Positions 1 through 64,000 of a stretch of 64,000 nucleotides of DNA are shown piece after piece. How positions within the stretch are numbered: the first letter of the stretch is position 1; every line of letters begins with the position of its first letter. The stretch is from NCBI RefSeq assembly GCF_900156875.1, contig NZ_LT707409.1, forward strand, positions 2,160,244-2,224,243. Direction: 5' to 3'. Origin of the DNA: Robertmurraya dakarensis. GTDB lineage: Bacteria; Bacillota; Bacilli; Bacillales; Cytobacillaceae. Both the position numbers and the translations under genes were made by a program. The notes below the pieces were generated by a model that had not been told where the DNA came from, searched no databases, and worked only from the letters and a program-made list of their open reading frames with translations.

Positions 1-897
1 TTCCGTTGCGACGGCTATGGATAGATTAATGTCTTTTTTCTGTATAATTTTGTCGCCCGCCCAAATAGAATTTAATTGAGGAAACTCTTTCAGTGCCTGT
101 GCGACTGCTTTTACAAAAAAGGCAAAGAATGTAAGGTTAAACCCTTCTTTAGTCTTAAACTCTTCCTTTAGAGAGTTCCGGTACTCCACCAATTCAGTAA
201 CGTCTACCTCCACCATAGTCCATGCATGTGGAATTTCCTGCTTACTTCTAAGCATATTTCCTGCTATGGCTTTTCGTATACCTGTAACAGGGATTTCGAT
301 ATCACCTGCAACAACCGAAACTTGAGGTGCTGTTGGTCTTGGTTTTTCAGCGCCAATTCCTTCATTCTTAACCGTTTCCTTTTGTTCCCTTACTACTCTT
401 TCGTTTGCAGCATGCTCTTTAGGAATATCGCCACTCTCAATTATACTCAGCAAATCTTTCCTCGTGATTCTGCCGCCGGCGCCCGTGCCATTTACTTGTT
501 TCAGGTCAATTCCATGCTCTTGGGACAGCTTTAAAACCGCAGGAGAATACCTGGTTTTATTGGATTGATTTTGATCTTCACTTTTTTCATTTGTTGGTGT
601 TTTCTTTTCCTGAGAGATCTGCTCTGGATCACGGTCAGAGAGTTCCGCCCCGCTCTCCTCTGCTTCAATGCTGCAAATAATTTCTCCAACCTCAAGTGTA
701 TCGCCTTCTTCAGCAATTAATTCCTTTATGATGCCCGTAAAAGAAGAAGGAATCTCCGCATTTACCTTATCTGTCATTACTTCCGCAAGAGGGTCATATT
801 TATTTACCTTATCACCCGGTTTGACAAGCCATTTACTGATCGTTCCCTCTGTTACACTTTCACCTAACTGAGGCATTGTTATTTGCTGTATGGACAT
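1..897 (-). CDS. bkdB: Branched-chain 2-oxo acid dehydrogenase E2 (dihydrolipoyl acyltransferase), 3' end cut by window
   Basis: E2 core of the branched-chain 2-oxo acid dehydrogenase: it moves the acyl group from E1 to CoA through a swinging lipoyl arm. The visible 299 residues start at an ATG behind GGAGGGATAAG. An N-terminal lipoyl domain has the MTDKVNAE motif, so K44 should be lipoylated. A Pro/Glu/Lys-rich linker follows, then an E3-binding domain at about 116-156 (RYSPAVLKL...GTGAGGRITRKDL) and the start of the acyltransferase domain from about 203. The catalytic HxxxD region lies beyond the window edge, so the gene is incomplete only because the window ends. It is the last bkd gene seen, 52 bp after the E1 beta gene. 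Assignment to the branched-chain complex rests on the operon. Confidence 0.95.
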   Translation of the reverse strand, partial: MSIQQITMPQLGESVTEGTISKWLVKPGDKVNKYDPLAEVMTDKVNAEIPSSFTGIIKELIAEEGDTLEVGEIICSIEAEESGAELSDRDPEQISQEKKTPTNEKSEDQNQSNKTRYSPAVLKLSQEHGIDLKQVNGTGAGGRITRKDLLSIIESGDIPKEHAANERVVREQKETVKNEGIGAEKPRPTAPQVSVVAGDIEIPVTGIRKAIAGNMLRSKQEIPHAWTMVEVDVTELVEYRNSLKEEFKTKEGFNLTFFAFFVKAVAQALKEFPQLNSIWAGDKIIQKKDINLSIAVATE

Positions 898-948
898 CTT
901 ATCCCTCCTTTTTCCTATCCGCTTAGACTAGAACAATTCCTCTATTCC

Positions 949-1932
949 TCAAAATTCGGCCAATTCTCTCATTGCCTGTTCAACCTTTTCAGGATTGACC
1001 ATAAAAAACTTTTCCATCGTCGGCGCATACGGCATCGCTGGTATATCTGGACCTGCTAACCTCTGAATTGGAGCATCTAATTCAAACAAACAATGTTCAG
1101 CAATGATTGCTGAAACTTCACTCATAATGCTCCCTTCTTTGTTATCCTCCGTGATAAGCAGTACTTTCCCCGTTTTGGCAGCTGCCTCTATAATTGCTTC
1201 CTTATCTAATGGATAGACCGTTCTTAAATCCAAAATATGTGCAGAAATTCCATCAGCCGCTAATTTTTCAGCAGCTTGCAGGGCAAAATGTACACAAAGG
1301 CCATAAGTAATGACCGTGATATCTTCTCCTTTTCTCTTTACATCGGCCTTGCCAATAGGCAGCACATAGTCATCATTAGGGACTTCTCCTTTTATCAATC
1401 GATATGCGCGTTTATGCTCGAAAAACAAGACCGGGTCGTCATCTCGAATCGCCGCTTTCAAAAGCCCCTTCACGTCATAAGGAGTGGAAGGCATGACAAT
1501 CTTCAAACCTGGCTGATTGGCAAATACAGCCTCAACAGATTGGGAATGATATAGTGCACCGTGAACTCCCCCTCCATATGGGGCCCGAATCACGATTGGA
1601 CAATTCCAATCATTATTGGAACGATAGCGAATCCTAGCTGCTTCTGAAATAATTTGGTTTACGGCCGGCATGATAAAATCAGCAAACTGCATTTCTGCTA
1701 TTGGACGCATACCGTATAACGCAGCCCCAATTCCAACACCCGCGATGGCAGATTCTGCAAGAGGCGTATCAATAACTCTTTGTTCTCCGAATTGCTCATA
1801 TAAACCTTGAGTCGCTTTAAAGACCCCTCCTTTTCTTCCCACATCCTCTCCAAGAACAAATACTTTTGAATCTCTTTCCATTTCTTCACGAATTGCCATT
1901 GTTACGGCATCGATATAAGAAATTACAGCCAT
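949..1932 (-). CDS. bkdAB: Branched-chain 2-oxo acid dehydrogenase E1 beta subunit
   Basis: Beta subunit of the thiamine diphosphate E1 component, which decarboxylates the 2-keto acids of Leu, Ile and Val and acylates the lipoyl arm of E2. The 327 residues match the family length. Typical E1-beta sequence runs DTPLAE (55-60, E60 a candidate cofactor glutamate), then FADFIMPAVNQI (83-94), and a YHSQS motif with H129, the position of the conserved active-site histidine. A C-terminal transketolase domain follows. The ATG has GGGGGAAG eight bases upstream. It lies 12 bp after the E1 alpha stop codon, as expected for a heterotetrameric E1. Confidence 0.95.
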   Translation of the reverse strand: MAVISYIDAVTMAIREEMERDSKVFVLGEDVGRKGGVFKATQGLYEQFGEQRVIDTPLAESAIAGVGIGAALYGMRPIAEMQFADFIMPAVNQIISEAARIRYRSNNDWNCPIVIRAPYGGGVHGALYHSQSVEAVFANQPGLKIVMPSTPYDVKGLLKAAIRDDDPVLFFEHKRAYRLIKGEVPNDDYVLPIGKADVKRKGEDITVITYGLCVHFALQAAEKLAADGISAHILDLRTVYPLDKEAIIEAAAKTGKVLLITEDNKEGSIMSEVSAIIAEHCLFELDAPIQRLAGPDIPAMPYAPTMEKFFMVNPEKVEQAMRELAEF

Positions 1933-1944
1933 TGTTCTTCCCCC

Positions 1945-2940
1945 TTACTGTTCAGCATAAACATGCTTCATCGCATATTCTGGTGGAGCATATGGAGCAT
2001 TTTCCGCATACTCTGTCGCTTCATTTACAATATTCATCACTTCATCATTAATTTCTTTTTCCAATTTATCATCCATAATGCCCGCTTCTTTCAAGTAAGC
2101 GCCAAATGTAATGATTGGATCCTTCGTTTTTGCTTCCGCCACTTCATCTGGCGCACGGTAACTGCGATCATCATCATCTGATGAGTGGGGGGTTAGTCGG
2201 TAGGAAACGGTTTCGATTAGAGTAGGACCCTCACCACGGCGGCCTCGGTCTGCTGCTTCTTTCACGGCTTTGTATACCTCTAGCGGGTCATTCCCGTCTA
2301 CCGTTACCCCAGGCATCCCATATCCGATTGCTCGATCTGATACACGTTCACATGATAATTGTTTTTCAATCGGTACAGAAATAGCATATTTGTTATTTTC
2401 ACACATAAAAATAACGGGGAGCTTATGAACTCCAGCAAAGTTTGCTCCTTCGTGGAAATCACCCTGATTGGATGATCCTTCTCCAAATGTCACGAAGGTA
2501 ACTAAATCTTTCCCTTCCATCTTCCCAGCTAATGCAATCCCTACCGCATGGGGGACTTGAGTCGTAACTGGGGATGACCCTGTAACAATCCGATTCTTCT
2601 TTTGTCCAAAATGTCCCGGCATTTGACGGCCGCCCGAACTTGGGTCTTCGGACTTAGCGAAAGCGGAAAGCATTAAATCCTTTGCTGTCATGCCGAAGGT
2701 TAAAACAACCCCAACATCTCGGTAATAGGGAAGAACGTAATCTTGTTCACGATTTAACGCAAACGAAGCACCAACCTGTGCTGCCTCTTGCCCTTGACAA
2801 GAAATGACAAACGGGATTTTTCCCGAACGGTTTAGAAGCCACATCCGTTCATCAATACGACGGGCCAGCAACATCGTTTTATACATTTCTAATATCTGTT
2901 CATCATTTAAACCTAATGCAGAATGACGGTTTTCAGCCAT
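1945..2940 (-). CDS. bkdAA: Branched-chain 2-oxo acid dehydrogenase E1 alpha subunit
   Basis: Alpha subunit of E1, carrying the thiamine diphosphate binding fold. The motif GEGSSNQGDFHE (about 153-164) followed by CENN (180-183) is the GDG-x(n)-NN cofactor signature, with Glu in place of the central Asp. A phosphorylation-loop-like segment, RLTPHSSDDDD, lies further on. The ATG at 2940 has GGGAGTG seven bases upstream. An upstream in-frame TTG at 2961 has no ribosome binding site, so I prefer the ATG (331 residues). It sits between lpdV (28 bp to the first TTG) and the E1 beta gene. Confidence 0.95.
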   Translation of the reverse strand: MAENRHSALGLNDEQILEMYKTMLLARRIDERMWLLNRSGKIPFVISCQGQEAAQVGASFALNREQDYVLPYYRDVGVVLTFGMTAKDLMLSAFAKSEDPSSGGRQMPGHFGQKKNRIVTGSSPVTTQVPHAVGIALAGKMEGKDLVTFVTFGEGSSNQGDFHEGANFAGVHKLPVIFMCENNKYAISVPIEKQLSCERVSDRAIGYGMPGVTVDGNDPLEVYKAVKEAADRGRRGEGPTLIETVSYRLTPHSSDDDDRSYRAPDEVAEAKTKDPIITFGAYLKEAGIMDDKLEKEINDEVMNIVNEATEYAENAPYAPPEYAMKHVYAEQ

Positions 2941-2989
2941 TTTTTTCACTCCCGTAATCAAATATAGGCTCTCTTAGAGGATACTCTTC

Positions 2990-4417
2990 TTAACTTCCAT
3001 GTAGTGCCTTCCCATCTACAGCCAACGCCGCTTCGCCAATGGCCTCTGATAAAGTTGGGTGCGGGTGTATTGATTGTGTGATTTCCCATGGTGTTGCATC
3101 TAATACCCGAGCTAACCCTGCCTCAGAAATAAGATCCGTGACATGAGGGCCAATCATATGAACTCCTAAAATATCATCATTTTCCTCATTTGCAATTACT
3201 TTCACAAACCCGTCCGCATCGCCAGCTACTAACGCCTTGCCAATTGCACGGAAAGCAAATTTTCCTGCCTTCACACGATAACCCATATTCTTTGCTTCTT
3301 CCTCCGTATAGCCGATACTAGCTATCTCGGGCCTGCTATAGATACATCTTGGTACTAAACTATAATCGATTGGAACTGGGTTTTCACCAGCGATATGTTC
3401 CACTGCACGGATGCCTTCATGTGAAGCGGCATGTGCTAATTGAGGGCCGCCAATACAATCACCAATTGCGTAAATATGAGATTCCTTTGTTTGATAGTAT
3501 TCATTTGTGACGATGACACCTTTTTCAACCACGATATCCGTATTTTCCAGGCCAATTCCCTCAACATTGGCATTCCGGCCAACCGAAACAAGAATTTTTT
3601 CAGCTTGAAATTCCTTAAGCTCCCCCTTTACATCTGCAGAAACCTTGACACCTTCCGCAGCTTTATCCAGTGTTTCCGGCAGTACTTTCGCATTCGTTAC
3701 CACTTTTATTTTTCTCTTTTTGAACAGTCTCAGTAATTCCTTCGAAACTTCATGGTCTTCTGTAGGTACCAGCCGATCTGCAAATTCTAAGACTGTTACG
3801 TCCGTTCCAAAGTCCGCCAGCATCGATGCCCATTCCACTCCTATAACGCCTCCGCCAATGATGACGATTGATTTAGGAACTTCATTCATCTGTAATGCTT
3901 CATCTGATGTCAAGACCGTTTCACCATCGATATTTAAGTTTGCTAAGGTGCGAGGGCGCGATCCGGTTGCAAGTATAACGTTCTTTGGGATGAGCATTTC
4001 ATTTTCATCCCCGTTATTCATCTCAACTGAAATCGTTCCTGGCATCGGAGAAAATATGGACGGTCCAAGTATTCGTCCGATTCCTTCATAAACATCGATT
4101 TTCCCCTGCTTCATTAAATGCTGTACCCCTTTATAAAGTTGATCGATGATTTTATTTTTTCTTTCTTGCACCTTTGGAAAATTTAAAGTCACATTGGAAG
4201 TTTCTATCCCAAACTCATTGCTGCGTTTCGTCAATGCAAAAACTTCCGCGCTTCTTAAAAGGGCCTTGCTCGGAATGCAGCCTTTATGCAAGCAGGTTCC
4301 CCCAAGCTTTGCTTTTTCAACTATGGCTGTTTTCAAGCCCAGTTGCGATGCGCGTATGGCAGCTACATAACCGCCTGTGCCGCCTCCAAGAATAACTAAA
4401 TCGTACTCCTTTGCCAT
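2990..4417 (-). CDS. lpdV: Dihydrolipoyl dehydrogenase (E3) of the branched-chain complex
   Basis: Flavoprotein that reoxidises the dihydrolipoyl arm of E2 with NAD+. The 475 residues show the FAD loop GGGTGG (11-16), the redox disulfide [13 protein letters not shown] (C42 and C47), an NAD loop [12 protein letters not shown] near 187-198 and the C-terminal [13 protein letters not shown] motif, where H453 should be the proton donor. The start has AAGGAGGGG eight to ten bases upstream. The first codons overlap the end of buk by 22 bp, suggesting translational coupling. Its place before bkdAA supports assignment as the operon-specific E3 rather than the pyruvate dehydrogenase E3. Confidence 0.95.
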
Positions 4418-5535
4418 GTTTGATCCCCTCCTTTTTCCATTACTTGCACGAAATCACTCGGATATGTCTTTTCTAATTCTTCTCCTCTCAAAACCCTTAT
4501 TGCACCTTCTGCTAGTGCTTGAAGCTCATTTTCACCAGGCTGTACGATTACATCTGCGATCCAATTGATCCTATCACTAATTTGCTCAACGAGTTCCTTT
4601 CCATGAGCTAGACCGCCCGTTAAGATGATGCCATCGACTCTTCCTGCAAGAACCGCACTGGCAGCACCAATTTCCTTCGCAACCTGATAAGCCATTGCAG
4701 AATAGACTAACCGAGCGTTTTCGTCTCCATTCGCAATCATATTTTCCACAGCAATCGCATCATTTGTTCCCAAATAACTAACAAGCCCTCCCCGTCCTAC
4801 AAGCTGCTTGATGATCTCTTCTCGAAAAAATTCACCAGAATAGCAGAGGGAAATTAAATCTCCTGCCGGGACTGTACCAGCCCTTTCAGGACTAAAGGGT
4901 CCTTCTCCATTCAATCCGTTATTAACGTCTACTACTTTTCCTTTTCGGTGAGCACCGACTGTAATGCCCCCGCCCATATGTGAAACAATTAAATTTAACT
5001 CTTCATATTTTTTTCCAAGTTGTTTTGCCACCCGCTTAGCTGCCGCCTTCTGGTTTAAAGCATGAAAAATACTTTTTCTTTGAATTAAAGAGGAACCTGA
5101 AATTCGCGCAATCGAGTCCATCTCATCTACTACAACCGGATCAACTATATATGCAGGGATGTTTAACCCATCTGCAATTTCATAGGCAATAATCCCCCCT
5201 AAATTCGATGCATGCTCTCCTCCATATCCCGATCGTAAGTCAGCCAGCATTTCAGGATTCACCCGATAGGTTCCTCCTTCAATCGGTCTTAATAGACCAC
5301 CACGCCCGCAAACAGCATCAAGCTTGGATAGATTAAATCCCTCATTATCAAGTGACTCTAAGATAATTTGTTTACGGTAATGGTATTGATCTATTATATG
5401 GGCAAATTCAGCAAGGGTTTCAAAATTATGCCGGATTGTTTTCTCTAATACAGGGAGATCATTATCATAAATCGCTATTTTGGTTGAAGTCGAGCCTGGA
5501 TTAATGACAAGAATTCGATAATTTGTTTCCTGCAA
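4396..5535 (-). CDS. buk: Butyrate kinase (branched-chain fatty acid kinase)
   Basis: Acetokinase-family enzyme that makes ATP from acyl-phosphates formed by Ptb, giving isobutyrate, isovalerate or 2-methylbutyrate. The phosphate-binding NPGSTSTK motif lies near residues 12-19. [14 protein letters not shown] and the ILTGGLAHG motif further on are typical of the family. I chose a TTG start at 5535 because it has GGGAGGG nine bases upstream and gives 379 residues, near the family's roughly 360. The in-frame ATG codons at 5553 and 5592 have no ribosome binding site. It overlaps lpdV. Confidence 0.9.
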
Positions 5536-5766
5536 TGTGTATAACCCTCCCATTACTAGATGCTTCCAGCTACTGTGTCTAACGCCATTCATTTAAGTTT
5601 ATTTCAGTAAAATAACTAAATTTATATAAACTATTAGGAATAGGTACTAAACCCTCCTATAGACTAATTGATCCTTTTATAAAAATCCATGCACGATTAT
5701 CATTAAAGGAATATGATAAATGTCATATTTTGCAGGCATTGTAAGGTTAGACATGCCCTATCCAAA

Positions 5767-6861
5767 CTATCTTCGACTTAAGATATGGTGGCCATTTTGC
5801 AAAAATTGACTGCGAGATCGACGCATTTTTTCAATTCGTTCCTCTGCCATCCGATCCGCCGCTTTATAGGTTGGAATTTTATCTCTTTTCGCTATTTCAA
5901 TCACTTTTGAAATATTATCATAAATTCCTTCAACCCTTTTCATAGCCCGTTCACGATTATACCCATACAGCTCGTCAGCAACATTGATGACACCCCCGGC
6001 GTTTATCACATAATCAGGTGCATATACGATTCCCAATTCATGAATCATATCTCCATGACGTTGATCTTTCAGCTGGTTATTAGCAGCACCTGCAATCACC
6101 TTTGCTTTTATTTGCTTGATACTTTCATCATTGATGACAGCACCTAAAGCGCAGGGCGCAAAAATATCACATGAAGAGCTATATATTTCATGAGGCTCTA
6201 CCGCCTTTGCTCCAAACTGCTCTACAGCTTTCGCAACAGCCTTTTTATTAATATCCGTAACAATTAATTTCGCGCCTTCTTCATGCAGATGTTTGCACAA
6301 ATTATAAGCAACATTTCCAACCCCTTGAACAGCAATGACTTTGCCTTCAAGTGAGTCTGAACCAAAAGCATCCTTTGCAGCTGCTTTCATCCCGCGGTAA
6401 ACTCCATATGCGGTAACAGGAGAGGGATTTCCTGAAGAACCAAAAGCAGGGGAAATACCTGTTACATAATCTGTTTCTTCATGAATAATATCCATATCTG
6501 CAACTGTTGTTCCAACATCCTCAGCCGTAATATATCGTCCATTTAAACCTTGAATATATCGCCCAAAAGCGCGGAACATTTCCTCATTTTTGTCCTTGGA
6601 CGGATCGCCGATCAAGACAGTCTTTCCTCCACCGAGATTTAAACCTGCCGCCGCATTCTTATACGTCATCCCTCTCGCAAGCCTCAGAGCATCCTCTATC
6701 GCAGCTTCCTCAGAATCATATGTCCACATTCTCGTCCCGCCCAATGCAGGACCTAATGTCGTATCATGGATCGCTATAATCCCTTTTAATCCAGATTCCT
6801 TATCCTGGCAAAAAATCAATTGTTCATAATCATATTTTTTCATGTAATCGAAGATTTGCAT
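5767..6861 (-). CDS. bcd: Leucine (branched-chain amino acid) dehydrogenase
   Basis: Reversible NAD+-dependent oxidative deamination of Leu, Val and Ile to 2-keto acids, the entry step to the bkd pathway. The 364 residues match the Glu/Leu/Phe/Val dehydrogenase family: GGTRMW (41-46), the substrate and catalytic lysine region around K68 and K80 ([11 protein letters not shown]), and a Rossmann loop GVGNVAYNL near 180. The start has AGGAGAG. It lies between ptb (27 bp gap) and buk, which follows after about 230 bp of apparently empty sequence. Confidence 0.95.
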
Positions 6862-6888
6862 TCAGACTCTCTCCTAATTTGATGATAT

Positions 6889-7797
6889 TTATTGTTGCGC
6901 TGTGCAAATAGCAAGCCCAAGTGAATATAATTTACTTTCTGCACTATCTGACCGTGAAGTTAACACAATTGGTGCACGCGCCCCAGCAATCATTCCACCC
7001 ACCTTTGACTGCGCAAAGTAAATCAACGATTTATACAAGACATTTCCTACTTCTATGGAGGGCATTAACAAAATATCAGCTTTACCGGCAACCATGCTTT
7101 TTATTCCCTTTTGCTCTGCAGCAATTGAGGAAATCGCATTATCGAGCGCCAGCGGTCCGTCCACTACACAGTTCTTAATTTGTCCCCTATTATTCATTTG
7201 AGATAAAAGTGCCGCATCGATAGTAGCCGCCATCGCCGGGTTTATAACCTCTACCGCTGCAATAGGTGCTACTAAAGGCTGTTCAATCCCAATAGACCTA
7301 GCCACCTCAACAGCATTGGTAATAATTTCGACCTTATCTTCCAGGCTTGGGGCGATATGCATTCCAGCATCTGTCAGAATAATAAACCGGTCATATTCAG
7401 GGATTTCAAAAACTGCTACATGAGAAAGGGTCCTTCTATCCTTCCTTAGGCCGTACTCTTTATTTAAAACAGCTTTTAATATCATCGCTGTAGGAATATG
7501 ACCTTTCATTAAAATCGTTGCTTCATTCCTGCTTACGGCCCCAACAGCTAGTTCTGCTGCGATTTCTTTTTCAGGTGCATGAACAACCTTTACACTGTCG
7601 TTGTTCATAAGTTTAGGAAATAAATCATGTATGATTTCAAAGATTTTTTCTTGATCACCAAATAACTGAAACTTAGCTAAGTTATGTTCCAATGCTAGCG
7701 AGACCGTCTCGAGTATATCTTTCTCGTCTGCTGCTGCAATAGCTATCGTTTGCTTGTTATAATGTGCCGCCCTATTAACTAGTGAATGTAATAACAT
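6889..7797 (-). CDS. ptb: Phosphate butyryltransferase
   Basis: Converts branched acyl-CoA and phosphate to acyl-phosphate, feeding Buk for ATP synthesis. The 302 residues match the PTA/PTB family, with typical segments ILTDAGMHIAPS and DGPLALDNAIS and a C-terminal GGMIAGARAPIVLTSR block. The ATG follows AGGAGTG at seven bases. It is the first gene after the sigma-54 promoter at 7845-7860 and so leads the bkd operon. Confidence 0.95.
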   Translation of the reverse strand: MLLHSLVNRAAHYNKQTIAIAAADEKDILETVSLALEHNLAKFQLFGDQEKIFEIIHDLFPKLMNNDSVKVVHAPEKEIAAELAVGAVSRNEATILMKGHIPTAMILKAVLNKEYGLRKDRRTLSHVAVFEIPEYDRFIILTDAGMHIAPSLEDKVEIITNAVEVARSIGIEQPLVAPIAAVEVINPAMAATIDAALLSQMNNRGQIKNCVVDGPLALDNAISSIAAEQKGIKSMVAGKADILLMPSIEVGNVLYKSLIYFAQSKVGGMIAGARAPIVLTSRSDSAESKLYSLGLAICTAQQ

Positions 7798-7844
7798 CTA
7801 TCTCACTCCTATGCAGTTGCAGCTACATCCTCTGTATTTTGTTA

Positions 7845-7860
7845 TGCAAGAACCATGCCA
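7845..7860 (-). promoter_or_regulatory. Sigma-54 (SigL) -24/-12 promoter of the ptb-bkd operon
   Basis: On the minus strand TGGCAT, five bases, then TTGCA fits the sigma-54 consensus TGGCAC-N5-TTGCA with one change. It lies about 50 bp upstream of the ptb start codon. The divergence-free position directly behind bkdR, which encodes a sigma-54 activator, supports it strongly. Confidence 0.92.
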
Positions 7861-7905
7861 CAGCGGAAACTCCTTTGAAAGCGCTTTAATTAATGAACAC
7901 ACTGT

Positions 7906-7936
7906 GCAATATTCTTCATACTATGAAGAATATTGC
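7906..7936. promoter_or_regulatory. Perfect 31-bp palindrome, likely activator site (UAS) for BkdR
   Basis: Two 15-base arms (7906-7920 and 7922-7936, GCAATATTCTTCATA and its complement) flank a single central base. The site contains the bkdR stop codon and ends 46 bp upstream of the -24 element. Enhancer-binding proteins of the NtrC class bind such inverted repeats. With a one-base loop and no following T-run it is a poor terminator. The BkdR assignment is inference from position. Confidence 0.65.
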
Positions 7937-9999
7937 GTGCCATCATTTTCAATATTATGCTTTTCAAGCTTGTAATATAGATTTCTTACTGACAAGCCTA
8001 ATGATTTTGCAGTTGCTGTCTTATTTCCATTCTTTTTTACTAATGTTTCCACGATAATCATTCTTTCATACTGTTCAAGAAGTTTATTTAAGCTTTCTCC
8101 TTCCTTCCATTTACTTATGCCTCCCATTACAATTGGTTCATCAGGTTCCATCATTAAATCTGGGAGATGAACAACGTCTATTTCATTTTCATGAAAGTTC
8201 ATAAAAATCATCGCTCTTCCCAATACATTTTCTAATTCACGTACATTACCAGGCCAGTTGTATTCCATGAGTTTCTGTATGGCAGCAGCACTAACTCCTT
8301 CAACATTCCGTCCATAATCTTGGTTAATTTTGTGAATCAGTCTTTCCGATAAAACTGGTATGTCTTCCTTCCTGTTCCGAAGCGGTGGAATATGAATAGG
8401 CATTCTATTCAGCCGATAATACAAATCCTCCCTGAAGCTCCCAGTTACAATGCCTTTTTCTAGATTAACATTTGTAGCCGCAATCACTCGAACATTGATT
8501 GAGATTGGTTTTGTTCCACCCACTCTTGTTATTTCATGTTCTTGCAGCACCCTCAATAGTTTCGCTTGTGTATTGGGTGTTAATTCACCAATCTCATCTA
8601 AAAAGATACTGCCATTGTTTGCTTCTTCAAATAAACCTCTTTTTCCCCCGCGTTTTGCTCCTGAGAACGCTCCTTCTTCATAGCCAAAAAGCTCACTTTC
8701 CAATAAGTTCTCAGAAATCGCTGCACAATTTACTCTAATAAATTTGTTATATTTGCGATCGCTAGCGTTATGAATGGCATGAGCAAAGAGCTCCTTGCCT
8801 GTTCCTGACTCCCCTCTCAACAAAACTGTTGCCGGCGTTTTCGCTCCTAATTTTGCTTGTTCTATTGAAAGCTTCATTTCTTCTGATTGTCCAATAATAT
8901 CGTCAAAAGTATACTTCGCTTCTAAATTTCGAATTATTTGTCTTGCTCTGCTTAGCTCTCGATTTAGACTTTTTATTTCGGACATATCATGGATAACTCC
9001 TACACTTCCCTTAAGCTTTCCATTTACAATCACAGGTGCAACATTCACAATTACTTCTTTTTTATTTGGCCCGACTCGCATCGCGACGCCCCGTACAGCT
9101 CTTCTCGTTTTAAGCACTTGCATATGCATACTGTCTCCTTCAGAGATATCCGCTGTTGCTGGCTGGCCAATTACATCCTCCTCAGTTAATCCCGTCAACC
9201 TCGTGTAGGCTGGATTAATAATAATTCCCTTCCCTGACTCATCCACTACCGAAATTGCATCATCACTTGATTGAATAACGGCTTGAAGCATCGTTTGAAT
9301 TTCTTTTAAGTTCGTTATTTCTTCTGCCAGCCTGACGACCTCTGTTATATCTTTAAAAACAGCAAACGCACCAATTATTGTGTTATTTTCATCTATAATT
9401 GGAATGCGTGTCGTAATGATTTTGAATCCATTGGGCAAAATTTGCTCCTGGTTCGCTTCGGGCCTCCTAGTTTCGAGTACTCTTGTAAGCTGGCTAGTTG
9501 GAATGACTTCTAGGACATGCTTTCGAAGCACTTCTTCCTTTTTAATCCCAATCATCTTAGCAGCACTGGAATTCAGCAAAATAATATGACCTATCTCATC
9601 GATGACAATCATCCCATCATCAGTCGAATTAAAGATAAGGTCAAATTTGTTTGTTTCATTTTGAAATTTTGATATTAACTCTTCTTTTTCCCTCATCAAA
9701 CTCGCTACTAAATAAGCAACACTCCCAGGGATTATGACCGTATCCTTTCCCCTTGCTTGGCGAATTTCTTTAAATACATCCTCTTGTCCTGTCACTTCAA
9801 TAACAATGTCAATGTCATCATTTAAGTAGGCTTGCCAATCCGTTCCTGTAATAATTCCATATTGTTTAGCGAGAAAAATTCCGGGGGCTTCTTTGTTAAT
9901 ATCGATAACAACCTTAACATCTAGAACATCACTTTCTTTTAAGATTTTTAGAATGGCTGTACCACCTTTTCCAGCACCCACGATCATCACTGTCTCCAT
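7921..9999 (-). CDS. bkdR: Sigma-54-dependent transcriptional activator of the bkd operon
   Basis: Enhancer-binding protein that should activate SigL RNA polymerase at the ptb promoter when branched-chain amino acids or keto acids are present. In order: an N-terminal Rossmann-like loop ([12 protein letters not shown]), two PAS-type sensor domains, an AAA+ domain with Walker A GESGTGKE and the sigma-54 contact loop as GAFSGA (usual form GAFTGA), and a Fis-type helix-turn-helix ([18 protein letters not shown]) at the C-terminus. The ATG at 9999 follows AAAGGAGG and gives 692 residues. An in-frame ATG at 10059 would add 20 residues but lacks a ribosome binding site. Confidence 0.93.
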
Positions 10000-10160
10000 A
10001 TGATAGGTCCTCCTTTCTATGTTCACGAAAACTTTTTCAACCTCTGCAATTTTTTTCATACATATAAAATATAGTAACCTTCTTGGTACGCCATGACAAA
10101 TTTACAGAATAGATTAACTTTTCTCTATGAATAATTAGACAAACACTTCTACAATTGTCA

Positions 10161-10169
10161 TGATATAAT
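10161..10169 (+). promoter_or_regulatory. Extended -10 promoter element of the yqzF-like gene
   Basis: TGaTATAAT is a perfect extended -10 hexamer about 35 bp upstream of the start codon at 10203. I see no good -35 hexamer at the right distance, which extended -10 promoters can do without. Confidence 0.45.
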
Positions 10170-10202
10170 TTAACTAAGATCCAAAAAGAGAGGATTTCAA
10201 TC

Positions 10203-10457
10203 ATGATACGAATAGTTGCGCTACTGATATTAGTGATTCCGGGAGTATTTGCAGCTTATGGCATAAAACTAATGAGGGATATGGCATTTGGAATTACCAA
10301 TGCTCCATTTACAACCTCTTTATTATGGCTTCAATTTCTTATTGGCCTGATTTTGTTTTTAGCTGGACTAGCTTTCATCGCTGGGTTCATTTTTTACCGG
10401 GATCGAAAGAAAAATAAAGTTCAGGCCCGTTTCCGCGTGGACAATAATGAAAAATAA
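10203..10457 (+). CDS. yqzF: DUF2627-family small membrane protein (YqzF-like)
   Basis: An 84-residue protein with two hydrophobic segments (about 3-20 and 36-62) and a short basic tail (YRDRKKNKVQARFRVD), consistent with a two-pass membrane protein. Sequence and position between bkdR and the glycerophosphodiesterase gene match YqzF/DUF2627 of Bacillus. The function is unknown. The ATG has AGAGAGG upstream. It is divergent from bkdR and convergent with the next gene, sharing a terminator. Confidence 0.8.
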   Translation: MIRIVALLILVIPGVFAAYGIKLMRDMAFGITNAPFTTSLLWLQFLIGLILFLAGLAFIAGFIFYRDRKKNKVQARFRVDNNEK

Positions 10458-10494
10458 AATGCTTGGAAGGATAACCCTCCAAGCATTTTATTTT
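10452..10494. terminator. Bidirectional terminator, yqzF-like gene / glycerophosphodiesterase gene
   Basis: Long hairpin with arms AAATAAAATGCTTGGA (from 10452) and the complementary TCCAAGCATTTTATTT, then a T-run. A-runs and T-runs on both sides allow it to end both convergent genes. It overlaps the stop codon of the minus-strand gene. Confidence 0.8.
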
Positions 10495-11219
10495 TTTACC
10501 TGTTTCTTTACTCTCAGTGCTCTTACTGGATCATCCGTGATAAAAGCTGTACAGCCTACATCAAGTAATCTTTTCATATCAGATTCTTTATTGACCGTGT
10601 ACGGACGAACTGCTATTCCATTTTCCATAGCTGAGACAATTAACTCATTGGAAGCTGCAAGATGCTTCGGATGAATGGCCTTTGCTCGGATGGATTGCGC
10701 ATACACCCAAGGCATATAAAGCCCCTCTGCAAGGAGAGGAGCCGTTTCAATTTCAGGTGCAATGCGATAGCAGTAAACAATGCTATAATGGTTAAAGGAT
10801 GAGATAACGACTCTGTTAGACATCTCATATTCCCTAATTAAACTAATTACTTTTTCCTCCATACCCTCATAAGGAATAATGCCATTTTTTAATTCGATAT
10901 TACAGATGAGTTGATTTGACTTCATCCATTCTAATACTTCCCTCAGCGAAGGAATCAGTTCTTTTTTAAAAAGCATTTTATGTTGGTAACTTGCATCTAG
11001 CTTTCGTATCTCTTTAAAGGTAAAATCTTTAACATAGCCTGATCCATTAGTTGTACGGTCAACCTTCTCATCATGAATTACGACGACTTCACCGTCTTTC
11101 GTCAGCTGAACATCAAGCTCAATCCCATCACAGCCAGTCTTTTCTGCCTCTTTGAAGGCCTTCATCGTGTTTTCCGGATAAGAAGCAGAATAGCCTCGAT
11201 GGGCAAATATCATTGTCAA
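10488..11219 (-). CDS. yqiK: Glycerophosphodiester phosphodiesterase family protein (YqiK-like)
   Basis: GDPD-family TIM-barrel hydrolase, expected to cut glycerophosphodiesters to glycerol 3-phosphate and an alcohol. Visible motifs: FAHRGYSASYPENT at the N-terminus (catalytic His and Arg), GIELDVQLTKDGEVVVIHDE (metal-binding Glu/Asp and second His) and a C-terminal CTAFITDDPVRA. I chose the TTG at 11219, which follows AAAAAGGATG and gives 243 residues. The in-frame upstream extension to 11336 has no family similarity. No signal peptide is seen, so it is probably cytoplasmic. Confidence 0.88.
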   Translation of the reverse strand: MTMIFAHRGYSASYPENTMKAFKEAEKTGCDGIELDVQLTKDGEVVVIHDEKVDRTTNGSGYVKDFTFKEIRKLDASYQHKMLFKKELIPSLREVLEWMKSNQLICNIELKNGIIPYEGMEEKVISLIREYEMSNRVVISSFNHYSIVYCYRIAPEIETAPLLAEGLYMPWVYAQSIRAKAIHPKHLAASNELIVSAMENGIAVRPYTVNKESDMKRLLDVGCTAFITDDPVRALRVKKQVKK

Positions 11220-11259
11220 CACGACCACATCCTTTTTAAAAATGAACGGGGGAACCAAC

Positions 11260-11406
11260 TTGAAACCATTACAAATTTCCGCTGAAACGGCCATAAAATT
11301 AGCCGAAAAACTTAAAGTTCCGATCGAACAAATCATGCATATGCCACAGCATATACTTATTCAGAAACTAGCGCAATTAGAAAAAGAAAATAAGAGTGAA
11401 GAATAA
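11260..11406 (+). CDS. yycC: YycC-family small protein
   Basis: Small gene of 48 residues beginning LKPLQISAETAIKLAEK and containing IEQIMHMPQHILIQKL, which matches the YycC family (PF14174) of Bacillus, whose function is unknown. The TTG start follows GGGGGA by six bases. An in-frame ATG at 11242 would add six residues. It diverges from the glycerophosphodiesterase gene with only 40 bp between starts and ends before a shared terminator with spo0A. In B. subtilis yycC lies elsewhere. Confidence 0.75.
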   Translation: MKPLQISAETAIKLAEKLKVPIEQIMHMPQHILIQKLAQLEKENKSEE

Positions 11407-11446
11407 GGACATTAATCCATTTTGTTCCGAATTCCAATAAAATCCA

Positions 11447-11470
11447 AAAAGGCGCCCTAGGCGCCTTTTA
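11447..11470. terminator. Bidirectional terminator between yycC-like gene and spo0A
   Basis: Hairpin AAAAGGCGCC - three-base loop - GGCGCCTTTT with a following T-run in both directions. Confidence 0.85.
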
Positions 11471-11494
11471 AATATCCGTTGACTTCTAACTCTT

Positions 11495-12295
11495 TCAAGA
11501 AGCTTTATGCTCTAAACGAAGTTTATCCGCAACCATGGCGATAAACTCAGAGTTCGTTGGTTTTGCTTTGGACATCGATACAGTATAACCAAATAAAGAT
11601 GAAATCGAATCGATGTTGCCGCGGCTCCATGCAACTTCAATAGCATGACGAATCGCCCGTTCAACACGGCTTGCAGTTGTGTTGTATTTTTTCGCGATAT
11701 CAGGATAAAGAACTTTTGTGATCGAGCCGAGCAGTTCAATATCGTTGTAAACCATGGAAATCGCCTCTCGTAAATATAGGTAACCTTTTATATGAGCAGG
11801 AACACCGATTTCATGAATAATACTTGTTATACTCGCATCAAGATTCTTCGGTTTCGATTCTGACTGTTGACGGTTCACCGAAGATGTAAGTGGAGAAGAT
11901 TTTCTAAGTACTGAATTCGTTTGTCCGCTTACTTGGCGTATATGGTTGCCTAAGTTTTCTAAGTCGAACGGTTTTAAAATAAAGTAAGATGCGCCTAATT
12001 CTACAGCTTTTTTAGTAACATCCTCCTGTCCAAATGCGGTTAACATGATAACGTTTGGAAAAGAATTTTTCTTTATGTCACGAACTCTTTCTAGGACAGC
12101 CAGCCCATCTAAATGCGGCATAATAATATCTAAAACAAGAACATCTGGATCTGTGCTTTCTAATAAATTCAGGCATTCTTGACCATTATGTGCTACTCCA
12201 ACAACTTCCATATCCTCTTGAGCTGATATATAATCCTCTAAAAGGCCAACAAGTTCTCGATTGTCATCCACAATGCAAACTTTTATCTTTTTCAC
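11495..12295 (-). CDS. spo0A: Sporulation master response regulator Spo0A
   Basis: Phosphorelay response regulator that commits the cell to sporulation. The 266-residue protein has a receiver domain with the acidic pocket D10-D11, phospho-acceptor D56 ([13 protein letters not shown]) and a TAF motif, then a Ser/Pro/Gln-rich linker at about 130-150 and the Spo0A C-terminal DNA-binding domain ([20 protein letters not shown]). It follows spoIVB in the usual order. The upstream region contains 0A-box sequences, consistent with autoregulation. Confidence 0.98.
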
Positions 12296-12453
12296 TAATT
12301 ATTTCCTCCTCGGTCCGATTTCTCGTGTCTCTTTGTCAATATATATATTTATTCTAATAATGATTTCGACATCTCCACAGAAAATCCTTTTCTTTTTTTA
12401 GTTTTTGTTAAAAAACGTATAAAAGCTTATTAATTCTTTCGTTTTCTTTCATT

Positions 12454-12502
12454 TTCGACTATATTCGTCAGTTGATTTTTTAATTCGGACAAGTTTGTCG
12501 AA
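12454..12502. promoter_or_regulatory. 0A-box cluster upstream of spo0A
   Basis: A perfect 0A box, TGTCGAA, lies at 12496-12502 on the plus strand. A one-mismatch copy, AGTCGAA, reads on the minus strand at 12454-12460. Both are within about 210 bp of the spo0A start. This fits known Spo0A autoregulation; I could not assign the -10 and -35 elements. Confidence 0.55.
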
Positions 12503-12543
12503 TAATCTTTATTTCCTCTATCATATCATAAAAATTAAAACAA

Positions 12544-12571
12544 AAAACCAGGCGGATGTCTCCGCCTGTTC
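12544..12571 (-). terminator. Terminator after spoIVB
   Basis: Hairpin GAACAGGCGG-agacat-CCGCCTGGTTTTTT on the minus strand, with a T-run directly after spoIVB. Confidence 0.85.
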
Positions 12572-12582
12572 TTTTTTTATTC

Positions 12583-13866
12583 TTAGCTCGCTTTTTCCTC
12601 TTGTTTTTCATATATATTAATTCCTGCTTCATTTAACATCCACTCAATGTGTACCCCATATCCACTCGTAGGGTCGTTAACAAAGACATGAGTGACAGCT
12701 CCCACTACCTTGCCATCTTGAATGATCGGACTTCCACTCATCCCTTGGACAATTCCACCGGTTTTATCGAGCAATTCTTTATCTGTTACTTTAATGACCA
12801 TTCCTTTTGTAGCAGGAAATTTCTGAGGAATGGTACTGACAATTTCTATATCAAAAGCCTTTACCTCGTCATTGTCTACAACTGTTAAGATTTTGGCTGG
12901 ACCCTCTTTTACTTGGTGGGAAAGGGCAATCGGCATCGGCTTGTCCATAACACCGTTTTCTATATCACGATTAAGTTTGCCAAATATCCCAAATGGACTG
13001 TTCCTTTGAATATTACCAATTACTTCTTTATCTGAAGAGAACCTTGCAAGTTTTTCACCCGGATCTCCATTGCTTCCTTTTTCAATCGACGTAACGGTTG
13101 ATCGGACAATTTGTCCATCCTCAACCACAATCGGTTTTTTTGTATCCATATCAGAAATAACATGTCCTAATGCTCCATATCTTTTTGATTCTGGATCGTA
13201 AAACGTCATCGTTCCAATCCCAGCTGCTGAATCACGAATATAGAGACCTAATTTAAAATTTTCTTCCCCTTTTTCTTTTTCCGGTTTTAAATCAGTTGTG
13301 ATTTTACCGCTTTCTCTGCTTATTTCCATCTTAAGCGGCTTGCCGTTTTGACCAGCTTCCTGAACAAATGGAGCAACATCCGACATTTTTTCAATTTCTT
13401 TGCCGTTTATTTTTGTAATAATATCTCCTACTTTAATACCTGCCAGCTCTCCTGGAGATACTTTTCCTTGTGAGGTGTTTACTTGATGATGTCCTACCAC
13501 CAACACCCCAACCGTATTCATTTTTACACCAATGGACTGACCGCCAGGAATGACTCTAAAATCCTTTAGAACATCAACATCGACTTTTTTAATGGGGAAA
13601 CCTGCTAATTCTAAAAACATTTCGTCTTTTCCATATTTTTTCGCATTTAACGTAACACTTTGGTTATTTTGTTCAATTGAGATATTATCCATCGACACTT
13701 TCGCAGATACAGGTGAAGCTTTGCCAAACTCTATTGTATGACCCTCAAAGAGAGTTACCTGGTTCGGTATTTGTAAATACTGTTGGAAAGGCTTGGAGAA
13801 TCCAATTGCAACTAATGAAACAAGGAGAATTCCACCAATTATTTTTCTAAGAAGTTCATATTTCAA
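12583..13866 (-). CDS. spoIVB: SpoIVB signalling serine peptidase
   Basis: Forespore-secreted S55 serine peptidase that cleaves SpoIVFA and so triggers SpoIVFB processing of pro-sigma-K. The 427 residues begin with a membrane anchor (about 10-24, [15 protein letters not shown]). A PDZ domain lies near 105-200 ([19 protein letters not shown]). The catalytic domain has GHVISDMDT (catalytic His) and [12 protein letters not shown] (catalytic Ser). It lies upstream of spo0A and downstream of recN, the standard order. Expression is expected under forespore sigma factors, but I could not identify the promoter confidently. Confidence 0.97.
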
Positions 13867-13963
13867 CTATCTTCACTCTCCTCGCTTCTAGTCCACACAC
13901 ACTTTTAATGGCTACATCTTTAATTTTGCCTGCATCAGACGCATTTATAACCCCTGTCAAAAT

Positions 13964-13993
13964 AAAAAAGCTACCCATATTGGATAGCTTTTC
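13964..13993 (-). terminator. Terminator after recN
   Basis: Minus-strand hairpin AAAGCTATCC-aatat-GGGTAGCTTTTTTATTT, overlapping the recN stop codon. Confidence 0.75.
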
Positions 13994-15680
13994 AAGTTAT
14001 TTTTAATTCTTCTGCAAGAAGCAGTAATTCCTTAGCATGTTCTCTTGTTAATTCAGTGATTTCAACACCTGAAATCATTCGGCCAATTTCTTTAATTTTC
14101 TCATCTTGATTAAGCACTTTGACTGATGTTTTTGTTCTTCCAGCACTTGTGGATTTCTCGATATATAGATGTGTATCTGCCATCGCGGCAACTTGCGGAA
14201 GATGTGAAATACAAAGGACTTGCGAGTTTATGGAAACATTGTAAATTTTTTCAGCAATCGCTTGAGCAACTCTTCCACTGACACCAGTATCAACTTCATC
14301 AAATATAATCGATGTGACTCCCTGATGTTTAGAAAATATACTTTTCATCGCAAGCATGATTCTTGAAAGCTCACCGCCTGATGCAATTTTAGAAAGTGGC
14401 TTTAGCGGCTCGCCAGGGTTCGTTGAAATATAAAATTCAATTTTGTCTGAGCCTGTTGACGTAAAAAGATCATAATTGCTTGAGAACATCACTTCAAAAA
14501 TGGTTTTCTCCATGTAAAGCTCTTTTAATTCTTTGTGGATTAAATTCTGTAATTTCCCTGCAGATTGCTGTCGTAAATTACTGAGTTCTCTCGCTTCAAT
14601 CTCTAAGTCACTCTTTAAGGATTCCAGTTCTTTTTGTAATTTTTCAATATGGGTTTCTTTATTTTGCAGCGTCTCCATTTCTTCTTCTATCTTTGAGGCA
14701 TATTCTAATATCTCTTCGATCGTTTTCCCATATTTTCGTTTTAAACCATTTATTTCATTTAATCTATCTTCTATTTCACTAAGACGCTCTGGATTAAACT
14801 CAAGCAAATCAAATTGGCTGCGAATATTTCTTGCAACCTCTTCAAGCAAATAAAAACTATTTGAGACAGAATCAGCCATTTCCTTATAGGCAGTATCTAA
14901 ACCTGCCGCCTCTTCCAAATGGTTCATACTTAAACCTATCCAATCCAGCCCCTTCTGTTCACCCTGCAAGGCTGAATAGCTTAATTTTAAGGCATCATAG
15001 ACTTTTTCAAAATTGCCTAGCCTTATTTTTTCTTCAAACAACTCTTCATCTTCATTGATCTTTAATTGCGCTTTTTGAATTTCTTCAAATTGAAAGGAAA
15101 TTAAGTCAAGACGGTGTGCCATTTGCTGTTCATTTTCACTAAGATTTTTAAGCTGCTTGTATGTTTTTTCATATTGATGAAATATCTGCTTATATTCTTC
15201 TAAAGCAGGTGAGATTTTTTGTTCGCCAAATTGATCTAATAATGGAAGGTGTTTTGTGTCATCCATTAATTCCTGATGTTCATGTTGGCCGTGGATATCA
15301 ACAAGGGTAGCACCAACCTCCCTTAGGATTGCGATTGTTACAAGCTTTCCGTTGATTCTGCATACACTTTTTCCCGAACGTGAAATATTACGGCGCATGA
15401 CAATCATGCCGTCTTCCATACTAATTCCAAATTCAGATAACTTTTGGCTGCATGGATGATCATCGCTATCTATTTGAAAAAGACCTTCTATTTCTGCCAT
15501 ATCTTCTCCATGACGAACGAACTCTGATGATCCTCTTCCCCCAACTAACAAATGAATAGCATCAATAATAATTGATTTACCTGCTCCTGTTTCACCAGAA
15601 AGTACTGTTAAACCCTTCTCAAATGAAATGGAAAGTTCTTCGATGATGGCAAAATTTTTAATGGATAATTCACTGAGCAT
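13992..15680 (-). CDS. recN: DNA repair protein RecN
   Basis: SMC-like ATPase acting early in double-strand break repair. It has Walker A GETGAGKS at residues 29-36, long coiled-coil arms in the middle (many Glu/Lys/Leu heptads, about 150-360), the ABC signature region ASGGELSRIMLAMKSIF and Walker B IIFDEVDTGVSG near the C-terminus. I chose the second ATG (15680, 562 residues) because AGGAG lies nine bases upstream; the ATG at 15686 is too close to it. It follows argR by 15 bp, so the two are probably cotranscribed. Confidence 0.97.
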   Translation of the reverse strand: MLSELSIKNFAIIEELSISFEKGLTVLSGETGAGKSIIIDAIHLLVGGRGSSEFVRHGEDMAEIEGLFQIDSDDHPCSQKLSEFGISMEDGMIVMRRNISRSGKSVCRINGKLVTIAILREVGATLVDIHGQHEHQELMDDTKHLPLLDQFGEQKISPALEEYKQIFHQYEKTYKQLKNLSENEQQMAHRLDLISFQFEEIQKAQLKINEDEELFEEKIRLGNFEKVYDALKLSYSALQGEQKGLDWIGLSMNHLEEAAGLDTAYKEMADSVSNSFYLLEEVARNIRSQFDLLEFNPERLSEIEDRLNEINGLKRKYGKTIEEILEYASKIEEEMETLQNKETHIEKLQKELESLKSDLEIEARELSNLRQQSAGKLQNLIHKELKELYMEKTIFEVMFSSNYDLFTSTGSDKIEFYISTNPGEPLKPLSKIASGGELSRIMLAMKSIFSKHQGVTSIIFDEVDTGVSGRVAQAIAEKIYNVSINSQVLCISHLPQVAAMADTHLYIEKSTSAGRTKTSVKVLNQDEKIKEIGRMISGVEITELTREHAKELLLLAEELKIT

Positions 15681-15695
15681 GGACATTCACTCCTG

Positions 15696-16145
15696 TTAAA
15701 GCATTTCTAAAAATCGATTTGAGATCACTTCAGTATCTTCTGGTGTCTTGCAGATAATTAGAATTGTATCATCGCCACAGATCGTCCCTAGTATCTCTTC
15801 CCAATCGAGATTATCAATTAATGCTCCTATCGCCATTGCATTTCCTGGCAGAGTTTTCATTACTAATAAATGACCTGCTTGATCAATTTTCACAAAAGCA
15901 TCCATCAAATTTCTCTTTAGTTTTTGTAGAGGATTAAATCTCTGATCTGCAGGCAGGCTGTATTTGTAACGGCCATCCAGCATCGGTACCTTAACTAAGT
16001 GCAACTCTTTAATATCTCTTGAAACAGTTGCTTGAGTCACGTTAAACCCTGCGCTTTTTAATTCATCCACTAATTCATCCTGTGTCTCGATGTCATTATT
16101 TGTAATAATTTCTCTTATTTTAATATGTCGTTGTCCTTTATTCAT
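15696..16145 (-). CDS. argR: Arginine repressor ArgR/AhrC
   Basis: Hexameric arginine-responsive regulator of arginine synthesis and catabolism. The 149 residues have an N-terminal winged helix ([29 protein letters not shown]), the [10 protein letters not shown] linker and the C-terminal arginine-binding core with [13 protein letters not shown]. The ATG at 16145 gives the same length as B. subtilis AhrC. A GTG three codons upstream is also possible. Confidence 0.97.
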
Positions 16146-16312
16146 TAACCTCACCTTACTATTCGCTAATTCATGCCTATTTTCATGTTAGCTTAATCTG
16201 ATGAACTTGTAAAATTATTCATCGTTCTGTATATTTTTTATTCTCCAAAAGTCGACAATTTCCTCTTTCTATTATTGATAAAACCAAAATTATTTTCCAT
16301 CGGAAAAAGAAA

Positions 16313-16338
16313 AGGGAACAAGCAGCAGCTTATTCCCC
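16313..16338 (-). terminator. Terminator after tlyA
   Basis: Hairpin GGGAATAAGC-tgct-GCTTGTTCCC followed by TTTTCTTTTT on the minus strand. It begins at the tlyA stop codon. Confidence 0.7.
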
Positions 16339-17169
16339 ATCCTTTTGTTTGTTTTTTAATTGTTCATGTGCCTTTGAAACAATTTCCGAAGGCGGTGTCT
16401 TTAATAAATTACTGCCAATTTCCTTTTGATTCCATGTTAAGTGCAAGAGAAATTCAATATTGCCGTCTCCACCAGTTATCGGGGAGAAGGATAAATCTCT
16501 GACATCATAGCCATTATTTAAAGAAAAATCAATCATGGTGGTTAACACCTGTTCGTGAACCTTATAGTCGCGAACAATCCCTTTTTTGCCAACTTGTTCT
16601 CTACCTGCTTCAAATTGCGGCTTAACTAAAGCTACCACATCACTACCAGGTACAAGCAAAGTCTTTAGCACTGGCAATATGAGCTTTAAGGAAATAAATG
16701 ATACATCAATACTAGCGAAGGTAGGCATGTCCCGAACTAAATCAGCAGGGGTGACATAGCGGAAATTCGTCCGTTCCATCACAACAACACGTTCATCCTG
16801 CCTAAGCTTCCACGCAAGCTGGTTGTAACCCACATCTAATGCATAAGACATTTTTGCCCCATGCTGCAAAGCACAGTCGGTAAATCCTCCGGTAGATGAT
16901 CCAATATCAAGCAAAACCTTATCTTTAATATCTAAATCAAATACTTTTAGTGCTTTTTCAAGTTTTAAACCGCCTCTGCTGACGTAAGGAAGAACATTCC
17001 CTTTAATGATAAGAGGCAAGTCAGAACTAATCTTTTCACCTGGCTTATCCATCCGGGTTTCATTGCTGTATACCAAGCCAGCCATAATTGCCCTTTTCGC
17101 CTTCTCGCGGGTCTCCGCTAGACCTCTTTCAACTAGTAATACATCTACTCGTTCCTTTTTAACTTTCAT
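16330..17169 (-). CDS. tlyA: TlyA-family rRNA 2'-O-methyltransferase (YqxC)
   Basis: Probable SAM-dependent 2'-O-methyltransferase of rRNA with an N-terminal S4 RNA-binding domain (about 5-65, VDVLLVERGLAETREKAKRA). The Rossmann domain has LLDIGSSTGGFTDCALQHGA as the SAM-binding motif. The 279-residue length is typical. It lies 3 bp from dxs in the conserved dxs-yqxC-ahrC-recN order. Hemolysin activity ascribed to TlyA relatives is not implied here. Confidence 0.92.
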   Translation of the reverse strand: MKVKKERVDVLLVERGLAETREKAKRAIMAGLVYSNETRMDKPGEKISSDLPLIIKGNVLPYVSRGGLKLEKALKVFDLDIKDKVLLDIGSSTGGFTDCALQHGAKMSYALDVGYNQLAWKLRQDERVVVMERTNFRYVTPADLVRDMPTFASIDVSFISLKLILPVLKTLLVPGSDVVALVKPQFEAGREQVGKKGIVRDYKVHEQVLTTMIDFSLNNGYDVRDLSFSPITGGDGNIEFLLHLTWNQKEIGSNLLKTPPSEIVSKAHEQLKNKQKDGE

Positions 17170-17172
17170 GTT

Positions 17173-19065
17173 TTATGCCCTTTTTTGTTTTTTTCTAGCT
17201 AGTATTTGCAGCTTTTTCACAACATTTTCAGTAGTTAAGCCGATTTCTTCCAATAATTCATTTACACTCCCATGTTCTATGAATTGATCCGGAATGCCCA
17301 TTCTTTCAATTTTTGCATGTTGAAAGCCTTGTTCTGAGGCAAATTCAAGGACATAACTTCCAAAACCGCCTTGAAGAACTGCTTCTTCTATCGTTAAGAT
17401 CGGCATATTGTTTTTAAATAACTGTAAAAGCATATTCTCATCTAATGGTTTTATGAAGCGGGCATTAACCACTTTAATGGAATATCCTTGTTTTTCCAAC
17501 ACTGCAGCAGCTTTCATTGCCATCGGAATTGTCGTGCCAAAAGTAAGAATAGCTGCATCATTACCCTCTTTTAAGATTTCCCATGATCCGATAGGTATTT
17601 CCTCCAACTTCTCATCCATTGGCACACCTAAACCATTTCCTCTTGGGAATCTCATGGCAATCGGACCGTCATCATAATTAATGGCCGTATACACTAAATG
17701 CTGCCCTTCATTTTCATCCTTTGGCATCATGAGAACCATGTTCGGTATATGTCTTAAAAACGCTATATCAAAAACACCTTGATGTGTTTCTCCATCTGCC
17801 CCAACAAGTCCTGCTCGGTCAATCCCGAAGAATACATTCAGGTTAGGCCGGCAGATATCATGAACAACCTGGTCATATGCTCTTTGTAGAAAAGTTGAGT
17901 AAATCGCTAAGAAAGGCTTCATCTTCTGCGTTGCAAGTCCAGCAGCTACGGTTGCTGCGTGCTGCTCCGCAATTCCAACATCATACATCCGATCAGGAAA
18001 TTCACTTGCGAACCCTTCTAACTTTGATCCAACCGGCATGGCAGGTGTTAAAGCAACAATTCGCTCGTCTTCTCGGGCAAGTTTTCTTACTGTCTCACTT
18101 ACAAGTTTACTCCATGCTGGGGGAGATTGAACCGGTTTAATGAAATCACCCGTTTCAATTTTATAGGCTCCAGTACCATGCCATGTTCCGATCGTGTCAT
18201 TTTCAGCAGGCTGGTAACCTTTCCCTTTCTTTGTAATCACATGCAGTAGAACGGGACCCTCAATTTTTTTCGCATAGGCCATATTTTCAAATAGAGCTTC
18301 AAAATCATGACCATCAATCGGGCCTAGATACGTAAACCCTAACTCTTCAAAGAAAACTCCTGAAACGAGCAGATATTTCAAGCTGTCTTTGATTCTTTCT
18401 GCTGTTGTAGCGAGCTTGCCGCCTACCGCTGGAATTTTCTTTAATAGAAACTCTAGCTCATCTTTTACCCATTGGTACTTGCCAGCCGTTCTTAGGCGGC
18501 CTAATACATTATGAAGAGCTCCCACATTTGGAGCAATTGACATTTCATTATCGTTTAGGACAACAATCATATCTTTCTTTTCATGCCCAATATGATTTAG
18601 CGCCTCTAGAGCCATTCCGCCCGTTAAAGCTCCATCGCCAATTACAGGAATGATGTAAGAGTCTTCCTTTTTAAGATCACGCGCAATCGCCATTCCCATC
18701 GCAGCTGACAATGAAGTAGAACTATGGCCTGTTTCCCATACGTCATGCTCACTTTCATTCATTTTAGGAAATCCGCATAAACCTTTATACTGTCTTAATG
18801 TATCAAATTGACAAGCTCTCCCAGTAAGGATTTTATGAACATAGGATTGGTGTCCCACATCCCAAAGAATCTTGTCCTTTGGGCTATCAAAACATTTATG
18901 AAGAGCAACCGTTAGCTCTACGACGCCCAGATTAGGGCCAATATGACCGCCAGTTCTAGATAGCCTCTCTATTAAAAACTGCCGGATATCACTGCTTAAT
19001 TTTTCTAATTCCTGATTTGATAAACCTTTCAAAAAGGCTGGGTCTTTTATTGATAACAAATCCAT
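17173..19065 (-). CDS. dxs: 1-deoxy-D-xylulose-5-phosphate synthase
   Basis: First step of the MEP isoprenoid pathway: thiamine diphosphate-dependent condensation of pyruvate and glyceraldehyde 3-phosphate. Motifs include [29 protein letters not shown], the cofactor signature [18 protein letters not shown] and the pyrimidine-domain segment [18 protein letters not shown] chose the ATG at 19065 (MDLLSIKDP, 630 residues), matching family length. The longer frame to 19185 adds 40 residues with no similarity. It follows ispA, so isoprenoid functions cluster. Confidence 0.96.
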
Positions 19066-19335
19066 GAGTGGACCACTCACTTTCATTTCTAATTGAAACA
19101 TTTCTTGATGATATGGGAGAGGTATAAAAAATAGAACCTTGAAAAAAGAACCGCTAACACAAAAGTGATAACGGTCTTTAGACACTATATCGAACGTACT
19201 ATTTTTATTTCTCCGCTTAATTGATCTATGTACGAAAAGCAGCCAAATAATGACAATTATACAGCATCAACTAAAACACTCTGTATTATATCACAAATAA
19301 GCATAGGTCTCAACGAACACAAGAGCGGAAGCATC

Positions 19336-20223
19336 TTAGTGGTCACGATTTGCTACGAGGTCTGTAATTTCCTCTAATAGCTTCGTATTCATACCTGTTT
19401 GCTTTAAGTTCCCCTTTGCCATTTCAATATGATGAGCAAGGGCCTTCTTAGCACCATCCATTGTAAGTAGTGACGGATAGGTACTTTTATGATTATTTTC
19501 ATCACTTCCCACTTTCTTTCCGATCTTTTCTTCAGATCCCTCAAGATCTAAAATATCATCACGGATTTGAAAAGCAAGTCCCAAGTGATGAGCAAACAAC
19601 GCAAATGTCTCTAGCTGATCATCATCTGCTCCCGCTAAGATCGCACCTGCTTTCACACTAGCAACTAGCAGCTTCCCAGTCTTATGAATATGGATATACT
19701 CTAGTTCTTCAAGGGATAGCTGTTGATTTTCACCGTTCATATCTGCAACTTGGCCGCCTACCATCCCTTCTGGGCCAGCAGCCTTTGCTATTTCGTTTAC
19801 TAACCTGATCTTCGTCTCTGCGTCCACGTTAGCTGATTCAGAAATCAACTGAAAACTAAAGGTTAACAGAGCATCTCCAGCTAATATCGCTATAGCATCT
19901 CCGAAAACTTTATGATTAGTTAGCTTCCCTCTGCGTAAATCATCATTATCCATACTTGGCAAATCATCATGAATTAATGAATATGTATGAATCATTTCAA
20001 TCGCAGCCGCTGCGTGAATTCCCTTTTCAGGCATTTCACCAAATGCCTGCAGCGTAGCAAACAACAGAAGAGGACGTATTCTTTTTCCACCAGCTTCTAA
20101 TGAATACAGCATCGATTCCTTTAAATCAGAAGGTGCCTCTAATCGGGCAACACTTTCTCTAAACTTCTCCTCTAGCATGTCTTTATATACTTCAGAAAAA
20201 GAAGGCAATAGTGATTTCTCCAC
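19336..20223 (-). CDS. ispA: Farnesyl diphosphate synthase (IspA/YqiD)
   Basis: Trans-prenyltransferase that condenses IPP with DMAPP and geranyl diphosphate. The first aspartate-rich motif DDLPSMDNDDLRRG and the second DDILD are visible, with GGKRIRPLLL for IPP binding. The 295-residue length is typical. The start lies 1 bp from the xseB stop, suggesting translational coupling. The 270 bp between it and dxs hold nothing I can identify. Confidence 0.95.
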   Translation of the reverse strand: MEKSLLPSFSEVYKDMLEEKFRESVARLEAPSDLKESMLYSLEAGGKRIRPLLLFATLQAFGEMPEKGIHAAAAIEMIHTYSLIHDDLPSMDNDDLRRGKLTNHKVFGDAIAILAGDALLTFSFQLISESANVDAETKIRLVNEIAKAAGPEGMVGGQVADMNGENQQLSLEELEYIHIHKTGKLLVASVKAGAILAGADDDQLETFALFAHHLGLAFQIRDDILDLEGSEEKIGKKVGSDENNHKSTYPSLLTMDGAKKALAHHIEMAKGNLKQTGMNTKLLEEITDLVANRDH

Positions 20224-20224
20224 T

Positions 20225-20452
20225 TTATTCCTCCTCTCTCATGGAAAAGTTCTCTTTATTTCCATCCTCTGTGATAATTTGTGTCAGCTGCTCTTCAACA
20301 TTTTTGAGTTTTTCATGACATAATTTTGAAAGCTGCATTCCATCTCTGTAGATTGAGATCGCTTCCTCTAATGGAACATCCCCTTCTTCTAATCTTTCTA
20401 CAATCACTTCTAATTTCTGCATCGCTTCTTCGAAGGATAGTTTTTCTTCCAT
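20225..20452 (-). CDS. xseB: Exodeoxyribonuclease VII small subunit
   Basis: A 75-residue helical protein ([38 protein letters not shown]) with the family's two-helix coiled-coil pattern. It assembles with XseA into the single-strand-specific exonuclease VII. It lies between xseA and ispA with gaps of only 6 and 1 bp. Confidence 0.95.
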
Positions 20453-20458
20453 AAATAA

Positions 20459-21808
20459 CTAGACTCCTTTCCCCTCTACATCAATTACTTCACAAGTAAG
20501 TGTACCGTCAGCCATTTGTACTTTTAGTACATCTTCTTCTTTAAAATTTTGTACACTCTTTGCAAGCTTGCCATCATTGCTGTAGATAAGACTATAGCCG
20601 CGATCCATAACCTTTAACGGATTTAACGCCTCCAGTGTAGAAATCGTTTGCTGAAAGTCTTTTCCTTTAGATGACAAAATACTCGTCATCGCCTTGTTTA
20701 AGTCTCTTTGTAATTTCCCCTGTTGTGTAGCGGCCTGTCTCAGCTGCTCAGCAGGATGATTTCTTTCCAGTCGTCTTTGAAGTATATTGTAGGCATCCCG
20801 CTTTATTTGCAGTGATTTTTCTGTATTTCGGTGTAATTGCTCTGTCGTTTTATCTAGCTGCTCCAGCCTTTGCTCATACACCTTTTTAGGATAGCGGAAA
20901 GCATATGATTTTTGAATCGAAGCTAACCTTTCCTTTTGGAAAAGCAGTTTTTCTTTCATCACTCTCATCAATCTCGTCTGTCCAGTTAAAACCCGATCTA
21001 AAAGCTCATCAATATGTGGGACAGCGAGCTCAGCCGCTCCCGTTGGTGTCGGCGCTCTTAAATCAGCAACAAAATCAGCAATGGTAAAATCAGTTTCATG
21101 ACCAACTGCAGAAATAATCGGGACATTAGAATGAAAGATAGCCTTCGCAACTGATTCTTCATTAAATGCCCAGAGCTCTTCGATTGAGCCTCCGCCCCTG
21201 CCGACAATTAAAACATCTACATCCTGCATTTCATTTGCTTGTTGTATCGCTTTTACAATCGATTGTTTAGCGTAGTCACCCTGAACGGTTGCCGGGAAAA
21301 TCAGAATATTTGCAATGGGGTATCTTCTTTTTATCGTTGTAATAATATCCCTTATGGCGGCTCCTGTAGGGGAGGTAATCACTCCAACAGTTCTAGGATA
21401 CTTTGGAATAGGCTGTTTATATTGAGGAGAGAACAATCCATCTTTTTCTAGTTTCTTCTTCAATTGTTCATAAGCTAGATACAAGTCCCCTATTCCATCT
21501 GGCTGCATACTTTCAACATAGATCTGATATTGACCACCTTGTTCATAGACGGTAATGTCGCCAGAAACGAGCACCTTCATCCCATTTTCAGGCATAAATT
21601 TCATAGATCGAGTATTTTTTGAAAACATAACGGCGAGTATTTTCGCTTTTTCATCCTTTAAAGTAAAATACATATGCCCGCTTGAATGAAGCTTAAAATT
21701 CGAAATTTCGCCTTTTACTAACACCCCTTGTAAATGGGGGTCCGCATCAAACTTTCTCTTTATATACCTTGTTAAGGCAGTGATCGATAAATATCGCTGC
21801 TCATTCAT
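20459..21808 (-). CDS. xseA: Exodeoxyribonuclease VII large subunit
   Basis: Catalytic subunit of exonuclease VII. It has an N-terminal OB-fold (LQGVLVKGEISNFKLHSSGHMYFTL begins about 24), the catalytic core with TSPTGAAIRDI, VGRGGGSIEELWAFN and ISAVGHETDFTIADFVADLRAPTPT, and a long C-terminal coiled coil. The length of 449 is typical. In B. subtilis folD lies directly upstream; here an inverted-repeat element is found instead. Confidence 0.96.
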   Translation of the reverse strand: MNEQRYLSITALTRYIKRKFDADPHLQGVLVKGEISNFKLHSSGHMYFTLKDEKAKILAVMFSKNTRSMKFMPENGMKVLVSGDITVYEQGGQYQIYVESMQPDGIGDLYLAYEQLKKKLEKDGLFSPQYKQPIPKYPRTVGVITSPTGAAIRDIITTIKRRYPIANILIFPATVQGDYAKQSIVKAIQQANEMQDVDVLIVGRGGGSIEELWAFNEESVAKAIFHSNVPIISAVGHETDFTIADFVADLRAPTPTGAAELAVPHIDELLDRVLTGQTRLMRVMKEKLLFQKERLASIQKSYAFRYPKKVYEQRLEQLDKTTEQLHRNTEKSLQIKRDAYNILQRRLERNHPAEQLRQAATQQGKLQRDLNKAMTSILSSKGKDFQQTISTLEALNPLKVMDRGYSLIYSNDGKLAKSVQNFKEEDVLKVQMADGTLTCEVIDVEGKGV

Positions 21809-21842
21809 AAGCGCACTTAACTCCTTTTAAAAAATCAAAAAA

Positions 21843-21979
21843 CTGTCCTATCTTATTATAAAGTGAAACTTCCATCAGTGGGGGTTTTTTTCACCCCACT
21901 AATGCGATAATTGAGAATTTCACGTTCAAAGCGTCACGGTGCAGCCCTCGAGTTATGTAGAATTAATAAGTTAGGACAG
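21843..21979. repeat. 137-bp element with 16-bp terminal inverted repeats
   Basis: Arms CTGTCCTATCTTATTA (21843-21858) and TAATAAGTTAGGACAG (21964-21979) are complementary with one mismatch. Between them is an inner hairpin, AGTGGGG (21877-21883) with CCCCACT (21894-21900), around a T-run. No open frame is present. It fills the xseA-nusB gap where folD lies in B. subtilis. The layout is that of a small non-autonomous or bcr-like intergenic repeat; only one copy is in this window. Confidence 0.6.
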
Positions 21980-21985
21980 ATGCTC

Positions 21986-22378
21986 TTAATTATTAAGTTG
22001 CTTTATTTTTGAAAGAACGCCATTTATGAAACGGCTTGATTGATCATCCCCAAAAGTTTTAGCGATTTCAATCGCCTCATCAATAACAACATTTGCTGGT
22101 ACATCTTCTTTACAATAAAGCAGCTCGAAAGCAGACAATCTTAAAAGATTACGATCAACCGTTGCTAAACGATCAAGTGTCCATTTTTCAAGATGTGCCT
22201 TCAACACTTCATCGATCTCATTTACATGCTCTACTACTCCATACACAATACGTTCTAAATATGGATCTGTTGCTGCCCCCTCTAGTACATGTTCAATTGC
22301 TTGTCCGGGGTCAGCACTGCTTACATCAATTTGAAATAATGCCTGTAAAGCCTTTTCTCTCGCTGTTCTTCTTTTCAT
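21986..22378 (-). CDS. nusB: Transcription antitermination factor NusB
   Basis: RNA-binding component of the rRNA antitermination complex. From the ATG at 22378 the protein is MKRRTAREKALQALFQIDV and 130 residues long, close to B. subtilis NusB. The C-terminal helix bundle includes DRNLLRLSAFELLY and NVVIDEAIEIAKTFG. AAAGGAG lies upstream. The longer frame to 22459 is not conserved. Confidence 0.95.
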   Translation of the reverse strand: MKRRTAREKALQALFQIDVSSADPGQAIEHVLEGAATDPYLERIVYGVVEHVNEIDEVLKAHLEKWTLDRLATVDRNLLRLSAFELLYCKEDVPANVVIDEAIEIAKTFGDDQSSRFINGVLSKIKQLNN

Positions 22379-22509
22379 TCTATTTAGAAACTCCTTTTTA
22401 GGATTAATATATGAATTCCATAAAGAATAATAGCATACCCTAGCACTCAAAGCATACAATACTCATTATTTTTTCCAAAAAACGATAAAAATTACAGAGA
22501 TATGAAAGA

Positions 22510-22543
22510 AAAAAGCCAAAGACAGCACTGTCTTTGGCTTTTT
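22510..22543. terminator. Terminator after the Asp23-family gene
   Basis: Nearly loopless hairpin AAAAAGCCAAAGACAG / CTGTCTTTGGCTTTTT (22510-22525 and 22528-22543) with two-base loop. It follows the minus-strand accB-accC-Asp23 cluster. Confidence 0.85.
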
Positions 22544-22544
22544 C

Positions 22545-22952
22545 TTACATTTCAGGATCTATGTCTGCTTCAGGCTTTTGAGTTTCAAATACAATACCCA
22601 CAATATGGATATTTACTTCCTCAGCATCAAGGGCAGTCATATTCAAAAGGGCTTGGCGAATGTTATCTTGAACTTTTTGAGCAACAGTCGGAATCGATAC
22701 ACCAAATTTCATTGTGCAATAAACATCGACTTTGATGCCTTCTTCAGAAAGTTCAACCTTAACCCCTTTACCATGGTTCTTTTTCCCTAATCTTTCAACT
22801 ACACCAGAAGCAAAGTTTCCTCGCATTTGCGAAACGCCTTCCACCTCTGAGGCAGCAATACCAGCAATAACTTCAATTACCTCAGGAGCAATCTCAACTT
22901 TACCAAGTCCTGTATGGCTTTGGCTCATTTCCAGGATGTTATTTTCACTCAT
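22545..22952 (-). CDS. yqhY: Asp23/Gls24-family envelope stress protein (YqhY)
   Basis: Asp23-family protein of 135 residues with VEIAPEVIEVIAGIAASEVEG and KQ-type conserved blocks. In B. subtilis YqhY is encoded with accBC and is thought to restrain acetyl-CoA carboxylase; the same context (15 bp after accC) supports that role here. No membrane segment is seen, so it should be cytoplasmic or peripheral. It is the last gene of the accB-accC cluster. Confidence 0.9.
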   Translation of the reverse strand: MSENNILEMSQSHTGLGKVEIAPEVIEVIAGIAASEVEGVSQMRGNFASGVVERLGKKNHGKGVKVELSEEGIKVDVYCTMKFGVSIPTVAQKVQDNIRQALLNMTALDAEEVNIHIVGIVFETQKPEADIDPEM

Positions 22953-22967
22953 GTGTATACCTCCTGT

Positions 22968-24323
22968 TTATTCTGATTTCATGATATCATACATTTCCAA
23001 AAACTTTGTATTAAAATCGCCTTCTACAAATTTTTCGTGACTTAGCAACTTCAAGTGGAAAGGTATAGTTGTGTGAATTCCTTCAATGACAAACTCACTT
23101 AACGCCCTCTTCATTCGAGAAATCGCTTCATCTCTTGTACTTCCGTACGTTATGACCTTCGCAATCATGGAATCATAGAAAGGTGGAATAGTATACCCTG
23201 GATATGCAGCAGAATCAATTCTAACTCCTAGTCCGCCTGGAGGCAGATACATATTGATCTTCCCTGGTGACGGCATGAAATTCTTACTAGGATTTTCCGC
23301 ATTGATACGGCATTCTATCGCCCAGCCATCAAAAGTGATTTCTTCCTGATTAAAAGATAAAGGCTCACCAGATGCAACCTTAATCTGCTCTTTAATTAAA
23401 TCTGTTCCAGTGACCATTTCTGTTACAGGATGCTCCACTTGGATACGGGTATTCATTTCCATAAAGTAAAATTTGCGATTACGATAATCATATATAAATT
23501 CTATCGTACCTGCGCCTGTATAATCAACTGCTTTAGCAGCTTTTACTGCCGCATTACCCATTTCTTGCCTAATTTCACCGTCTAGAGCCGGAGATGGAGT
23601 TTCTTCTAATAATTTTTGAAGTCGTCTTTGAATTGAACAGTCTCGTTCACCTAAATGGACAACATTTCCAAAATTATCAGCCAATACTTGAATTTCTACA
23701 TGGCGAAAGTCTTCAATATACTTTTCTATGTAGACTCCAGGATTTCCAAAGGCAGTTGCTGCTTCTTGCTGCGTAATATTGATGCCTTTAATAAGCTCTT
23801 CTTCTGTTCTTGCTACACGAATACCTTTTCCGCCACCGCCGGCAGTTGCCTTGATAATGACAGGGTATTCAATTTTATTAGCAAGTTCAATAGCTTCATC
23901 CGTGTTTTTAATGATCCCTTGTGATCCTGGAACAATTGGAACACCAGCTTCTTTCATCGTTTCACGGGCAATATCCTTCGTACCCATTTTTGAAATTGCT
24001 TCCGGTGTAGGTCCTACAAACGTAATGTTGCACTCTCTGCACAGCTCGGCAAAATCAGCATTTTCCGCCAAAAATCCATAGCCTGGGTGGATTGCCTGAC
24101 AATCAGTTAACTTTGCTACACTGATAATGTTCGTGAAATTTAAATAACTGTCTTTAGACAATGTCGGCCCAATACAGTATGCTTCATCTGCTAACTGTAC
24201 GTGTAAAGAATCTTTATCAGCTTCTGAATAAACGGCAACTGATTCGATTCCTAGTTCTCGGCAAGCACGAATAATCCGTACAGCTATTTCCCCTCTGTTT
24301 GCAATTAATATTTTTTTTATCAT
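22968..24323 (-). CDS. accC: Acetyl-CoA carboxylase, biotin carboxylase subunit
   Basis: ATP-grasp enzyme that carboxylates biotin on AccB with bicarbonate and ATP, the first half of malonyl-CoA synthesis. Motifs: [20 protein letters not shown] at the N-terminus, the glycine-rich ATP loop [29 protein letters not shown] and [14 protein letters not shown]. The 451 residues match the family. It starts 16 bp after accB. Confidence 0.97.
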
Positions 24324-24338
24324 TCGGAAATCGCTCCC

Positions 24339-24854
24339 TTATTCAGGCTTTACTAAGAATAGTGGTTGTCCGTATTCTACAAGCTGACCATCTTTAACAA
24401 GTACTTCTACGATCTCACCTGTAACTTCAGCTTCGATTTCATTAAATAATTTCATAGCTTCTACGATACAAACAATGGAATCGCTCGTTACTTTAGATCC
24501 TGCTTTTACATATGCATCTTGATCTGGTGATGGTGATTGATAGAATGTCCCCACCATTGGTGATGTAATTTTATGTAGATTTTCTGTATCAACAGCTTCA
24601 GAAACAGTCTCTTGGACCGGTGCTTCTGTTTTTGGCTGTGCTGGAACTTCTTGTTTAATAGCAGCAGTTTCAACTACTTGCGGCTTTGCTGGCGCTGCTT
24701 GTAAAACATGACTAGCTGGTTGTGCAACAGAAACTACTCCCGCGCTATTTTTCTTCAATTTAATTTTTGAACCTTCAACTTCATACACTAATTCATCCAG
24801 GTTGGATTGATCTACTAGTTTAATCAATTCCCTGATTTCTTGTACTTTTAACAT
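24339..24854 (-). CDS. accB: Biotin carboxyl carrier protein of acetyl-CoA carboxylase
   Basis: Carrier of the biotin group. The 171 residues have an N-terminal helical region ([19 protein letters not shown]), an Ala/Pro/Gln/Val-rich linker (about 55-95) and a C-terminal biotinyl domain with [13 protein letters not shown]; the biotinylated lysine is K135. The ATG at 24854 has GGGG upstream. A longer frame to 24905 is not conserved. It heads the accB-accC-yqhY cluster. Confidence 0.96.
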
Positions 24855-25032
24855 TATAGGCACCCCTTTTGTGATCGTATGATTAGCACTAGATATTAAT
24901 ATCATACGATATCAGCTTACAAAAGTTCAATACTATTCGCGCCAAAACTTTCTAATAGTTCAAAAAACTTTTAAAATCACATGACTTCTCGCCTATAATA
25001 GTTGAAGTCAATGTCTTTTCTTACACAATAAA

Positions 25033-25063
25033 AATACGGGAAAGTACATGCTTTCCCGCTTTT
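25033..25063 (-). terminator. Terminator after spoIIIAH
   Basis: Minus-strand hairpin GCGGGAAAG-catgta-CTTTCCCGT followed by ATTTTTATT. Confidence 0.8.
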
Positions 25064-25068
25064 AAATC

Positions 25069-25653
25069 TTATTTGCTTGGTTGAAATTCTACAGCAACTG
25101 CCTGCATCTGACCAATTTCATTTTTAACAACCTGGATGATATCATTCGCCGCTGATGCAGAAGGTTCATTTGATTTTACTGTAATGCGAACATTTTCGCC
25201 GTCTGCACGTACAAGAGCATCTTCATAGCCCATCGCGATAATTAAAGTTTCAAGGACAGATTCTTTTTGGGAAATTTCATCTAATTTTTGAATTCTATCA
25301 TATGCTTCTCCGCGTTCATCTGATGGAAGTTCTGTTGAAGCCATAATATCTCTTAATTCCTCTTTGATTTTACTGCGTTCTTCGTCAAGCTTTAGTCTTA
25401 ACCCTTCAAACACTTCATCACTTGCAACGCTGGAAATGATTGATTCCTCTCCTTCTACTTCAGTGGAATCCGCCTCGTCAGCAGCATCAGTTGCAGCACT
25501 CTCCTCTGTATTTTCCGTTTGTTCCTCTTTTTGTTCATCAACTGCTGCAAACTCACTGCCGTTTTGTTCCGGTGAGGTAATATAATAGACAGATAGAACA
25601 ACTACCAAACTTAACATCGTCAATAACCAAACTGTTTGTTTTTTTAATAGCAT
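25069..25653 (-). CDS. spoIIIAH: Stage III sporulation protein AH
   Basis: Mother-cell channel component that binds forespore SpoIIQ across the intermembrane space. The 194 residues have an N-terminal membrane anchor (about 7-26, TVWLLTMLSLVVVLSVYYIT), an acidic linker rich in Glu and Ala (about 30-75) and a C-terminal YscJ/FliF-like ring-building domain (EDALVRADGENVRITVKS). It is the last gene of spoIIIA and the most distal from the sigma-E promoter. Confidence 0.95.
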   Translation of the reverse strand: MLLKKQTVWLLTMLSLVVVLSVYYITSPEQNGSEFAAVDEQKEEQTENTEESAATDAADEADSTEVEGEESIISSVASDEVFEGLRLKLDEERSKIKEELRDIMASTELPSDERGEAYDRIQKLDEISQKESVLETLIIAMGYEDALVRADGENVRITVKSNEPSASAANDIIQVVKNEIGQMQAVAVEFQPSK

Positions 25654-25758
25654 TTATACTTCCTCCTTCTTTTATTGCAAATAATAGTTATATCCTACTA
25701 GGTTTAGACCTAGATTATTTGAATCTTATAAATTAGTTAAATTCTACTAGAAACCGAT

Positions 25759-26409
25759 TTATTTCTTCGGCATAACGGATACACGATGGCTTGGAACATC
25801 AAGCAATTTTGTAACAGATTCAATGATCCATTTCTTCACTTGGATATTATCAGCACCTTTTGCTACGACAAGAACCCCCCTAATTTCAGGCTTCTTCGTC
25901 TCAAGCAAAATCGGAACTTCCTTTTCACCATCCCGGATAATTACCATCTGTTCATCTTTTGATAAATCCTCAACTACTCTTTCCCCGCCTTCCCGGTCTT
26001 TTTCTTCCGTTTTTTGCGAAGAGGTTACGGTATTTTTTTCATAAACCATTCTTTCAGTTGCCTCTACATTAACAACGACCGTCACATCACTAACACCCGC
26101 GATTTCATCAAGGGCATCTTTAAGCTGTGTCTCAAATTGTTCCTCATAGTTAGTGATTATGTCGTTTCCAGCAGATTTTTTCTGTCCAAAGGTTTCAACC
26201 TCCTCCGAGCTGTCACTGCCATTTCCTGAAACTGGTACACTTACATTTGGATCACCATCTTTAAATAGAATATTGCTTACAAGCATGAACGCTGCTCCAA
26301 CTAGAAAGACGATTAGCAGATATTGATATTTTCCTTTTTTTTGATCAGGCTTAGCCTCTTTAGTAAAAAGCCTTTTCAACCAGGAAATCGGCCCCTTCTC
26401 TTGATCCAT
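25759..26409 (-). CDS. spoIIIAG: Stage III sporulation protein AG
   Basis: Ring-forming protein of the feeding-tube complex. The 216-residue protein has one transmembrane segment (about 28-46, YLLIVFLVGAAFMLVSNIL) and a ring-building domain (ALDEIAGVSDVTVVVNVEATE ... GVLVVAKGADNIQVKKWI) split by a charged insertion rich in Lys and Glu, as in B. subtilis SpoIIIAG. It is 3 bp after spoIIIAF. Confidence 0.95.
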   Translation of the reverse strand: MDQEKGPISWLKRLFTKEAKPDQKKGKYQYLLIVFLVGAAFMLVSNILFKDGDPNVSVPVSGNGSDSSEEVETFGQKKSAGNDIITNYEEQFETQLKDALDEIAGVSDVTVVVNVEATERMVYEKNTVTSSQKTEEKDREGGERVVEDLSKDEQMVIIRDGEKEVPILLETKKPEIRGVLVVAKGADNIQVKKWIIESVTKLLDVPSHRVSVMPKK

Positions 26410-26412
26410 TTG

Positions 26413-27030
26413 TTATGTGTTCCCCCCTCCTATGACTACTTGAATTGTTTCTGGTTCCACATTCCATCTTTCTGAAAGAAGAGAAGCAATTTTTTTAGTT
26501 TCGTTTGTCTCGTCATTCGATGGAAGAGGCTCACTTGTATTTATCTCTACTTTTCTAACCACTTCAACGGCTTCGGCTTCTTTTTCTGGTTCCATCAATT
26601 GGACGATAATGGCTTGAAATTGCATTTCCGTATTGGATTGATTTTCTTCATCCATAACAAGGTCAATGTTTGAAATCTTTAATCCGTATTGTTCCATCAA
26701 CTCCTCTTCTGCCGTCTGTTTCAGTTGGACAGCCACTTCTTCTAAAATATATGCATCTTGTGAAGCTTGTATTTCTTTTTTCTGCAAATCTATTAAATTT
26801 TCCATGTTTTTTTGCTCTAGACTATCGATTGAAGGCATCGATGCAATAGCTGCATCAAAATCCGTCGATAGAAGCTTTAAAATTGGTGACAAAATGATCA
26901 CAATTAATAACAGACCCATGACCATTTTTGTATACTTCTGCATAGAAGAATTAGGGAGCAGCAAGTCAATAACCGTAGCAATTAGAACAAAGATGATAAT
27001 ATTGGTAATCCATTCAGTAAAGAAATCCAT
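26413..27030 (-). CDS. spoIIIAF: Stage III sporulation protein AF
   Basis: SpoIIIA component with two N-terminal membrane helices (about 5-24 and 34-53) and a soluble ring-like C-terminal domain that includes SERWNVEPETIQVVIGGG. The ATG at 27030 has GGGGGAGG six bases upstream and gives 205 residues. An upstream frame to 27174 runs into spoIIIAE and is not conserved. Confidence 0.93.
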   Translation of the reverse strand: MDFFTEWITNIIIFVLIATVIDLLLPNSSMQKYTKMVMGLLLIVIILSPILKLLSTDFDAAIASMPSIDSLEQKNMENLIDLQKKEIQASQDAYILEEVAVQLKQTAEEELMEQYGLKISNIDLVMDEENQSNTEMQFQAIIVQLMEPEKEAEAVEVVRKVEINTSEPLPSNDETNETKKIASLLSERWNVEPETIQVVIGGGNT

Positions 27031-27047
27031 ATTCATCCTCCCCCTAA

Positions 27048-28253
27048 CTAGCGGACCATCATCGTTAAATTTCCTGCTGCAATTATGACCGTTAAGCTTA
27101 AAAAGAACATTAAAGACACGATTGCAAGTGCTGCAAATACATACATAATGCTTTTGCTCATGATGTCCAAGCACTTAATGACTGCGCCGCCTCCTAAAGG
27201 CTGGAGAATAGCTGCAGCAAGTTTATATATAAACGCAACCATCAGTATTTTGATTGCTGGGAACGCAACTATAAGTAAGAGGATCACGACTCCGGCAATA
27301 CCTACCGTATTTTTCAAGAGAACGGATGCACTTATTACCGTATCTGTAGCATCTGTAAACACCCTCCCAATAACTGGGATGAAATTACCAGTGATAAATT
27401 TCGCTGTTCGAATGGCAATTCCGTCTGTGACAGCAGCTGATGCACCCTGCACAGAAATGACACCGAGGAAGACAGTTAAAAACAAACCTAGCAGTCCGAC
27501 ACTCCAATTCCGTAAAAGATTCCCGAGCTGGGTGACCTTGTAATGTTCTGTCAACGTACTAACTATGTTTAGCAGCACTGATAAAAACAGAAGAGGCAGA
27601 ACGATAAATTGGATAAAGGTACCACTTAAATTCATCAAAAACAAAATAACAGGATGGAAGAAAGCCGCTGAGATTAAGCCACCCGAACTTGCAATTAAAG
27701 CCAGTAATAAAGGAATAAGGGCAATAATAAAGGAACTCATGGTGTGGATGGCACCACTCGCATAATCAATCACGATATGAAAACTATTTAAGGCGATGAT
27801 AATTAAGACCATAAATACGATCGCGTACGCTACTTTGCTGACGGTACTTGTTTCAAACGAATTTTGCAGGGTTTGTAAAAACATTGAAAAGACGGTCAAC
27901 ATAATTAATGTCCCTAGTAACTTCCCATTCACAAGGAACTCATGGAACATGTATTTGGTAAAGCCTGAGAACCATTCCTTTAGAGAGAATTCCTTTTCAC
28001 CCTTTACGAAATCATAAAGGCTTCCCTTCTGACTTTCAGGAAGAAACCCTCCATATTCATTAAGGATATTTTCCCAGTAAATTTTCAATTCATCTAAATC
28101 CAAGGCATCCAACTGCGTCTCGACTAGTCTGCTGGGGTCAATACTTTCATTTTCTTGATCTTCAGTTATAGCTTGTACACTTGGAATGAGTAGAAAATAA
28201 AAGAACAAGAAAAAGATCGGAATAGACTGCATCCATTGCTTCAAGTGGTTCAC
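27048..28253 (-). CDS. spoIIIAE: Stage III sporulation protein AE
   Basis: Polytopic membrane protein of the SpoIIIA complex, thought to work with export or channel function. The 401 residues begin with a signal-like hydrophobic segment (about 10-29, SIPIFFLFFYFLLIPSVQA), followed by a soluble stretch and at least seven membrane segments. KSIMYVFAALAIVSLMFFLS is near the C-terminus. It lies between spoIIIAD and spoIIIAF. Confidence 0.95.
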   Translation of the reverse strand: MNHLKQWMQSIPIFFLFFYFLLIPSVQAITEDQENESIDPSRLVETQLDALDLDELKIYWENILNEYGGFLPESQKGSLYDFVKGEKEFSLKEWFSGFTKYMFHEFLVNGKLLGTLIMLTVFSMFLQTLQNSFETSTVSKVAYAIVFMVLIIIALNSFHIVIDYASGAIHTMSSFIIALIPLLLALIASSGGLISAAFFHPVILFLMNLSGTFIQFIVLPLLFLSVLLNIVSTLTEHYKVTQLGNLLRNWSVGLLGLFLTVFLGVISVQGASAAVTDGIAIRTAKFITGNFIPVIGRVFTDATDTVISASVLLKNTVGIAGVVILLLIVAFPAIKILMVAFIYKLAAAILQPLGGGAVIKCLDIMSKSIMYVFAALAIVSLMFFLSLTVIIAAGNLTMMVR

Positions 28254-28279
28254 CTTCTTTTAAGAGGGTACTAGATCAA

Positions 28280-28669
28280 TTAATTCGGTATTAATTGTAT
28301 GATTGTCTCGATAAGTACGGTTAAGATAGGAATGGCCATAGCCAAGATCAAGATTTTACCGGCTAATTCAATTTTGCTGGCAATTGCCCCTTGACCGGCG
28401 TCTTTCGTGATTTGTGCAGCAAATTCAGCGATGTATGCGATTCCGATTATTTTCAAGATGGTCTCAACATAGACGATATTGATATTGGCATTCACGGCAA
28501 TTTTTTCAAGCATATGAATAACGGCATAAATTTGATCTATAAGAAATAAGAAAATAGCACAGCCAACAAAAACGGTAAGCAAAAATGCAAAGTTGGGCTT
28601 CTGTTCTTTTACAATCAATGCTAGGAAGGTTGAAACAAACGCAATCCCTACGATTTGTAAAATCTCAAT
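28280..28669 (-). CDS. spoIIIAD: Stage III sporulation protein AD, apparently with an AUU start
   Basis: Small polytopic membrane protein (SpoIIIAC/AD family), here 129 residues, containing IVKEQKPNFAFLLTVF and ETILKIIGIAYIAEFAAQITK. B. subtilis SpoIIIAD has about 20 residues before IVKEQKP. The matching sequence here (IEILQIVGIAFVSTFLALIV) has no ATG, GTG or TTG before the TTG at 28618. I place the start at ATT, 28669, seven bases after AGGGGGG. The codon two earlier, which aligns with the usual start, reads TTA. A start at 28618 would remove the first membrane helix. Confidence 0.85.
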   Translation of the reverse strand: MEILQIVGIAFVSTFLALIVKEQKPNFAFLLTVFVGCAIFLFLIDQIYAVIHMLEKIAVNANINIVYVETILKIIGIAYIAEFAAQITKDAGQGAIASKIELAGKILILAMAIPILTVLIETIIQLIPN

Positions 28670-28683
28670 CCTTAAGCCCCCCT

Positions 28684-28890
28684 TTACCCTTGGAAAAGGA
28701 ATACTGATTTAATCTTCTGGAACAGCTCATCTACAATAGAGGCGACCATAAATAAAATATATATAAAACCAAAAAGCGTAACCCATTGGGCATATTCCTT
28801 TTTACCAACTTGATCAAGAATTGTATGCAAAAATGCTACTACGATGCCTACTCCAGCGATTTTGAAAATGATATCTACCTCTAATCCCAT
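28684..28890 (-). CDS. spoIIIAC: Stage III sporulation protein AC
   Basis: A 68-residue protein with two membrane helices (about 6-24 and 36-54) and the LDQVGKKEYAQWVTL segment typical of SpoIIIAC. It lies 14 bp from the proposed spoIIIAD start and 70 bp after spoIIIAB. Confidence 0.93.
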   Translation of the reverse strand: MGLEVDIIFKIAGVGIVVAFLHTILDQVGKKEYAQWVTLFGFIYILFMVASIVDELFQKIKSVFLFQG

Positions 28891-28959
28891 TTGTTTTCCT
28901 CCTAAACGGTTGTTGGCCCAGTTCTATCTTTAGCTGCATATTTTTTTCAAAGAAGTTTT

Positions 28960-29475
28960 TTAAATTAGCAGGATGACGAGAAGCAATCCTGAGAGAAATC
29001 CTAAACTTTTTACCATGCGTTCGTACTTTATTTGTTTGTCGCAAGCATCCGCTTCTTCTCTTTCCAGATGTGTAATCGCAAGTTGTATATGCTTTTGCTG
29101 TGACATTCGATCATGCCTCCCGAGCGTTTCACCAAATTGTTTCAAGATCTCAATTTCACCTTGCTTAAAGGCGGTTAGCTTCCAAACCTCTTTCAAACTT
29201 TCATCCCAAGCATCTTTTACTGTCGTTTCAGCTTTCGTCAGCTTGTTAGAAAATGCCTCAAAAAACCAAGAAAGCGGTTTTGTTAACTGCGCAGCCAGCC
29301 GTCTTGAGGCTTCATGTAAAGGAGTATGACCATACATGATTTCAGCTTCTAAAGATTGCAGTGCTGATTTTAACTGCCGAAGCTGCCTTGGACGTTCACT
29401 CAAATGCCTTGCCGCTTCAAAGCCTGTCCAAGTAGTTGCAATCATAATAAAGATCGCTCCGATTATTTTTATCAT
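28960..29475 (-). CDS. spoIIIAB: Stage III sporulation protein AB
   Basis: Membrane protein of 171 residues with a hydrophobic N-terminus (about 2-18), a central soluble helical domain resembling the GspF fold (LERPRQLRQLKSALQSLEAEI-like region) and a C-terminal membrane segment (GFLSGLLLVILLI). It lies 1 bp after spoIIIAA, suggesting coupling. The family role is in assembly of the SpoIIIA complex. Confidence 0.94.
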   Translation of the reverse strand: MIKIIGAIFIMIATTWTGFEAARHLSERPRQLRQLKSALQSLEAEIMYGHTPLHEASRRLAAQLTKPLSWFFEAFSNKLTKAETTVKDAWDESLKEVWKLTAFKQGEIEILKQFGETLGRHDRMSQQKHIQLAITHLEREEADACDKQIKYERMVKSLGFLSGLLLVILLI

Positions 29476-30393
29476 TTAAGTCACTCTCACTTTTTGAACA
29501 ATCTCTTTCCCATGACTGTTTTTAATCGCTGTAATGGTACCGGGACCTTCATTTCGGCTCAGTTCAATAAAACGTCCGAAAATACCTAACTCTAATAGAG
29601 GTTTTAGAAATGGACGATTTCTTAACTCATCAAGTGAATTTCCGTGTGTGGTCATAAACAGCTTGATTCCTGCATGAACAGCCTCCATGATCGCCTCGCA
29701 GTCTTCTTTCCTGCCTATTTCATCAACAATTAATACATCTGGACTCATGGACCGAATCATCATCATCATCCCTTCAGCTTTAGGACAAGCATCTAATACA
29801 TCGATTCTTGGCCCAAACGTTAGTTGAGGGATGCCATTGACACTGCCAGCTATTTCAGATCTTTCATCCACTATGCCAACCTTTAAAGGTGGATATGATT
29901 GATGGCCAGTAGAAATAATCCTTGCGATATCCCTAAGCATGGTAGTCTTGCCTGTCTGTGGAGGTCCAATAATCATCGTATGCTGCAAGCCCTTTTCATA
30001 GATATAGGGAAGTAATTTTTCGGCAATCCCTATTTTTTCTCGGGCAATTCGTATATTAAAAGAAGAAATATCACGTATTGCTTTTACTTCACCATTTTCT
30101 AAAATGACTTTGCCTGCCAGACCTACACGATGACCTCCAGAGATTGTGACATAGCCCCTCTTTAGCTCTTCTTCCAATGTATAAATAGAAAAATGGCTGA
30201 CTTTATTAAGTAGTTGTACAGCATCTTCAGGATTCACTAAGTAGGAGAGAAATTTAGGCTTACCGTTGACGGTTACTTCTATGGGCCTCCCAATCCGAAG
30301 CCGTATTTCTTCCATGCCATCTTTGTAAAAAGGAGGGAGTTGTTCCAATTGTTCTGCAATTCTGCTCGGCAACATATTAATAACTTGATCCAC
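29476..30393 (-). CDS. spoIIIAA: Stage III sporulation protein AA (ATPase)
   Basis: Secretion-type ATPase of the SpoIIIA complex. It has Walker A GPPQTGKTTMLRDIARI, Walker B VLIVDEIGRKEDCEAIMEAV and the TTHGNSLDEL motif. I chose GTG at 30393, seven bases after AGGAGGAG, giving 305 residues against 307 in B. subtilis. The ATG at 30426 would lie at the predicted transcription start. First gene of the operon, behind a sigma-E promoter. Confidence 0.95.
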   Translation of the reverse strand: MDQVINMLPSRIAEQLEQLPPFYKDGMEEIRLRIGRPIEVTVNGKPKFLSYLVNPEDAVQLLNKVSHFSIYTLEEELKRGYVTISGGHRVGLAGKVILENGEVKAIRDISSFNIRIAREKIGIAEKLLPYIYEKGLQHTMIIGPPQTGKTTMLRDIARIISTGHQSYPPLKVGIVDERSEIAGSVNGIPQLTFGPRIDVLDACPKAEGMMMMIRSMSPDVLIVDEIGRKEDCEAIMEAVHAGIKLFMTTHGNSLDELRNRPFLKPLLELGIFGRFIELSRNEGPGTITAIKNSHGKEIVQKVRVT

Positions 30394-30434
30394 AGCCACA
30401 CTCCTCCTAGTAAAATCTCTTGTCATTAATAAAA

Positions 30435-30462
30435 ATGTATGCCTGCTTGGCTACTTTATGAC
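30435..30462 (-). promoter_or_regulatory. Sigma-E promoter of the spoIIIA operon
   Basis: Minus-strand GTCATAA (30462-30456), 14 bases, then CATACAT (30441-30435) matches the mother-cell sigma-E consensus. The start point would be about 30428, some 35 bases upstream of the GTG start codon. Confidence 0.85.
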
Positions 30463-30580
30463 TTTGTTTTAAAAACTTCAAAATAAGAATTAAAGAATAG
30501 ATAGCTGCGGCATTTAGTACATTTTTAATAACAGAAGGATAGAATTTATAAACAAAATTTTAAAGAATGGGGGAAGGAAG

Positions 30581-31264
30581 ATGTATTTTACAAACCCTTA
30601 CTATCGGCAAGTACCAGATGGCCAAGAGCAGGTGAATTTTTATAATAGAGAGATAAGAGTGACCGGGGAAGGAGTGCTATCTGTCCAGCCAGATCAAGCA
30701 GAAGTTTCATTAGGGGTAAGTTCGGAGGGAATGGAGCTTAAAGAAGTTCAAAGAGAAAACGGAGCAGTCATCACACAGATTATTCAAGCTGTTCAGAGCG
30801 TTGGAGTGAAAGCAGAGGATATTCAAACAATTGAGTATTCCATCTATCCTGTATACGACTTTGTAGACAACACTCAAACGTTAAGAGGCTATAAAGTGAA
30901 CCATATCCTTAACATTCCTGTAACAGATATTCAAAACGTTGGGCTTGTTGTTGATACCGCTGTGAGCAATGGTGCCAACACGGTCTCAAATATTTCTTTT
31001 TCCATCTCTAATCGACAGATTGTCTATCAACAGGCATTAGCAATGGCGGTTGAAAACGCTATATTAAAAGCCTCCACCATCGCTCGCAAATTACAGATTA
31101 GATTGATAACCCCTCCTTTTCAAATAAGTGAAAATACTCACGGGGGCGTCCAGCCTCCAAGTCCTTATGGAGATATGGTTAAAAGCGCCGCCACAACCCC
31201 TGTCTCCCCAGGAACACTAGAAGTTAAAGCGTCGATTACAGCTAGATTTTTATTTAGTTTCTAG
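30581..31264 (+). CDS. SIMPL-domain (DUF541) protein
   Basis: A 227-residue protein of the SIMPL/DUF541 (YggE-like) family, visible from REIRVTGEGVLSVQPDQAEV and the closing LEVKASITARFLF. It begins with Tyr/Asn/Pro-rich residues and has no signal peptide, whereas Gram-negative relatives are exported. The ATG has GGGGGAAGG upstream. It lies on the plus strand between spoIIIAA and efp, where B. subtilis has yqhV. Function in Bacillus is unknown to me. Confidence 0.8.
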   Translation: MYFTNPYYRQVPDGQEQVNFYNREIRVTGEGVLSVQPDQAEVSLGVSSEGMELKEVQRENGAVITQIIQAVQSVGVKAEDIQTIEYSIYPVYDFVDNTQTLRGYKVNHILNIPVTDIQNVGLVVDTAVSNGANTVSNISFSISNRQIVYQQALAMAVENAILKASTIARKLQIRLITPPFQISENTHGGVQPPSPYGDMVKSAATTPVSPGTLEVKASITARFLFSF

Positions 31265-31342
31265 GCGTAGCTATTTATAAGAGTTTCCTTTCATATTTTG
31301 GTAAAAAGGAGTGAACAATAATATAGAAAGGGGCGAGTAATA

Positions 31343-31519
31343 ATGACAAATGATAATAGAGAGAAATTTTTGCGTGATCAGCGTGACCTGCACGATCAAT
31401 ATCTCGGCGGAGCTAGAGACAACCGTAAAAGCGCCAACTCTGACCCTGAGTATAATAATAAAAATGATACAGATATTTCAGTTGGTGCCTCTGGCAGAGA
31501 TATTACAGAAGGAAAATAG
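31343..31519 (+). CDS. Small hydrophilic protein of unknown function
   Basis: A 58-residue frame (MTNDNREKFLRDQRDLHD... ending GRDITEGK) with AAAGGGGCGAG eight bases before its ATG. It is very rich in Asp, Asn, Arg and Gly, with no membrane segment or signal. It ends just before a strong terminator. I do not recognise the family. Good ribosome binding site, length and closing terminator argue that it is real; it could be a spore-associated small protein, but nothing in the sequence proves it. Confidence 0.65.
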   Translation: MTNDNREKFLRDQRDLHDQYLGGARDNRKSANSDPEYNNKNDTDISVGASGRDITEGK

Positions 31520-31542
31520 GAAGAGATACCTTATAACAGAAG

Positions 31543-31580
31543 AAAAACCCTAAATGGTTAGTTCACCATCTAGGGTTTTT
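31543..31580. terminator. Bidirectional terminator between small gene and efp
   Basis: Extended hairpin AAAAACCCTA (31543-31552) with TAGGGTTTTT (31571-31580), with an inner ATGGT/ACCAT stem. Confidence 0.85.
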
Positions 31581-31592
31581 CTAATAATACAG

Positions 31593-32150
31593 TTATGCAC
31601 GTGAAACATATGAAGCTTCAGATGTGTTAATGATCAAACGATCTCCTTGGTTCACGAAGAAAGGAACTTGAACCGTTAGACCTGTTTCAAGTGTAGCTGG
31701 CTTTGTGCCTCCTGAAGCAGTGTCTCCTTTAATTCCTGGTTCTGTTTCTGTTACTTCAAGTTCAACTGTATTAGGCAATTCAACACCTAATGTCTCTCCT
31801 TGGAACATCATGATATGAACTTCCATATTTTCTTTCAAGAATTTCAATTCATACTCAATAGATGCTTCTGGAAGTTCGATTTGGTCATATGATTCAACAT
31901 CCATAAACACATGCTGTGAACCGTTAGCGTATAGGTATTGCATTCTACGATTATCAATTTGTGCTTTGGCTACTTTTTCTCCCGCACGGAATGTTTTTTC
32001 TTGAACAGCACCTGTACGTAGATTACGAAGTTTTGAGCGAACAAACGCCGCTCCTTTTCCTGGTTTAACGTGTTGGAAATCCATTACACGCCATAAACCG
32101 CCGTCTACTTCAATTGTTAATCCGGTACGAAAATCGTTAACAGAAATCAT
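31593..32150 (-). CDS. efp: Elongation factor P
   Basis: Relieves ribosome stalling at polyproline. The 185 residues have the KOW-like N-terminal domain and two OB domains. The tip loop reads [14 protein letters not shown] with K32, the residue that is aminopentanol-modified in B. subtilis. It follows pepP by 21 bp, and the pair is conserved in Bacillus. Confidence 0.97.
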
Positions 32151-32171
32151 GCTAATATCCTCCTAAATTTG

Positions 32172-33233
32172 TTATAAAATAATTAGTTCCTTTGTTGAAT
32201 GAGTCAGCGTTTCATTATGATTCTCCGTAATCATCGTGTCATCCTCTATCCGAACGCCACCAAGTCCTGGTATGTAAATCCCTGGTTCCACCGTGACAAT
32301 CATCCCTGGTTCTAATATAATATCAGACCTCATCGATAATGTCGGACCTTCGTGAACCTCTAAGCCAATTCCATGTCCAGTGGAATGACCAAAATACTCA
32401 CCATAGCCTTTTTCAGTGATGTAATCTCTTGTCAGTGCATCAGCTTCTTTACCACTCATCCCTGGTTTGATTCCGTCCATTGCCCGTTCCTGTGCTTCTA
32501 AAACAATCCCATAAATGTCCTTCAGTTTCTCATCAGGTTCTCCCACTGCCACCGTACGAGTGATGTCAGATACATATCCTTGATAATATGCACCATAGTC
32601 AAGTGTAACAAAATCACCTTTTTCTATCACCTTGTCTGAAGCCACTCCATGTGGAAGTGCTGAACGGTAACCTGAGGCAACAATAATATCAAACGAAGAA
32701 GAAGCGGCACCTGCTTTCCTCATAAAGAACTCAAGTTCATTCGATACCTCAAGCTCAGTTACACCCGGCCGAATGGTATCTAAAATATGTTTAAACGCAG
32801 CATCAGCAATGTCCGCTGCTACCTTTAATATCTTAATCTCTGCGTCGGTCTTAATCAAGCGTAATTTTTCAACTAATTCAGAAACTGGAACCAGTTCTGC
32901 ATCCACTTTATTTTCATAATCTTTGTATTCGGCAAAGGTTACATGGTTCTGCTCAAATCCCAACTTTTGAATCCCAAGTTCCTTCACTTGTTTTGCGACT
33001 TCTTCAGAGATAGGTCCTGTATGTTTTATAATTTCAAACCCTGCACATTGTTCCGTTGCCTGTTCAATATATCTAAAGTCTGTTATAAATTGTGCTTTAT
33101 CAAGGCTGATCAGTGCAACTCCGCTCGTCCCCGTGAAATTGGAAATATATCTGCGGTTAAAATCACTTGTTATTAATAACCCATCAATGCCAGACTTTCC
33201 ATATTCAGCTCTTAATTTCTCCAATTTTTCCAT
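32172..33233 (-). CDS. yqhT: Xaa-Pro aminopeptidase (M24B family, YqhT)
   Basis: Metallo-aminopeptidase that removes an N-terminal residue before proline. It has an N-terminal creatinase-like domain (about 1-125) and the pita-bread catalytic domain with metal ligands visible in TLDYGAYYQGYVSDITRT (two Asp), GHSTGHGIGLEVHEGP (His), MIVTVEPGIYIPG (Glu) and GGVRIEDDTMIT (Glu). The 353-residue length is typical. In B. subtilis aroQ lies directly upstream; the 140-bp gap here has none. Confidence 0.94.
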   Translation of the reverse strand: MEKLEKLRAEYGKSGIDGLLITSDFNRRYISNFTGTSGVALISLDKAQFITDFRYIEQATEQCAGFEIIKHTGPISEEVAKQVKELGIQKLGFEQNHVTFAEYKDYENKVDAELVPVSELVEKLRLIKTDAEIKILKVAADIADAAFKHILDTIRPGVTELEVSNELEFFMRKAGAASSSFDIIVASGYRSALPHGVASDKVIEKGDFVTLDYGAYYQGYVSDITRTVAVGEPDEKLKDIYGIVLEAQERAMDGIKPGMSGKEADALTRDYITEKGYGEYFGHSTGHGIGLEVHEGPTLSMRSDIILEPGMIVTVEPGIYIPGLGGVRIEDDTMITENHNETLTHSTKELIIL

Positions 33234-33347
33234 TGCTCATCTCTCCTTAAGGGAAAAAATTCTCCACATCTATTTCTATATTATGTAAAAAAGAATGTCC
33301 TTTTAAGAACATTCTACCATATTATATTTTCCGCTACCTGCGATATG

Positions 33348-33875
33348 CTACGATGGTACGTCACTTTCACTTTCGCTTTCACGCTTTCTTCTAACATGCC
33401 GTTCTTCCTCCTCAAAAGATATGGAGTACCCAACAAATGTCCCAAAAAGAATATATAAGCAGGCGGAGGTAATAATGGTATCCCGTTTCAGCTCATTAAA
33501 CGGCTCAATTCCTGGAAAAATGGGATTCAAAATGAAAAACACTAATAAAAATAGGACGATACCATATAAGATGGAAATGAAAATATTTTTAAATTTTCTC
33601 AATGCGCCATAATAAATTAAAGCAGCCACCATCCCTAGAACTCCTATTAAAATAATTGAAATAACTGTTCCTAACCAGCGTTCTTTCCAATCACCCAGCG
33701 CCCACGGTTCTAATAGGACATTAGGAGAAACTTCAGTAAAATTAAAAAGATACGCTACATAACCTAAGCCACTCCAAAGAATCCCGCCAACAAAACCGGT
33801 TAATAACGCCATCGCTAACAGAGACATCGGTTTTTCTTGTTGATTTTGTTCAAGTTTTTCGTTTTCTTCTGCCAT
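33348..33875 (-). CDS. yqhR: YqhR membrane protein (spore germination channel partner)
   Basis: A 175-residue protein with a charged N-terminus, four membrane segments (MALLTGFVGGILWSGLGYVA and three more) and a basic, Ser/Glu-rich tail. It matches Bacillus YqhR by order and sequence. From memory, YqhR is the FigP partner of SpoVAF in an ion channel that speeds germination; a spoVAF-like gene lies at 62303. The ATG at 33875 follows GGAGG. The aroQ and yqhQ neighbours of B. subtilis are missing. Confidence 0.8.
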   Translation of the reverse strand: MAEENEKLEQNQQEKPMSLLAMALLTGFVGGILWSGLGYVAYLFNFTEVSPNVLLEPWALGDWKERWLGTVISIILIGVLGMVAALIYYGALRKFKNIFISILYGIVLFLLVFFILNPIFPGIEPFNELKRDTIITSACLYILFGTFVGYSISFEEEERHVRRKRESESESDVPS

Positions 33876-34288
33876 GTTCATCACCTCCTTTTTATTATGT
33901 CCCTGCATTCCTATTCCTTTTCATCACAAACAAAATTCTTTACAACAATAGGCTTAAATAAAAATTTCTCTTTCTTTTTTGTGCTTGTTCGTCCATAATT
34001 GTAAGAAAAAAACATTTATCAAATCCTTGAAGAATATGGAGCTTTTTACAATTTTAAAGTAAAATAAAGATAGAGAATAATAACTCTTTTTGTTTGTCCT
34101 GAATATAATAAGGATAATAGTAAATAAGAAGCACTAATTTTTTATCATTCTAATAAGTATCTTTTGACATAACTTTGAAGTTTTACCCTATTTTTGGTTC
34201 TTATTCAAGGGAAAATGTGTTAAATTCTAGAAACCCTTGTTTAAAAGAACGCATTTATGCTTATCATGCTCTTAGGGAGGTGGCTTTC
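33876..34288. other. Intergenic region, no gene seen
   Basis: About 410 bp of A+T-rich sequence between divergent yqhR and the SA1362-family gene. It must hold promoters for both. I see no convincing hexamer pair, repeat or RNA structure. A plus-strand frame from 34175 only extends the next gene without a ribosome binding site. Confidence 0.6.
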
Positions 34289-34672
34289 ATGAAAAATCGG
34301 ACTTCATTATATTTTGTAATAGGGCTGGTCACGTTAGCTATTATTGGAGTAGCTAGTAAATTCATTTCAGACCCATTAGCCTTTCTGCAGAGTATCTTCG
34401 TGTTTTTAATCATCGGCGTGGTCATTTTCTATTTAGTACGACGCTTTAATGGAGCTAGCCCTCAGAAGCGTGAACAAAGTGCGTTTCGAAAAGCAGCAAA
34501 AATGTCCAAGAAAAGATATAAACAAAACGACCAGCGGAAACCAATTCATAAAAAGGCTGGTACGGGGAATATCACAACATTAAAAAGAACTAAACATAAA
34601 TCAAAATCTGCCACACATCTTACTGTTATTGATGGCAAAAAAGGAAAGAAAAAAAATCGGGCCTCATTTTGA
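34289..34672 (+). CDS. yqhP: SA1362-family membrane protein (YqhP-like)
   Basis: A 127-residue protein with two N-terminal membrane segments (about 7-25 and 31-50) and a very basic cytoplasmic tail (about 55-127) rich in Lys, Arg and Gln. This layout and the position next to the patatin gene match YqhP/SA1362. The ATG follows GGGAGGTG by six bases. No function is known. Confidence 0.75.
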   Translation: MKNRTSLYFVIGLVTLAIIGVASKFISDPLAFLQSIFVFLIIGVVIFYLVRRFNGASPQKREQSAFRKAAKMSKKRYKQNDQRKPIHKKAGTGNITTLKRTKHKSKSATHLTVIDGKKGKKKNRASF

Positions 34673-34690
34673 TGGCTCGATCTTTTATTT
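34650..34690. terminator. Probable terminator between yqhP-like and patatin genes
   Basis: Imperfect hairpin AAAAATCGGGCC / GGCTCGATCTTTT overlapping the end of the plus-strand gene, followed by a T-rich run. Confidence 0.5.
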
Positions 34691-34707
34691 TAATTGGCTT
34701 TTTGTTT

Positions 34708-35592
34708 TTAATAGCCCCATCTTGAAAAAAATTGATTTGCCTTATTATATCCTAATTGAAATAACTGTTCCTTCTTCTCATCCGAAAGATCAAACTCAGT
34801 GGTTAATATACCATCTGTCGGGATAAATATAATATTCTTCTCATGCTTTCTGGATATATAGCGTGAATCATGGGCCTCCTTCATCGTCACAAACAACGCT
34901 TCAAATAACTCAATTGCATTCCGGACCTTCTTTTTAGGCCTTTCGTTGAGATGATGACTTAATTTAATCCCCAGAACCGGGCGGACTTTTTTTACATTCT
35001 CTTTATCGAAAAGCCACATCGGAAAATTACTTAGTACTCCACCATCCACAACGACACTTGGAAAATGCCCATTCTTTAATTTTACCGGTTCAAAAAAATA
35101 CGGAAGGCTGCAGCTCATCCTGATGGCTTTTGCTACCGAAAAATAACGAGGATCAATACCATACAGTCTTAGGTCGTCTGGGATCACTATCATCCGTCCA
35201 TTGGTGATATCAGAGGCAATGATTCTCAAGGCTTGCGGTTCCAAGTCAGCAAATGTCTTGACTCCCTTGTCTGCTAATTTAGACTCAAGCCACTGCTCGA
35301 ACTTATTTCCTTTATACAACCCCAGCCTCCAATAGAGGAATAGCCATCTTGCAACGGGAAATGGAGCAATAGCATGTCTAGGGTCTAATAGATCTTCGAG
35401 TTCCAATTCATCCACAAGCTCAAATATCTCATCACTGGTATAACCTGCCGCAATTAAGGCCGCGACAATTGAACCCGCGCTTGTTCCAGCCATTCGTTTA
35501 AAACGAAACCCTTTATTTTCAATTGCTTTATAGGCACCGACAAGGGCAAAGCCTTTTATCCCTCCCCCAGAAAACACACCGTCTATATACAT
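34708..35592 (-). CDS. yqhO: Patatin-like phospholipase (YqhO)
   Basis: Serine acyl hydrolase of the patatin family. The oxyanion loop GGGIKGFALVG (about 9-19), the nucleophile elbow GTSAGSIVAALIAAG and the DGG catalytic aspartate motif (VVVDGGVLSNFPMWLF) are all present, so it should be active. It has no signal peptide. The ATG at 35592 follows GGGAGTG and gives 294 residues. The substrate is unknown. Confidence 0.9.
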   Translation of the reverse strand: MYIDGVFSGGGIKGFALVGAYKAIENKGFRFKRMAGTSAGSIVAALIAAGYTSDEIFELVDELELEDLLDPRHAIAPFPVARWLFLYWRLGLYKGNKFEQWLESKLADKGVKTFADLEPQALRIIASDITNGRMIVIPDDLRLYGIDPRYFSVAKAIRMSCSLPYFFEPVKLKNGHFPSVVVDGGVLSNFPMWLFDKENVKKVRPVLGIKLSHHLNERPKKKVRNAIELFEALFVTMKEAHDSRYISRKHEKNIIFIPTDGILTTEFDLSDEKKEQLFQLGYNKANQFFSRWGY

Positions 35593-35689
35593 GGAAACCA
35601 CTCCCTTGATGGATGTTGTTTCCATACATTTTTAAGCAAAGATTCGCGGAAATAGTACGGTCTTTTTTCTAAAATCGAAAAAAACAAGA

Positions 35690-35722
35690 AAAAGAGGATG
35701 GAATCATCTCCATCCTCTTACT
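35690..35722. terminator. Terminator after nrdJ
   Basis: Hairpin AGAGGATGGA/TCCATCCTCT; on the minus strand it is followed by TTTTCTTGTTTTTT. Confidence 0.8.
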
Positions 35723-35725
35723 ATT

Positions 35726-38611
35726 TTATAGTCCACACTTTAACTGCGCATTGCAGTTCGTACATGTATTACATCCGCCGATTTCTTTTACTTTACCTTT
35801 ACGGCAAACGGGACAAGTATTTCCTACTTCAGACCCAATTGTCACGTCAGTTGAACGTACATCACTGATGGTATCAACCAGGACAACATGTTGTTTTGGT
35901 TTGTCTTGCTTTTCTTTCTCATCCATTGTATTTTCTTCAGCTTTAAGTGTTAATACTTGTGAATCGCGTGATCCGTCGACATAGACTGTACCACCTTTTG
36001 CACCGCCGCGATACAATCTTTCATACACTTTCTCTACCTGCTCAACACTGTATCCTTTAGGCGCATTAACGGTTTTACTAATGGAACTGTCAATCCAGCG
36101 CTGGATGACACATTGCACATCTGCATGTGCTTCAGGTGCAAGTTCCATCGCCGTTACAAACCAATGCGGCAGGTTATTAGCATCTGCTTCAGGATGTTGA
36201 TCCAAATATTCTTGAACAATATCCGCCTTCACTTCAATAAACTTACCTAAACGTCCGCTTCTGAAGTATGAGAAGGAGAAGTAAGGTTCAAGGCCTGTAG
36301 ATACCCCAACCATTGTTCCAGTGCTTCCCGTGGGAGCAACAGTGAGTAAGTGGGAGTTACGAATACCGTTTTCTAGTATCGCTTTTCTAATATCTTCAGG
36401 CATTTTTTTCATAAAGCCTGTTTCGGTAAATGCTTGGCGAAGTCGATTTGTTTCACCATCAGTTTCGCCAACCAAGAATGGGAAGCTTCCTTTTTCTTTT
36501 GCTAACTCAACTGAAGTACGATAAGCAGTAGTCGCGATCGTTTCAAATACTTTATCGACTAACTCATTACCCTTTTGGGAGCCGTACTCCGTTTCACAGT
36601 AAATGAGCAAGTCATGAAGACCCATGACACCTAAGCCAACACGTCTTTCGCCTAGTGCTTGTTTTTTATTTTCTTCAAGAAAGTACGGTGTTGCATTAAT
36701 TACGTTATCCTGCATACGCACACCGACTTCTACAGTACGCTTCAATTTTTCAAAGTTAACAGTCTTTGTTTCTTTGTCGGCCATTTCTGCTAAGTTAACC
36801 GCAGCAAGGTTACAGACAGAAAATGGAGCGAGAGGTTGCTCTCCACATGGATTTGTCGCAACAACCTTCTGACCGTACGCTTTTGCATTGGTCATGTCGT
36901 TTGCGTTGTCTATAAAGAAAATACCTGGCTCTGCTGAGTATGTTGCACAGATGTTAATTAAGTTCCATAATTCTTTTGCTTTCATTTTACGATAGACGCG
37001 AACTTTATAGCCCATCTTTTCCCATTCGCGAACATCTCCGACTTTATGCCACTCTTCATTGTAGTATTTCATTTCTGTAGCATTGTAGTGCTCTACATCT
37101 GGGAAGCGCAGTTCATAATCGGCATCGTTCTCTACTGCTTCCATAAATTCTTTTGTTAAACAAACAGAAATATTTGCTCCTGTTAAGAACTCAGAATTAT
37201 GAACAGAATAGTTACCGCCAGTTGTCAATTTTTCTTCTGCTTCTTCGATAATTTCCTGACTAAATCCACCTAGTCCAGGAATGCTTCTATAATTTAAGAT
37301 CCCTTGATACATCGCTTTTTCCTGCTCTGTAAGCGGGGTAAACTTTAATTTTTCTTTCGCATATCTTTTGATCGCTTCATCATTTGTTGTTTCTAGAAGA
37401 AAACGTAGTATTCTTGGATTTTGCATTTTAGAAATAATGAATTCAATAATATCAGGATGCCACGTATTTACCGTCCTTTTCAGGATATTACATTGCAATA
37501 ATGCAATCGGACTAGACTATATCATCACCCTCAGCAAGACTGTTAGGGGCCGGGCGCTAGTGAGAGTTTATTGTTGGGACTCACTCTCTAGTCGTTGAAC
37601 CTTCGCCATTACCTTTGCCCAATGACGCTTGGCTGCAGATTGTCCAATGCTAACAATTTTTAAAGCCTTCACGCTCACCGTTTCCAGTCACGTTGTGGCT
37701 TGCTAGCCTCTAAGGAGTTCCCCGCAATTCACCCGATTTTCTAGTCATTCATTTTCTGAACGACGCGGACTAGTGCATCATTGTTAATCCGCCAGCATAA
37801 TCATCTGGGCACCTCTGCGCGACCCGCCTTGCTCAACTAGATGCGTTAGCTTTGCAATGTCATCCAGCCATGATACTGAACCAGATGATTTACCGTTGAC
37901 ACCTCGAGCAAGTGTATTTCGCGGACGCAGTGTCGAACCGTTTGTACCAACTCCGCCGCCGCGGCTCATGATTTCCATTACTTGCTTTCGGTGTTCAGAA
38001 ATTCCTTCACGAGAGTCTTGCACAAAAGGCATAACATAACAATTAAAGTAGGTTACATCTGTATCTGCTCCCGCACCGTACAGAACCCTGCCGGCAGGAA
38101 TGAAATTCAATTGAACAAGTTCTTGATAAAACTTCTCAAACCATTCTTTTCTCTTCTCTTCTGTCGTTTCAACTGAGCTTAAGCCTGTTGCGTTGCGTTT
38201 CGCAATTTGCTCATAATATAGCTCTAGCGGCTTCTCAATCACATCTAGTGAACGATTAATAACTCCCGTTCTAACTTCTTCAGGATCATCGAGCACACCT
38301 CTGAACTCTTCATCAACAAGAACTTGAGCTGTCTTTTCCTCCCAATCAATTCCCATAATTATTCCTAATCCTCTTGCTGGAAATTTAGGGTCCTCCTTGA
38401 TGGTTAATACAACAAAATCCCCATTTGCTAGTGTAATCTTTTCCGTATCCTTGAAAGTATAACGATCAAGCATGACCAAACGGGAAACACCTTTATGCGT
38501 AATCTTCATATCAGCAGTGATTGGGTGAACTTGAGGAAATAATCGGATATCCTTGTTCAAACGCTCCACATCAATATTCATTTTTTGTCCTAACGCAACA
38601 GACATACACAC
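35726..38611 (-). CDS. nrdJ: Vitamin B12-dependent (class II) ribonucleotide reductase, interrupted by a group I intron
   Basis: Adenosylcobalamin-dependent reductase that makes deoxyribonucleotides with or without oxygen. Exon 1 is 38611-37787 and exon 2 is 37462-35726; joined they give 853 residues. The join reads QMIMLAD/WHPDIIEFI, restoring a conserved segment. Exon 1 carries FNCYVMPFVQDSREGI and MSRGGGVGTNGSTLRPRN; exon 2 carries the catalytic NPCGEQPLAPFS and a C-terminal Cys cluster (CPVCRKG, CNTCTNCNAQLKCG) for reduction or zinc. Without splicing, translation ends at TAA right after exon 1. It lies between lipM and yqhO, where mntR is found in B. subtilis. Two NrdR boxes lie upstream and no cobalamin riboswitch is seen. 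Confidence 0.93.
37463..37786 (-). ncRNA. Group I self-splicing intron in nrdJ
   Basis: 324-nt intron without an open frame. P1: exon end GCGGAU pairs with the guide GUCCGC (37770-37765), giving a G.U pair at the splice site. P10: CUA just before the guide pairs with the first exon-2 bases UGG. The intron ends in G at 37463. Core elements in order: P, AATTGCGGGGAAC (about 37729-37716); Q, AATCTGCAGC (37641-37632); R, GTTCAACGACTAGA (37600-37587); S, GATATAGTCT (37523-37514), R and S forming P7. Splicing restores the nrdJ frame exactly. The subgroup is uncertain. Confidence 0.95.
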
Positions 38612-38728
38612 AACTCCTTTAAGAAATAAAATTCAGCATTACTATGTCTATTTACAAAGTTAATAGAAACTGAAGTATACTCTAGCTGTTAATCAAAGTA
38701 ATCTAAAGTTATCATATCTATCTCTATA

Positions 38729-38777
38729 AATCAATATATTGTGTTGCAAATATTTCTTTTAACACTATATATTGTGT
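38729..38777 (-). promoter_or_regulatory. Two NrdR boxes upstream of nrdJ
   Basis: Box ACACTATATATTGTGT (38762-38777) is a perfect match to the NrdR consensus. A second, AATCAATATATTGTGT (38729-38744), is weaker on one side. Their starts are 33 bp apart, three helical turns, the usual spacing for NrdR. They lie 118-166 bp upstream of the nrdJ start, so nrdJ is probably repressed by NrdR when (d)ATP is high. Confidence 0.9.
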
Positions 38778-38941
38778 TTCGAGCAAATAAAAATATTTTT
38801 GTCAAACATAAAAAAAACAACAAAGATGAGAAAAATAGAGTTATAGATATATTTCCGTTCTTTTTTCAGTTATTTTGACAAATTTTGCACCTTGCGCATT
38901 TTTTTACATAGGACTTAAGATTGGCTGCACAGTCCAAAACA

Positions 38942-38964
38942 AAAAGCGACATACGTCGCTTATC
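38942..38964 (-). terminator. Terminator after lipM
   Basis: Hairpin AAGCGAC-gtat-GTCGCTT followed by TTTGTTTT on the minus strand, overlapping the lipM stop codon. Confidence 0.75.
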
Positions 38965-39796
38965 TACGATAATTCCACTCATCATTTTCATATCTTTCTT
39001 GTGCAAGCTCTTTAACGAAATTCATTTGTTGATCTGTAAGCTGATAAGGAACTAAATCTATATTTAACCCATCTTTAAAACCTTGATGAAAAGCTTCCTT
39101 TGCCTCGTCAATATTTATTTTTCGGCTGCTGATTTCGTTAATGGCGACCGCTTTATTTTTAAATGCTCTTTGCATTCTTTCTTTTACTCTCTCATTTGGA
39201 TACTTGAATAAGCTAAAAAGCTTATCTTCATCCAAATCAAGCAAAATAGAGCCATGCTGGAGGATAACCCCTTTTTGTCTCGTTTGTGCACTACCCGCCA
39301 CTTTTCTGCCTTCTACCACTAGCTCATACCAGCTTGGGGCATCAAAACAAACAGCAGACCGCGGGTTTTTCAAAGACTCTTTCTCTTCAGAAGTTTTCGG
39401 GACAGCAAAATACGCCTCCATCCCCAATTGATGAAATCCTTTTAAAATCCCCTCAGAGATGACTCGGTAAGCCTCTGTCACCGTCTTCGGCATTTCAGGA
39501 TGATCCTCAGATACAATCACGCTATAGGTTAGCTCATGTTCATGCAGGACCCCTCTGCCGCCAGTCGGTCGGCGGACAAAGCCCAGCCCCTGTTCTTTAA
39601 CGGCTTCCATATTAATTTCTTTCTCCACTTTTTGAAAGTAACCGATAGATAGTGTCGCCGGATTCCAGCCGTAAAAGCGAATGACTGGAGGAATTTCTTT
39701 TTTACTATGCCATAATAATAATGCTTCATCCATGGCCATGTTAATAGCAGGAGAGCAATCTCCTGAATCAATAAAATACCATTTTTCCTTCTCCAT
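38960..39796 (-). CDS. lipM: Octanoyl-[acyl-carrier-protein]:protein N-octanoyltransferase
   Basis: Moves octanoyl groups from ACP to GcvH, starting lipoic acid assembly. The 278 residues have [20 protein letters not shown], the catalytic C150 in [17 protein letters not shown] and the KVAGSAQ lysine motif (K165 region), all in family register. It serves the glycine cleavage genes nearby and the lipoyl-dependent bkd complex. It is transcribed away from the divergent rhodanese gene. Confidence 0.93.
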
Positions 39797-39911
39797 GCTT
39801 AAACCTCTTTTTCATTGTGATAACTTTCACTCTTTCTAAGTCTATCAAATGGTTTAAAAAAAACAAAGAATCACGAATTTAAATTAAATAGTCGGGATTC
39901 TTATTTTGCTC

Positions 39912-39941
39912 TTTACTCAAAATAGGAAAGACTTATATAAT
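39912..39941 (+). promoter_or_regulatory. Sigma-A-type promoter of the rhodanese gene
   Basis: TTTACT, 18 bases, then TATAAT, about 40 bp upstream of the start codon. The -35 has two mismatches, the -10 none. Confidence 0.5.
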
Positions 39942-39979
39942 ATAATTTGGCGTATGCTTTTGTGGAAGGAGATATAAAG

Positions 39980-40360
39980 ATGGAAACATTGTATTTATTG
40001 CTTGTTATCGTTGGAGCAATCCTTGTATACAGCTTAATCACTTGGCTATATCAAAAGAAGGTTGTGAAAACATTAACGGAAGAGGAGTTCCGTGCAGGGT
40101 ATAGAAAAGCACAACTAATTGATGTACGTGAACCAAACGAATTTGAAGCAGGTCATATTTTAGGAGCAAGAAACATTCCTATTTCACAAATGAAAATGCG
40201 ATTACAGGAAATTCGTCCGGACAAGCCGGTATATTTATACTGTCAAAGCGGGATGAGAAGCGGCCGTGCAGCCCAAACCCTTTATCGAAAAGGATACAAA
40301 GACTTATACCATCTGCAAGGTGGATTTAAAAAATGGTCTGGAAAAGTAAAAACGAAATAA
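39980..40360 (+). CDS. yqhL: Rhodanese-like membrane-anchored protein (YqhL)
   Basis: A 126-residue protein with one N-terminal membrane helix (about 3-21) and a rhodanese domain with LIDVREPNEFEAGHI and the active loop YCQSGMRSGRAA, in which C is the sulfur-accepting cysteine. The ATG follows GGAAGGAG by eight bases and gives the B. subtilis length. Its physiological sulfur acceptor is unknown. Confidence 0.9.
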   Translation: METLYLLLVIVGAILVYSLITWLYQKKVVKTLTEEEFRAGYRKAQLIDVREPNEFEAGHILGARNIPISQMKMRLQEIRPDKPVYLYCQSGMRSGRAAQTLYRKGYKDLYHLQGGFKKWSGKVKTK

Positions 40361-40447
40361 TTTACTAAAATAATGACCTAAAAGCAGGGTCTTATTGCAT
40401 AAAGAAAAGGAATCTCCATTATGCGGCAGATTCCTTTTTCTTTTGAT

Positions 40448-41908
40448 TTAGTGTTTTTGGTAGCGCAGAACCGGTTTTCTGGCAGCCATTGTTTCGTCAA
40501 GGCGTCCCACAACTGTTGTATGCGGAGCTTCTTGCACAATTTCTGGATTATCTTCTGCTTCCTTCGCAATTTGAATCATTGCCTCTATAAACTCATCGAG
40601 TGTTTCCTTCGATTCTGTTTCGGTTGGTTCAATCATGATACATTCTTCAACATTTAATGGGAAGTAGATAGTTGGCGGATGATAGCCAAAATCAAGCAGC
40701 CTTTTAGCAATATCTAACGTACGTACACCTAGTTTCTTTTGGCGTTTTCCACTTAAGACAAACTCATGCTTACAATGACGGTCAAACGGCAGATCAAAAT
40801 GTAAAGCTAGCCTTCTCATCATATAGTTTGCGTTCAAGACTGCATTTTCAGTAACAGCCTTCAACCCATCAGGTCCCATTGAACGGATATACGTATAAGC
40901 TCTCACATTAATTCCGAAATTACCGTAATAAGGTTTGACTCTGCCGATTGATTGCGGACGTTCATAATCAAAGGCAAATTCATCTCCTTTTTTGACGATA
41001 AGCGGTTTTGGAAGGAATGGGATTAACTCAGCCTTGACTCCAACTGGACCAGAACCAGGTCCACCTCCGCCATGCGGGCCAGTAAATGTCTTATGCAGAT
41101 TTAAATGAACGACATCAAATCCCATGTCTCCAGGTCTAGCCTTAGATAAAACAGCATTTAAATTAGCACCATCATAATAAAGCTTTCCACCTGCACCATG
41201 AACAATTTCTGCCATTTCTAAAATATTCTCTTCAAATAGTCCCAGCGTATTAGGATTTGTCAGCATTAGGGCTGCTGTATCTTCTCCGACTACTTTTCTT
41301 AAATCCTCAATGTCTACAAGGCCGTTTTCATTTGATTTTACCGTAACCGTTTCAAAGCCGGCTACAGTAGCAGATGCTGGATTGGTACCATGTGCTGAGT
41401 CTGGCACAATGACCTTTGTACGTTTTACATCGCCATTTGCTTCATGGAATGCACGAATCATCATCAATCCGGTCCATTCCCCATGCGCACCAGCAGCAGG
41501 CTGCAATGTCACTTGGTCCATACCAGTGATTTCAATTAAATGCTCCTGTAAATCATACATTAGCTCTAGTGCACCTTGTACAGAGCTTTCATCCTGCAAT
41601 GGATGAATATGAGCAAATCCATTAAAACGTGCCACATTTTCATTGATTTTCGGATTATATTTCATCGTACATGATCCTAATGGATAAAATCCTGAATCAA
41701 CACCATGGTTTCTTTTAGAAAGTGCTGTGTAGTGTCTCATGATGTCAAGCTCAGATACTTCTGGTAATTCCGGTTCTTCGGCACGGACATAGCCTTCTGG
41801 GAAAAGTTCATTTATGTCGATTTCCGGTACATCTAATTCTGGGAGACTGTAACCAATTCGACCAGGTTTACTTAATTCGAAAATGAGTGCTTGATCTTCT
41901 TTATGCAT
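40448..41908 (-). CDS. gcvPB: Glycine dehydrogenase (decarboxylating) subunit 2
   Basis: C-terminal half of the split P protein of the glycine cleavage system; it binds pyridoxal phosphate. The cofactor lysine lies in [20 protein letters not shown]. The ATG at 41908 follows GGGGATT and overlaps the end of gcvPA by 8 bp, giving 486 residues. With subunit 1 it decarboxylates glycine and loads aminomethyl on GcvH. Confidence 0.96.
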
Positions 41909-43247
41909 GGTAATCCCCCAATTCTTTAGCAAAAATATCAATTTCTTCTTTTGTTCGCAGTTCTGTTACGGCCACTAACATATGATTTTCAAGATCCGAA
42001 AAATCTCTGCCTAAGTCATATCCGCCAATCATATCTTTTTCTATGAGCCTTTGGTTCACTTCTTTAATCGGTTTATTTAGCTTTATCACGAATTCGTTAA
42101 AAGAAGGTCCATCGAAAACCACTTCTATCCCTTGTTCCTTTAAAGCATTTTTTGCATAGTACGCTTTTTGTATATTTTGAACTGCCATTTCTCTGACACC
42201 GTTCTTACCTAAAGCAGTCATTGCAACAGACGCTGCTAACGCATTCAGTGCCTGGTTTGAACAAATATTAGATGTCGCTTTATCGCGGCGTATATGCTGT
42301 TCCCGTGCTTGAAGTGTAAGAACAAAACCACGTCTTCCTTCGTCATCAATCGTTTGACCAACAAGACGTCCAGGCACTTTTCTCATCAGCTTCGAGGTGA
42401 CAGCAAAATAACCGCAATGCGGTCCGCCAAAGGCAGTCGGTATACCAAACACCTGTGCATCGCCAACGACAATATCTGCACCGAACTTTCCTGGAGGTGT
42501 CAGCGCACCTAAAGCCAGCGGATTGCTTGAAACAACAAACATTGATTTGAAACTGTGTGAGATTTCTTCAATTTTTTCCATTGGCTCAATACGTCCAAAG
42601 AAGTTTGGATATTGTACGATTACAGCAGCTACTTCATCATTCATTAATTGTTCTAAGGCTTCTAAATCCGTTACACCGTTTTTATGCGGCACTTCTACTA
42701 CTTCAATATATTGACCTTTAGCATACGTTTCCACTACCTCTTTTGACTCAGGGTGTACAGCACCTGAAACTAATACTTTCTTGCGTTTTGTCTGTCCGGT
42801 TGACAGCATTGCCGCTTCTGCTAGAGCTGTTCCACCGTCATACATTGAGGAGTTTGCTACATCCATCCCGGTAAGTTCACAAATCATTGTCTGAAATTCA
42901 AAAATGGCTTGAAGCTCTCCTTGAGAAATTTCAGGCTGATAAGGTGTATACGCGGTGTAAAATTCTGAGCGTGAAAGAACATGGTCAACAATCACAGGGA
43001 TATAATGATCATAAACACCAGCTCCTAGAAAGGAGGTGTTTGCTTTTAGGTCAGCATTCTTTCCTGCAAGTTGAGATAGTTCCTTCATTAAAGCACTTTC
43101 CGGTTTGGCTTTTTTTATCTTGTATTCCCCTTTAAATCGAACCTGCTCTGGAATATCATTAAAGATTTCATCTACAGATGAAACCCCAATCGTGTCTAAC
43201 ATTGATTTTTGATCAGATTCCGTCATTGGTAAATAACGATGTTTCAT
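41901..43247 (-). CDS. gcvPA: Glycine dehydrogenase (decarboxylating) subunit 1
   Basis: N-terminal half of the split P protein (448 residues), beginning [21 protein letters not shown]. It has [20 protein letters not shown] and [21 protein letters not shown] blocks. It lies 22 bp after gcvT. The split PA/PB arrangement is typical of Bacillus and differs from the single-chain P protein of Enterobacteria. Confidence 0.96.
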
Positions 43248-43269
43248 GTTGTTTTCCCTTCCCCTCTAC

Positions 43270-44379
43270 CTATTTCTTGTCTCTCTTATAAAATGGAGTT
43301 TGAACGATCTTCGCTTTCAACCTTTTCCCTCGGATCTCCACCTCAATCTCCGAGCCCACTTTTGTATAAGCTACATCAATTAATGCAAGACCGATGTTTT
43401 TCTTTAATGTAGGAGATTGTGTCCCTGTTGTCACTTCCCCGATTTTTTGATCATCTTTATAGACGCTGTATCCATGGCGTGGAATTCCTCTGTCAATCAT
43501 TTCAATTCCCGCTATTTTTCTTGTCAAACCGCTCTCCATCTGCTCTTTCAACGCTTTTTTCCCAATAAAGTCATCATCCTTATTTATCTTAACGGCGAAG
43601 CCAATCCCTGCTTCATAAGGGGAAATTTCCGGGGAGAGTTCCTGTCCATAAAGTGCCAGAGTTGCCTCAAACCTTAATGTGTCGCGGCAGCCCAGCCCGC
43701 ATGGTACAACACCCTCATCTTTTCCCGCTGAAAGGATACTTTTCCAAATCTCAACAGCGTCACTAACATTACAGTAAATTTCATAGCCATCTTCACCGGT
43801 ATAGCCAGTACGGGAAACTAATGCCTTTTTTCCATCAATCATGATATTTTGCTGGAATTTAAAAAAGTTAATTTCCTTTACATTAGGAGTGTCGCCGACT
43901 ATCTTTTGAAGAATATCTCCTGCAAGCGGCCCCTGTAATGCAAGCTGAGCCATTTTTTCGGAAAGGTTATCCAGGAGGACATCTCCTTCAAGATGATCTT
44001 GAAGCCACTGGAAATCTTTTTCAGTATTCGCTGCATTTACAACAAGTAAATAATGTTCATCCGCAAGCTTATAGACAAGTAAATCATCAACTGTGCCGCC
44101 ATTTTCGTAGCACATCGCAGTGTACTGTGCAGCACCATCCTTTATTTTTGCAATATCATTTGTCATCATTTTTTGGAGAAACTTCAGACTATCAGGACCC
44201 TTGACCTCAATTTCTCCCATATGAGAAACATCGAACAGTCCTGCTCTTGTACGAACCGCTTCATGTTCTTCCTTAATACTGGAGAATTGAATAGGTAAAT
44301 CCCATCCTCCAAAATCAATTGTCTTCGCCCCATATTCTTTATAAACCTGGAATAACGGTGTGCGTTTTAACTCTGACAT
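43270..44379 (-). CDS. gcvT: Aminomethyltransferase (glycine cleavage T protein)
   Basis: Releases ammonia from aminomethyl-GcvH and makes 5,10-methylene-tetrahydrofolate. The 369 residues have [28 protein letters not shown] and the folate-site segment [16 protein letters not shown] chose the second of two adjacent ATG codons, eight bases after GGGG. Codons upstream to 44436 lie in the leader. Expression is controlled by the glycine riboswitch. Confidence 0.96.
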
Positions 44380-44496
44380 CATCCTATCCCCTTTCTTAAA
44401 AATGACCATTAGAAAAACACGATTTGCAACCCACAATGGCGGAAATCGATGTCTTTTCTTATACTTTAGTCCTTTAGAGAAGTTAAATTTAAAGTA

Positions 44497-44545
44497 TAAA
44501 AAAGGACAGAGACCTCCCTATATTAAAATAAGAAGGTCTCTGTCC
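44497..44545 (-). terminator. Riboswitch-controlled terminator in the gcvT leader
   Basis: Hairpin GGACAGAGACC (44545-44535) with GGTCTCTGTCC (44514-44504) and then TTTTTT. Its 5' arm overlaps the 3' end of the second aptamer, so glycine binding should prevent it from forming. Confidence 0.9.
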
Positions 44546-44705
44546 TGGCACCTGAAAGTTTACCTTGATGGCTTTCCCCTTTGGTGGCTTCTATAAAAAA
44601 GAAGCTCTCTCCAGAGCTGCGTCAAACGAGGGTTCTTTTGCCTGAGAGATTCACAATCAACTTGCTTGCTCCTTCGGCGCTACATCCGTAGTCTCTCCCC
44701 TAGTT
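44546..44705 (-). promoter_or_regulatory. Tandem glycine riboswitch controlling gcvT-gcvPA-gcvPB
   Basis: Two consecutive aptamers on the minus strand. The first has GGAGAGACT, GCCGAAGGAGCAAGC and TCTCAGGCAAAAGAACC. The second has CTCTGGAGAGAGC, CACCAAAGGGGAAAGCC and AACTTTCAGGT. These are the hallmark sequences of gcvT riboswitches. An intrinsic terminator follows directly, so this is a glycine-on switch by antitermination. Confidence 0.95.
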
Positions 44706-44882
44706 ATCATTCGCTTTTATAAAATTTTCCAAGTTGGTCATAATAAAACAAAATGAAAAATGCATCGTTAAATTTATTAACTAATATTGTAGAAATTTCA
44801 CAAAATTTTTATTACTACTAACATCCTACCATTAAGAATCTAATTGAGCAATATAAATTCTGCATCAAAAGGAGTTGTTTTT

Positions 44883-46580
44883 ATGACGGTAGAGATTGAC
44901 TTTGATCCCTCTTGGTTAGATGGGTTTGATCAGAGAATTTCTAATGATGGACCATGGGGAAACTGGGAATTGTACAAGCTTGCCATCGAGGTGGAAAAAC
45001 ATACTGTCATTGAAGATTTCGAAGGTTTACAGGCTCCAAAGCACCTGCCGCAATTAACACCACTTCCTCACCAAATTGAAGTGGCCAAACAGGTTGTAGA
45101 GAACATGAATGGTAAGGCTATTTTGGCTGATGAAGTAGGACTTGGTAAAACCATTGAAGCAGGATTAATTTTGAAAGAATATATGATTCGCGGTCTCGTC
45201 AAAAAAGTCCTTATTTTGGTGCCAGCATCCCTTGTCTCCCAATGGGCGAATGAATTAAATAGCAAATTTTATATTCCTGCTATAGCTCAGAAAAAAAGTT
45301 ATGTTTGGGAACAATGCGATGTTGTCGTTTCTTCTATAGATACAGCAAAGCGCAATCCACATCGCGATATTATTTACAATCAGGATTATGACTTGATTAT
45401 CATCGATGAAGCACACAAACTTAAAAATAATAAAACAAAAAACTATGAGTTTGTACAAAATTTAAAAAAGAAGTTTTGTCTGCTTCTTACGGCAACTCCG
45501 ATCCAAAATCGCATAGGTGAAATTTTCAACCTCGTTTCCCTGTTGAAACCAGGTCATTTAGGGAATGAATCGGTCTTTTACGAAAATTACAAGAAAGATT
45601 CCCGCTCATTGAACGACGATGAGCATTTAAAAGAACTCGTTAACAAAGTGATGATTCGTAATCGACGAGCTGATACTGGTATTGAGTGGACAAAACGCAA
45701 GGTGGAAACAGTTCCAATACATTTTTCCAAGGAAGAACGAGACTTGTATGATTCTGTTACAGCCATGATTGGTGAAGGTGATTGGCTAAGCTCCAGTCAA
45801 TTTTCAGTTATGACCTTGCAGAGAGAAGCATGCAGCAGCAGGGAAGCTGTCTTCCTTACATTAAGGAATATGCTTCAAAAGCAAGAGTCACCTACTGAAT
45901 ATTTTCAGGATCAAATTAATAAGCTCATCGAGAAGGTAAATGCGGTCCAAACCAACTCAAAGGCGGAGAAGGCTTTAGAGCTTATCAAAAAAATAGACGA
46001 TAAAGTGATTATCTTTACTGAATATCGTGCAACGCAAATGTATTTACAATGGTACCTTAAACAGAACGGAATAACATCAGTACCTTTTCGCGGCGGATTT
46101 AAACGCGGCAAAAAGGATTGGATGAGAGAGCTTTTTGAGAAGCACGCACAAGTGCTTATTGCCACTGAAGCAGGCGGTGAGGGAATTAACCTCCAATTTT
46201 GTAATCACATTATAAATTTTGACTTACCTTGGAATCCAATGCGGCTAGAACAAAGAATTGGAAGAATACACCGACTTGGTCAGGAAAAAGATGTTATGAT
46301 TTATAATTTTGCCACAAAAGATACGGTTGAAGAACATATCTTAAAGCTTCTTCATGAGAAAATTTCATTATTCGAGAAAGTGATCGGCGACTTAGACGAT
46401 ATATTAACAAAACTGGATTTCGGTAATTTCGAAGATTATCTTGTTGATATATTTGGTCATTCTGCTTCAGAAGGAGAAATGAAGGTCAAACTTGATAACT
46501 TAACCTCAATGATTCAATTTGCAGAAGAAATGAAGGAGGATGGTGTACGTGCAGCAGCAGGAAATTCATCAATTTCTTGA
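44883..46580 (+). CDS. yqhH: SNF2-family DEAD-like helicase (YqhH)
   Basis: Superfamily 2 Swi2/Snf2-type ATPase, 565 residues. Motif I DEVGLGKTIEAGLIL, motif II DEAH, motif III LLTATPIQNR and motif VI RLEQRIGRIHRLGQ are intact, so it should hydrolyse ATP, perhaps acting on RNA polymerase or DNA like RapA relatives. The ATG at 44883 follows GGAG by eight bases. It overlaps yqhG by 32 bp and faces away from gcvT. Confidence 0.92.
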   Translation: MTVEIDFDPSWLDGFDQRISNDGPWGNWELYKLAIEVEKHTVIEDFEGLQAPKHLPQLTPLPHQIEVAKQVVENMNGKAILADEVGLGKTIEAGLILKEYMIRGLVKKVLILVPASLVSQWANELNSKFYIPAIAQKKSYVWEQCDVVVSSIDTAKRNPHRDIIYNQDYDLIIIDEAHKLKNNKTKNYEFVQNLKKKFCLLLTATPIQNRIGEIFNLVSLLKPGHLGNESVFYENYKKDSRSLNDDEHLKELVNKVMIRNRRADTGIEWTKRKVETVPIHFSKEERDLYDSVTAMIGEGDWLSSSQFSVMTLQREACSSREAVFLTLRNMLQKQESPTEYFQDQINKLIEKVNAVQTNSKAEKALELIKKIDDKVIIFTEYRATQMYLQWYLKQNGITSVPFRGGFKRGKKDWMRELFEKHAQVLIATEAGGEGINLQFCNHIINFDLPWNPMRLEQRIGRIHRLGQEKDVMIYNFATKDTVEEHILKLLHEKISLFEKVIGDLDDILTKLDFGNFEDYLVDIFGHSASEGEMKVKLDNLTSMIQFAEEMKEDGVRAAAGNSSIS

Positions 46581-47346
46581 AAAGTACTTTCTCGCTAACG
46601 GCTGTGAGATTATTGAAAATAAAGACGGCTACATGACCGTCCAGCTCACAATAGAATTAGACAAGGAATTAATGAACCGCCCTTTTTATTGGCACTATGT
46701 TGAAAAAATCGGCGGAGAACCTAATCCAATGAAATTAACCTTTATAACAGATCAACAATCTGTTCCTGATGATGTAAAGGGGGAAATCATTCACTTTGGT
46801 TCCCCCCGCCTTCATCAAATTTTTCAATCCACGAAGAACCTTGCTGGATATATCAGGCTATACGAAAATCATCAAGCTGGAGGCGGTCAACAAGTGCCGC
46901 TTCGTCCATGGCTGGGACTTAACGTAAAAATCTCTTACCAGTGCGACCGAAAACGAGATATTTTTAAGTCTCTAGGGCTTCAGCTCATAAATGGACAGGT
47001 TGTAGAGAACTTTCATGACCATTTACTTAATGTTAATCTCACACCTAAAATACCGGACTACTCATTTACATTATCACCACTGATCATGCCGAAAAGCGGC
47101 GTGTTTAGAATTGAAAATCTCTTAAAACAAGAAATTGTACAGGAAGACCATCAGTGGGCAGATGAGGCACGAGAAAGATGGCAGAAGGATTTACAGTTAT
47201 TAGAACATTTTTATGAGGATTTAGAAGAAAAAGGCGAAAGTTATGATATTGAAAAAAAAGCACTGCAAGAGCAGTATGAACCTAAAATCAAAATCTCTAT
47301 TATTAATGGAGGCATGTTCTACTTGACGGAAAAAGCTGTTGTATAG
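46549..47346 (+). CDS. yqhG: YqhG-family protein
   Basis: A 265-residue protein with the YqhG family start QQEIHQFLEKYFLANGCEI and conserved NRPFYWHYVEKIGGEPNP. The GTG at 46549 lies eight bases after AAGGAGG and aligns with the B. subtilis start. It overlaps the yqhH 3' end, so the two are translationally coupled. A C-terminal coiled coil (about 215-245) is likely. Function unknown. Confidence 0.88.
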   Translation: MQQQEIHQFLEKYFLANGCEIIENKDGYMTVQLTIELDKELMNRPFYWHYVEKIGGEPNPMKLTFITDQQSVPDDVKGEIIHFGSPRLHQIFQSTKNLAGYIRLYENHQAGGGQQVPLRPWLGLNVKISYQCDRKRDIFKSLGLQLINGQVVENFHDHLLNVNLTPKIPDYSFTLSPLIMPKSGVFRIENLLKQEIVQEDHQWADEARERWQKDLQLLEHFYEDLEEKGESYDIEKKALQEQYEPKIKISIINGGMFYLTEKAVV

Positions 47347-47356
47347 CTGAAAAGGA

Positions 47357-47394
47357 AAAAAGGTAAGCATCAATCCTGCTTACCTTTTTTCTTT
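47357..47394. terminator. Bidirectional terminator, yqhG / yqzE
   Basis: Hairpin AAAAAAGGTAAGCA / TGCTTACCTTTTTT with a seven-base loop between convergent genes. Confidence 0.85.
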
Positions 47395-47558
47395 ACTCTT
47401 CCCATAAACATATATGGGAGGACACCAAACCAGCGATACCAAAATGGTTCTTGTATTCCCTTCTTTTCCATCTTTAACTTTTTTCGTTCATCTTTCGGTT
47501 GATCAATATACTTGACAACAGTTTCAGTCACATATTTGACATAATCATTTGTCTTCAT
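47370..47558 (-). CDS. yqzE: YqzE-family protein
   Basis: A 62-residue basic protein (MKTNDYVKYVTETVVKYI, PFWYRWFGVLPYMFMG) matching YqzE, which lies next to comGG in B. subtilis and is part of the ComK regulon there. The ATG at 47558 is preceded by GGCAGGTG. There is no clear membrane segment. Function unknown. Confidence 0.85.
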   Translation of the reverse strand: MKTNDYVKYVTETVVKYIDQPKDERKKLKMEKKGIQEPFWYRWFGVLPYMFMGRVKKKGKQD

Positions 47559-47643
47559 CGACACACCTGCCTTTTCTTACATTATGCAGTATGTCCGAAG
47601 ATGCCTTTTCTAATCACGTACAAAAACAATTGAAAAATTGCCA

Positions 47644-48021
47644 TCATTTCCTCTCAGCCCAACTAATCATTTTCATATATTCTAAATCGAAGTATCCGAA
47701 ACCCGTGAGAATAGAATCGTTATCAACAACCTTCAAGTTAAAGATAATCTGAAGCATGTATGCGTTAATTGGCTGGATCTCGTAGGTGACAGTACCTTCT
47801 TCAAAATAAATTTTGCCGGATGTTCCAACATTTCCATTGATCAGAAGCTTTTCCACTTTTATAAGAGACTGAAGAAAATAGGATTGATTTCTCTCTAGAT
47901 GACTAATTTCTTGCAAAAGCTTTTTTTCCGCCAAGTACTGATTAAATTGTACCGCAAGGAAAATTGAAAATAACATCAAGATACACAATGTGACGGGATA
48001 CATAAAACCTTTTTCGTTCAT
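47644..48021 (-). CDS. comGG: Competence pilus minor pilin ComGG
   Basis: Minor pseudopilin of 125 residues with a short leader and a long N-terminal hydrophobic helix (about 8-26, YPVTLCILMLFSIFLAVQF). It lacks a strict GF-x3-E cleavage site, as does ComGG of B. subtilis. The ATG overlaps the comGF stop (ATGA), so the genes are coupled. Last gene of the operon. Confidence 0.88.
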   Translation of the reverse strand: MNEKGFMYPVTLCILMLFSIFLAVQFNQYLAEKKLLQEISHLERNQSYFLQSLIKVEKLLINGNVGTSGKIYFEEGTVTYEIQPINAYMLQIIFNLKVVDNDSILTGFGYFDLEYMKMISWAERK

Positions 48022-48458
48022 TGCAATTGACCTAATCTGATAAAAGAATAGATAGTCGCGGTATGATATTTTGCAAAAGTGTCCTTTACTTCTATTTTCA
48101 CGCCGCCACCTCCTTTTACAAAGCGTATTGACTCCACATTCTGCAAGACAATTTCATGTCCTTTCGTGTTGACTCTTCTTCTTAATTGATTGTTATATTT
48201 CTCAAATGTCACAATGTCTGTTCCATCCATTAAAACAAGTTGTCCATTAACAACGAGCAGGTCGTCACATGACTGAATTTCCTTTTTTATTTGGCTCAAA
48301 AACAACTCCCATTCCATTTTTTGAATTCTAGCGTCGATGGAAGCGTGGTTGAACACAATGGAAAAAAACAATGGTAAAAAAGAGGCGAGCATACAAAACA
48401 TCGTAAAACTTAATAATGTTTCTAGTAATGTAAAGCCTTCATGATTGAATGGTTTCAC
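48018..48458 (-). CDS. comGF: Competence pilus minor pilin ComGF
   Basis: Minor pilin with the cleavage motif HEG/FTLLETLL followed by a hydrophobic helix and a ComGF-type C-terminal domain (IVTFEKYNNQLRRRVNTKG). I place the start at GTG 48458, giving a seven-residue leader (MKPFNHEG) typical of type IV prepilins and 146 residues. An upstream TTG at 48509 with GGAGGAG ten bases before it would give a 25-residue leader. It overlaps the end of comGE. Confidence 0.82.
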   Translation of the reverse strand: MKPFNHEGFTLLETLLSFTMFCMLASFLPLFFSIVFNHASIDARIQKMEWELFLSQIKKEIQSCDDLLVVNGQLVLMDGTDIVTFEKYNNQLRRRVNTKGHEIVLQNVESIRFVKGGGGVKIEVKDTFAKYHTATIYSFIRLGQLQ

Positions 48459-48774
48459 AGTTTTGGATATCTTTGCCGGACCGGTTTTTATACTGAATGC
48501 ATACTTCAAGGGAATCTAGCTCCTCCTTACTCCATACAATTGTGTATGAATCTAAATCACTCCTAACAATTGTTTTATTACTTCTATTTCCATTTAGAAG
48601 ATAATCTTGAATAGTTTCATAGAGAACATGTGTTGCCTCAATCTCCTGCTGGATTTGGTTGTGCTGTTTGCTTACATGGATATAAACCGGCAGCAGCCAT
48701 AACGAAAGGAGCATCCAAATCATAAGTGAGAGAAGCAGTTCCAGCATAAAGAACCCATTAGATTTTCATAACAT
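48439..48774 (-). pseudogene. comGE: ComGE minor pilin gene with a stop at codon 3
   Basis: The expected start, ATG at 48774, lies eight to nine bases after GGAGGTGG, but the reading frame is ATG TTA TGA. The frame then continues AAA TCT AAT GGG TTC TTT ATG, encoding KSNGFFMLELLLSLMIW, a normal prepilin cleavage site and helix. If TGA were CGA the protein would be MLRKSNG/FFMLE. Reinitiation at ATG 48747 would give 102 residues without leader and cleavage site. The rest of the frame is intact. It may be a recent mutation or a sequencing error. Confidence 0.7.
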
Positions 48775-49195
48775 AAAATCTGCCACCTCCAATGAGAAAT
48801 GTGAACAAGTAACCTTCTTTCCCAATGTAAATATACAATGACCCAAAACTATTAATGTTTCCACTTGATGTGTATTTAAATGATGTTGGCTGGGTACCAC
48901 CTGTAACAGAAATGTCTTCTGAGTAATCTCTCTTTACTAAAAGCTCACCATTGTATTTGCGAATATAGTAGAAATGATTTTGATTAGAGAAAGTTACGTT
49001 TACTTGTTTCTGAGTTGATAATGCATATTGTTGTGCATAAAGTAAGTCCGCTTTCAACTGTGAAAAAAAGAAATGTTTTTCTAATATTAAATAGTGAGGT
49101 TTTAAGAGGATTAGGGAAAAGGATACAACTAAAAGAAAAATACTTAGTACTAATAGTGATTCTAATAATGTGAAGCCTTTTTCGTTATAAACCAT
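48758..49195 (-). CDS. comGD: Competence pilus minor pilin ComGD
   Basis: Pseudopilin of 145 residues with prepilin motif NEKG/FTLLESLLVLSIF and a C-terminal ComGD domain (QQYALSTQKQVNVTFSNQ). The ATG at 49195 overlaps the comGC end by 11 bp and follows GGTGAAG. The frame to 49264 would lengthen the leader past what ComC peptidase handles. Its last bases contain the comGE start region. Confidence 0.9.
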   Translation of the reverse strand: MVYNEKGFTLLESLLVLSIFLLVVSFSLILLKPHYLILEKHFFFSQLKADLLYAQQYALSTQKQVNVTFSNQNHFYYIRKYNGELLVKRDYSEDISVTGGTQPTSFKYTSSGNINSFGSLYIYIGKEGYLFTFLIGGGRFYVMKI

Positions 49196-49535
49196 TTGCT
49201 TCTTCACCTGAAGGCTGTGCAGGAGCTTCTTCAACTGAAACTGAATCCACTTCTCCAGCTTCATTAATCACGATAACATCACCGTTTGGACAGGATGTTT
49301 GTCCTTCGTCTAAATACTCAGATGTTAACATGGCGATACTTGCGGGTTTCTCTGAATGATCAATTTCATAAGCCTGAATTTGTGCCTCTACCATTTTCTT
49401 TAATGCCTCGCAGCCTTTATCATTTATCGTAGAGTTATGCTTCGTAACATTCGGTATTGTTACGAGGAGCAACACTGAGATCACAAGCAGTACAATCATC
49501 ATCTCAAGTAATGTAAAGCCTTTTTCATTTTTCAT
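49185..49535 (-). CDS. comGC: Competence major pilin ComGC
   Basis: Major pilin of the DNA-uptake pseudopilus, 116 residues. Leader MKNEKG, then FTLLEMMIVLLVISVLLLV with E at position 5 of the mature protein. Two cysteines (GCEALKK and TSCPNG) may form the family disulfide. A Glu/Ala-rich tail (VSVEEAPAQPSGEEANG) extends it slightly. It lies 13 bp after comGB. Confidence 0.95.
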   Translation of the reverse strand: MKNEKGFTLLEMMIVLLVISVLLLVTIPNVTKHNSTINDKGCEALKKMVEAQIQAYEIDHSEKPASIAMLTSEYLDEGQTSCPNGDVIVINEAGEVDSVSVEEAPAQPSGEEANGL

Positions 49536-49548
49536 ACTTATCTCCTTT

Positions 49549-50583
49549 CTAAAATCCCTCTAATAGTTGAAACATTGGAAGCAAAATAGCTAAATACATA
49601 CACACAATAATCATCCCAATAATGGAGTAAAGAAGCGGCTGTATCAATTTAAATGTTCTTTCGGTTTTATCTTCTAATCGAGCTAGGCAGTGTTTGCTAA
49701 AAAACAATAATTCCTGATCAAGCTTTCCATTTTCCTGACCATGCTTGACAATGAAAGCTAATTCTCTTTCAAAAAATATGAATTTTGATAAGATGTTTTC
49801 AAATGTATGGCCGGATGCCAAGTTCATCTGAATTTCGGAACCTAGCTGCCGATCAAATGGATGCTTCACATGCTGTTCAAATAACTTTAGTGCCTCTAAT
49901 ATAGAAAGGCCCCCGCTTAACAGGAAACTCAGTTGGATGGTGAAATAGTGAGTGACGAGCAGACGATAAAATGGTCCATAAATCGGGAGAGTCGAGAGGA
50001 TTGTTTTTTTCTTTAAGGGAGGTAGTTTACTAAATTTTAGATAGTAAAGGAGAATAGCTGACAGAATACAAATCAATAGCATCCAAAAAATATAAGGAAA
50101 AATCTCCCCAGCCAAATAAACAGCCTTCATAAAAGAATTCGGATTTAGCTTCATCGATTGGAATAAGTTTGAATACTTAGGCAAGAGCACCTTTTCAACA
50201 AAAATAAATAACAATAAGGTGATCATCATTAAAAAAATCGGATAGACGATGATCTTCTTTAATTTTTGTAAATCAATGTCCCTTTTCAACATCATCCTGC
50301 TGCCTTCTTGAAATGCGCTTGCTAGTGATCCATGCTGTTCAGCAAAATACACAAATCCAACTAAGGTTTGATTGAATTGCAAATCCAGCAAGATTTTGTG
50401 AAAGGGATGTCCTTCCTTTAACACCTTAAGCGCCTCATTGATTTCCTCCTTTCGATTTTTCTTCATTTGATAGGTTAATGAGTGAACAGCTTCTGCTAGC
50501 GGATAACCTCTTTCAAGCAGTTCACCAGTTTTTCTTAAAAATTCTGCTTGTTCCCTAACAGACCACCTCCTACGCTTTTTCAT
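49549..50583 (-). CDS. comGB: Competence pilus membrane platform protein ComGB
   Basis: GspF/PilC-type inner membrane platform protein, 344 residues, with two GspF repeats (FLRKTGELLERGYPLAEAV and VTHYFTIQLSFLLSGGLSI) and three membrane segments. The ATG at 50583 overlaps the 3' end of comGA by 14 bp. An upstream ATG at 50604 would add seven residues. It is required to assemble the ComGC pseudopilus. Confidence 0.92.
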   Translation of the reverse strand: MKKRRRWSVREQAEFLRKTGELLERGYPLAEAVHSLTYQMKKNRKEEINEALKVLKEGHPFHKILLDLQFNQTLVGFVYFAEQHGSLASAFQEGSRMMLKRDIDLQKLKKIIVYPIFLMMITLLLFIFVEKVLLPKYSNLFQSMKLNPNSFMKAVYLAGEIFPYIFWMLLICILSAILLYYLKFSKLPPLKKKTILSTLPIYGPFYRLLVTHYFTIQLSFLLSGGLSILEALKLFEQHVKHPFDRQLGSEIQMNLASGHTFENILSKFIFFERELAFIVKHGQENGKLDQELLFFSKHCLARLEDKTERTFKLIQPLLYSIIGMIIVCMYLAILLPMFQLLEGF

Positions 50584-51637
50584 TTTCGTACACCCAGCGT
50601 TCATACTCAGACTCCTTAATATAACCTAACGCAACCCCTTTTCTAATAACATCTCTTAATGTCTTATGGGAGGGCAGCTCCAAGACATGAGGATCCTTCA
50701 TGGCGGCTGTCAGGGCTCTACCTGTTAAGATTTCGAACACGCTGGCCCTTTTTAACCTTTCCGTCGTAAAGCAGAACGGTGAACACTCTTCCTTACAAAA
50801 TGGACAAGAAAGTTCTACTAAACGCTGTGCGGCTACTGCAATTAATGTTTGCTGGATCTCAACCTGATTCACACCAAATTCCAGCAATCGATAAATAGCT
50901 CCTTTTGCATCCCTCGTATGCATGGTTGATAGCACTAAATGACCTGTCAGCGCAGCCCTCACGGCAATTTTGGCTGTTTCGCTATCACGTATTTCTCCTA
51001 CCATAATGATATCAGGATCATGACGGAGGATCGCTTTCAGGCCAGCTGCATAGGTAACTCCCGCTTTTTCATTAACCTGCACTTGCAGGACGGTATCACT
51101 TTCCTTTTCAATTGGATCTTCAAGAGTAATGACGTTTCGGTTAAAGTAATGAGAGGTTTCATTTAGCAATGAATACAGTGTTGTGGTTTTACCGCTGCCA
51201 GTCGGACCTGTTAGTATGAGGAGACCGTGTGCATGATTTAATAGTGCTAATAATTTCAATGTGGTCTTAGGAAAAAGAGAAATCTTATAAAATGGAATTT
51301 GCTCTTGCTGAGGTAGAATTCGAATAACAAGACTTTCTTTTTGATTAGCCGGGAGAGTTGATAGGCGCAGGCTGATGTCATAATCATTTACTTTTACTGA
51401 AAATGCACCGCTTTGCGGCCGCCTTTTTTCACCTATGTCCATCGAAGCTGTAAATTTGAAGTGGGAGATTAATCTTTCACAATCTTCTTTTGGTAAGTGA
51501 AATCGGGGAATTAATCTGTTTGCCATCCTTAATTGAATGAGTGTGTCATGTCTGCGAGGAATAATGTGGATATCTGTTGCATAGTTGCGGACTGCATCTT
51601 TTATGATTCTATCCGCTAGGAGTTCAATGGATTTCAA
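50570..51637 (-). CDS. comGA: Competence pilus assembly ATPase ComGA
   Basis: Type II/IV secretion-type ATPase that powers pseudopilus assembly. Walker A GPTGSGKTTTLYSLL, the Asp box with DPIE, Walker B IMVGEIRDSETAKIAVRAALTGH and a Cys motif (CPFCKEEC) are visible. I chose the TTG at 51637, nine bases after AAAGGTGGTG, giving 355 residues. First gene of comG; I did not find a convincing ComK dimer box upstream. Confidence 0.94.
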   Translation of the reverse strand: MKSIELLADRIIKDAVRNYATDIHIIPRRHDTLIQLRMANRLIPRFHLPKEDCERLISHFKFTASMDIGEKRRPQSGAFSVKVNDYDISLRLSTLPANQKESLVIRILPQQEQIPFYKISLFPKTTLKLLALLNHAHGLLILTGPTGSGKTTTLYSLLNETSHYFNRNVITLEDPIEKESDTVLQVQVNEKAGVTYAAGLKAILRHDPDIIMVGEIRDSETAKIAVRAALTGHLVLSTMHTRDAKGAIYRLLEFGVNQVEIQQTLIAVAAQRLVELSCPFCKEECSPFCFTTERLKRASVFEILTGRALTAAMKDPHVLELPSHKTLRDVIRKGVALGYIKESEYERWVYENEKA

Positions 51638-51853
51638 GAAGAAAGACACCACCTTTATATTTTATGATATACATAATTCGACAGGATTCTACCTAATCCT
51701 TCTAGCACAGAAATTTTTTTCAAAAAAACAACAGCGTGTTCAAATTTTAGACAAATTAATGTGAACATTTTCTAAACTTATAGTGATTACAGTGTTAACC
51801 TGTGATACCTATATTATAATTGGAGTAAATTTACACAATCTGAGGTGAACTCT

Positions 51854-52552
51854 GTGGAAAAGACATTAAAAATAACCAATGTTTTATCTGATCCAACAAG
51901 ATATTATATTTATCAATACATTACTAAAAGACATAAAGACGTTACCGTTCAGGAAATTGCCGATCATTTCGAAATCCATCCAAATGTTGCCCGCCTCCAT
52001 TTATCAAAGCTTGAAGACGTGAACATGCTTGCTAGTGAAACGAAAAAGACAGGAAAAGGCGGAAGACCGAGCAGACTATACCGTCTTTCTGATGATGTGA
52101 TCCAATTAAACTTTCCATTCAGAGACTACCAGCTTCTTTCGAAGATAGCGATTGAAACAATGATCTCTCTAGGAGAAGAAGGTAAAAGAGTCCTGTATGC
52201 GACCGGGAAAAAGTTCGGATCTGAATTAATCGAAAGAGAAATGTCTAAAACTCATCACAACGACAGCCTAAACTTCGATCAGAAAATGGACATTTTAAAA
52301 GATGCAGCGACGGTTGCTGGTTTCTATCCGGAATTCGATGTGAACGAAACTAGTACAAAAATTTATTTCCAAATCTATAATTGCCCATTTAAGGAAGTAG
52401 CTGCTGAACATACGGAAGAAGTTTGTACGACACACTATGAATTTTTAAAAGGAATGTTTGAATCATTATTCGATAACGTTGAAATAATAGAAAAAGGAAA
52501 TATGCTCAAAGGCTGCGATGCTTGTGCCTACCATGCTTTAGTGTCTAACTAA
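51854..52552 (+). CDS. HTH regulator with SufR-like C-terminal cysteines
   Basis: A 232-residue regulator. The N-terminus is an ArsR/DeoR-like winged helix (ITNVLSDPTRYYIYQYI, EIADHFEIHPNVARLHLSKL, wing KGGRPSRLYRLS). The C-terminal domain contains NCPFKEVAAEHTEEVC and ends GCDACAYHALVSN, so the cysteines read C-x13-C-x29-C-x2-C. COG2345/SufR proteins bind Fe-S clusters in a similar domain. I infer metal, Fe-S or redox sensing. The GTG start follows GAGGTGA by five bases. Divergent from comGA; B. subtilis has corA, rsbRC and mgsR here instead. Confidence 0.8.
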   Translation: MEKTLKITNVLSDPTRYYIYQYITKRHKDVTVQEIADHFEIHPNVARLHLSKLEDVNMLASETKKTGKGGRPSRLYRLSDDVIQLNFPFRDYQLLSKIAIETMISLGEEGKRVLYATGKKFGSELIEREMSKTHHNDSLNFDQKMDILKDAATVAGFYPEFDVNETSTKIYFQIYNCPFKEVAAEHTEEVCTTHYEFLKGMFESLFDNVEIIEKGNMLKGCDACAYHALVSN

Positions 52553-52634
52553 ATAAACTGTTGTTTACTTTTCATTAAGACTTACCTTATAATATGATAG
52601 TAATGGACTAGTACGAAAAAGGAGGGGGATACAT

Positions 52635-52877
52635 ATGGATCGCATGTACAGAGTAATGGGATTTTGGACAGGAATCTTCGCTGTAATGTTCTTCTTAGGC
52701 GATATGCCTACAACGTCTCTAATCTTCTTTGGCCAAACAGCATTTTTTGTCCTGTTAAGCTACCTGAAGCTTTCCGAGCGTATGTATATTTATCTTTTTG
52801 GAGCATACTTAACTGTCTTCTTTGTTGGATTTACCTATTATACGACTTTCTTAATGGTTCCGGGTACAGGACATTAA
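52635..52877 (+). CDS. yqgY: DUF2626 membrane protein (YqgY-like)
   Basis: An 80-residue protein with three membrane segments starting MDRMYRVMGFWTGIFAVMFF, matching DUF2626/YqgY. AAGGAGGGGG lies before the ATG. Function unknown. It is followed by a strong terminator. Confidence 0.85.
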   Translation: MDRMYRVMGFWTGIFAVMFFLGDMPTTSLIFFGQTAFFVLLSYLKLSERMYIYLFGAYLTVFFVGFTYYTTFLMVPGTGH

Positions 52878-52908
52878 GAAAAACAACTGAACTGTTCATT
52901 AATATTGT

Positions 52909-52938
52909 AAAAAAGCGATTGAATTCAATCGCTTTTTT
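52909..52938. terminator. Bidirectional terminator, yqgY / methyltransferase gene
   Basis: Self-complementary AAAAAAGCGATTGAA/TTCAATCGCTTTTTT between convergent genes. Confidence 0.88.
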
Positions 52939-52946
52939 ATGTTCTC

Positions 52947-54020
52947 TTAAACATCTATACCTTTTTCCTGCAGCAGCACATGAAAGAAAGAACTAATACC
53001 TGATGGCATAATTAAACTCCGAATAGCTCTGTTCCTTCGGCTCACCTCAGAAAAAGGGTCAGGGTCGACATGATTTTGTAATTCTTCTAGGAGGCCAATT
53101 GATAGCAAAAATTCATCTTGTCTTTGCTGCTTTAAAAATTTCAATCCATTTTCTTCACCCATTCGAATGATGGAGTCGAATTGTACATGACTTGTAATAT
53201 CAACATCTCCCGGGTTAAGTAAAATATCCTTTATCTGTTCATGTTTATAATACCCTCTTAGACTTCCATCCCGATGGACCGGCTCCATCCATTCTGCATC
53301 GTTATAGCCATAATCAACGGTTACTACTAATCCTTTTTGAAGAACATTCGCAATCTGAGAGATGATCGGCTCCATCGCTAACGGGACTTCAATTCTTTGA
53401 TTGTTTCTTAGTTGGATATCACTCTGTTTCAAGTAGTTCACAATCTTTTCATTTGCTAAAGGAACTAATTTTTCAACTAACCGGCCCTGATCTTCATCAA
53501 AAGTAACCATCACTTCCATCAATTGACCGTCTTTCATCTCGACAACGTGTACTGGCAGAGCATCAAATAACTCATTTGAAAAAACAAAGCCATTAAATGG
53601 CGATATTTTCTCCAAGCTCTCGATTTGCTTTATGCGTTGATCAAAATGGATAATTTCCCTCTGTCTTTCACGGTGATAAGGGCTCTCTTCTACTATATAA
53701 TAGTGAAGTTCCTTGTCACATATCCTTTGCCATTCAGCAATGAAAGCAGCTGCAAAACGACCGTTTCCAGCTCCTAATTCGCATACAGCTGGTTCTATGT
53801 TTTTTTCCTTGGTCAATCGTAAAAACCACTTAGCAATCGCAGAGCCAAATATGTCTGAAATATTACTCGTTGTAATAAAGTCTCCAGACCGTCCAATTTT
53901 TTCTCCTGATTTCATATAATAACCGTGGATAGGATGGTAAAGAGCCTGCTCCATAAATTCTTCATAGGTGATCATACCGCTTGATCGTTCGCCAATCCTC
54001 TGTTTGAAATACTGTAACAT
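52947..54020 (-). CDS. MidA/NDUFAF7-family SAM-dependent methyltransferase
   Basis: COG1565 class I methyltransferase, 357 residues. The N-terminus has the family block ITYEEFMEQALYHPIHGYY with GDFITTSNISDIFG; the SAM motif is CELGAGNGRFAAAFI and GFVFSNELFDALPVHVV follows. Mitochondrial relatives methylate an arginine of complex I, but the bacterial substrate is unknown. It has no counterpart in this place in B. subtilis. Confidence 0.88.
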   Translation of the reverse strand: MLQYFKQRIGERSSGMITYEEFMEQALYHPIHGYYMKSGEKIGRSGDFITTSNISDIFGSAIAKWFLRLTKEKNIEPAVCELGAGNGRFAAAFIAEWQRICDKELHYYIVEESPYHRERQREIIHFDQRIKQIESLEKISPFNGFVFSNELFDALPVHVVEMKDGQLMEVMVTFDEDQGRLVEKLVPLANEKIVNYLKQSDIQLRNNQRIEVPLAMEPIISQIANVLQKGLVVTVDYGYNDAEWMEPVHRDGSLRGYYKHEQIKDILLNPGDVDITSHVQFDSIIRMGEENGLKFLKQQRQDEFLLSIGLLEELQNHVDPDPFSEVSRRNRAIRSLIMPSGISSFFHVLLQEKGIDV

Positions 54021-54129
54021 AATTTCTCCTTAAACTGTTTTTCACTATTGACACGGTGTAAACTTTATAATATTCTTGGAGTAGTAGCTAAAACTTATCC
54101 CCTCCCATTGAATGAATAGAACATCCCCC

Positions 54130-54164
54130 AGAAAAGCCCTTCTCTTTTTGAGAAGGGCTTTTCT
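54130..54164 (-). terminator. Terminator after yqgX
   Basis: Hairpin AGAAAAGCCCTTCTC / GAGAAGGGCTTTTCT with a five-base loop. Confidence 0.8.
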
Positions 54165-54176
54165 ATTAGAGATTTG

Positions 54177-54809
54177 TTAAAAGCCATTAAGAAAAGGATT
54201 ATAGTCCATTTCAGCTCCAATGGTTGTAGTTAAACCATGACCAGGGAGTACTTGTGTATCTTCAGGCAATGTCAATAATTTGTCATGAATGCTTTTCAAC
54301 AGCTGTTCATGGTTGCCTTCCCGTAAGTCTGTCCTTCCAATACTACCTTGAAAAAGTGCATCGCCAGCTGCGACCACACCATCTTGTTCAAAGTAGAAAG
54401 ATACGCTTCCAGGGGAATGCCCAGGTGTCTCGAATACCTCAAATGTAAAATCACCAATAGATAACTTACCCTCAGCAGAAAAAAGATGATCTGCAGGATC
54501 AGCCTTAATTTGCCCCAATACAAAAGATTGAGAGCCGTTTAAAGCAGGGTCAGTTAACCACTTTGCTTCTCTTTCATGCAGATAAACTGGAATCTGATAA
54601 CGCTCCCTAATATCATCCACTGCTCCAATATGATCAAAATGAGCATGTGTTAGCAAAATTGCCTGCGGCTTTAGATGTCTTTTCTCTATATGTTTTATCA
54701 ACTTTTGTCCTTCTCCACCCGGGTCAACGATTAAACATGTTTTCTGGGATGAAGCAAGGATGTAGCAATTCGTTTGCAGGGGGCCAAGTGGAATTTGTTC
54801 CCAATTCAA
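54177..54809 (-). CDS. yqgX: MBL-fold metallo-hydrolase (YqgX, glyoxalase II-like)
   Basis: Metallo-beta-lactamase fold hydrolase of 210 residues. The dinuclear metal motif THAHFDHIGA is intact, with further ligands in FETPGHSPGSVSF, AAGDALFQGSIGRTDL and LPGHG. Glyoxalase II-like thioester hydrolysis is likely (bacillithiol-linked in Bacillus). It starts MNWEQIPLGPLQTNCY and is divergent from the next gene. Confidence 0.9.
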   Translation of the reverse strand: MNWEQIPLGPLQTNCYILASSQKTCLIVDPGGEGQKLIKHIEKRHLKPQAILLTHAHFDHIGAVDDIRERYQIPVYLHEREAKWLTDPALNGSQSFVLGQIKADPADHLFSAEGKLSIGDFTFEVFETPGHSPGSVSFYFEQDGVVAAGDALFQGSIGRTDLREGNHEQLLKSIHDKLLTLPEDTQVLPGHGLTTTIGAEMDYNPFLNGF

Positions 54810-54941
54810 CGTTTCAACACCTCCATTGATGAAAATCCTAATTCTATATTACACTATATTTATGAAAGAATTAAGTTCTTTACAAATAACGTTATAATAG
54901 CAAGGATAAAAAGATTAAATAAAAGGTATCGGAGTATGAAG

Positions 54942-55424
54942 ATGAAAAAAATGTTCGGAATTGAAGTCGATGAATTTATTGAGGAATTAAATGATTTTAA
55001 AATGTTTATAATAGAAGAAACACAATGCGCAGAGATTATAGGTTCAGTTTACCTTTATCATCTTGAACAAGATGCAGTGCAGGCAAAAGAAATTTTCACT
55101 GAAGCTGATCTTTACATTGACTTTCATAAGTTAATAAATAGCGAAACTGGCAGAAATGGTGAATGCTATTATGACTATTCTCTTCAATCCTCGCCAGGAA
55201 AGCACTACTTCTTTGCAGAATTACTAGAAGGCTTCGTGATATCAAAAGGCGAACAAGATTCGATTTCCATGTTCAAGCTGCAATTAGAAGAGCATTTGGT
55301 TTTTCAATCATCCTGGCAAAACAAAGACGTCTTCCTTATTGATGGGAAATTGAAGGAACTGATTCAAGGTCTTTCAAAAGCCTATGACATAGAAGTGTCA
55401 TTTTTAGACCTCGACAAACTATAA
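54942..55424 (+). CDS. Protein of unknown function (160 aa)
   Basis: A 160-residue acidic protein starting MKKMFGIEVDEFIEELNDF and ending EVSFLDLDKL. I do not recognise it. No signal peptide, membrane segment or motif is seen; the composition (Glu, Phe, Leu, Tyr) suggests a compact cytoplasmic protein. The ATG at 54942 has GGAG seven bases upstream; a second ATG lies two codons earlier. A TATAAT at 54893-54898 could be its -10. It is divergent from yqgX. Confidence 0.7.
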   Translation: MKKMFGIEVDEFIEELNDFKMFIIEETQCAEIIGSVYLYHLEQDAVQAKEIFTEADLYIDFHKLINSETGRNGECYYDYSLQSSPGKHYFFAELLEGFVISKGEQDSISMFKLQLEEHLVFQSSWQNKDVFLIDGKLKELIQGLSKAYDIEVSFLDLDKL

Positions 55425-55524
55425 AAAAAGCTATAAAATAAGATACGAATGAAATTATAATTTTTTACATACAGGTATATCCTGAATGGGAGATTAGTTT
55501 ATTACATAAAAAGGGGGCTGCGTT

Positions 55525-55698
55525 ATGGGATTAATGATTATTTTTGCATTAGTTAGTCTGTTTGGTGCGGCTGGAACTTTATCAGCGCTTAAAAACAAAA
55601 ATGTTCTAGGCCTTTTATTTGGAGCCGGTACATTCCTTGTTTTTGGATGGTTTACAGTCATGACAGTCTTAAACAGCGGTTATCCTGCTGCGCACTAA
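55525..55698 (+). CDS. yqgW: DUF2759 small membrane protein (YqgW-like)
   Basis: A 57-residue protein, MGLMIIFALVSLFGAAGTLS with a second hydrophobic stretch LGLLFGAGTFLVFGWFTVM, giving two membrane helices. It matches DUF2759/YqgW by place and layout. The ATG lies eight bases after AAGGGGG. Function unknown. Confidence 0.8.
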   Translation: MGLMIIFALVSLFGAAGTLSALKNKNVLGLLFGAGTFLVFGWFTVMTVLNSGYPAAH

Positions 55699-55706
55699 TC
55701 TGCAAG

Positions 55707-55736
55707 CAAAAAAAGGACTATATAGTCCTTTTTTTA
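55707..55736. terminator. Bidirectional terminator, yqgW / yqgV
   Basis: Palindrome AAAAAAAGGACTAT/ATAGTCCTTTTTTT between convergent genes. Confidence 0.85.
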
Positions 55737-56051
55737 CTGCCCTTTTATTTGTTCCATCACTCTCTCTACTTTGTCTTCCATTTTTCGCTGTTTATCTCTC
55801 CGATCATCTATTCGAATACTCGTGCATACCCTGGCTAAGCCCTGTTCGAAAGGAACTTCATGCATAGCTTGTATTACTTCAAACAACACAGGAAGCTCTC
55901 CTTCAATAATGGTATTCATAGGAGTCAGCTGATATCTAATTTTTCCTTCTTCTTCGTATTTTTGGAGCACTCTATACACATCTGCTACATAGCTGCTTAC
56001 GCTTGGACTGTCAGTACCAACTGGTATAACGGTCACATCCACAATAGCCAC
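55734..56051 (-). CDS. yqgV: MTH1187-family thiamine-binding protein (YqgV)
   Basis: Small ferredoxin-like fold protein of 105 residues (MAIVDVTVIPVGTDSPSVSSYV, YQLTPMNTIIEGELPVLFEVI). The MTH1187/YkoF-like family binds thiamine or related pyrimidines. The GTG at 56051 follows AAGGAAGGTGG; the frame to 56087 is not conserved. Confidence 0.88.
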   Translation of the reverse strand: MAIVDVTVIPVGTDSPSVSSYVADVYRVLQKYEEEGKIRYQLTPMNTIIEGELPVLFEVIQAMHEVPFEQGLARVCTSIRIDDRRDKQRKMEDKVERVMEQIKGQ

Positions 56052-56116
56052 AATCGACCACCTTCCTTTCACTATTGTCAACAACATGTTACTAGCCTTG
56101 AAAGATTGTAACTAAC

Positions 56117-57262
56117 TTAAGTCGTCACTATTGGTATTATCTCCTTCGTCTCTAAATTTAGAAGCTTTTCAAAATAATAACCATATAAACACAATTCCCC
56201 GTTCGGCGAACAGCTAATCGGTTCATTTTGCATACCCTCTAATAAAACAAACTCTTCATTGGACTTGACATTATGCAGTGCTAACTGAAAGCCATCCTCA
56301 TAAATGTCTGCTTCCGTATAATAAAGAGGCTGAAAGGTAATAAATGTATCCTTATTGGGAAGATAATCATAATAAGGGATAAGCCAATCTGAAAAACGTG
56401 AAAGATGCGGGATGGTAAAAGAATAGATTTCCTCTAGGGAGTCTGAATAAAATGTGTAAGTTGCTTTCTCTTGATTTTCTTCCTGTACTGAAATGGTCAA
56501 AAAGTGCTCTCCAAAAGAATCTACCTGAAAAAGATTAGGCAGGATTTTTTTTCGAGAACCTTCACGTATATTGAATAGTTCAAGTGAAGCAAATAGCGAC
56601 GGGGCATCCTCATCCCAATCTAAATAGACCAAGCTGCTTTCATCAATCCAGTAAGCAAAAGGCTGGGGAATTTCTACTTGGGTTAGAGAACCATCAGAAA
56701 TATTTACTAAGAAAGTGTTGAAAGTCCAATCTTCTTTAAAGGATGTCACAAGAACACTGTCTTTATTGAACTGGTTCCATCTAAACTCAATTTCTGCTGA
56801 AACGATCTCCTTTGAAAACAGCTCCTCACCTTGATTGTTTACGAAAGCAATATTTGCTTTATTGCTTGCTGGAGAAGAGTGTACTAGGAAGTACTCTTTC
56901 GAGGGACTAATCTCCAATGAAATAATGGGATGGTTACTTTCGTACAGTAACTTGCTGCTGCCAACAGTTAAATCATATGCATAAACATTCGAACCATGGC
57001 TTAACTCTGATATGTATAAAAGGGTATGATCATCCAGCCAGCCGCTAACAGTATAAAAATCTCCGTTATTTACTTGTATTGGCAGTACGAACTCTTCTAC
57101 ATTAGAGTCCCCAGATGGAAGCTTTTTTTGCAGCTCTCTTTCTTGAGTGAGGTAAGGGATAGGTTCAGCTAAGAGGTTTTTTTCACAAGCAGCTAACATG
57201 AATAAGCCCATAATTAAACCCAGAAAACACATACACTTCCTATACTTCCATTGAAAAATCAC
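56117..57262 (-). CDS. yqgU: YqgU-like lipoprotein with beta-propeller-like repeats
   Basis: Secreted lipoprotein of 381 residues. From GTG 57262 the n-region FQWKYRKCM, the h-region FLGLIMGLFML and the lipobox LAAC/E give a normal lipoprotein signal peptide. The mature part has repeated beta-strand segments like a propeller (LLYISELSHGSNVYAYDL, FRWNQFNKDSVLVTSF). Position and pattern match B. subtilis YqgU, whose function is unknown. The frame to 57385 has no similarity. Confidence 0.82.
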   Translation of the reverse strand: MIFQWKYRKCMCFLGLIMGLFMLAACEKNLLAEPIPYLTQERELQKKLPSGDSNVEEFVLPIQVNNGDFYTVSGWLDDHTLLYISELSHGSNVYAYDLTVGSSKLLYESNHPIISLEISPSKEYFLVHSSPASNKANIAFVNNQGEELFSKEIVSAEIEFRWNQFNKDSVLVTSFKEDWTFNTFLVNISDGSLTQVEIPQPFAYWIDESSLVYLDWDEDAPSLFASLELFNIREGSRKKILPNLFQVDSFGEHFLTISVQEENQEKATYTFYSDSLEEIYSFTIPHLSRFSDWLIPYYDYLPNKDTFITFQPLYYTEADIYEDGFQLALHNVKSNEEFVLLEGMQNEPISCSPNGELCLYGYYFEKLLNLETKEIIPIVTT

Positions 57263-57401
57263 TCCTACATATCCCCCCCTGTCTTTTTTGTCTAAACTAA
57301 TCATACGATAATCCTCAGTGAATGTTTCAATTTTATTTTCATTTACGCACATTATAGGAAACTTACTATTAGCATACTTCTCCACTTTATCATAATTAAG
57401 A

Positions 57402-57426
57402 AAAAGCCGCTTAAAACGGCTTCTTG
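57402..57426 (-). terminator. Terminator after yqgT
   Basis: Hairpin GAAGCCG-ttttaag-CGGCTTTTTC followed by TTAATT. Confidence 0.7.
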
Positions 57427-57449
57427 AAGAATTTCCTCTGCCAATTATT

Positions 57450-58640
57450 TTATTGCATATACAGTGATGCCAGAAAAATCCCTAATACTTTCTCATACAT
57501 CTCATTAAATTGCGAGAGCGGCAGCGGGTTCGTTCCTTTTCCTAACTCAATAGTAAATCCTGGTTTACGAAATTCCTGAATAAACCAATCTTTATAGCCC
57601 GCATGGCTGTCAATATAACGAAATGCTTCATAGCCGCTCACCCGCTGGAATTCTTCCGCAAGTAAACGTGACTCTGGTGGTTCAAGCCCTTCATATCCCC
57701 AATAAAATTCTTCCCCCTGAGTGTGGAAAGCAAGCACAGTATCAAAAATATTCTCCCTGGCAAGTTCTGCCATTACGACAGCCTCTGGCTCTGTTAAAGG
57801 GGCATCCCCTGGATAATCTCTTGGAGCAGGCGCTTTTGGTTCTTTCCTTTCTTTCTCAATCTCCCAATTCGCCGGATATTGGTTATTCAAGTCTACACCG
57901 CGAATATTTGCCTTCCAATTTGAAAAATCTGTACTGCCCTCGTTAATGTCAATAACCTGCTGCCGCATTTCTTGAGGTGGACCATTTAACACTAAATCGA
58001 CTCCGTCGGGGTTTACCATCGGAACAATCGATAAATCCACATTCTGATAAAGAGGAAGAGAAGAAAGACCTCTTATCGATGTACTATTAGTTAAGGATAA
58101 GAGAAATGTGTTTAACAGCGCCATTAAAATTGGTGTAGTAATCCATTCGTTCGCATGAAAGGATGCGTTAAAATGAACTTTTTTGCTTCCTCTCCCAAGC
58201 CTAATCTCTCTTATCGGTTTCCCCAAAACACTATAACCGATTGTATTCACTTTTATAAACGGAAACAGTTCTTGTAATTGATTTATATCTGCGGATAAAG
58301 CGGATAAATTATAAGGTCTCTGCCGGTTTTGCATCGGAGAAATCACTCTTGTTGGTAAGGAAATACTTTGACCGACCATTAATCTATTTGGATTAACGGC
58401 AGGATTTACTAAAGCAAGAGCATCTGCGGATAAATTCCTTGCTGCGGCTAACCTCCAAAAGGTATCCCCAGGTCTGACAGTATGTTGTTGAATATAAAAC
58501 CCAGGTATACGAACCCTTTGGCCAATTTGCAGAAGGTTATGATTGATACCCGGATTCGAGTCGGCAATTAAATTAAAAGGAATCAAAAACAGCTGGCTAT
58601 AGTACCATAATGAATCACCTGAACGAACTTGGACTTGCAT
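57450..58640 (-). CDS. yqgT: LysM and M14 peptidase, gamma-D-glutamyl-L-diamino acid endopeptidase (YqgT)
   Basis: Cell-wall or spore peptidoglycan peptidase of 396 residues. Two LysM domains (about 1-47 and 50-95, QVQVRSGDSLWYYSQLF and QHTVRPGDTFWRLA) precede a zinc carboxypeptidase domain with FHANEW (zinc His/Glu), the HTQGEEFYWGYE segment and the catalytic Glu in FTIELGKG. No N-terminal signal peptide is seen, as in B. subtilis. The ATG follows GGAGGAG. Confidence 0.9.
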   Translation of the reverse strand: MQVQVRSGDSLWYYSQLFLIPFNLIADSNPGINHNLLQIGQRVRIPGFYIQQHTVRPGDTFWRLAAARNLSADALALVNPAVNPNRLMVGQSISLPTRVISPMQNRQRPYNLSALSADINQLQELFPFIKVNTIGYSVLGKPIREIRLGRGSKKVHFNASFHANEWITTPILMALLNTFLLSLTNSTSIRGLSSLPLYQNVDLSIVPMVNPDGVDLVLNGPPQEMRQQVIDINEGSTDFSNWKANIRGVDLNNQYPANWEIEKERKEPKAPAPRDYPGDAPLTEPEAVVMAELARENIFDTVLAFHTQGEEFYWGYEGLEPPESRLLAEEFQRVSGYEAFRYIDSHAGYKDWFIQEFRKPGFTIELGKGTNPLPLSQFNEMYEKVLGIFLASLYMQ

Positions 58641-58821
58641 CTTTTCTCCTCCTATAACTTGAGATCTTGCCAAACCTCTAACAGAAGCTTCATTATAGGA
58701 TACATATGAGTCAAAATTAAAAAGATACCTCCCTAAACTAAAATAATAAAAGTGGCATGGTTTCATAAATTTCATTGAACAAGCAACACCATCTTTTCAG
58801 AAGATGCTGCTTGATTCACTA

Positions 58822-60705
58822 TTATTTTAATTGTTTGGTTAAGTCCCCTCGATACTCGATATTTTCGTAGAATCGCAGTAAATCCCCATAAATTATTGCA
58901 TCAGAATACTCGAGTTCATTTTTTGCCTTTTCTTTGTAACGATCACATACATTTTGATCGGTTTGTTTTCCAGTGGATTTGTCATAACAGATTTCTCTTG
59001 TAAAGACATAATCCTTGGTAATAAAACTGCCATCTCTTAGTACAGTAAACTCCATTTTATCGTCTAAAAATAAATCTGACCCAAAATCAATATTCTTTTT
59101 TGTATGGATCCCTAATAAATGGAGAATGGTGGGCTTTAAGTCTATTTGACCAGATACAGTCGAGATTGTTTTCCCAGCATGACCAGGGATATGAATAACT
59201 AATGGTACGCGCTGAAGCTGGGTGCTGACAAATGGGGTTATCTCTTCACCTAAATATTCCTCCATCGCTCTATTATGATTTTCGGAAATTCCGTAATGAT
59301 CGCCATACAAGATAATAATGGAATCATCATAAATTCCTTCGTCCTTTAATTTCTGAATGAAGAGCTTTAAAGCTTCATCCTGATACCGAACCGTTGGAAA
59401 ATAGTTATTTAGAGTTTGAGATCCCGAGTTGAAGGGTTCTATGAGTTGATCCTCTTCCTCCAATTCAAACGGAAAATGGTTGGTTAACGTAATCAATTTT
59501 GCATAGTATGGCTCTGGCATTTCCTTTAAGTGTTGAACCGATTGCTCAAAGAATTCCTTATCCTTTAATCCCCATCCGACAGAATTTTCCTCTTTAACAT
59601 TAAAATCATTTATCTCATAGAAACGATCATAACCGAGTGACTGGTACATAATATCTCGATTCCAGAAACTTTTCTTGTTAGCATGTAATGATGCTGTAAA
59701 GTAACCATTCTCATCTAAAATTTCTGGAGTAGCTTCAAATTCGTTACCGGAATGTGTAAAAAATACCGCTCCTCTTCCTAAAGGGTACAGTGAATTTTCA
59801 ACTATAAATTCCGAATCTGACGTTTTTCCTTGTCCCGTCTGATGGTAAAAGTTATTAAAGTAGTAACTTTCCTTGATAAAATCATTTAAAAATGGAGTAA
59901 TTTCCTCACCATTAACCGTTCGATTGACCACAAAACTTTGTGTTGATTCCAACGAAATTAAAATAACATTCTTCCCTTTAGCAATTCCAAAGTATTCATT
60001 ATTCGGTTCTTCATAATTCGCTTTAATATAATTGTCAATATCAACTAACTCACTGCCATCAGCGAATGCCCTTTGAGCAGACGATTTAGACTGCAAGAAT
60101 AAATCATATAAATGATAATTATAGGTGCCAATATTTTTAATTAAAATTTCCCTGTCAAAGGTTCTCGTCAGCAGCTGAGGTCTTTCTGTTTCAGCTAAGC
60201 CAAGATTCAAAAAAGAAATGGCTACAGCAATCAACAAATATGTTCTACTTTCAACCTTACTGAAGGAACGATTCGTGATAAATGCCGGCTTTAATTTTAT
60301 CAATGTGATTAAAATAACAAAATCAAGGAAGTACAAAGAATCTGTTACATTTAATAATGAATTGACACTGCTTCCCAAATCAGCCATATTACTTGTTTGA
60401 AATAAAACGGGCAGCGTTAAAAAATCATTAAAGAAACGGTAAAACACCACATTCCCATATAAAACCGATGAAACAATGAAACTAGCTATAATAATATATC
60501 GGTTTCGTTTTTTTTCATTGAAGTAAAGACTGATCCCAAAGATAAACATTAAAAAACTAAGCGGGTTCATAAATAAAATAAACTCTTGTTTCCAATTTTC
60601 AATTTCTATATCAAAACTAGTTTTATAGACTATATACGTTTTAATCCAGAGAAGTACAATCGCAATGGCAACGAAAGAAATCGAAGATGGATTAAACTTT
60701 CGCAT
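58822..60705 (-). CDS. yqgS: LTA synthase-family protein (YqgS)
   Basis: Membrane phosphoglycerol transferase, 627 residues. Five membrane segments occupy about 1-190; an extracellular sulfatase-like domain follows, with the nucleophile region [23 protein letters not shown] and [11 protein letters not shown] for metal binding. It polymerises glycerol phosphate onto glycolipid. B. subtilis YqgS is one of four paralogues and active in sporulation. The ATG is behind GGAGG. Confidence 0.92.
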
Positions 60706-60934
60706 GTTAAAGCCTCCTTAATGCTTAAAAGCTAAAGAAATCCATATATTTTACATTTTTAGGTAATAGAAGAAACTACAAAATATCTTAACCCTATTCC
60801 AACAAAGAATCAAATGAAAAACACCTTATGTGGTCAACAACATGTAATTGTCATTTTATTTCCATTACCCCTATATATGACGAGTAAACACATAAAAAGT
60901 TTCAGAGTTGTCCAATTGGATTTGTCCCCATATG

Positions 60935-60973
60935 AAAAAGGGACTCCATGTTATTTGGGAAGTCCCTTTTTCC
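60935..60973 (-). terminator. Terminator after glcK
   Basis: Hairpin GAAAAAGGGACT / AGTCCCTTTTTC downstream of glcK. It is symmetrical enough to act on either strand. Confidence 0.75.
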
Positions 60974-60981
60974 TTTCATAA

Positions 60982-61956
60982 TTAACGATTCCTATTTTTG
61001 GCTAACCAAGCAGCACCAATTACACCTGCATCATTCCCAAGTGTAGCGACGGATATTTCTGTGGACTTTTTCACCCTGGGAAAGGCATATTTACCGAAAT
61101 ATTCTTCCACCTTATTAACAAGAATATCACCCGCTCTTGATACTCCCCCTCCTATTATGATTTTATCTGGGTTTAGAGTATTCGCGATATTTGCTAAAGC
61201 CATTCCTAAATGGAAGGCTACCTCTTCCACAACTGCAAGTGCAGCAGCGTCTCCTGTTCTGGCACAATCGAACACGTCTTTTGCCGTTATTTTTCCTTCC
61301 CGCTGAAAGGTATTTAGCAGTTTGCCTGATTGAAGGTTACCATTTGTAAACTTTTCAGTTACAATTCGAACGATTCCGGTAGCTGAGGCAATAGTTTCTA
61401 GACAGCCCGTTTTCCCACAATTACAAGGGGCTCCCCCGTTCGGAATAGAGGTCACATGTCCAATTTCTCCAGCAGCTCCCATAACCCCTTGAATAATTTC
61501 ACCATTGGCGATCACCCCTCCGCCAACTCCTGTTCCTAGGGTTACACAGACTAGATTATTATATCCCTCCCCTGCTCCTTTCCACATCTCACCTAAAGCG
61601 GCACAGTTGGCATCATTTTCAATGACTGTCGGCAGCAATGTTTGCCTCTCCATCATATCCTTTAGGGGATAGTTGTCCTCCCAAGCTAAGTTTGGGGTAT
61701 TATAGAGCATTCCAGCCTCATAATTGACAGGTCCTGGTGCTCCCATTCCTATACCTGTCATCATCTCTATTTTCTTATCAAGTTTTGCTAATTGTAATTC
61801 AATGGATTCAGCAATATGTTTCGTAATATTTTTACCCTTTTCGCAATTATCCGTAGGAATTTCCCACTTATAAAGGATTTCACCATCAGTATTAATAAAA
61901 GCAAGCTTTGTTGTTGTGCCGCCAAGATCTACACCCACAAGCCACTTCTCCGTCAT
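60982..61956 (-). CDS. glcK: Glucokinase (ROK family)
   Basis: ATP-dependent glucokinase of 324 residues. It has the ATP motif [20 protein letters not shown] and the ROK zinc motif [11 protein letters not shown]. The ATG follows AGGAGGAAT. It lies 12 bp after yqgQ, as in B. subtilis, where the pair is cotranscribed. Confidence 0.95.
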
Positions 61957-61967
61957 ATTCCTCCTCC

Positions 61968-62168
61968 TTAATTTTGTTTCTTTTCCATCCGAATTTCATG
62001 TCTAATCAACATAATGGCAGTTTGAAAATCCTTAGTTTCGATTAGCTGGGACTCGTACAATTCCTTTAGTTCAAATTCCATAAGCTCCAAAGTAGCTACC
62101 CTATCGCCCACATAAATAATGGTTCCAAACTTCTTTAAAAATTGTTGTATATCATAAATGCTTTTCAT
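61968..62168 (-). CDS. yqgQ: YqgQ-family protein
   Basis: A 66-residue helical protein beginning [20 protein letters not shown], which matches YqgQ; the family forms small helical bundles and has no known role. The ATG at 62168 has AGAGGT five bases upstream. The frame to 62273 has no similarity. Confidence 0.85.
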
Positions 62169-62260
62169 GTTAGACCTCTTCATTTCCGTTTTATTACTTT
62201 CCGAATAAAGTATAATCGATAAAAACAGATGTCTCAACAATTGAATTGAAGATAAAATAA

Positions 62261-62294
62261 AATGCTCTCTCAAGGTTTAAGCTGAGAGAGCATT
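62261..62294 (-). terminator. Terminator after the spoVAF-like gene
   Basis: Hairpin AATGCTCTCTCA / TGAGAGAGCATT, followed on the minus strand by TTATTTTATC. Confidence 0.82.
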
Positions 62295-62302
62295 AGAAAT
62301 GA

Positions 62303-63763
62303 TTATCGATCAGGATCCTTCGTGTGTAGTATTCTCGGTCTCCGATTCTTAAGCGGAATTGGCGATCGAAGCAATACGTCCTTAAAGGCTCTATAATTAA
62401 ACGGAATAAATGGCCATAAATAAGGAATACCAAAGGATTGCATTCTGACTAATAATATGATCACCAATAAGATTCCAATCACAAAGCCATATGTATGGAA
62501 TAAAGCTGTTGTAATTAACAAGAATATTCTAATGAGTCGGTTTGCCAAACTCATTTCATAACTAGGAGTGGCAAACGTACCCAATGCAGCGATCGATAGA
62601 TAAAGAATGACCTCATTCGTTAAAAGCCCCACTTCAACCGCGACTTGGCCAATCATTAAGGCTGCTACAAGACCGAGAGCCGTCGCTAATGCTGAGGGTG
62701 TATGGATGGCCGCCATCCTCAGCATATCTATCCCAACTTCAACAATTAGAAATTGGAGAAACAACGGAATTTGTCCGTCCTCATTTGGCCCCACAAAGGA
62801 CATATTATCTGGCAAGAGTTCAGGATTAACTGCGAATAAGTACCATAGTGGCAGTAAAAAGATAGATGCCCAAACGGCAACAAATCGTACAAATCGTAAG
62901 TATGCCCCAATCAACGGCTTATTACGGTACTCTTCTGCATGCTGCATATGATGCCAATAGGTGACCGGTGTAATGATAACACTTGGAGAGCCGTCAACAA
63001 TAATGCATACATGCCCTTCATATAAATGAGTAGCGGCCGTATCAGGACGTTCTGTATATCTAACCGTAGGAAAAGGATTCCAGTGTCGGCCTGAAATATA
63101 TTCTTCAATCGTCTTTTCCGCCATCGGAACTCCATCTGTATCAATTTTTGAAATGGACTCCTTTAGTTCCTCTACCATTTTCGGATCTGCAATGTCCTCA
63201 ATATAACTAATGACAATGTCGGTTTTTGACCTTCTGCCAACTTGCATGTACTCCATGCGAAGCGTCCGGTCTCTTACTCTTCTCCGCGTTAAGGCTGTAT
63301 TAAACACAATGGTTTCAACATAACCGTCTCTAGAACCACGAACCACTCTTTCAATATCTGGTTCCTGGGGACCTCGAACAGGATAGGTACGGGCATCGAT
63401 TATGATGACTTTATCGACTCCGTCGATGACAAGGGCGGTAGGTCCAGCTAAAACTTTATCGACTACATCATCAAGATTATCGGCAGTTTCTACTTCAACA
63501 TATGGTATATACGTTTTCAATAATTTTTCCAGGATCTGATCTTCTAGTTGCTCTGGTTGCAGCTTTGCTAGAAATTTCATTAATAAATGTAAAATATCAT
63601 CTTTTACAAATCCATCAATAAAATAAAAAGCCATATTTCTCTCGGTATATACAACATCCAATTGAATCACATCAAAGCTTTTTTCCACACCAAGAGCTGT
63701 CTTCAAATACTCTATATTTTCCTCTAAATTGACACTTACTGCTTTCTTTGCTGCTTTTTCCAT
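62303..63763 (-). CDS. spoVAF: Spore germination protein, SpoVAF/GerA A-subunit family
   Basis: GerA-type spore membrane protein of 486 residues. A hydrophilic N-terminal domain (about 1-270) contains GPTALVIDGVDKVIIIDART, RRRVRDRTLRMEYMQVGRR and HLYEGHVCIIVDGSPS; at least five membrane segments follow. These blocks resemble B. subtilis SpoVAF closely and ordinary GerAA less so. SpoVAF forms an ion channel with YqhR (FigP), encoded at 33348. No spoVA genes adjoin it in this window. The ATG at 63763 has GAGG upstream. Confidence 0.85.
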   Translation of the reverse strand: MEKAAKKAVSVNLEENIEYLKTALGVEKSFDVIQLDVVYTERNMAFYFIDGFVKDDILHLLMKFLAKLQPEQLEDQILEKLLKTYIPYVEVETADNLDDVVDKVLAGPTALVIDGVDKVIIIDARTYPVRGPQEPDIERVVRGSRDGYVETIVFNTALTRRRVRDRTLRMEYMQVGRRSKTDIVISYIEDIADPKMVEELKESISKIDTDGVPMAEKTIEEYISGRHWNPFPTVRYTERPDTAATHLYEGHVCIIVDGSPSVIITPVTYWHHMQHAEEYRNKPLIGAYLRFVRFVAVWASIFLLPLWYLFAVNPELLPDNMSFVGPNEDGQIPLFLQFLIVEVGIDMLRMAAIHTPSALATALGLVAALMIGQVAVEVGLLTNEVILYLSIAALGTFATPSYEMSLANRLIRIFLLITTALFHTYGFVIGILLVIILLVRMQSFGIPYLWPFIPFNYRAFKDVLLRSPIPLKNRRPRILHTKDPDR

Positions 63764-63920
63764 ATTCCACCTCATATGTTTTTCCAACTATTGCCTTAGA
63801 TAACTATCAACAGCTTAGACATCGTTGTAAAAAAACATACCTTCAACGGGGAATTGTTTATAAATAAGAAAATTTGCTGAAAACTAGTTTTTATACTGCA
63901 GTAAACTTACTCTATTCCTA

Positions 63921-64000
63921 TTAATACAAGTTATTATCCAGCTGATCCAGCAGCTCATTATAATCCTGCTGATTCGGTTCAATATCTACCGCTTTTTCTA
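63921..64000 (-). CDS. yqgP: 3' end of a gene with a TPR-like terminus (possible rhomboid protease YqgP)
   Basis: The last 26 codons, ending EKAVDIEPNQQDYNELLDQL then five residues and TAA, read on the minus strand into the window edge. The pattern fits the end of a tetratricopeptide repeat. In B. subtilis the rhomboid protease YqgP, which has C-terminal TPRs, lies next to yqgQ, so the identity is likely but inferred. Confidence 0.5.
   Translation of the reverse strand, partial: EKAVDIEPNQQDYNELLDQLDNNLY

Follow-up and report, generated by a model that had tools for sequence, protein, structure and literature searches.

Group I introns in ribonucleotide reductase genes are a known kind of element. 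RNRdb is reported to contain over 100 curated examples (PMC2795772), and the site reported here could be among them. A group I intron is reported in a ribonucleotide reductase gene of Nostoc punctiforme (Meng et al, 2007, as cited in PMC12702839 and PMC3984707), and others are described in nrdE and nrdF of the Bacillus cereus group and of phages, with two in the nrdE of Twort (PMC3984707; PMC3653736; PMC6145125). Site-specific, mostly endonuclease-free group I introns also occupy the tmRNA T-loop in bacterial chromosomes (PMC11915505). A 2014 review stated that there is little evidence for horizontal movement of bacterial introns among bacterial species (PMC3984707). In the open-licence literature on group I introns and reductase genes, we recognised no description of the nrdJ insertion site analysed below.

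The window, a 64,000-nucleotide stretch of the Robertmurraya dakarensis genome, carries on its minus strand an nrdJ gene with a broken frame. The codons GCG GAT end at 37787, a TAA occupies 37786-37784 and the frame picks up at TGG (37462), which delimits a 324-nt intron at 37786-37463 (exon 1 ...GCG GAT / TAA... intron ...TACG / TGG CAT...). An earlier note on this DNA had described the stop, the resumption 324 nt on and the joining of GCG GAT to TGG CAT; these are exact, and in silico removal of 37786-37463 leaves 853 codons with a terminal stop and no internal ones. Its further point, that the full NrdJ frame depends on splicing, is supported in silico by this excision. The break falls after codon 275, as the note had it, when counted from the GTG at 38611, but the ATG two codons on (38605) is the likelier start because it lies behind an AAAGGAG, and NrdJ is thus probably 851 aa long. 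The joined protein scores 1718.6 bits against NF005991 (vitamin B12-dependent ribonucleotide reductase; cut-off 854) and is also matched by PF02867 and PF00317. Its frame retains NPCGE, which we take to be the active-site motif of NrdJ; with the NF005991 score above cut-off and this motif present, it belongs to NrdJ (PRK08115).

The covariance model RF00028, named in the earlier note as a check on its group I reading, matches the minus strand at 37796-37494 over its whole length (model 1-253; 65.4 bits, gathering score 50, E 2.4e-14), and the reading is further borne out by covariation in 33 copies. A group II intron was rejected, with no Rfam group II match at gathering score in the window, as was an IStron, because each of the three forward frames of the 324 nt contains stops and no transposase is encoded. 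The window's only other Rfam match at gathering score is a glycine riboswitch (44620-44710, minus strand, 68.1 bits) upstream of ORFs that by eye resemble glycine dehydrogenase subunits. The features of the nrdJ locus, all on the minus strand (-), are as follows.

37787..38605 (-): nrdJ exon 1, ATG at 38605, alternative GTG start at 38611
37787..37792 (-): exon 1 part of P1 (5' strand), GCGGAU, its final U pairing with G; invariant in 33/33 aligned copies and 36/36 family carriers
37463..37786 (-): group I intron of 324 nt, from the U of the in-frame UAA to a final G; RF00028, junction, covariation
37784..37786 (-): UAA stop, in frame, directly after the 5' splice site; 53/55 site copies have a stop as this codon
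37741..37779 (-): putative endonuclease-frame remnant, DALVRVVQKMND plus stop, overlapping the P1 3' strand and P2
37771..37773 (-): P10 5' strand CUA, pairing with exon 2 UGG (37462-37460); 92.9% of cells paired
37765..37770 (-): internal guide sequence, P1 3' strand GUCCGC; structure, covariation alignment
37744..37764 (-): P2 hairpin; two-sided changes in 4/7 pairs
37730..37736 (-): P3 5' strand; structure, covariation alignment
37721..37726 (-): P4 5' strand; structure, covariation alignment
37634..37639 (-): P4 3' strand; structure, covariation alignment
37599..37633 (-): P6/P6a; structure, covariation alignment
37589..37593 (-): P7 5' strand; invariant 33/33
37562..37588 (-): P7.1 hairpin; two-sided changes in 4/6 pairs, 85.4% of cells paired
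37550..37556 (-): P3 3' strand; structure, covariation alignment
37528..37548 (-): P8; two-sided changes in 3/7 pairs
37515..37519 (-): P7 3' strand; invariant 33/33
37471..37510 (-): P9.0, P9.1 and P9.2; P9.1 weak, 67.5% of cells paired
35726..37462 (-): nrdJ exon 2 including the stop codon, continuing the frame; dN/dS 0.027-0.036 against four congeners

The six P1 pairs with a G.U at the splice site, the three P10 pairs and the intron-terminal G that the earlier note had listed are all present, one of the P10 pairs being a G.U. For the covariation alignment we used 33 complete copies lacking an endonuclease, with their exon flanks, drawn from 36 such bare copies (L206 and two of 419-421 nt were excluded). 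The proposed P1-P10 structure is paired in 94.6% of 2975 cells, against 34.5-41.2% for slid control structures, a comparison in which it has the advantage of having been drawn on the window sequence. Two-sided changes occur in 37 of 91 pairs and amount to 205 cells (shuffled mean 58.4, equalled in 0 of 500 shuffles). P1, P6 and P7 do not vary across the 33 copies and are therefore uninformative for covariation, P3 has one two-sided pair (4 sequences), and the weakest helices are P9.1 and P5b (77.7% paired); over the core P3-P8 with its P3/P7 pseudoknot, compensatory change is found overall. Minimum free energy folding, a method unable to show the P3/P7 pseudoknot, gave a z of -2.26. The covariation is strong, and the structure is not a chance pairing. 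From the P7.1 hairpin, we take the intron to belong to subgroup IA. In subgroup IA2, P7.1 and P7.2 lie between the P7 5' and P3 3' strands; the window copy shows P7.1 in this interval, which is longer in L166, L171, L176 and others. A gap in the frame of a conserved enzyme could also be left by a bypass element or an intein, but the stop at codon 1, the lack of a long frame in the 324 nt and the group I covariance match with its covariation make such an element extremely improbable, and the intein is ruled out.

Comparative sequence evidence thus makes it very probable that nrdJ is interrupted by a group I intron of a site-specific homing family, the window copy being an endonuclease-deleted and now immobile form. 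In the splicing scheme we propose, exon 1 GCGGAU would pair with the guide GUCCGC, ending in U.G, and a guanosine would attack after the U of codon 275; its binding site presumably lies, by homology, in the P7 5' strand (37589..37593). The freed exon 1 would then attack after the terminal G, which P10 holds in place, and full NrdJ would be made from spliced mRNA only.

The same insertion recurs in other genomes. A blastn search with the intron matched 102 of 193 family genomes, mostly in the core only, and 36 of them over ~300 bases or more; these 36 carry an intron at exactly this nrdJ site, after codon 275. Carrier extraction asked for GCGGAT before the intron, and L120, the 36th carrier, was added beyond the criterion of an ACG 3' end; since the other 85 of the 121 loci are uninterrupted at the site, the extraction missed none of these loci on account of different codons. 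A sequence pattern that combines guide, P2 and P3/P4 and had been fitted to the family copies matched 47 of 84,980 species genomes, in all 47 at this nrdJ site (5 records end before exon 2 and are seen on the 5' side only); because the pattern is strict (a near form was tried on the 36), it may miss other copies. Nineteen of the 47 records lie outside the family set, in Bacillales such as Pseudalkalibacillus, Evansella, Fictibacillus, Sporosarcina, Aquibacillus, Priestia, Domibacillus and Heyndrickxia, and the site copies studied total 55 (36 family genomes plus these 19). An assembly artefact, conceivable in a draft of 11 contigs, has a negligible chance against a site interrupted in 55 records by introns that differ by a median of 17%.

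Most of these copies share the stop at the splice site. The first intron codon is a stop in 53 of 55 (TAA 49, TGA 3, TAG 1; exceptions L117 and L202), and the bases after it vary. At two other nrdJ insertion sites, the first codon is a stop in 20/20 inserts (site 265) or the first stop is codon 13 in 29/29 (site 654). Because all three stops are in use, this pattern suggests selection for ending translation at the intron start, where a halt would prevent ribosomes from entering the ribozyme core. Since splicing needs a guanosine nucleotide and ribosomes would exit at the splice-site stop, nrdJ output could in principle be coupled to GTP level and translation, with splicing a control point of dNTP supply and the bare form a domesticated regulator, which we consider very improbable.

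The intron also leaves an imprint on its exon. Exon 1 ends in GCG GAT in 36/36 family carriers and in 7/85 non-carriers (Fisher p 4e-24), namely 2 of 30 uninterrupted genes and 5 of the 55 interrupted elsewhere in nrdJ; the non-carrier set holds 30 of the 86 uninterrupted family nrdJ genes. An nrdJ tree of the 121 loci yields 26 independent pairs of one carrier and one non-carrier, and ~24 of them show the same codon direction and 0 the opposite (p ~1e-7). As long as it is present, the intron probably keeps GCGGAU as the end of exon 1. On this tree there are 28 changes in carriage, against a shuffled mean of 31.2 (minimum 24), so that its distribution is patchy almost to randomness. L072 (G184), an imprinted non-carrier inside the Robertmurraya carrier clade, is a candidate for precise loss.

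Across 1483 pairs, the distance between introns is correlated with that between exons (r 0.67), the medians being 0.171 for introns and 0.266 for exons. In some pairs, introns 2-4% apart sit in host nrdJ genes 22-25% apart, as in L138-L113 (intron 2.3%, nrdJ 22.7%) and L186-L129 (3.6% and 25.2%), and the nearest relative of the window intron, from Robertmurraya kyonggiensis, differs by 4.2% in the intron and 18.4% in nrdJ. A single clade of the 36 family introns is rejected (cost 137.7 log units, p-AU 1.6e-47), whereas a single clade is compatible with the nrdJ exons of their hosts (p 0.577). Because the history of the intron conflicts with that of nrdJ, we infer that the intron has moved between bacteria. 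In 45 close-intron/far-exon pairs, where the nearest bins are blurred by alignments entering the intron, no dip indicative of co-conversion was seen near the site; homing would be expected to leave one if tracts are long and recent. A phage origin of the exact intron was rejected, as 103 phage records share its core and none covers 80% of it; the strict intron pattern had 0 matches in viral contigs. Endonuclease relatives are likewise partial (35 phage records, none covering 80%, and 3 in viral contigs, 36-41% identical). Plasmids gave 3 partial matches, and NrdJ in viral contigs is represented by 3 loci, 26% identical.

Such movement would proceed by an HNH homing endonuclease encoded in the P1 loop. 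Among the 55 site copies, 18 have an endonuclease-like frame (15 open; disrupted in L115, L172 and L200), 1 is part-deleted and 36 are without. The 18 bearers measure 1101-1160 nt, and their frame of ~260 aa occupies the P1 loop, with the 5' splice site on one side and the guide on the other. The L074 protein, the sole one scanned against Pfam and resembled by the others by eye, matches HNH (PF01844) at a modest 23.6 bits (cut-off 21.4). A homing endonuclease frame, by which a mobile group I intron is recognised, is open in 15 of 55 copies; as the earlier note had observed, the 324 nt of the window intron hold none. Nor was a copy found elsewhere in the host genome, and in the genus (7 members) the endonuclease is confined to G181 and G182. 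The note's term bare ribozyme stands as to this absence, to which we add that the window copy is one end of a series and that C-terminal endonuclease codons survive in it: DALVRVVQKMND corresponds in frame to the last 12 codons, and the same tail closes the endonuclease frames of relatives. Because this remnant overlaps P1 and P2, most of it could persist by RNA structure alone.

Intermediate forms occur in other copies: the middle of the frame is deleted in L138 (696 nt), the last ~24 codons are kept in L085 (361 nt; HEKTFGKEENFIDALVRVVQKMNG), and the leader is fused to the tail in L098 and L186. On the intron tree, the endonuclease state changes 13 times (shuffled mean 15.3; 31/300 shuffles as low), close to random, and since the tree gives no direction, the loss reading rests on these remnants. 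The bare form could conversely be ancestral in at least some lineages, with endonucleases entering P1 loops later and the P1/P2 sequence becoming their C-terminus; the at least 13 switches, undirected as they are, and the overlap of the window remnant with P1/P2 would fit this order, but L138, L085, L098 and L186 show deletions of a formerly present endonuclease and none of the copies here is known to show gain, so we judge it unlikely. The window intron is best read as an endonuclease-deleted form, and since relatives carry the mobility gene that it has apparently lost, the spread and decay of such introns are well documented by this locus.

The nrdJ gene is in addition a hot spot of insertion. 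It is present in 184 of 193 family genomes and uninterrupted in 86; of the interrupted loci, 91 including the window's were analysed and 7 further ones left out. The 91 loci contain 144 inserts in agreement with the splice-site rule of group I introns (U before, G at the end), and these fall at seven sites, after codons 265 (20), 266 (1), 267 (15), 275 (36), 482 (38), 652 (5) and 654 (29). In thirteen genes sites 265 and 275 are both occupied, with a 30-nt exon between, and L114 has four inserts. At gathering score, Rfam run on 16 loci gave 21 RF00028 matches (sites 265, 267, 275, 652 and 654). It also gave three group II matches; these fall in L089 and L128, whose 2.6-kb inserts after codons 528 and 484, respectively, match RF02004 and RF00029 and lie beside group I introns. 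The single 266 insert reaches only 31.9 bits against RF00028. That insertion sites lie in unusually conserved nrdJ DNA was unsupported (p 0.37 when all seven are counted, 0.24 when they are grouped into four clusters). In L106 (7084-7170) and L123 (7107-7222), numbered in nrdJ orientation, codons 659-697 are partly repeated ~1 kb past the end of the gene, perhaps as a recombination scar.

The codon-482 site presumably splits the active-site motif as NPCG/E. RF00028 had no match in the six family-locus inserts run at this site, and for the 249-nt insert of L099 (within ~4240-4495, minus strand) a threshold relaxed to E 10 brought none either. Nevertheless, 33 of 38 inserts share P3-like strands whose end pairs co-vary (TA/TA 26, TA/CG 5, CG/CG 2) and crossing P7-like strands GCATA/TATGC, and P1 co-varies as well, CGTGTGGT occurring with GCCTCACG in 35/38 and CATGTGGT with GCCTCATG in 3/38. 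Because P1, P3 and P7-like strands are present and P1 and the P3 ends co-vary, we read these 33 as divergent group I introns missed by Rfam, which may lack a subgroup located in an active-site codon. The inserts of L087, L105, L109, L123 and L154 (176-201 nt, U before and G at the end) look like an unrelated second class and, if group I, would be very small ones; Rfam gave no match at E up to 0.1 to those of L087, L105, L123 and L154, a weak match in L154 falling within its codon-265 intron.

The intron appears to sit in the only ribonucleotide reductase of its host, since searches of the draft yielded neither another large subunit nor NrdD, although a missing gene is possible in 11 contigs. 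This genome (G000; 5.48 Mb) is given as 100% complete and 4.32% contaminated. Its PF02867 barrel domain matches are the two nrdJ pieces only, whereas 6/6 congeners have a full-length match (E 2e-143 to 1e-145), read as NrdE; a family-wide reductase table agrees. Class III NrdD (PF13597) was not found in any of the 7 genus members, a repeat search of G000 being also negative, and G000 contains no uninterrupted copy of the intron site. Its four PF00268 matches (E 1.6e-17 to 4.4e-24) are, we assume, R2-like oxidases; 3/6 congeners also have weaker PF00268 matches beside a main small subunit at 1.6e-65 to 1.1e-76. The four lie at G000:C10:1630669-1638678 and C11:1000728-1001339, three within ~8 kb, with the class I large subunit absent. 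Among the further family carriers that lack a strong class I match and were searched for NrdD, G015 was positive and none was found in G084, G162, G070, G163 or G003, of which G162 and G070 are <90% complete and G163 and G003 hold additional PF02867 pieces. In G184, an extra PF02867 match (C44:284876-286759) contains 1 TGA and 3 TAA, besides an interrupted nrdJ and a full-length match.

With no second reductase found in the draft, the remark in the earlier note that the intron lies in an essential pathway is strengthened. Both nrdJ exons show dN/dS of 0.02-0.04 against congeners, values that are only rough because dS exceeds 1 (saturated). If the intron were real but spliced poorly or never here, nrdJ would be a decaying pseudogene; the absence of the endonuclease from G000 would fit, but the low dN/dS in each exon, the intact P1, P7 and terminal G and the reductase search results for G000 make this very improbable. 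We favour a functional intron that would be retained because the host needs nrdJ and could not tolerate imprecise intron loss. Beside smpB on G000:C11, an RF00028-like match of 45.8 bits, under the cut-off (L002 1501-2104, minus strand), adjoins the 3' end of a tmRNA match (RF00023, 156.7 bits) where ARAGORN reports no tmRNA; on the other strand, L002 953-1441 is an ORF with what we take to be a LAGLIDADG-like motif. The element looks like a T-loop tmRNA intron of the known type (PMC11915505).

The nrdJ locus thus offers a putative chromosomal case of horizontal movement, with one intron family at one site in 55 bacteria. The site shows stages from an open endonuclease to apparent clean deletion, an imprint on host codons and a candidate imprinted empty site (G184, L072), so that the cycle of gain, decay and loss of mobile introns becomes testable in free-living bacteria, in a gene that the host seemingly cannot replace.

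Compared with known systems, the full-length match to RF00028 (Intron_gpI) places the window intron in a broad family that is uninformative on the site. The Nostoc intron comes from another phylum, and the title of its description names an insertion sequence element; as one account calls the cyanobacterial genes nrdE, we liken it to the window intron by its reductase gene only, not by class or site. The introns of the B. cereus group and Twort resemble the window intron in occupying reductase genes of Bacillales and their phages, but those are class Ib genes, whereas the window gene is nrdJ. The tmRNA T-loop introns differ in having an RNA gene as host and, in the few that have an endonuclease, one of the LAGLIDADG type; like the window copy, they are site-specific, chromosomal and mostly endonuclease-free.
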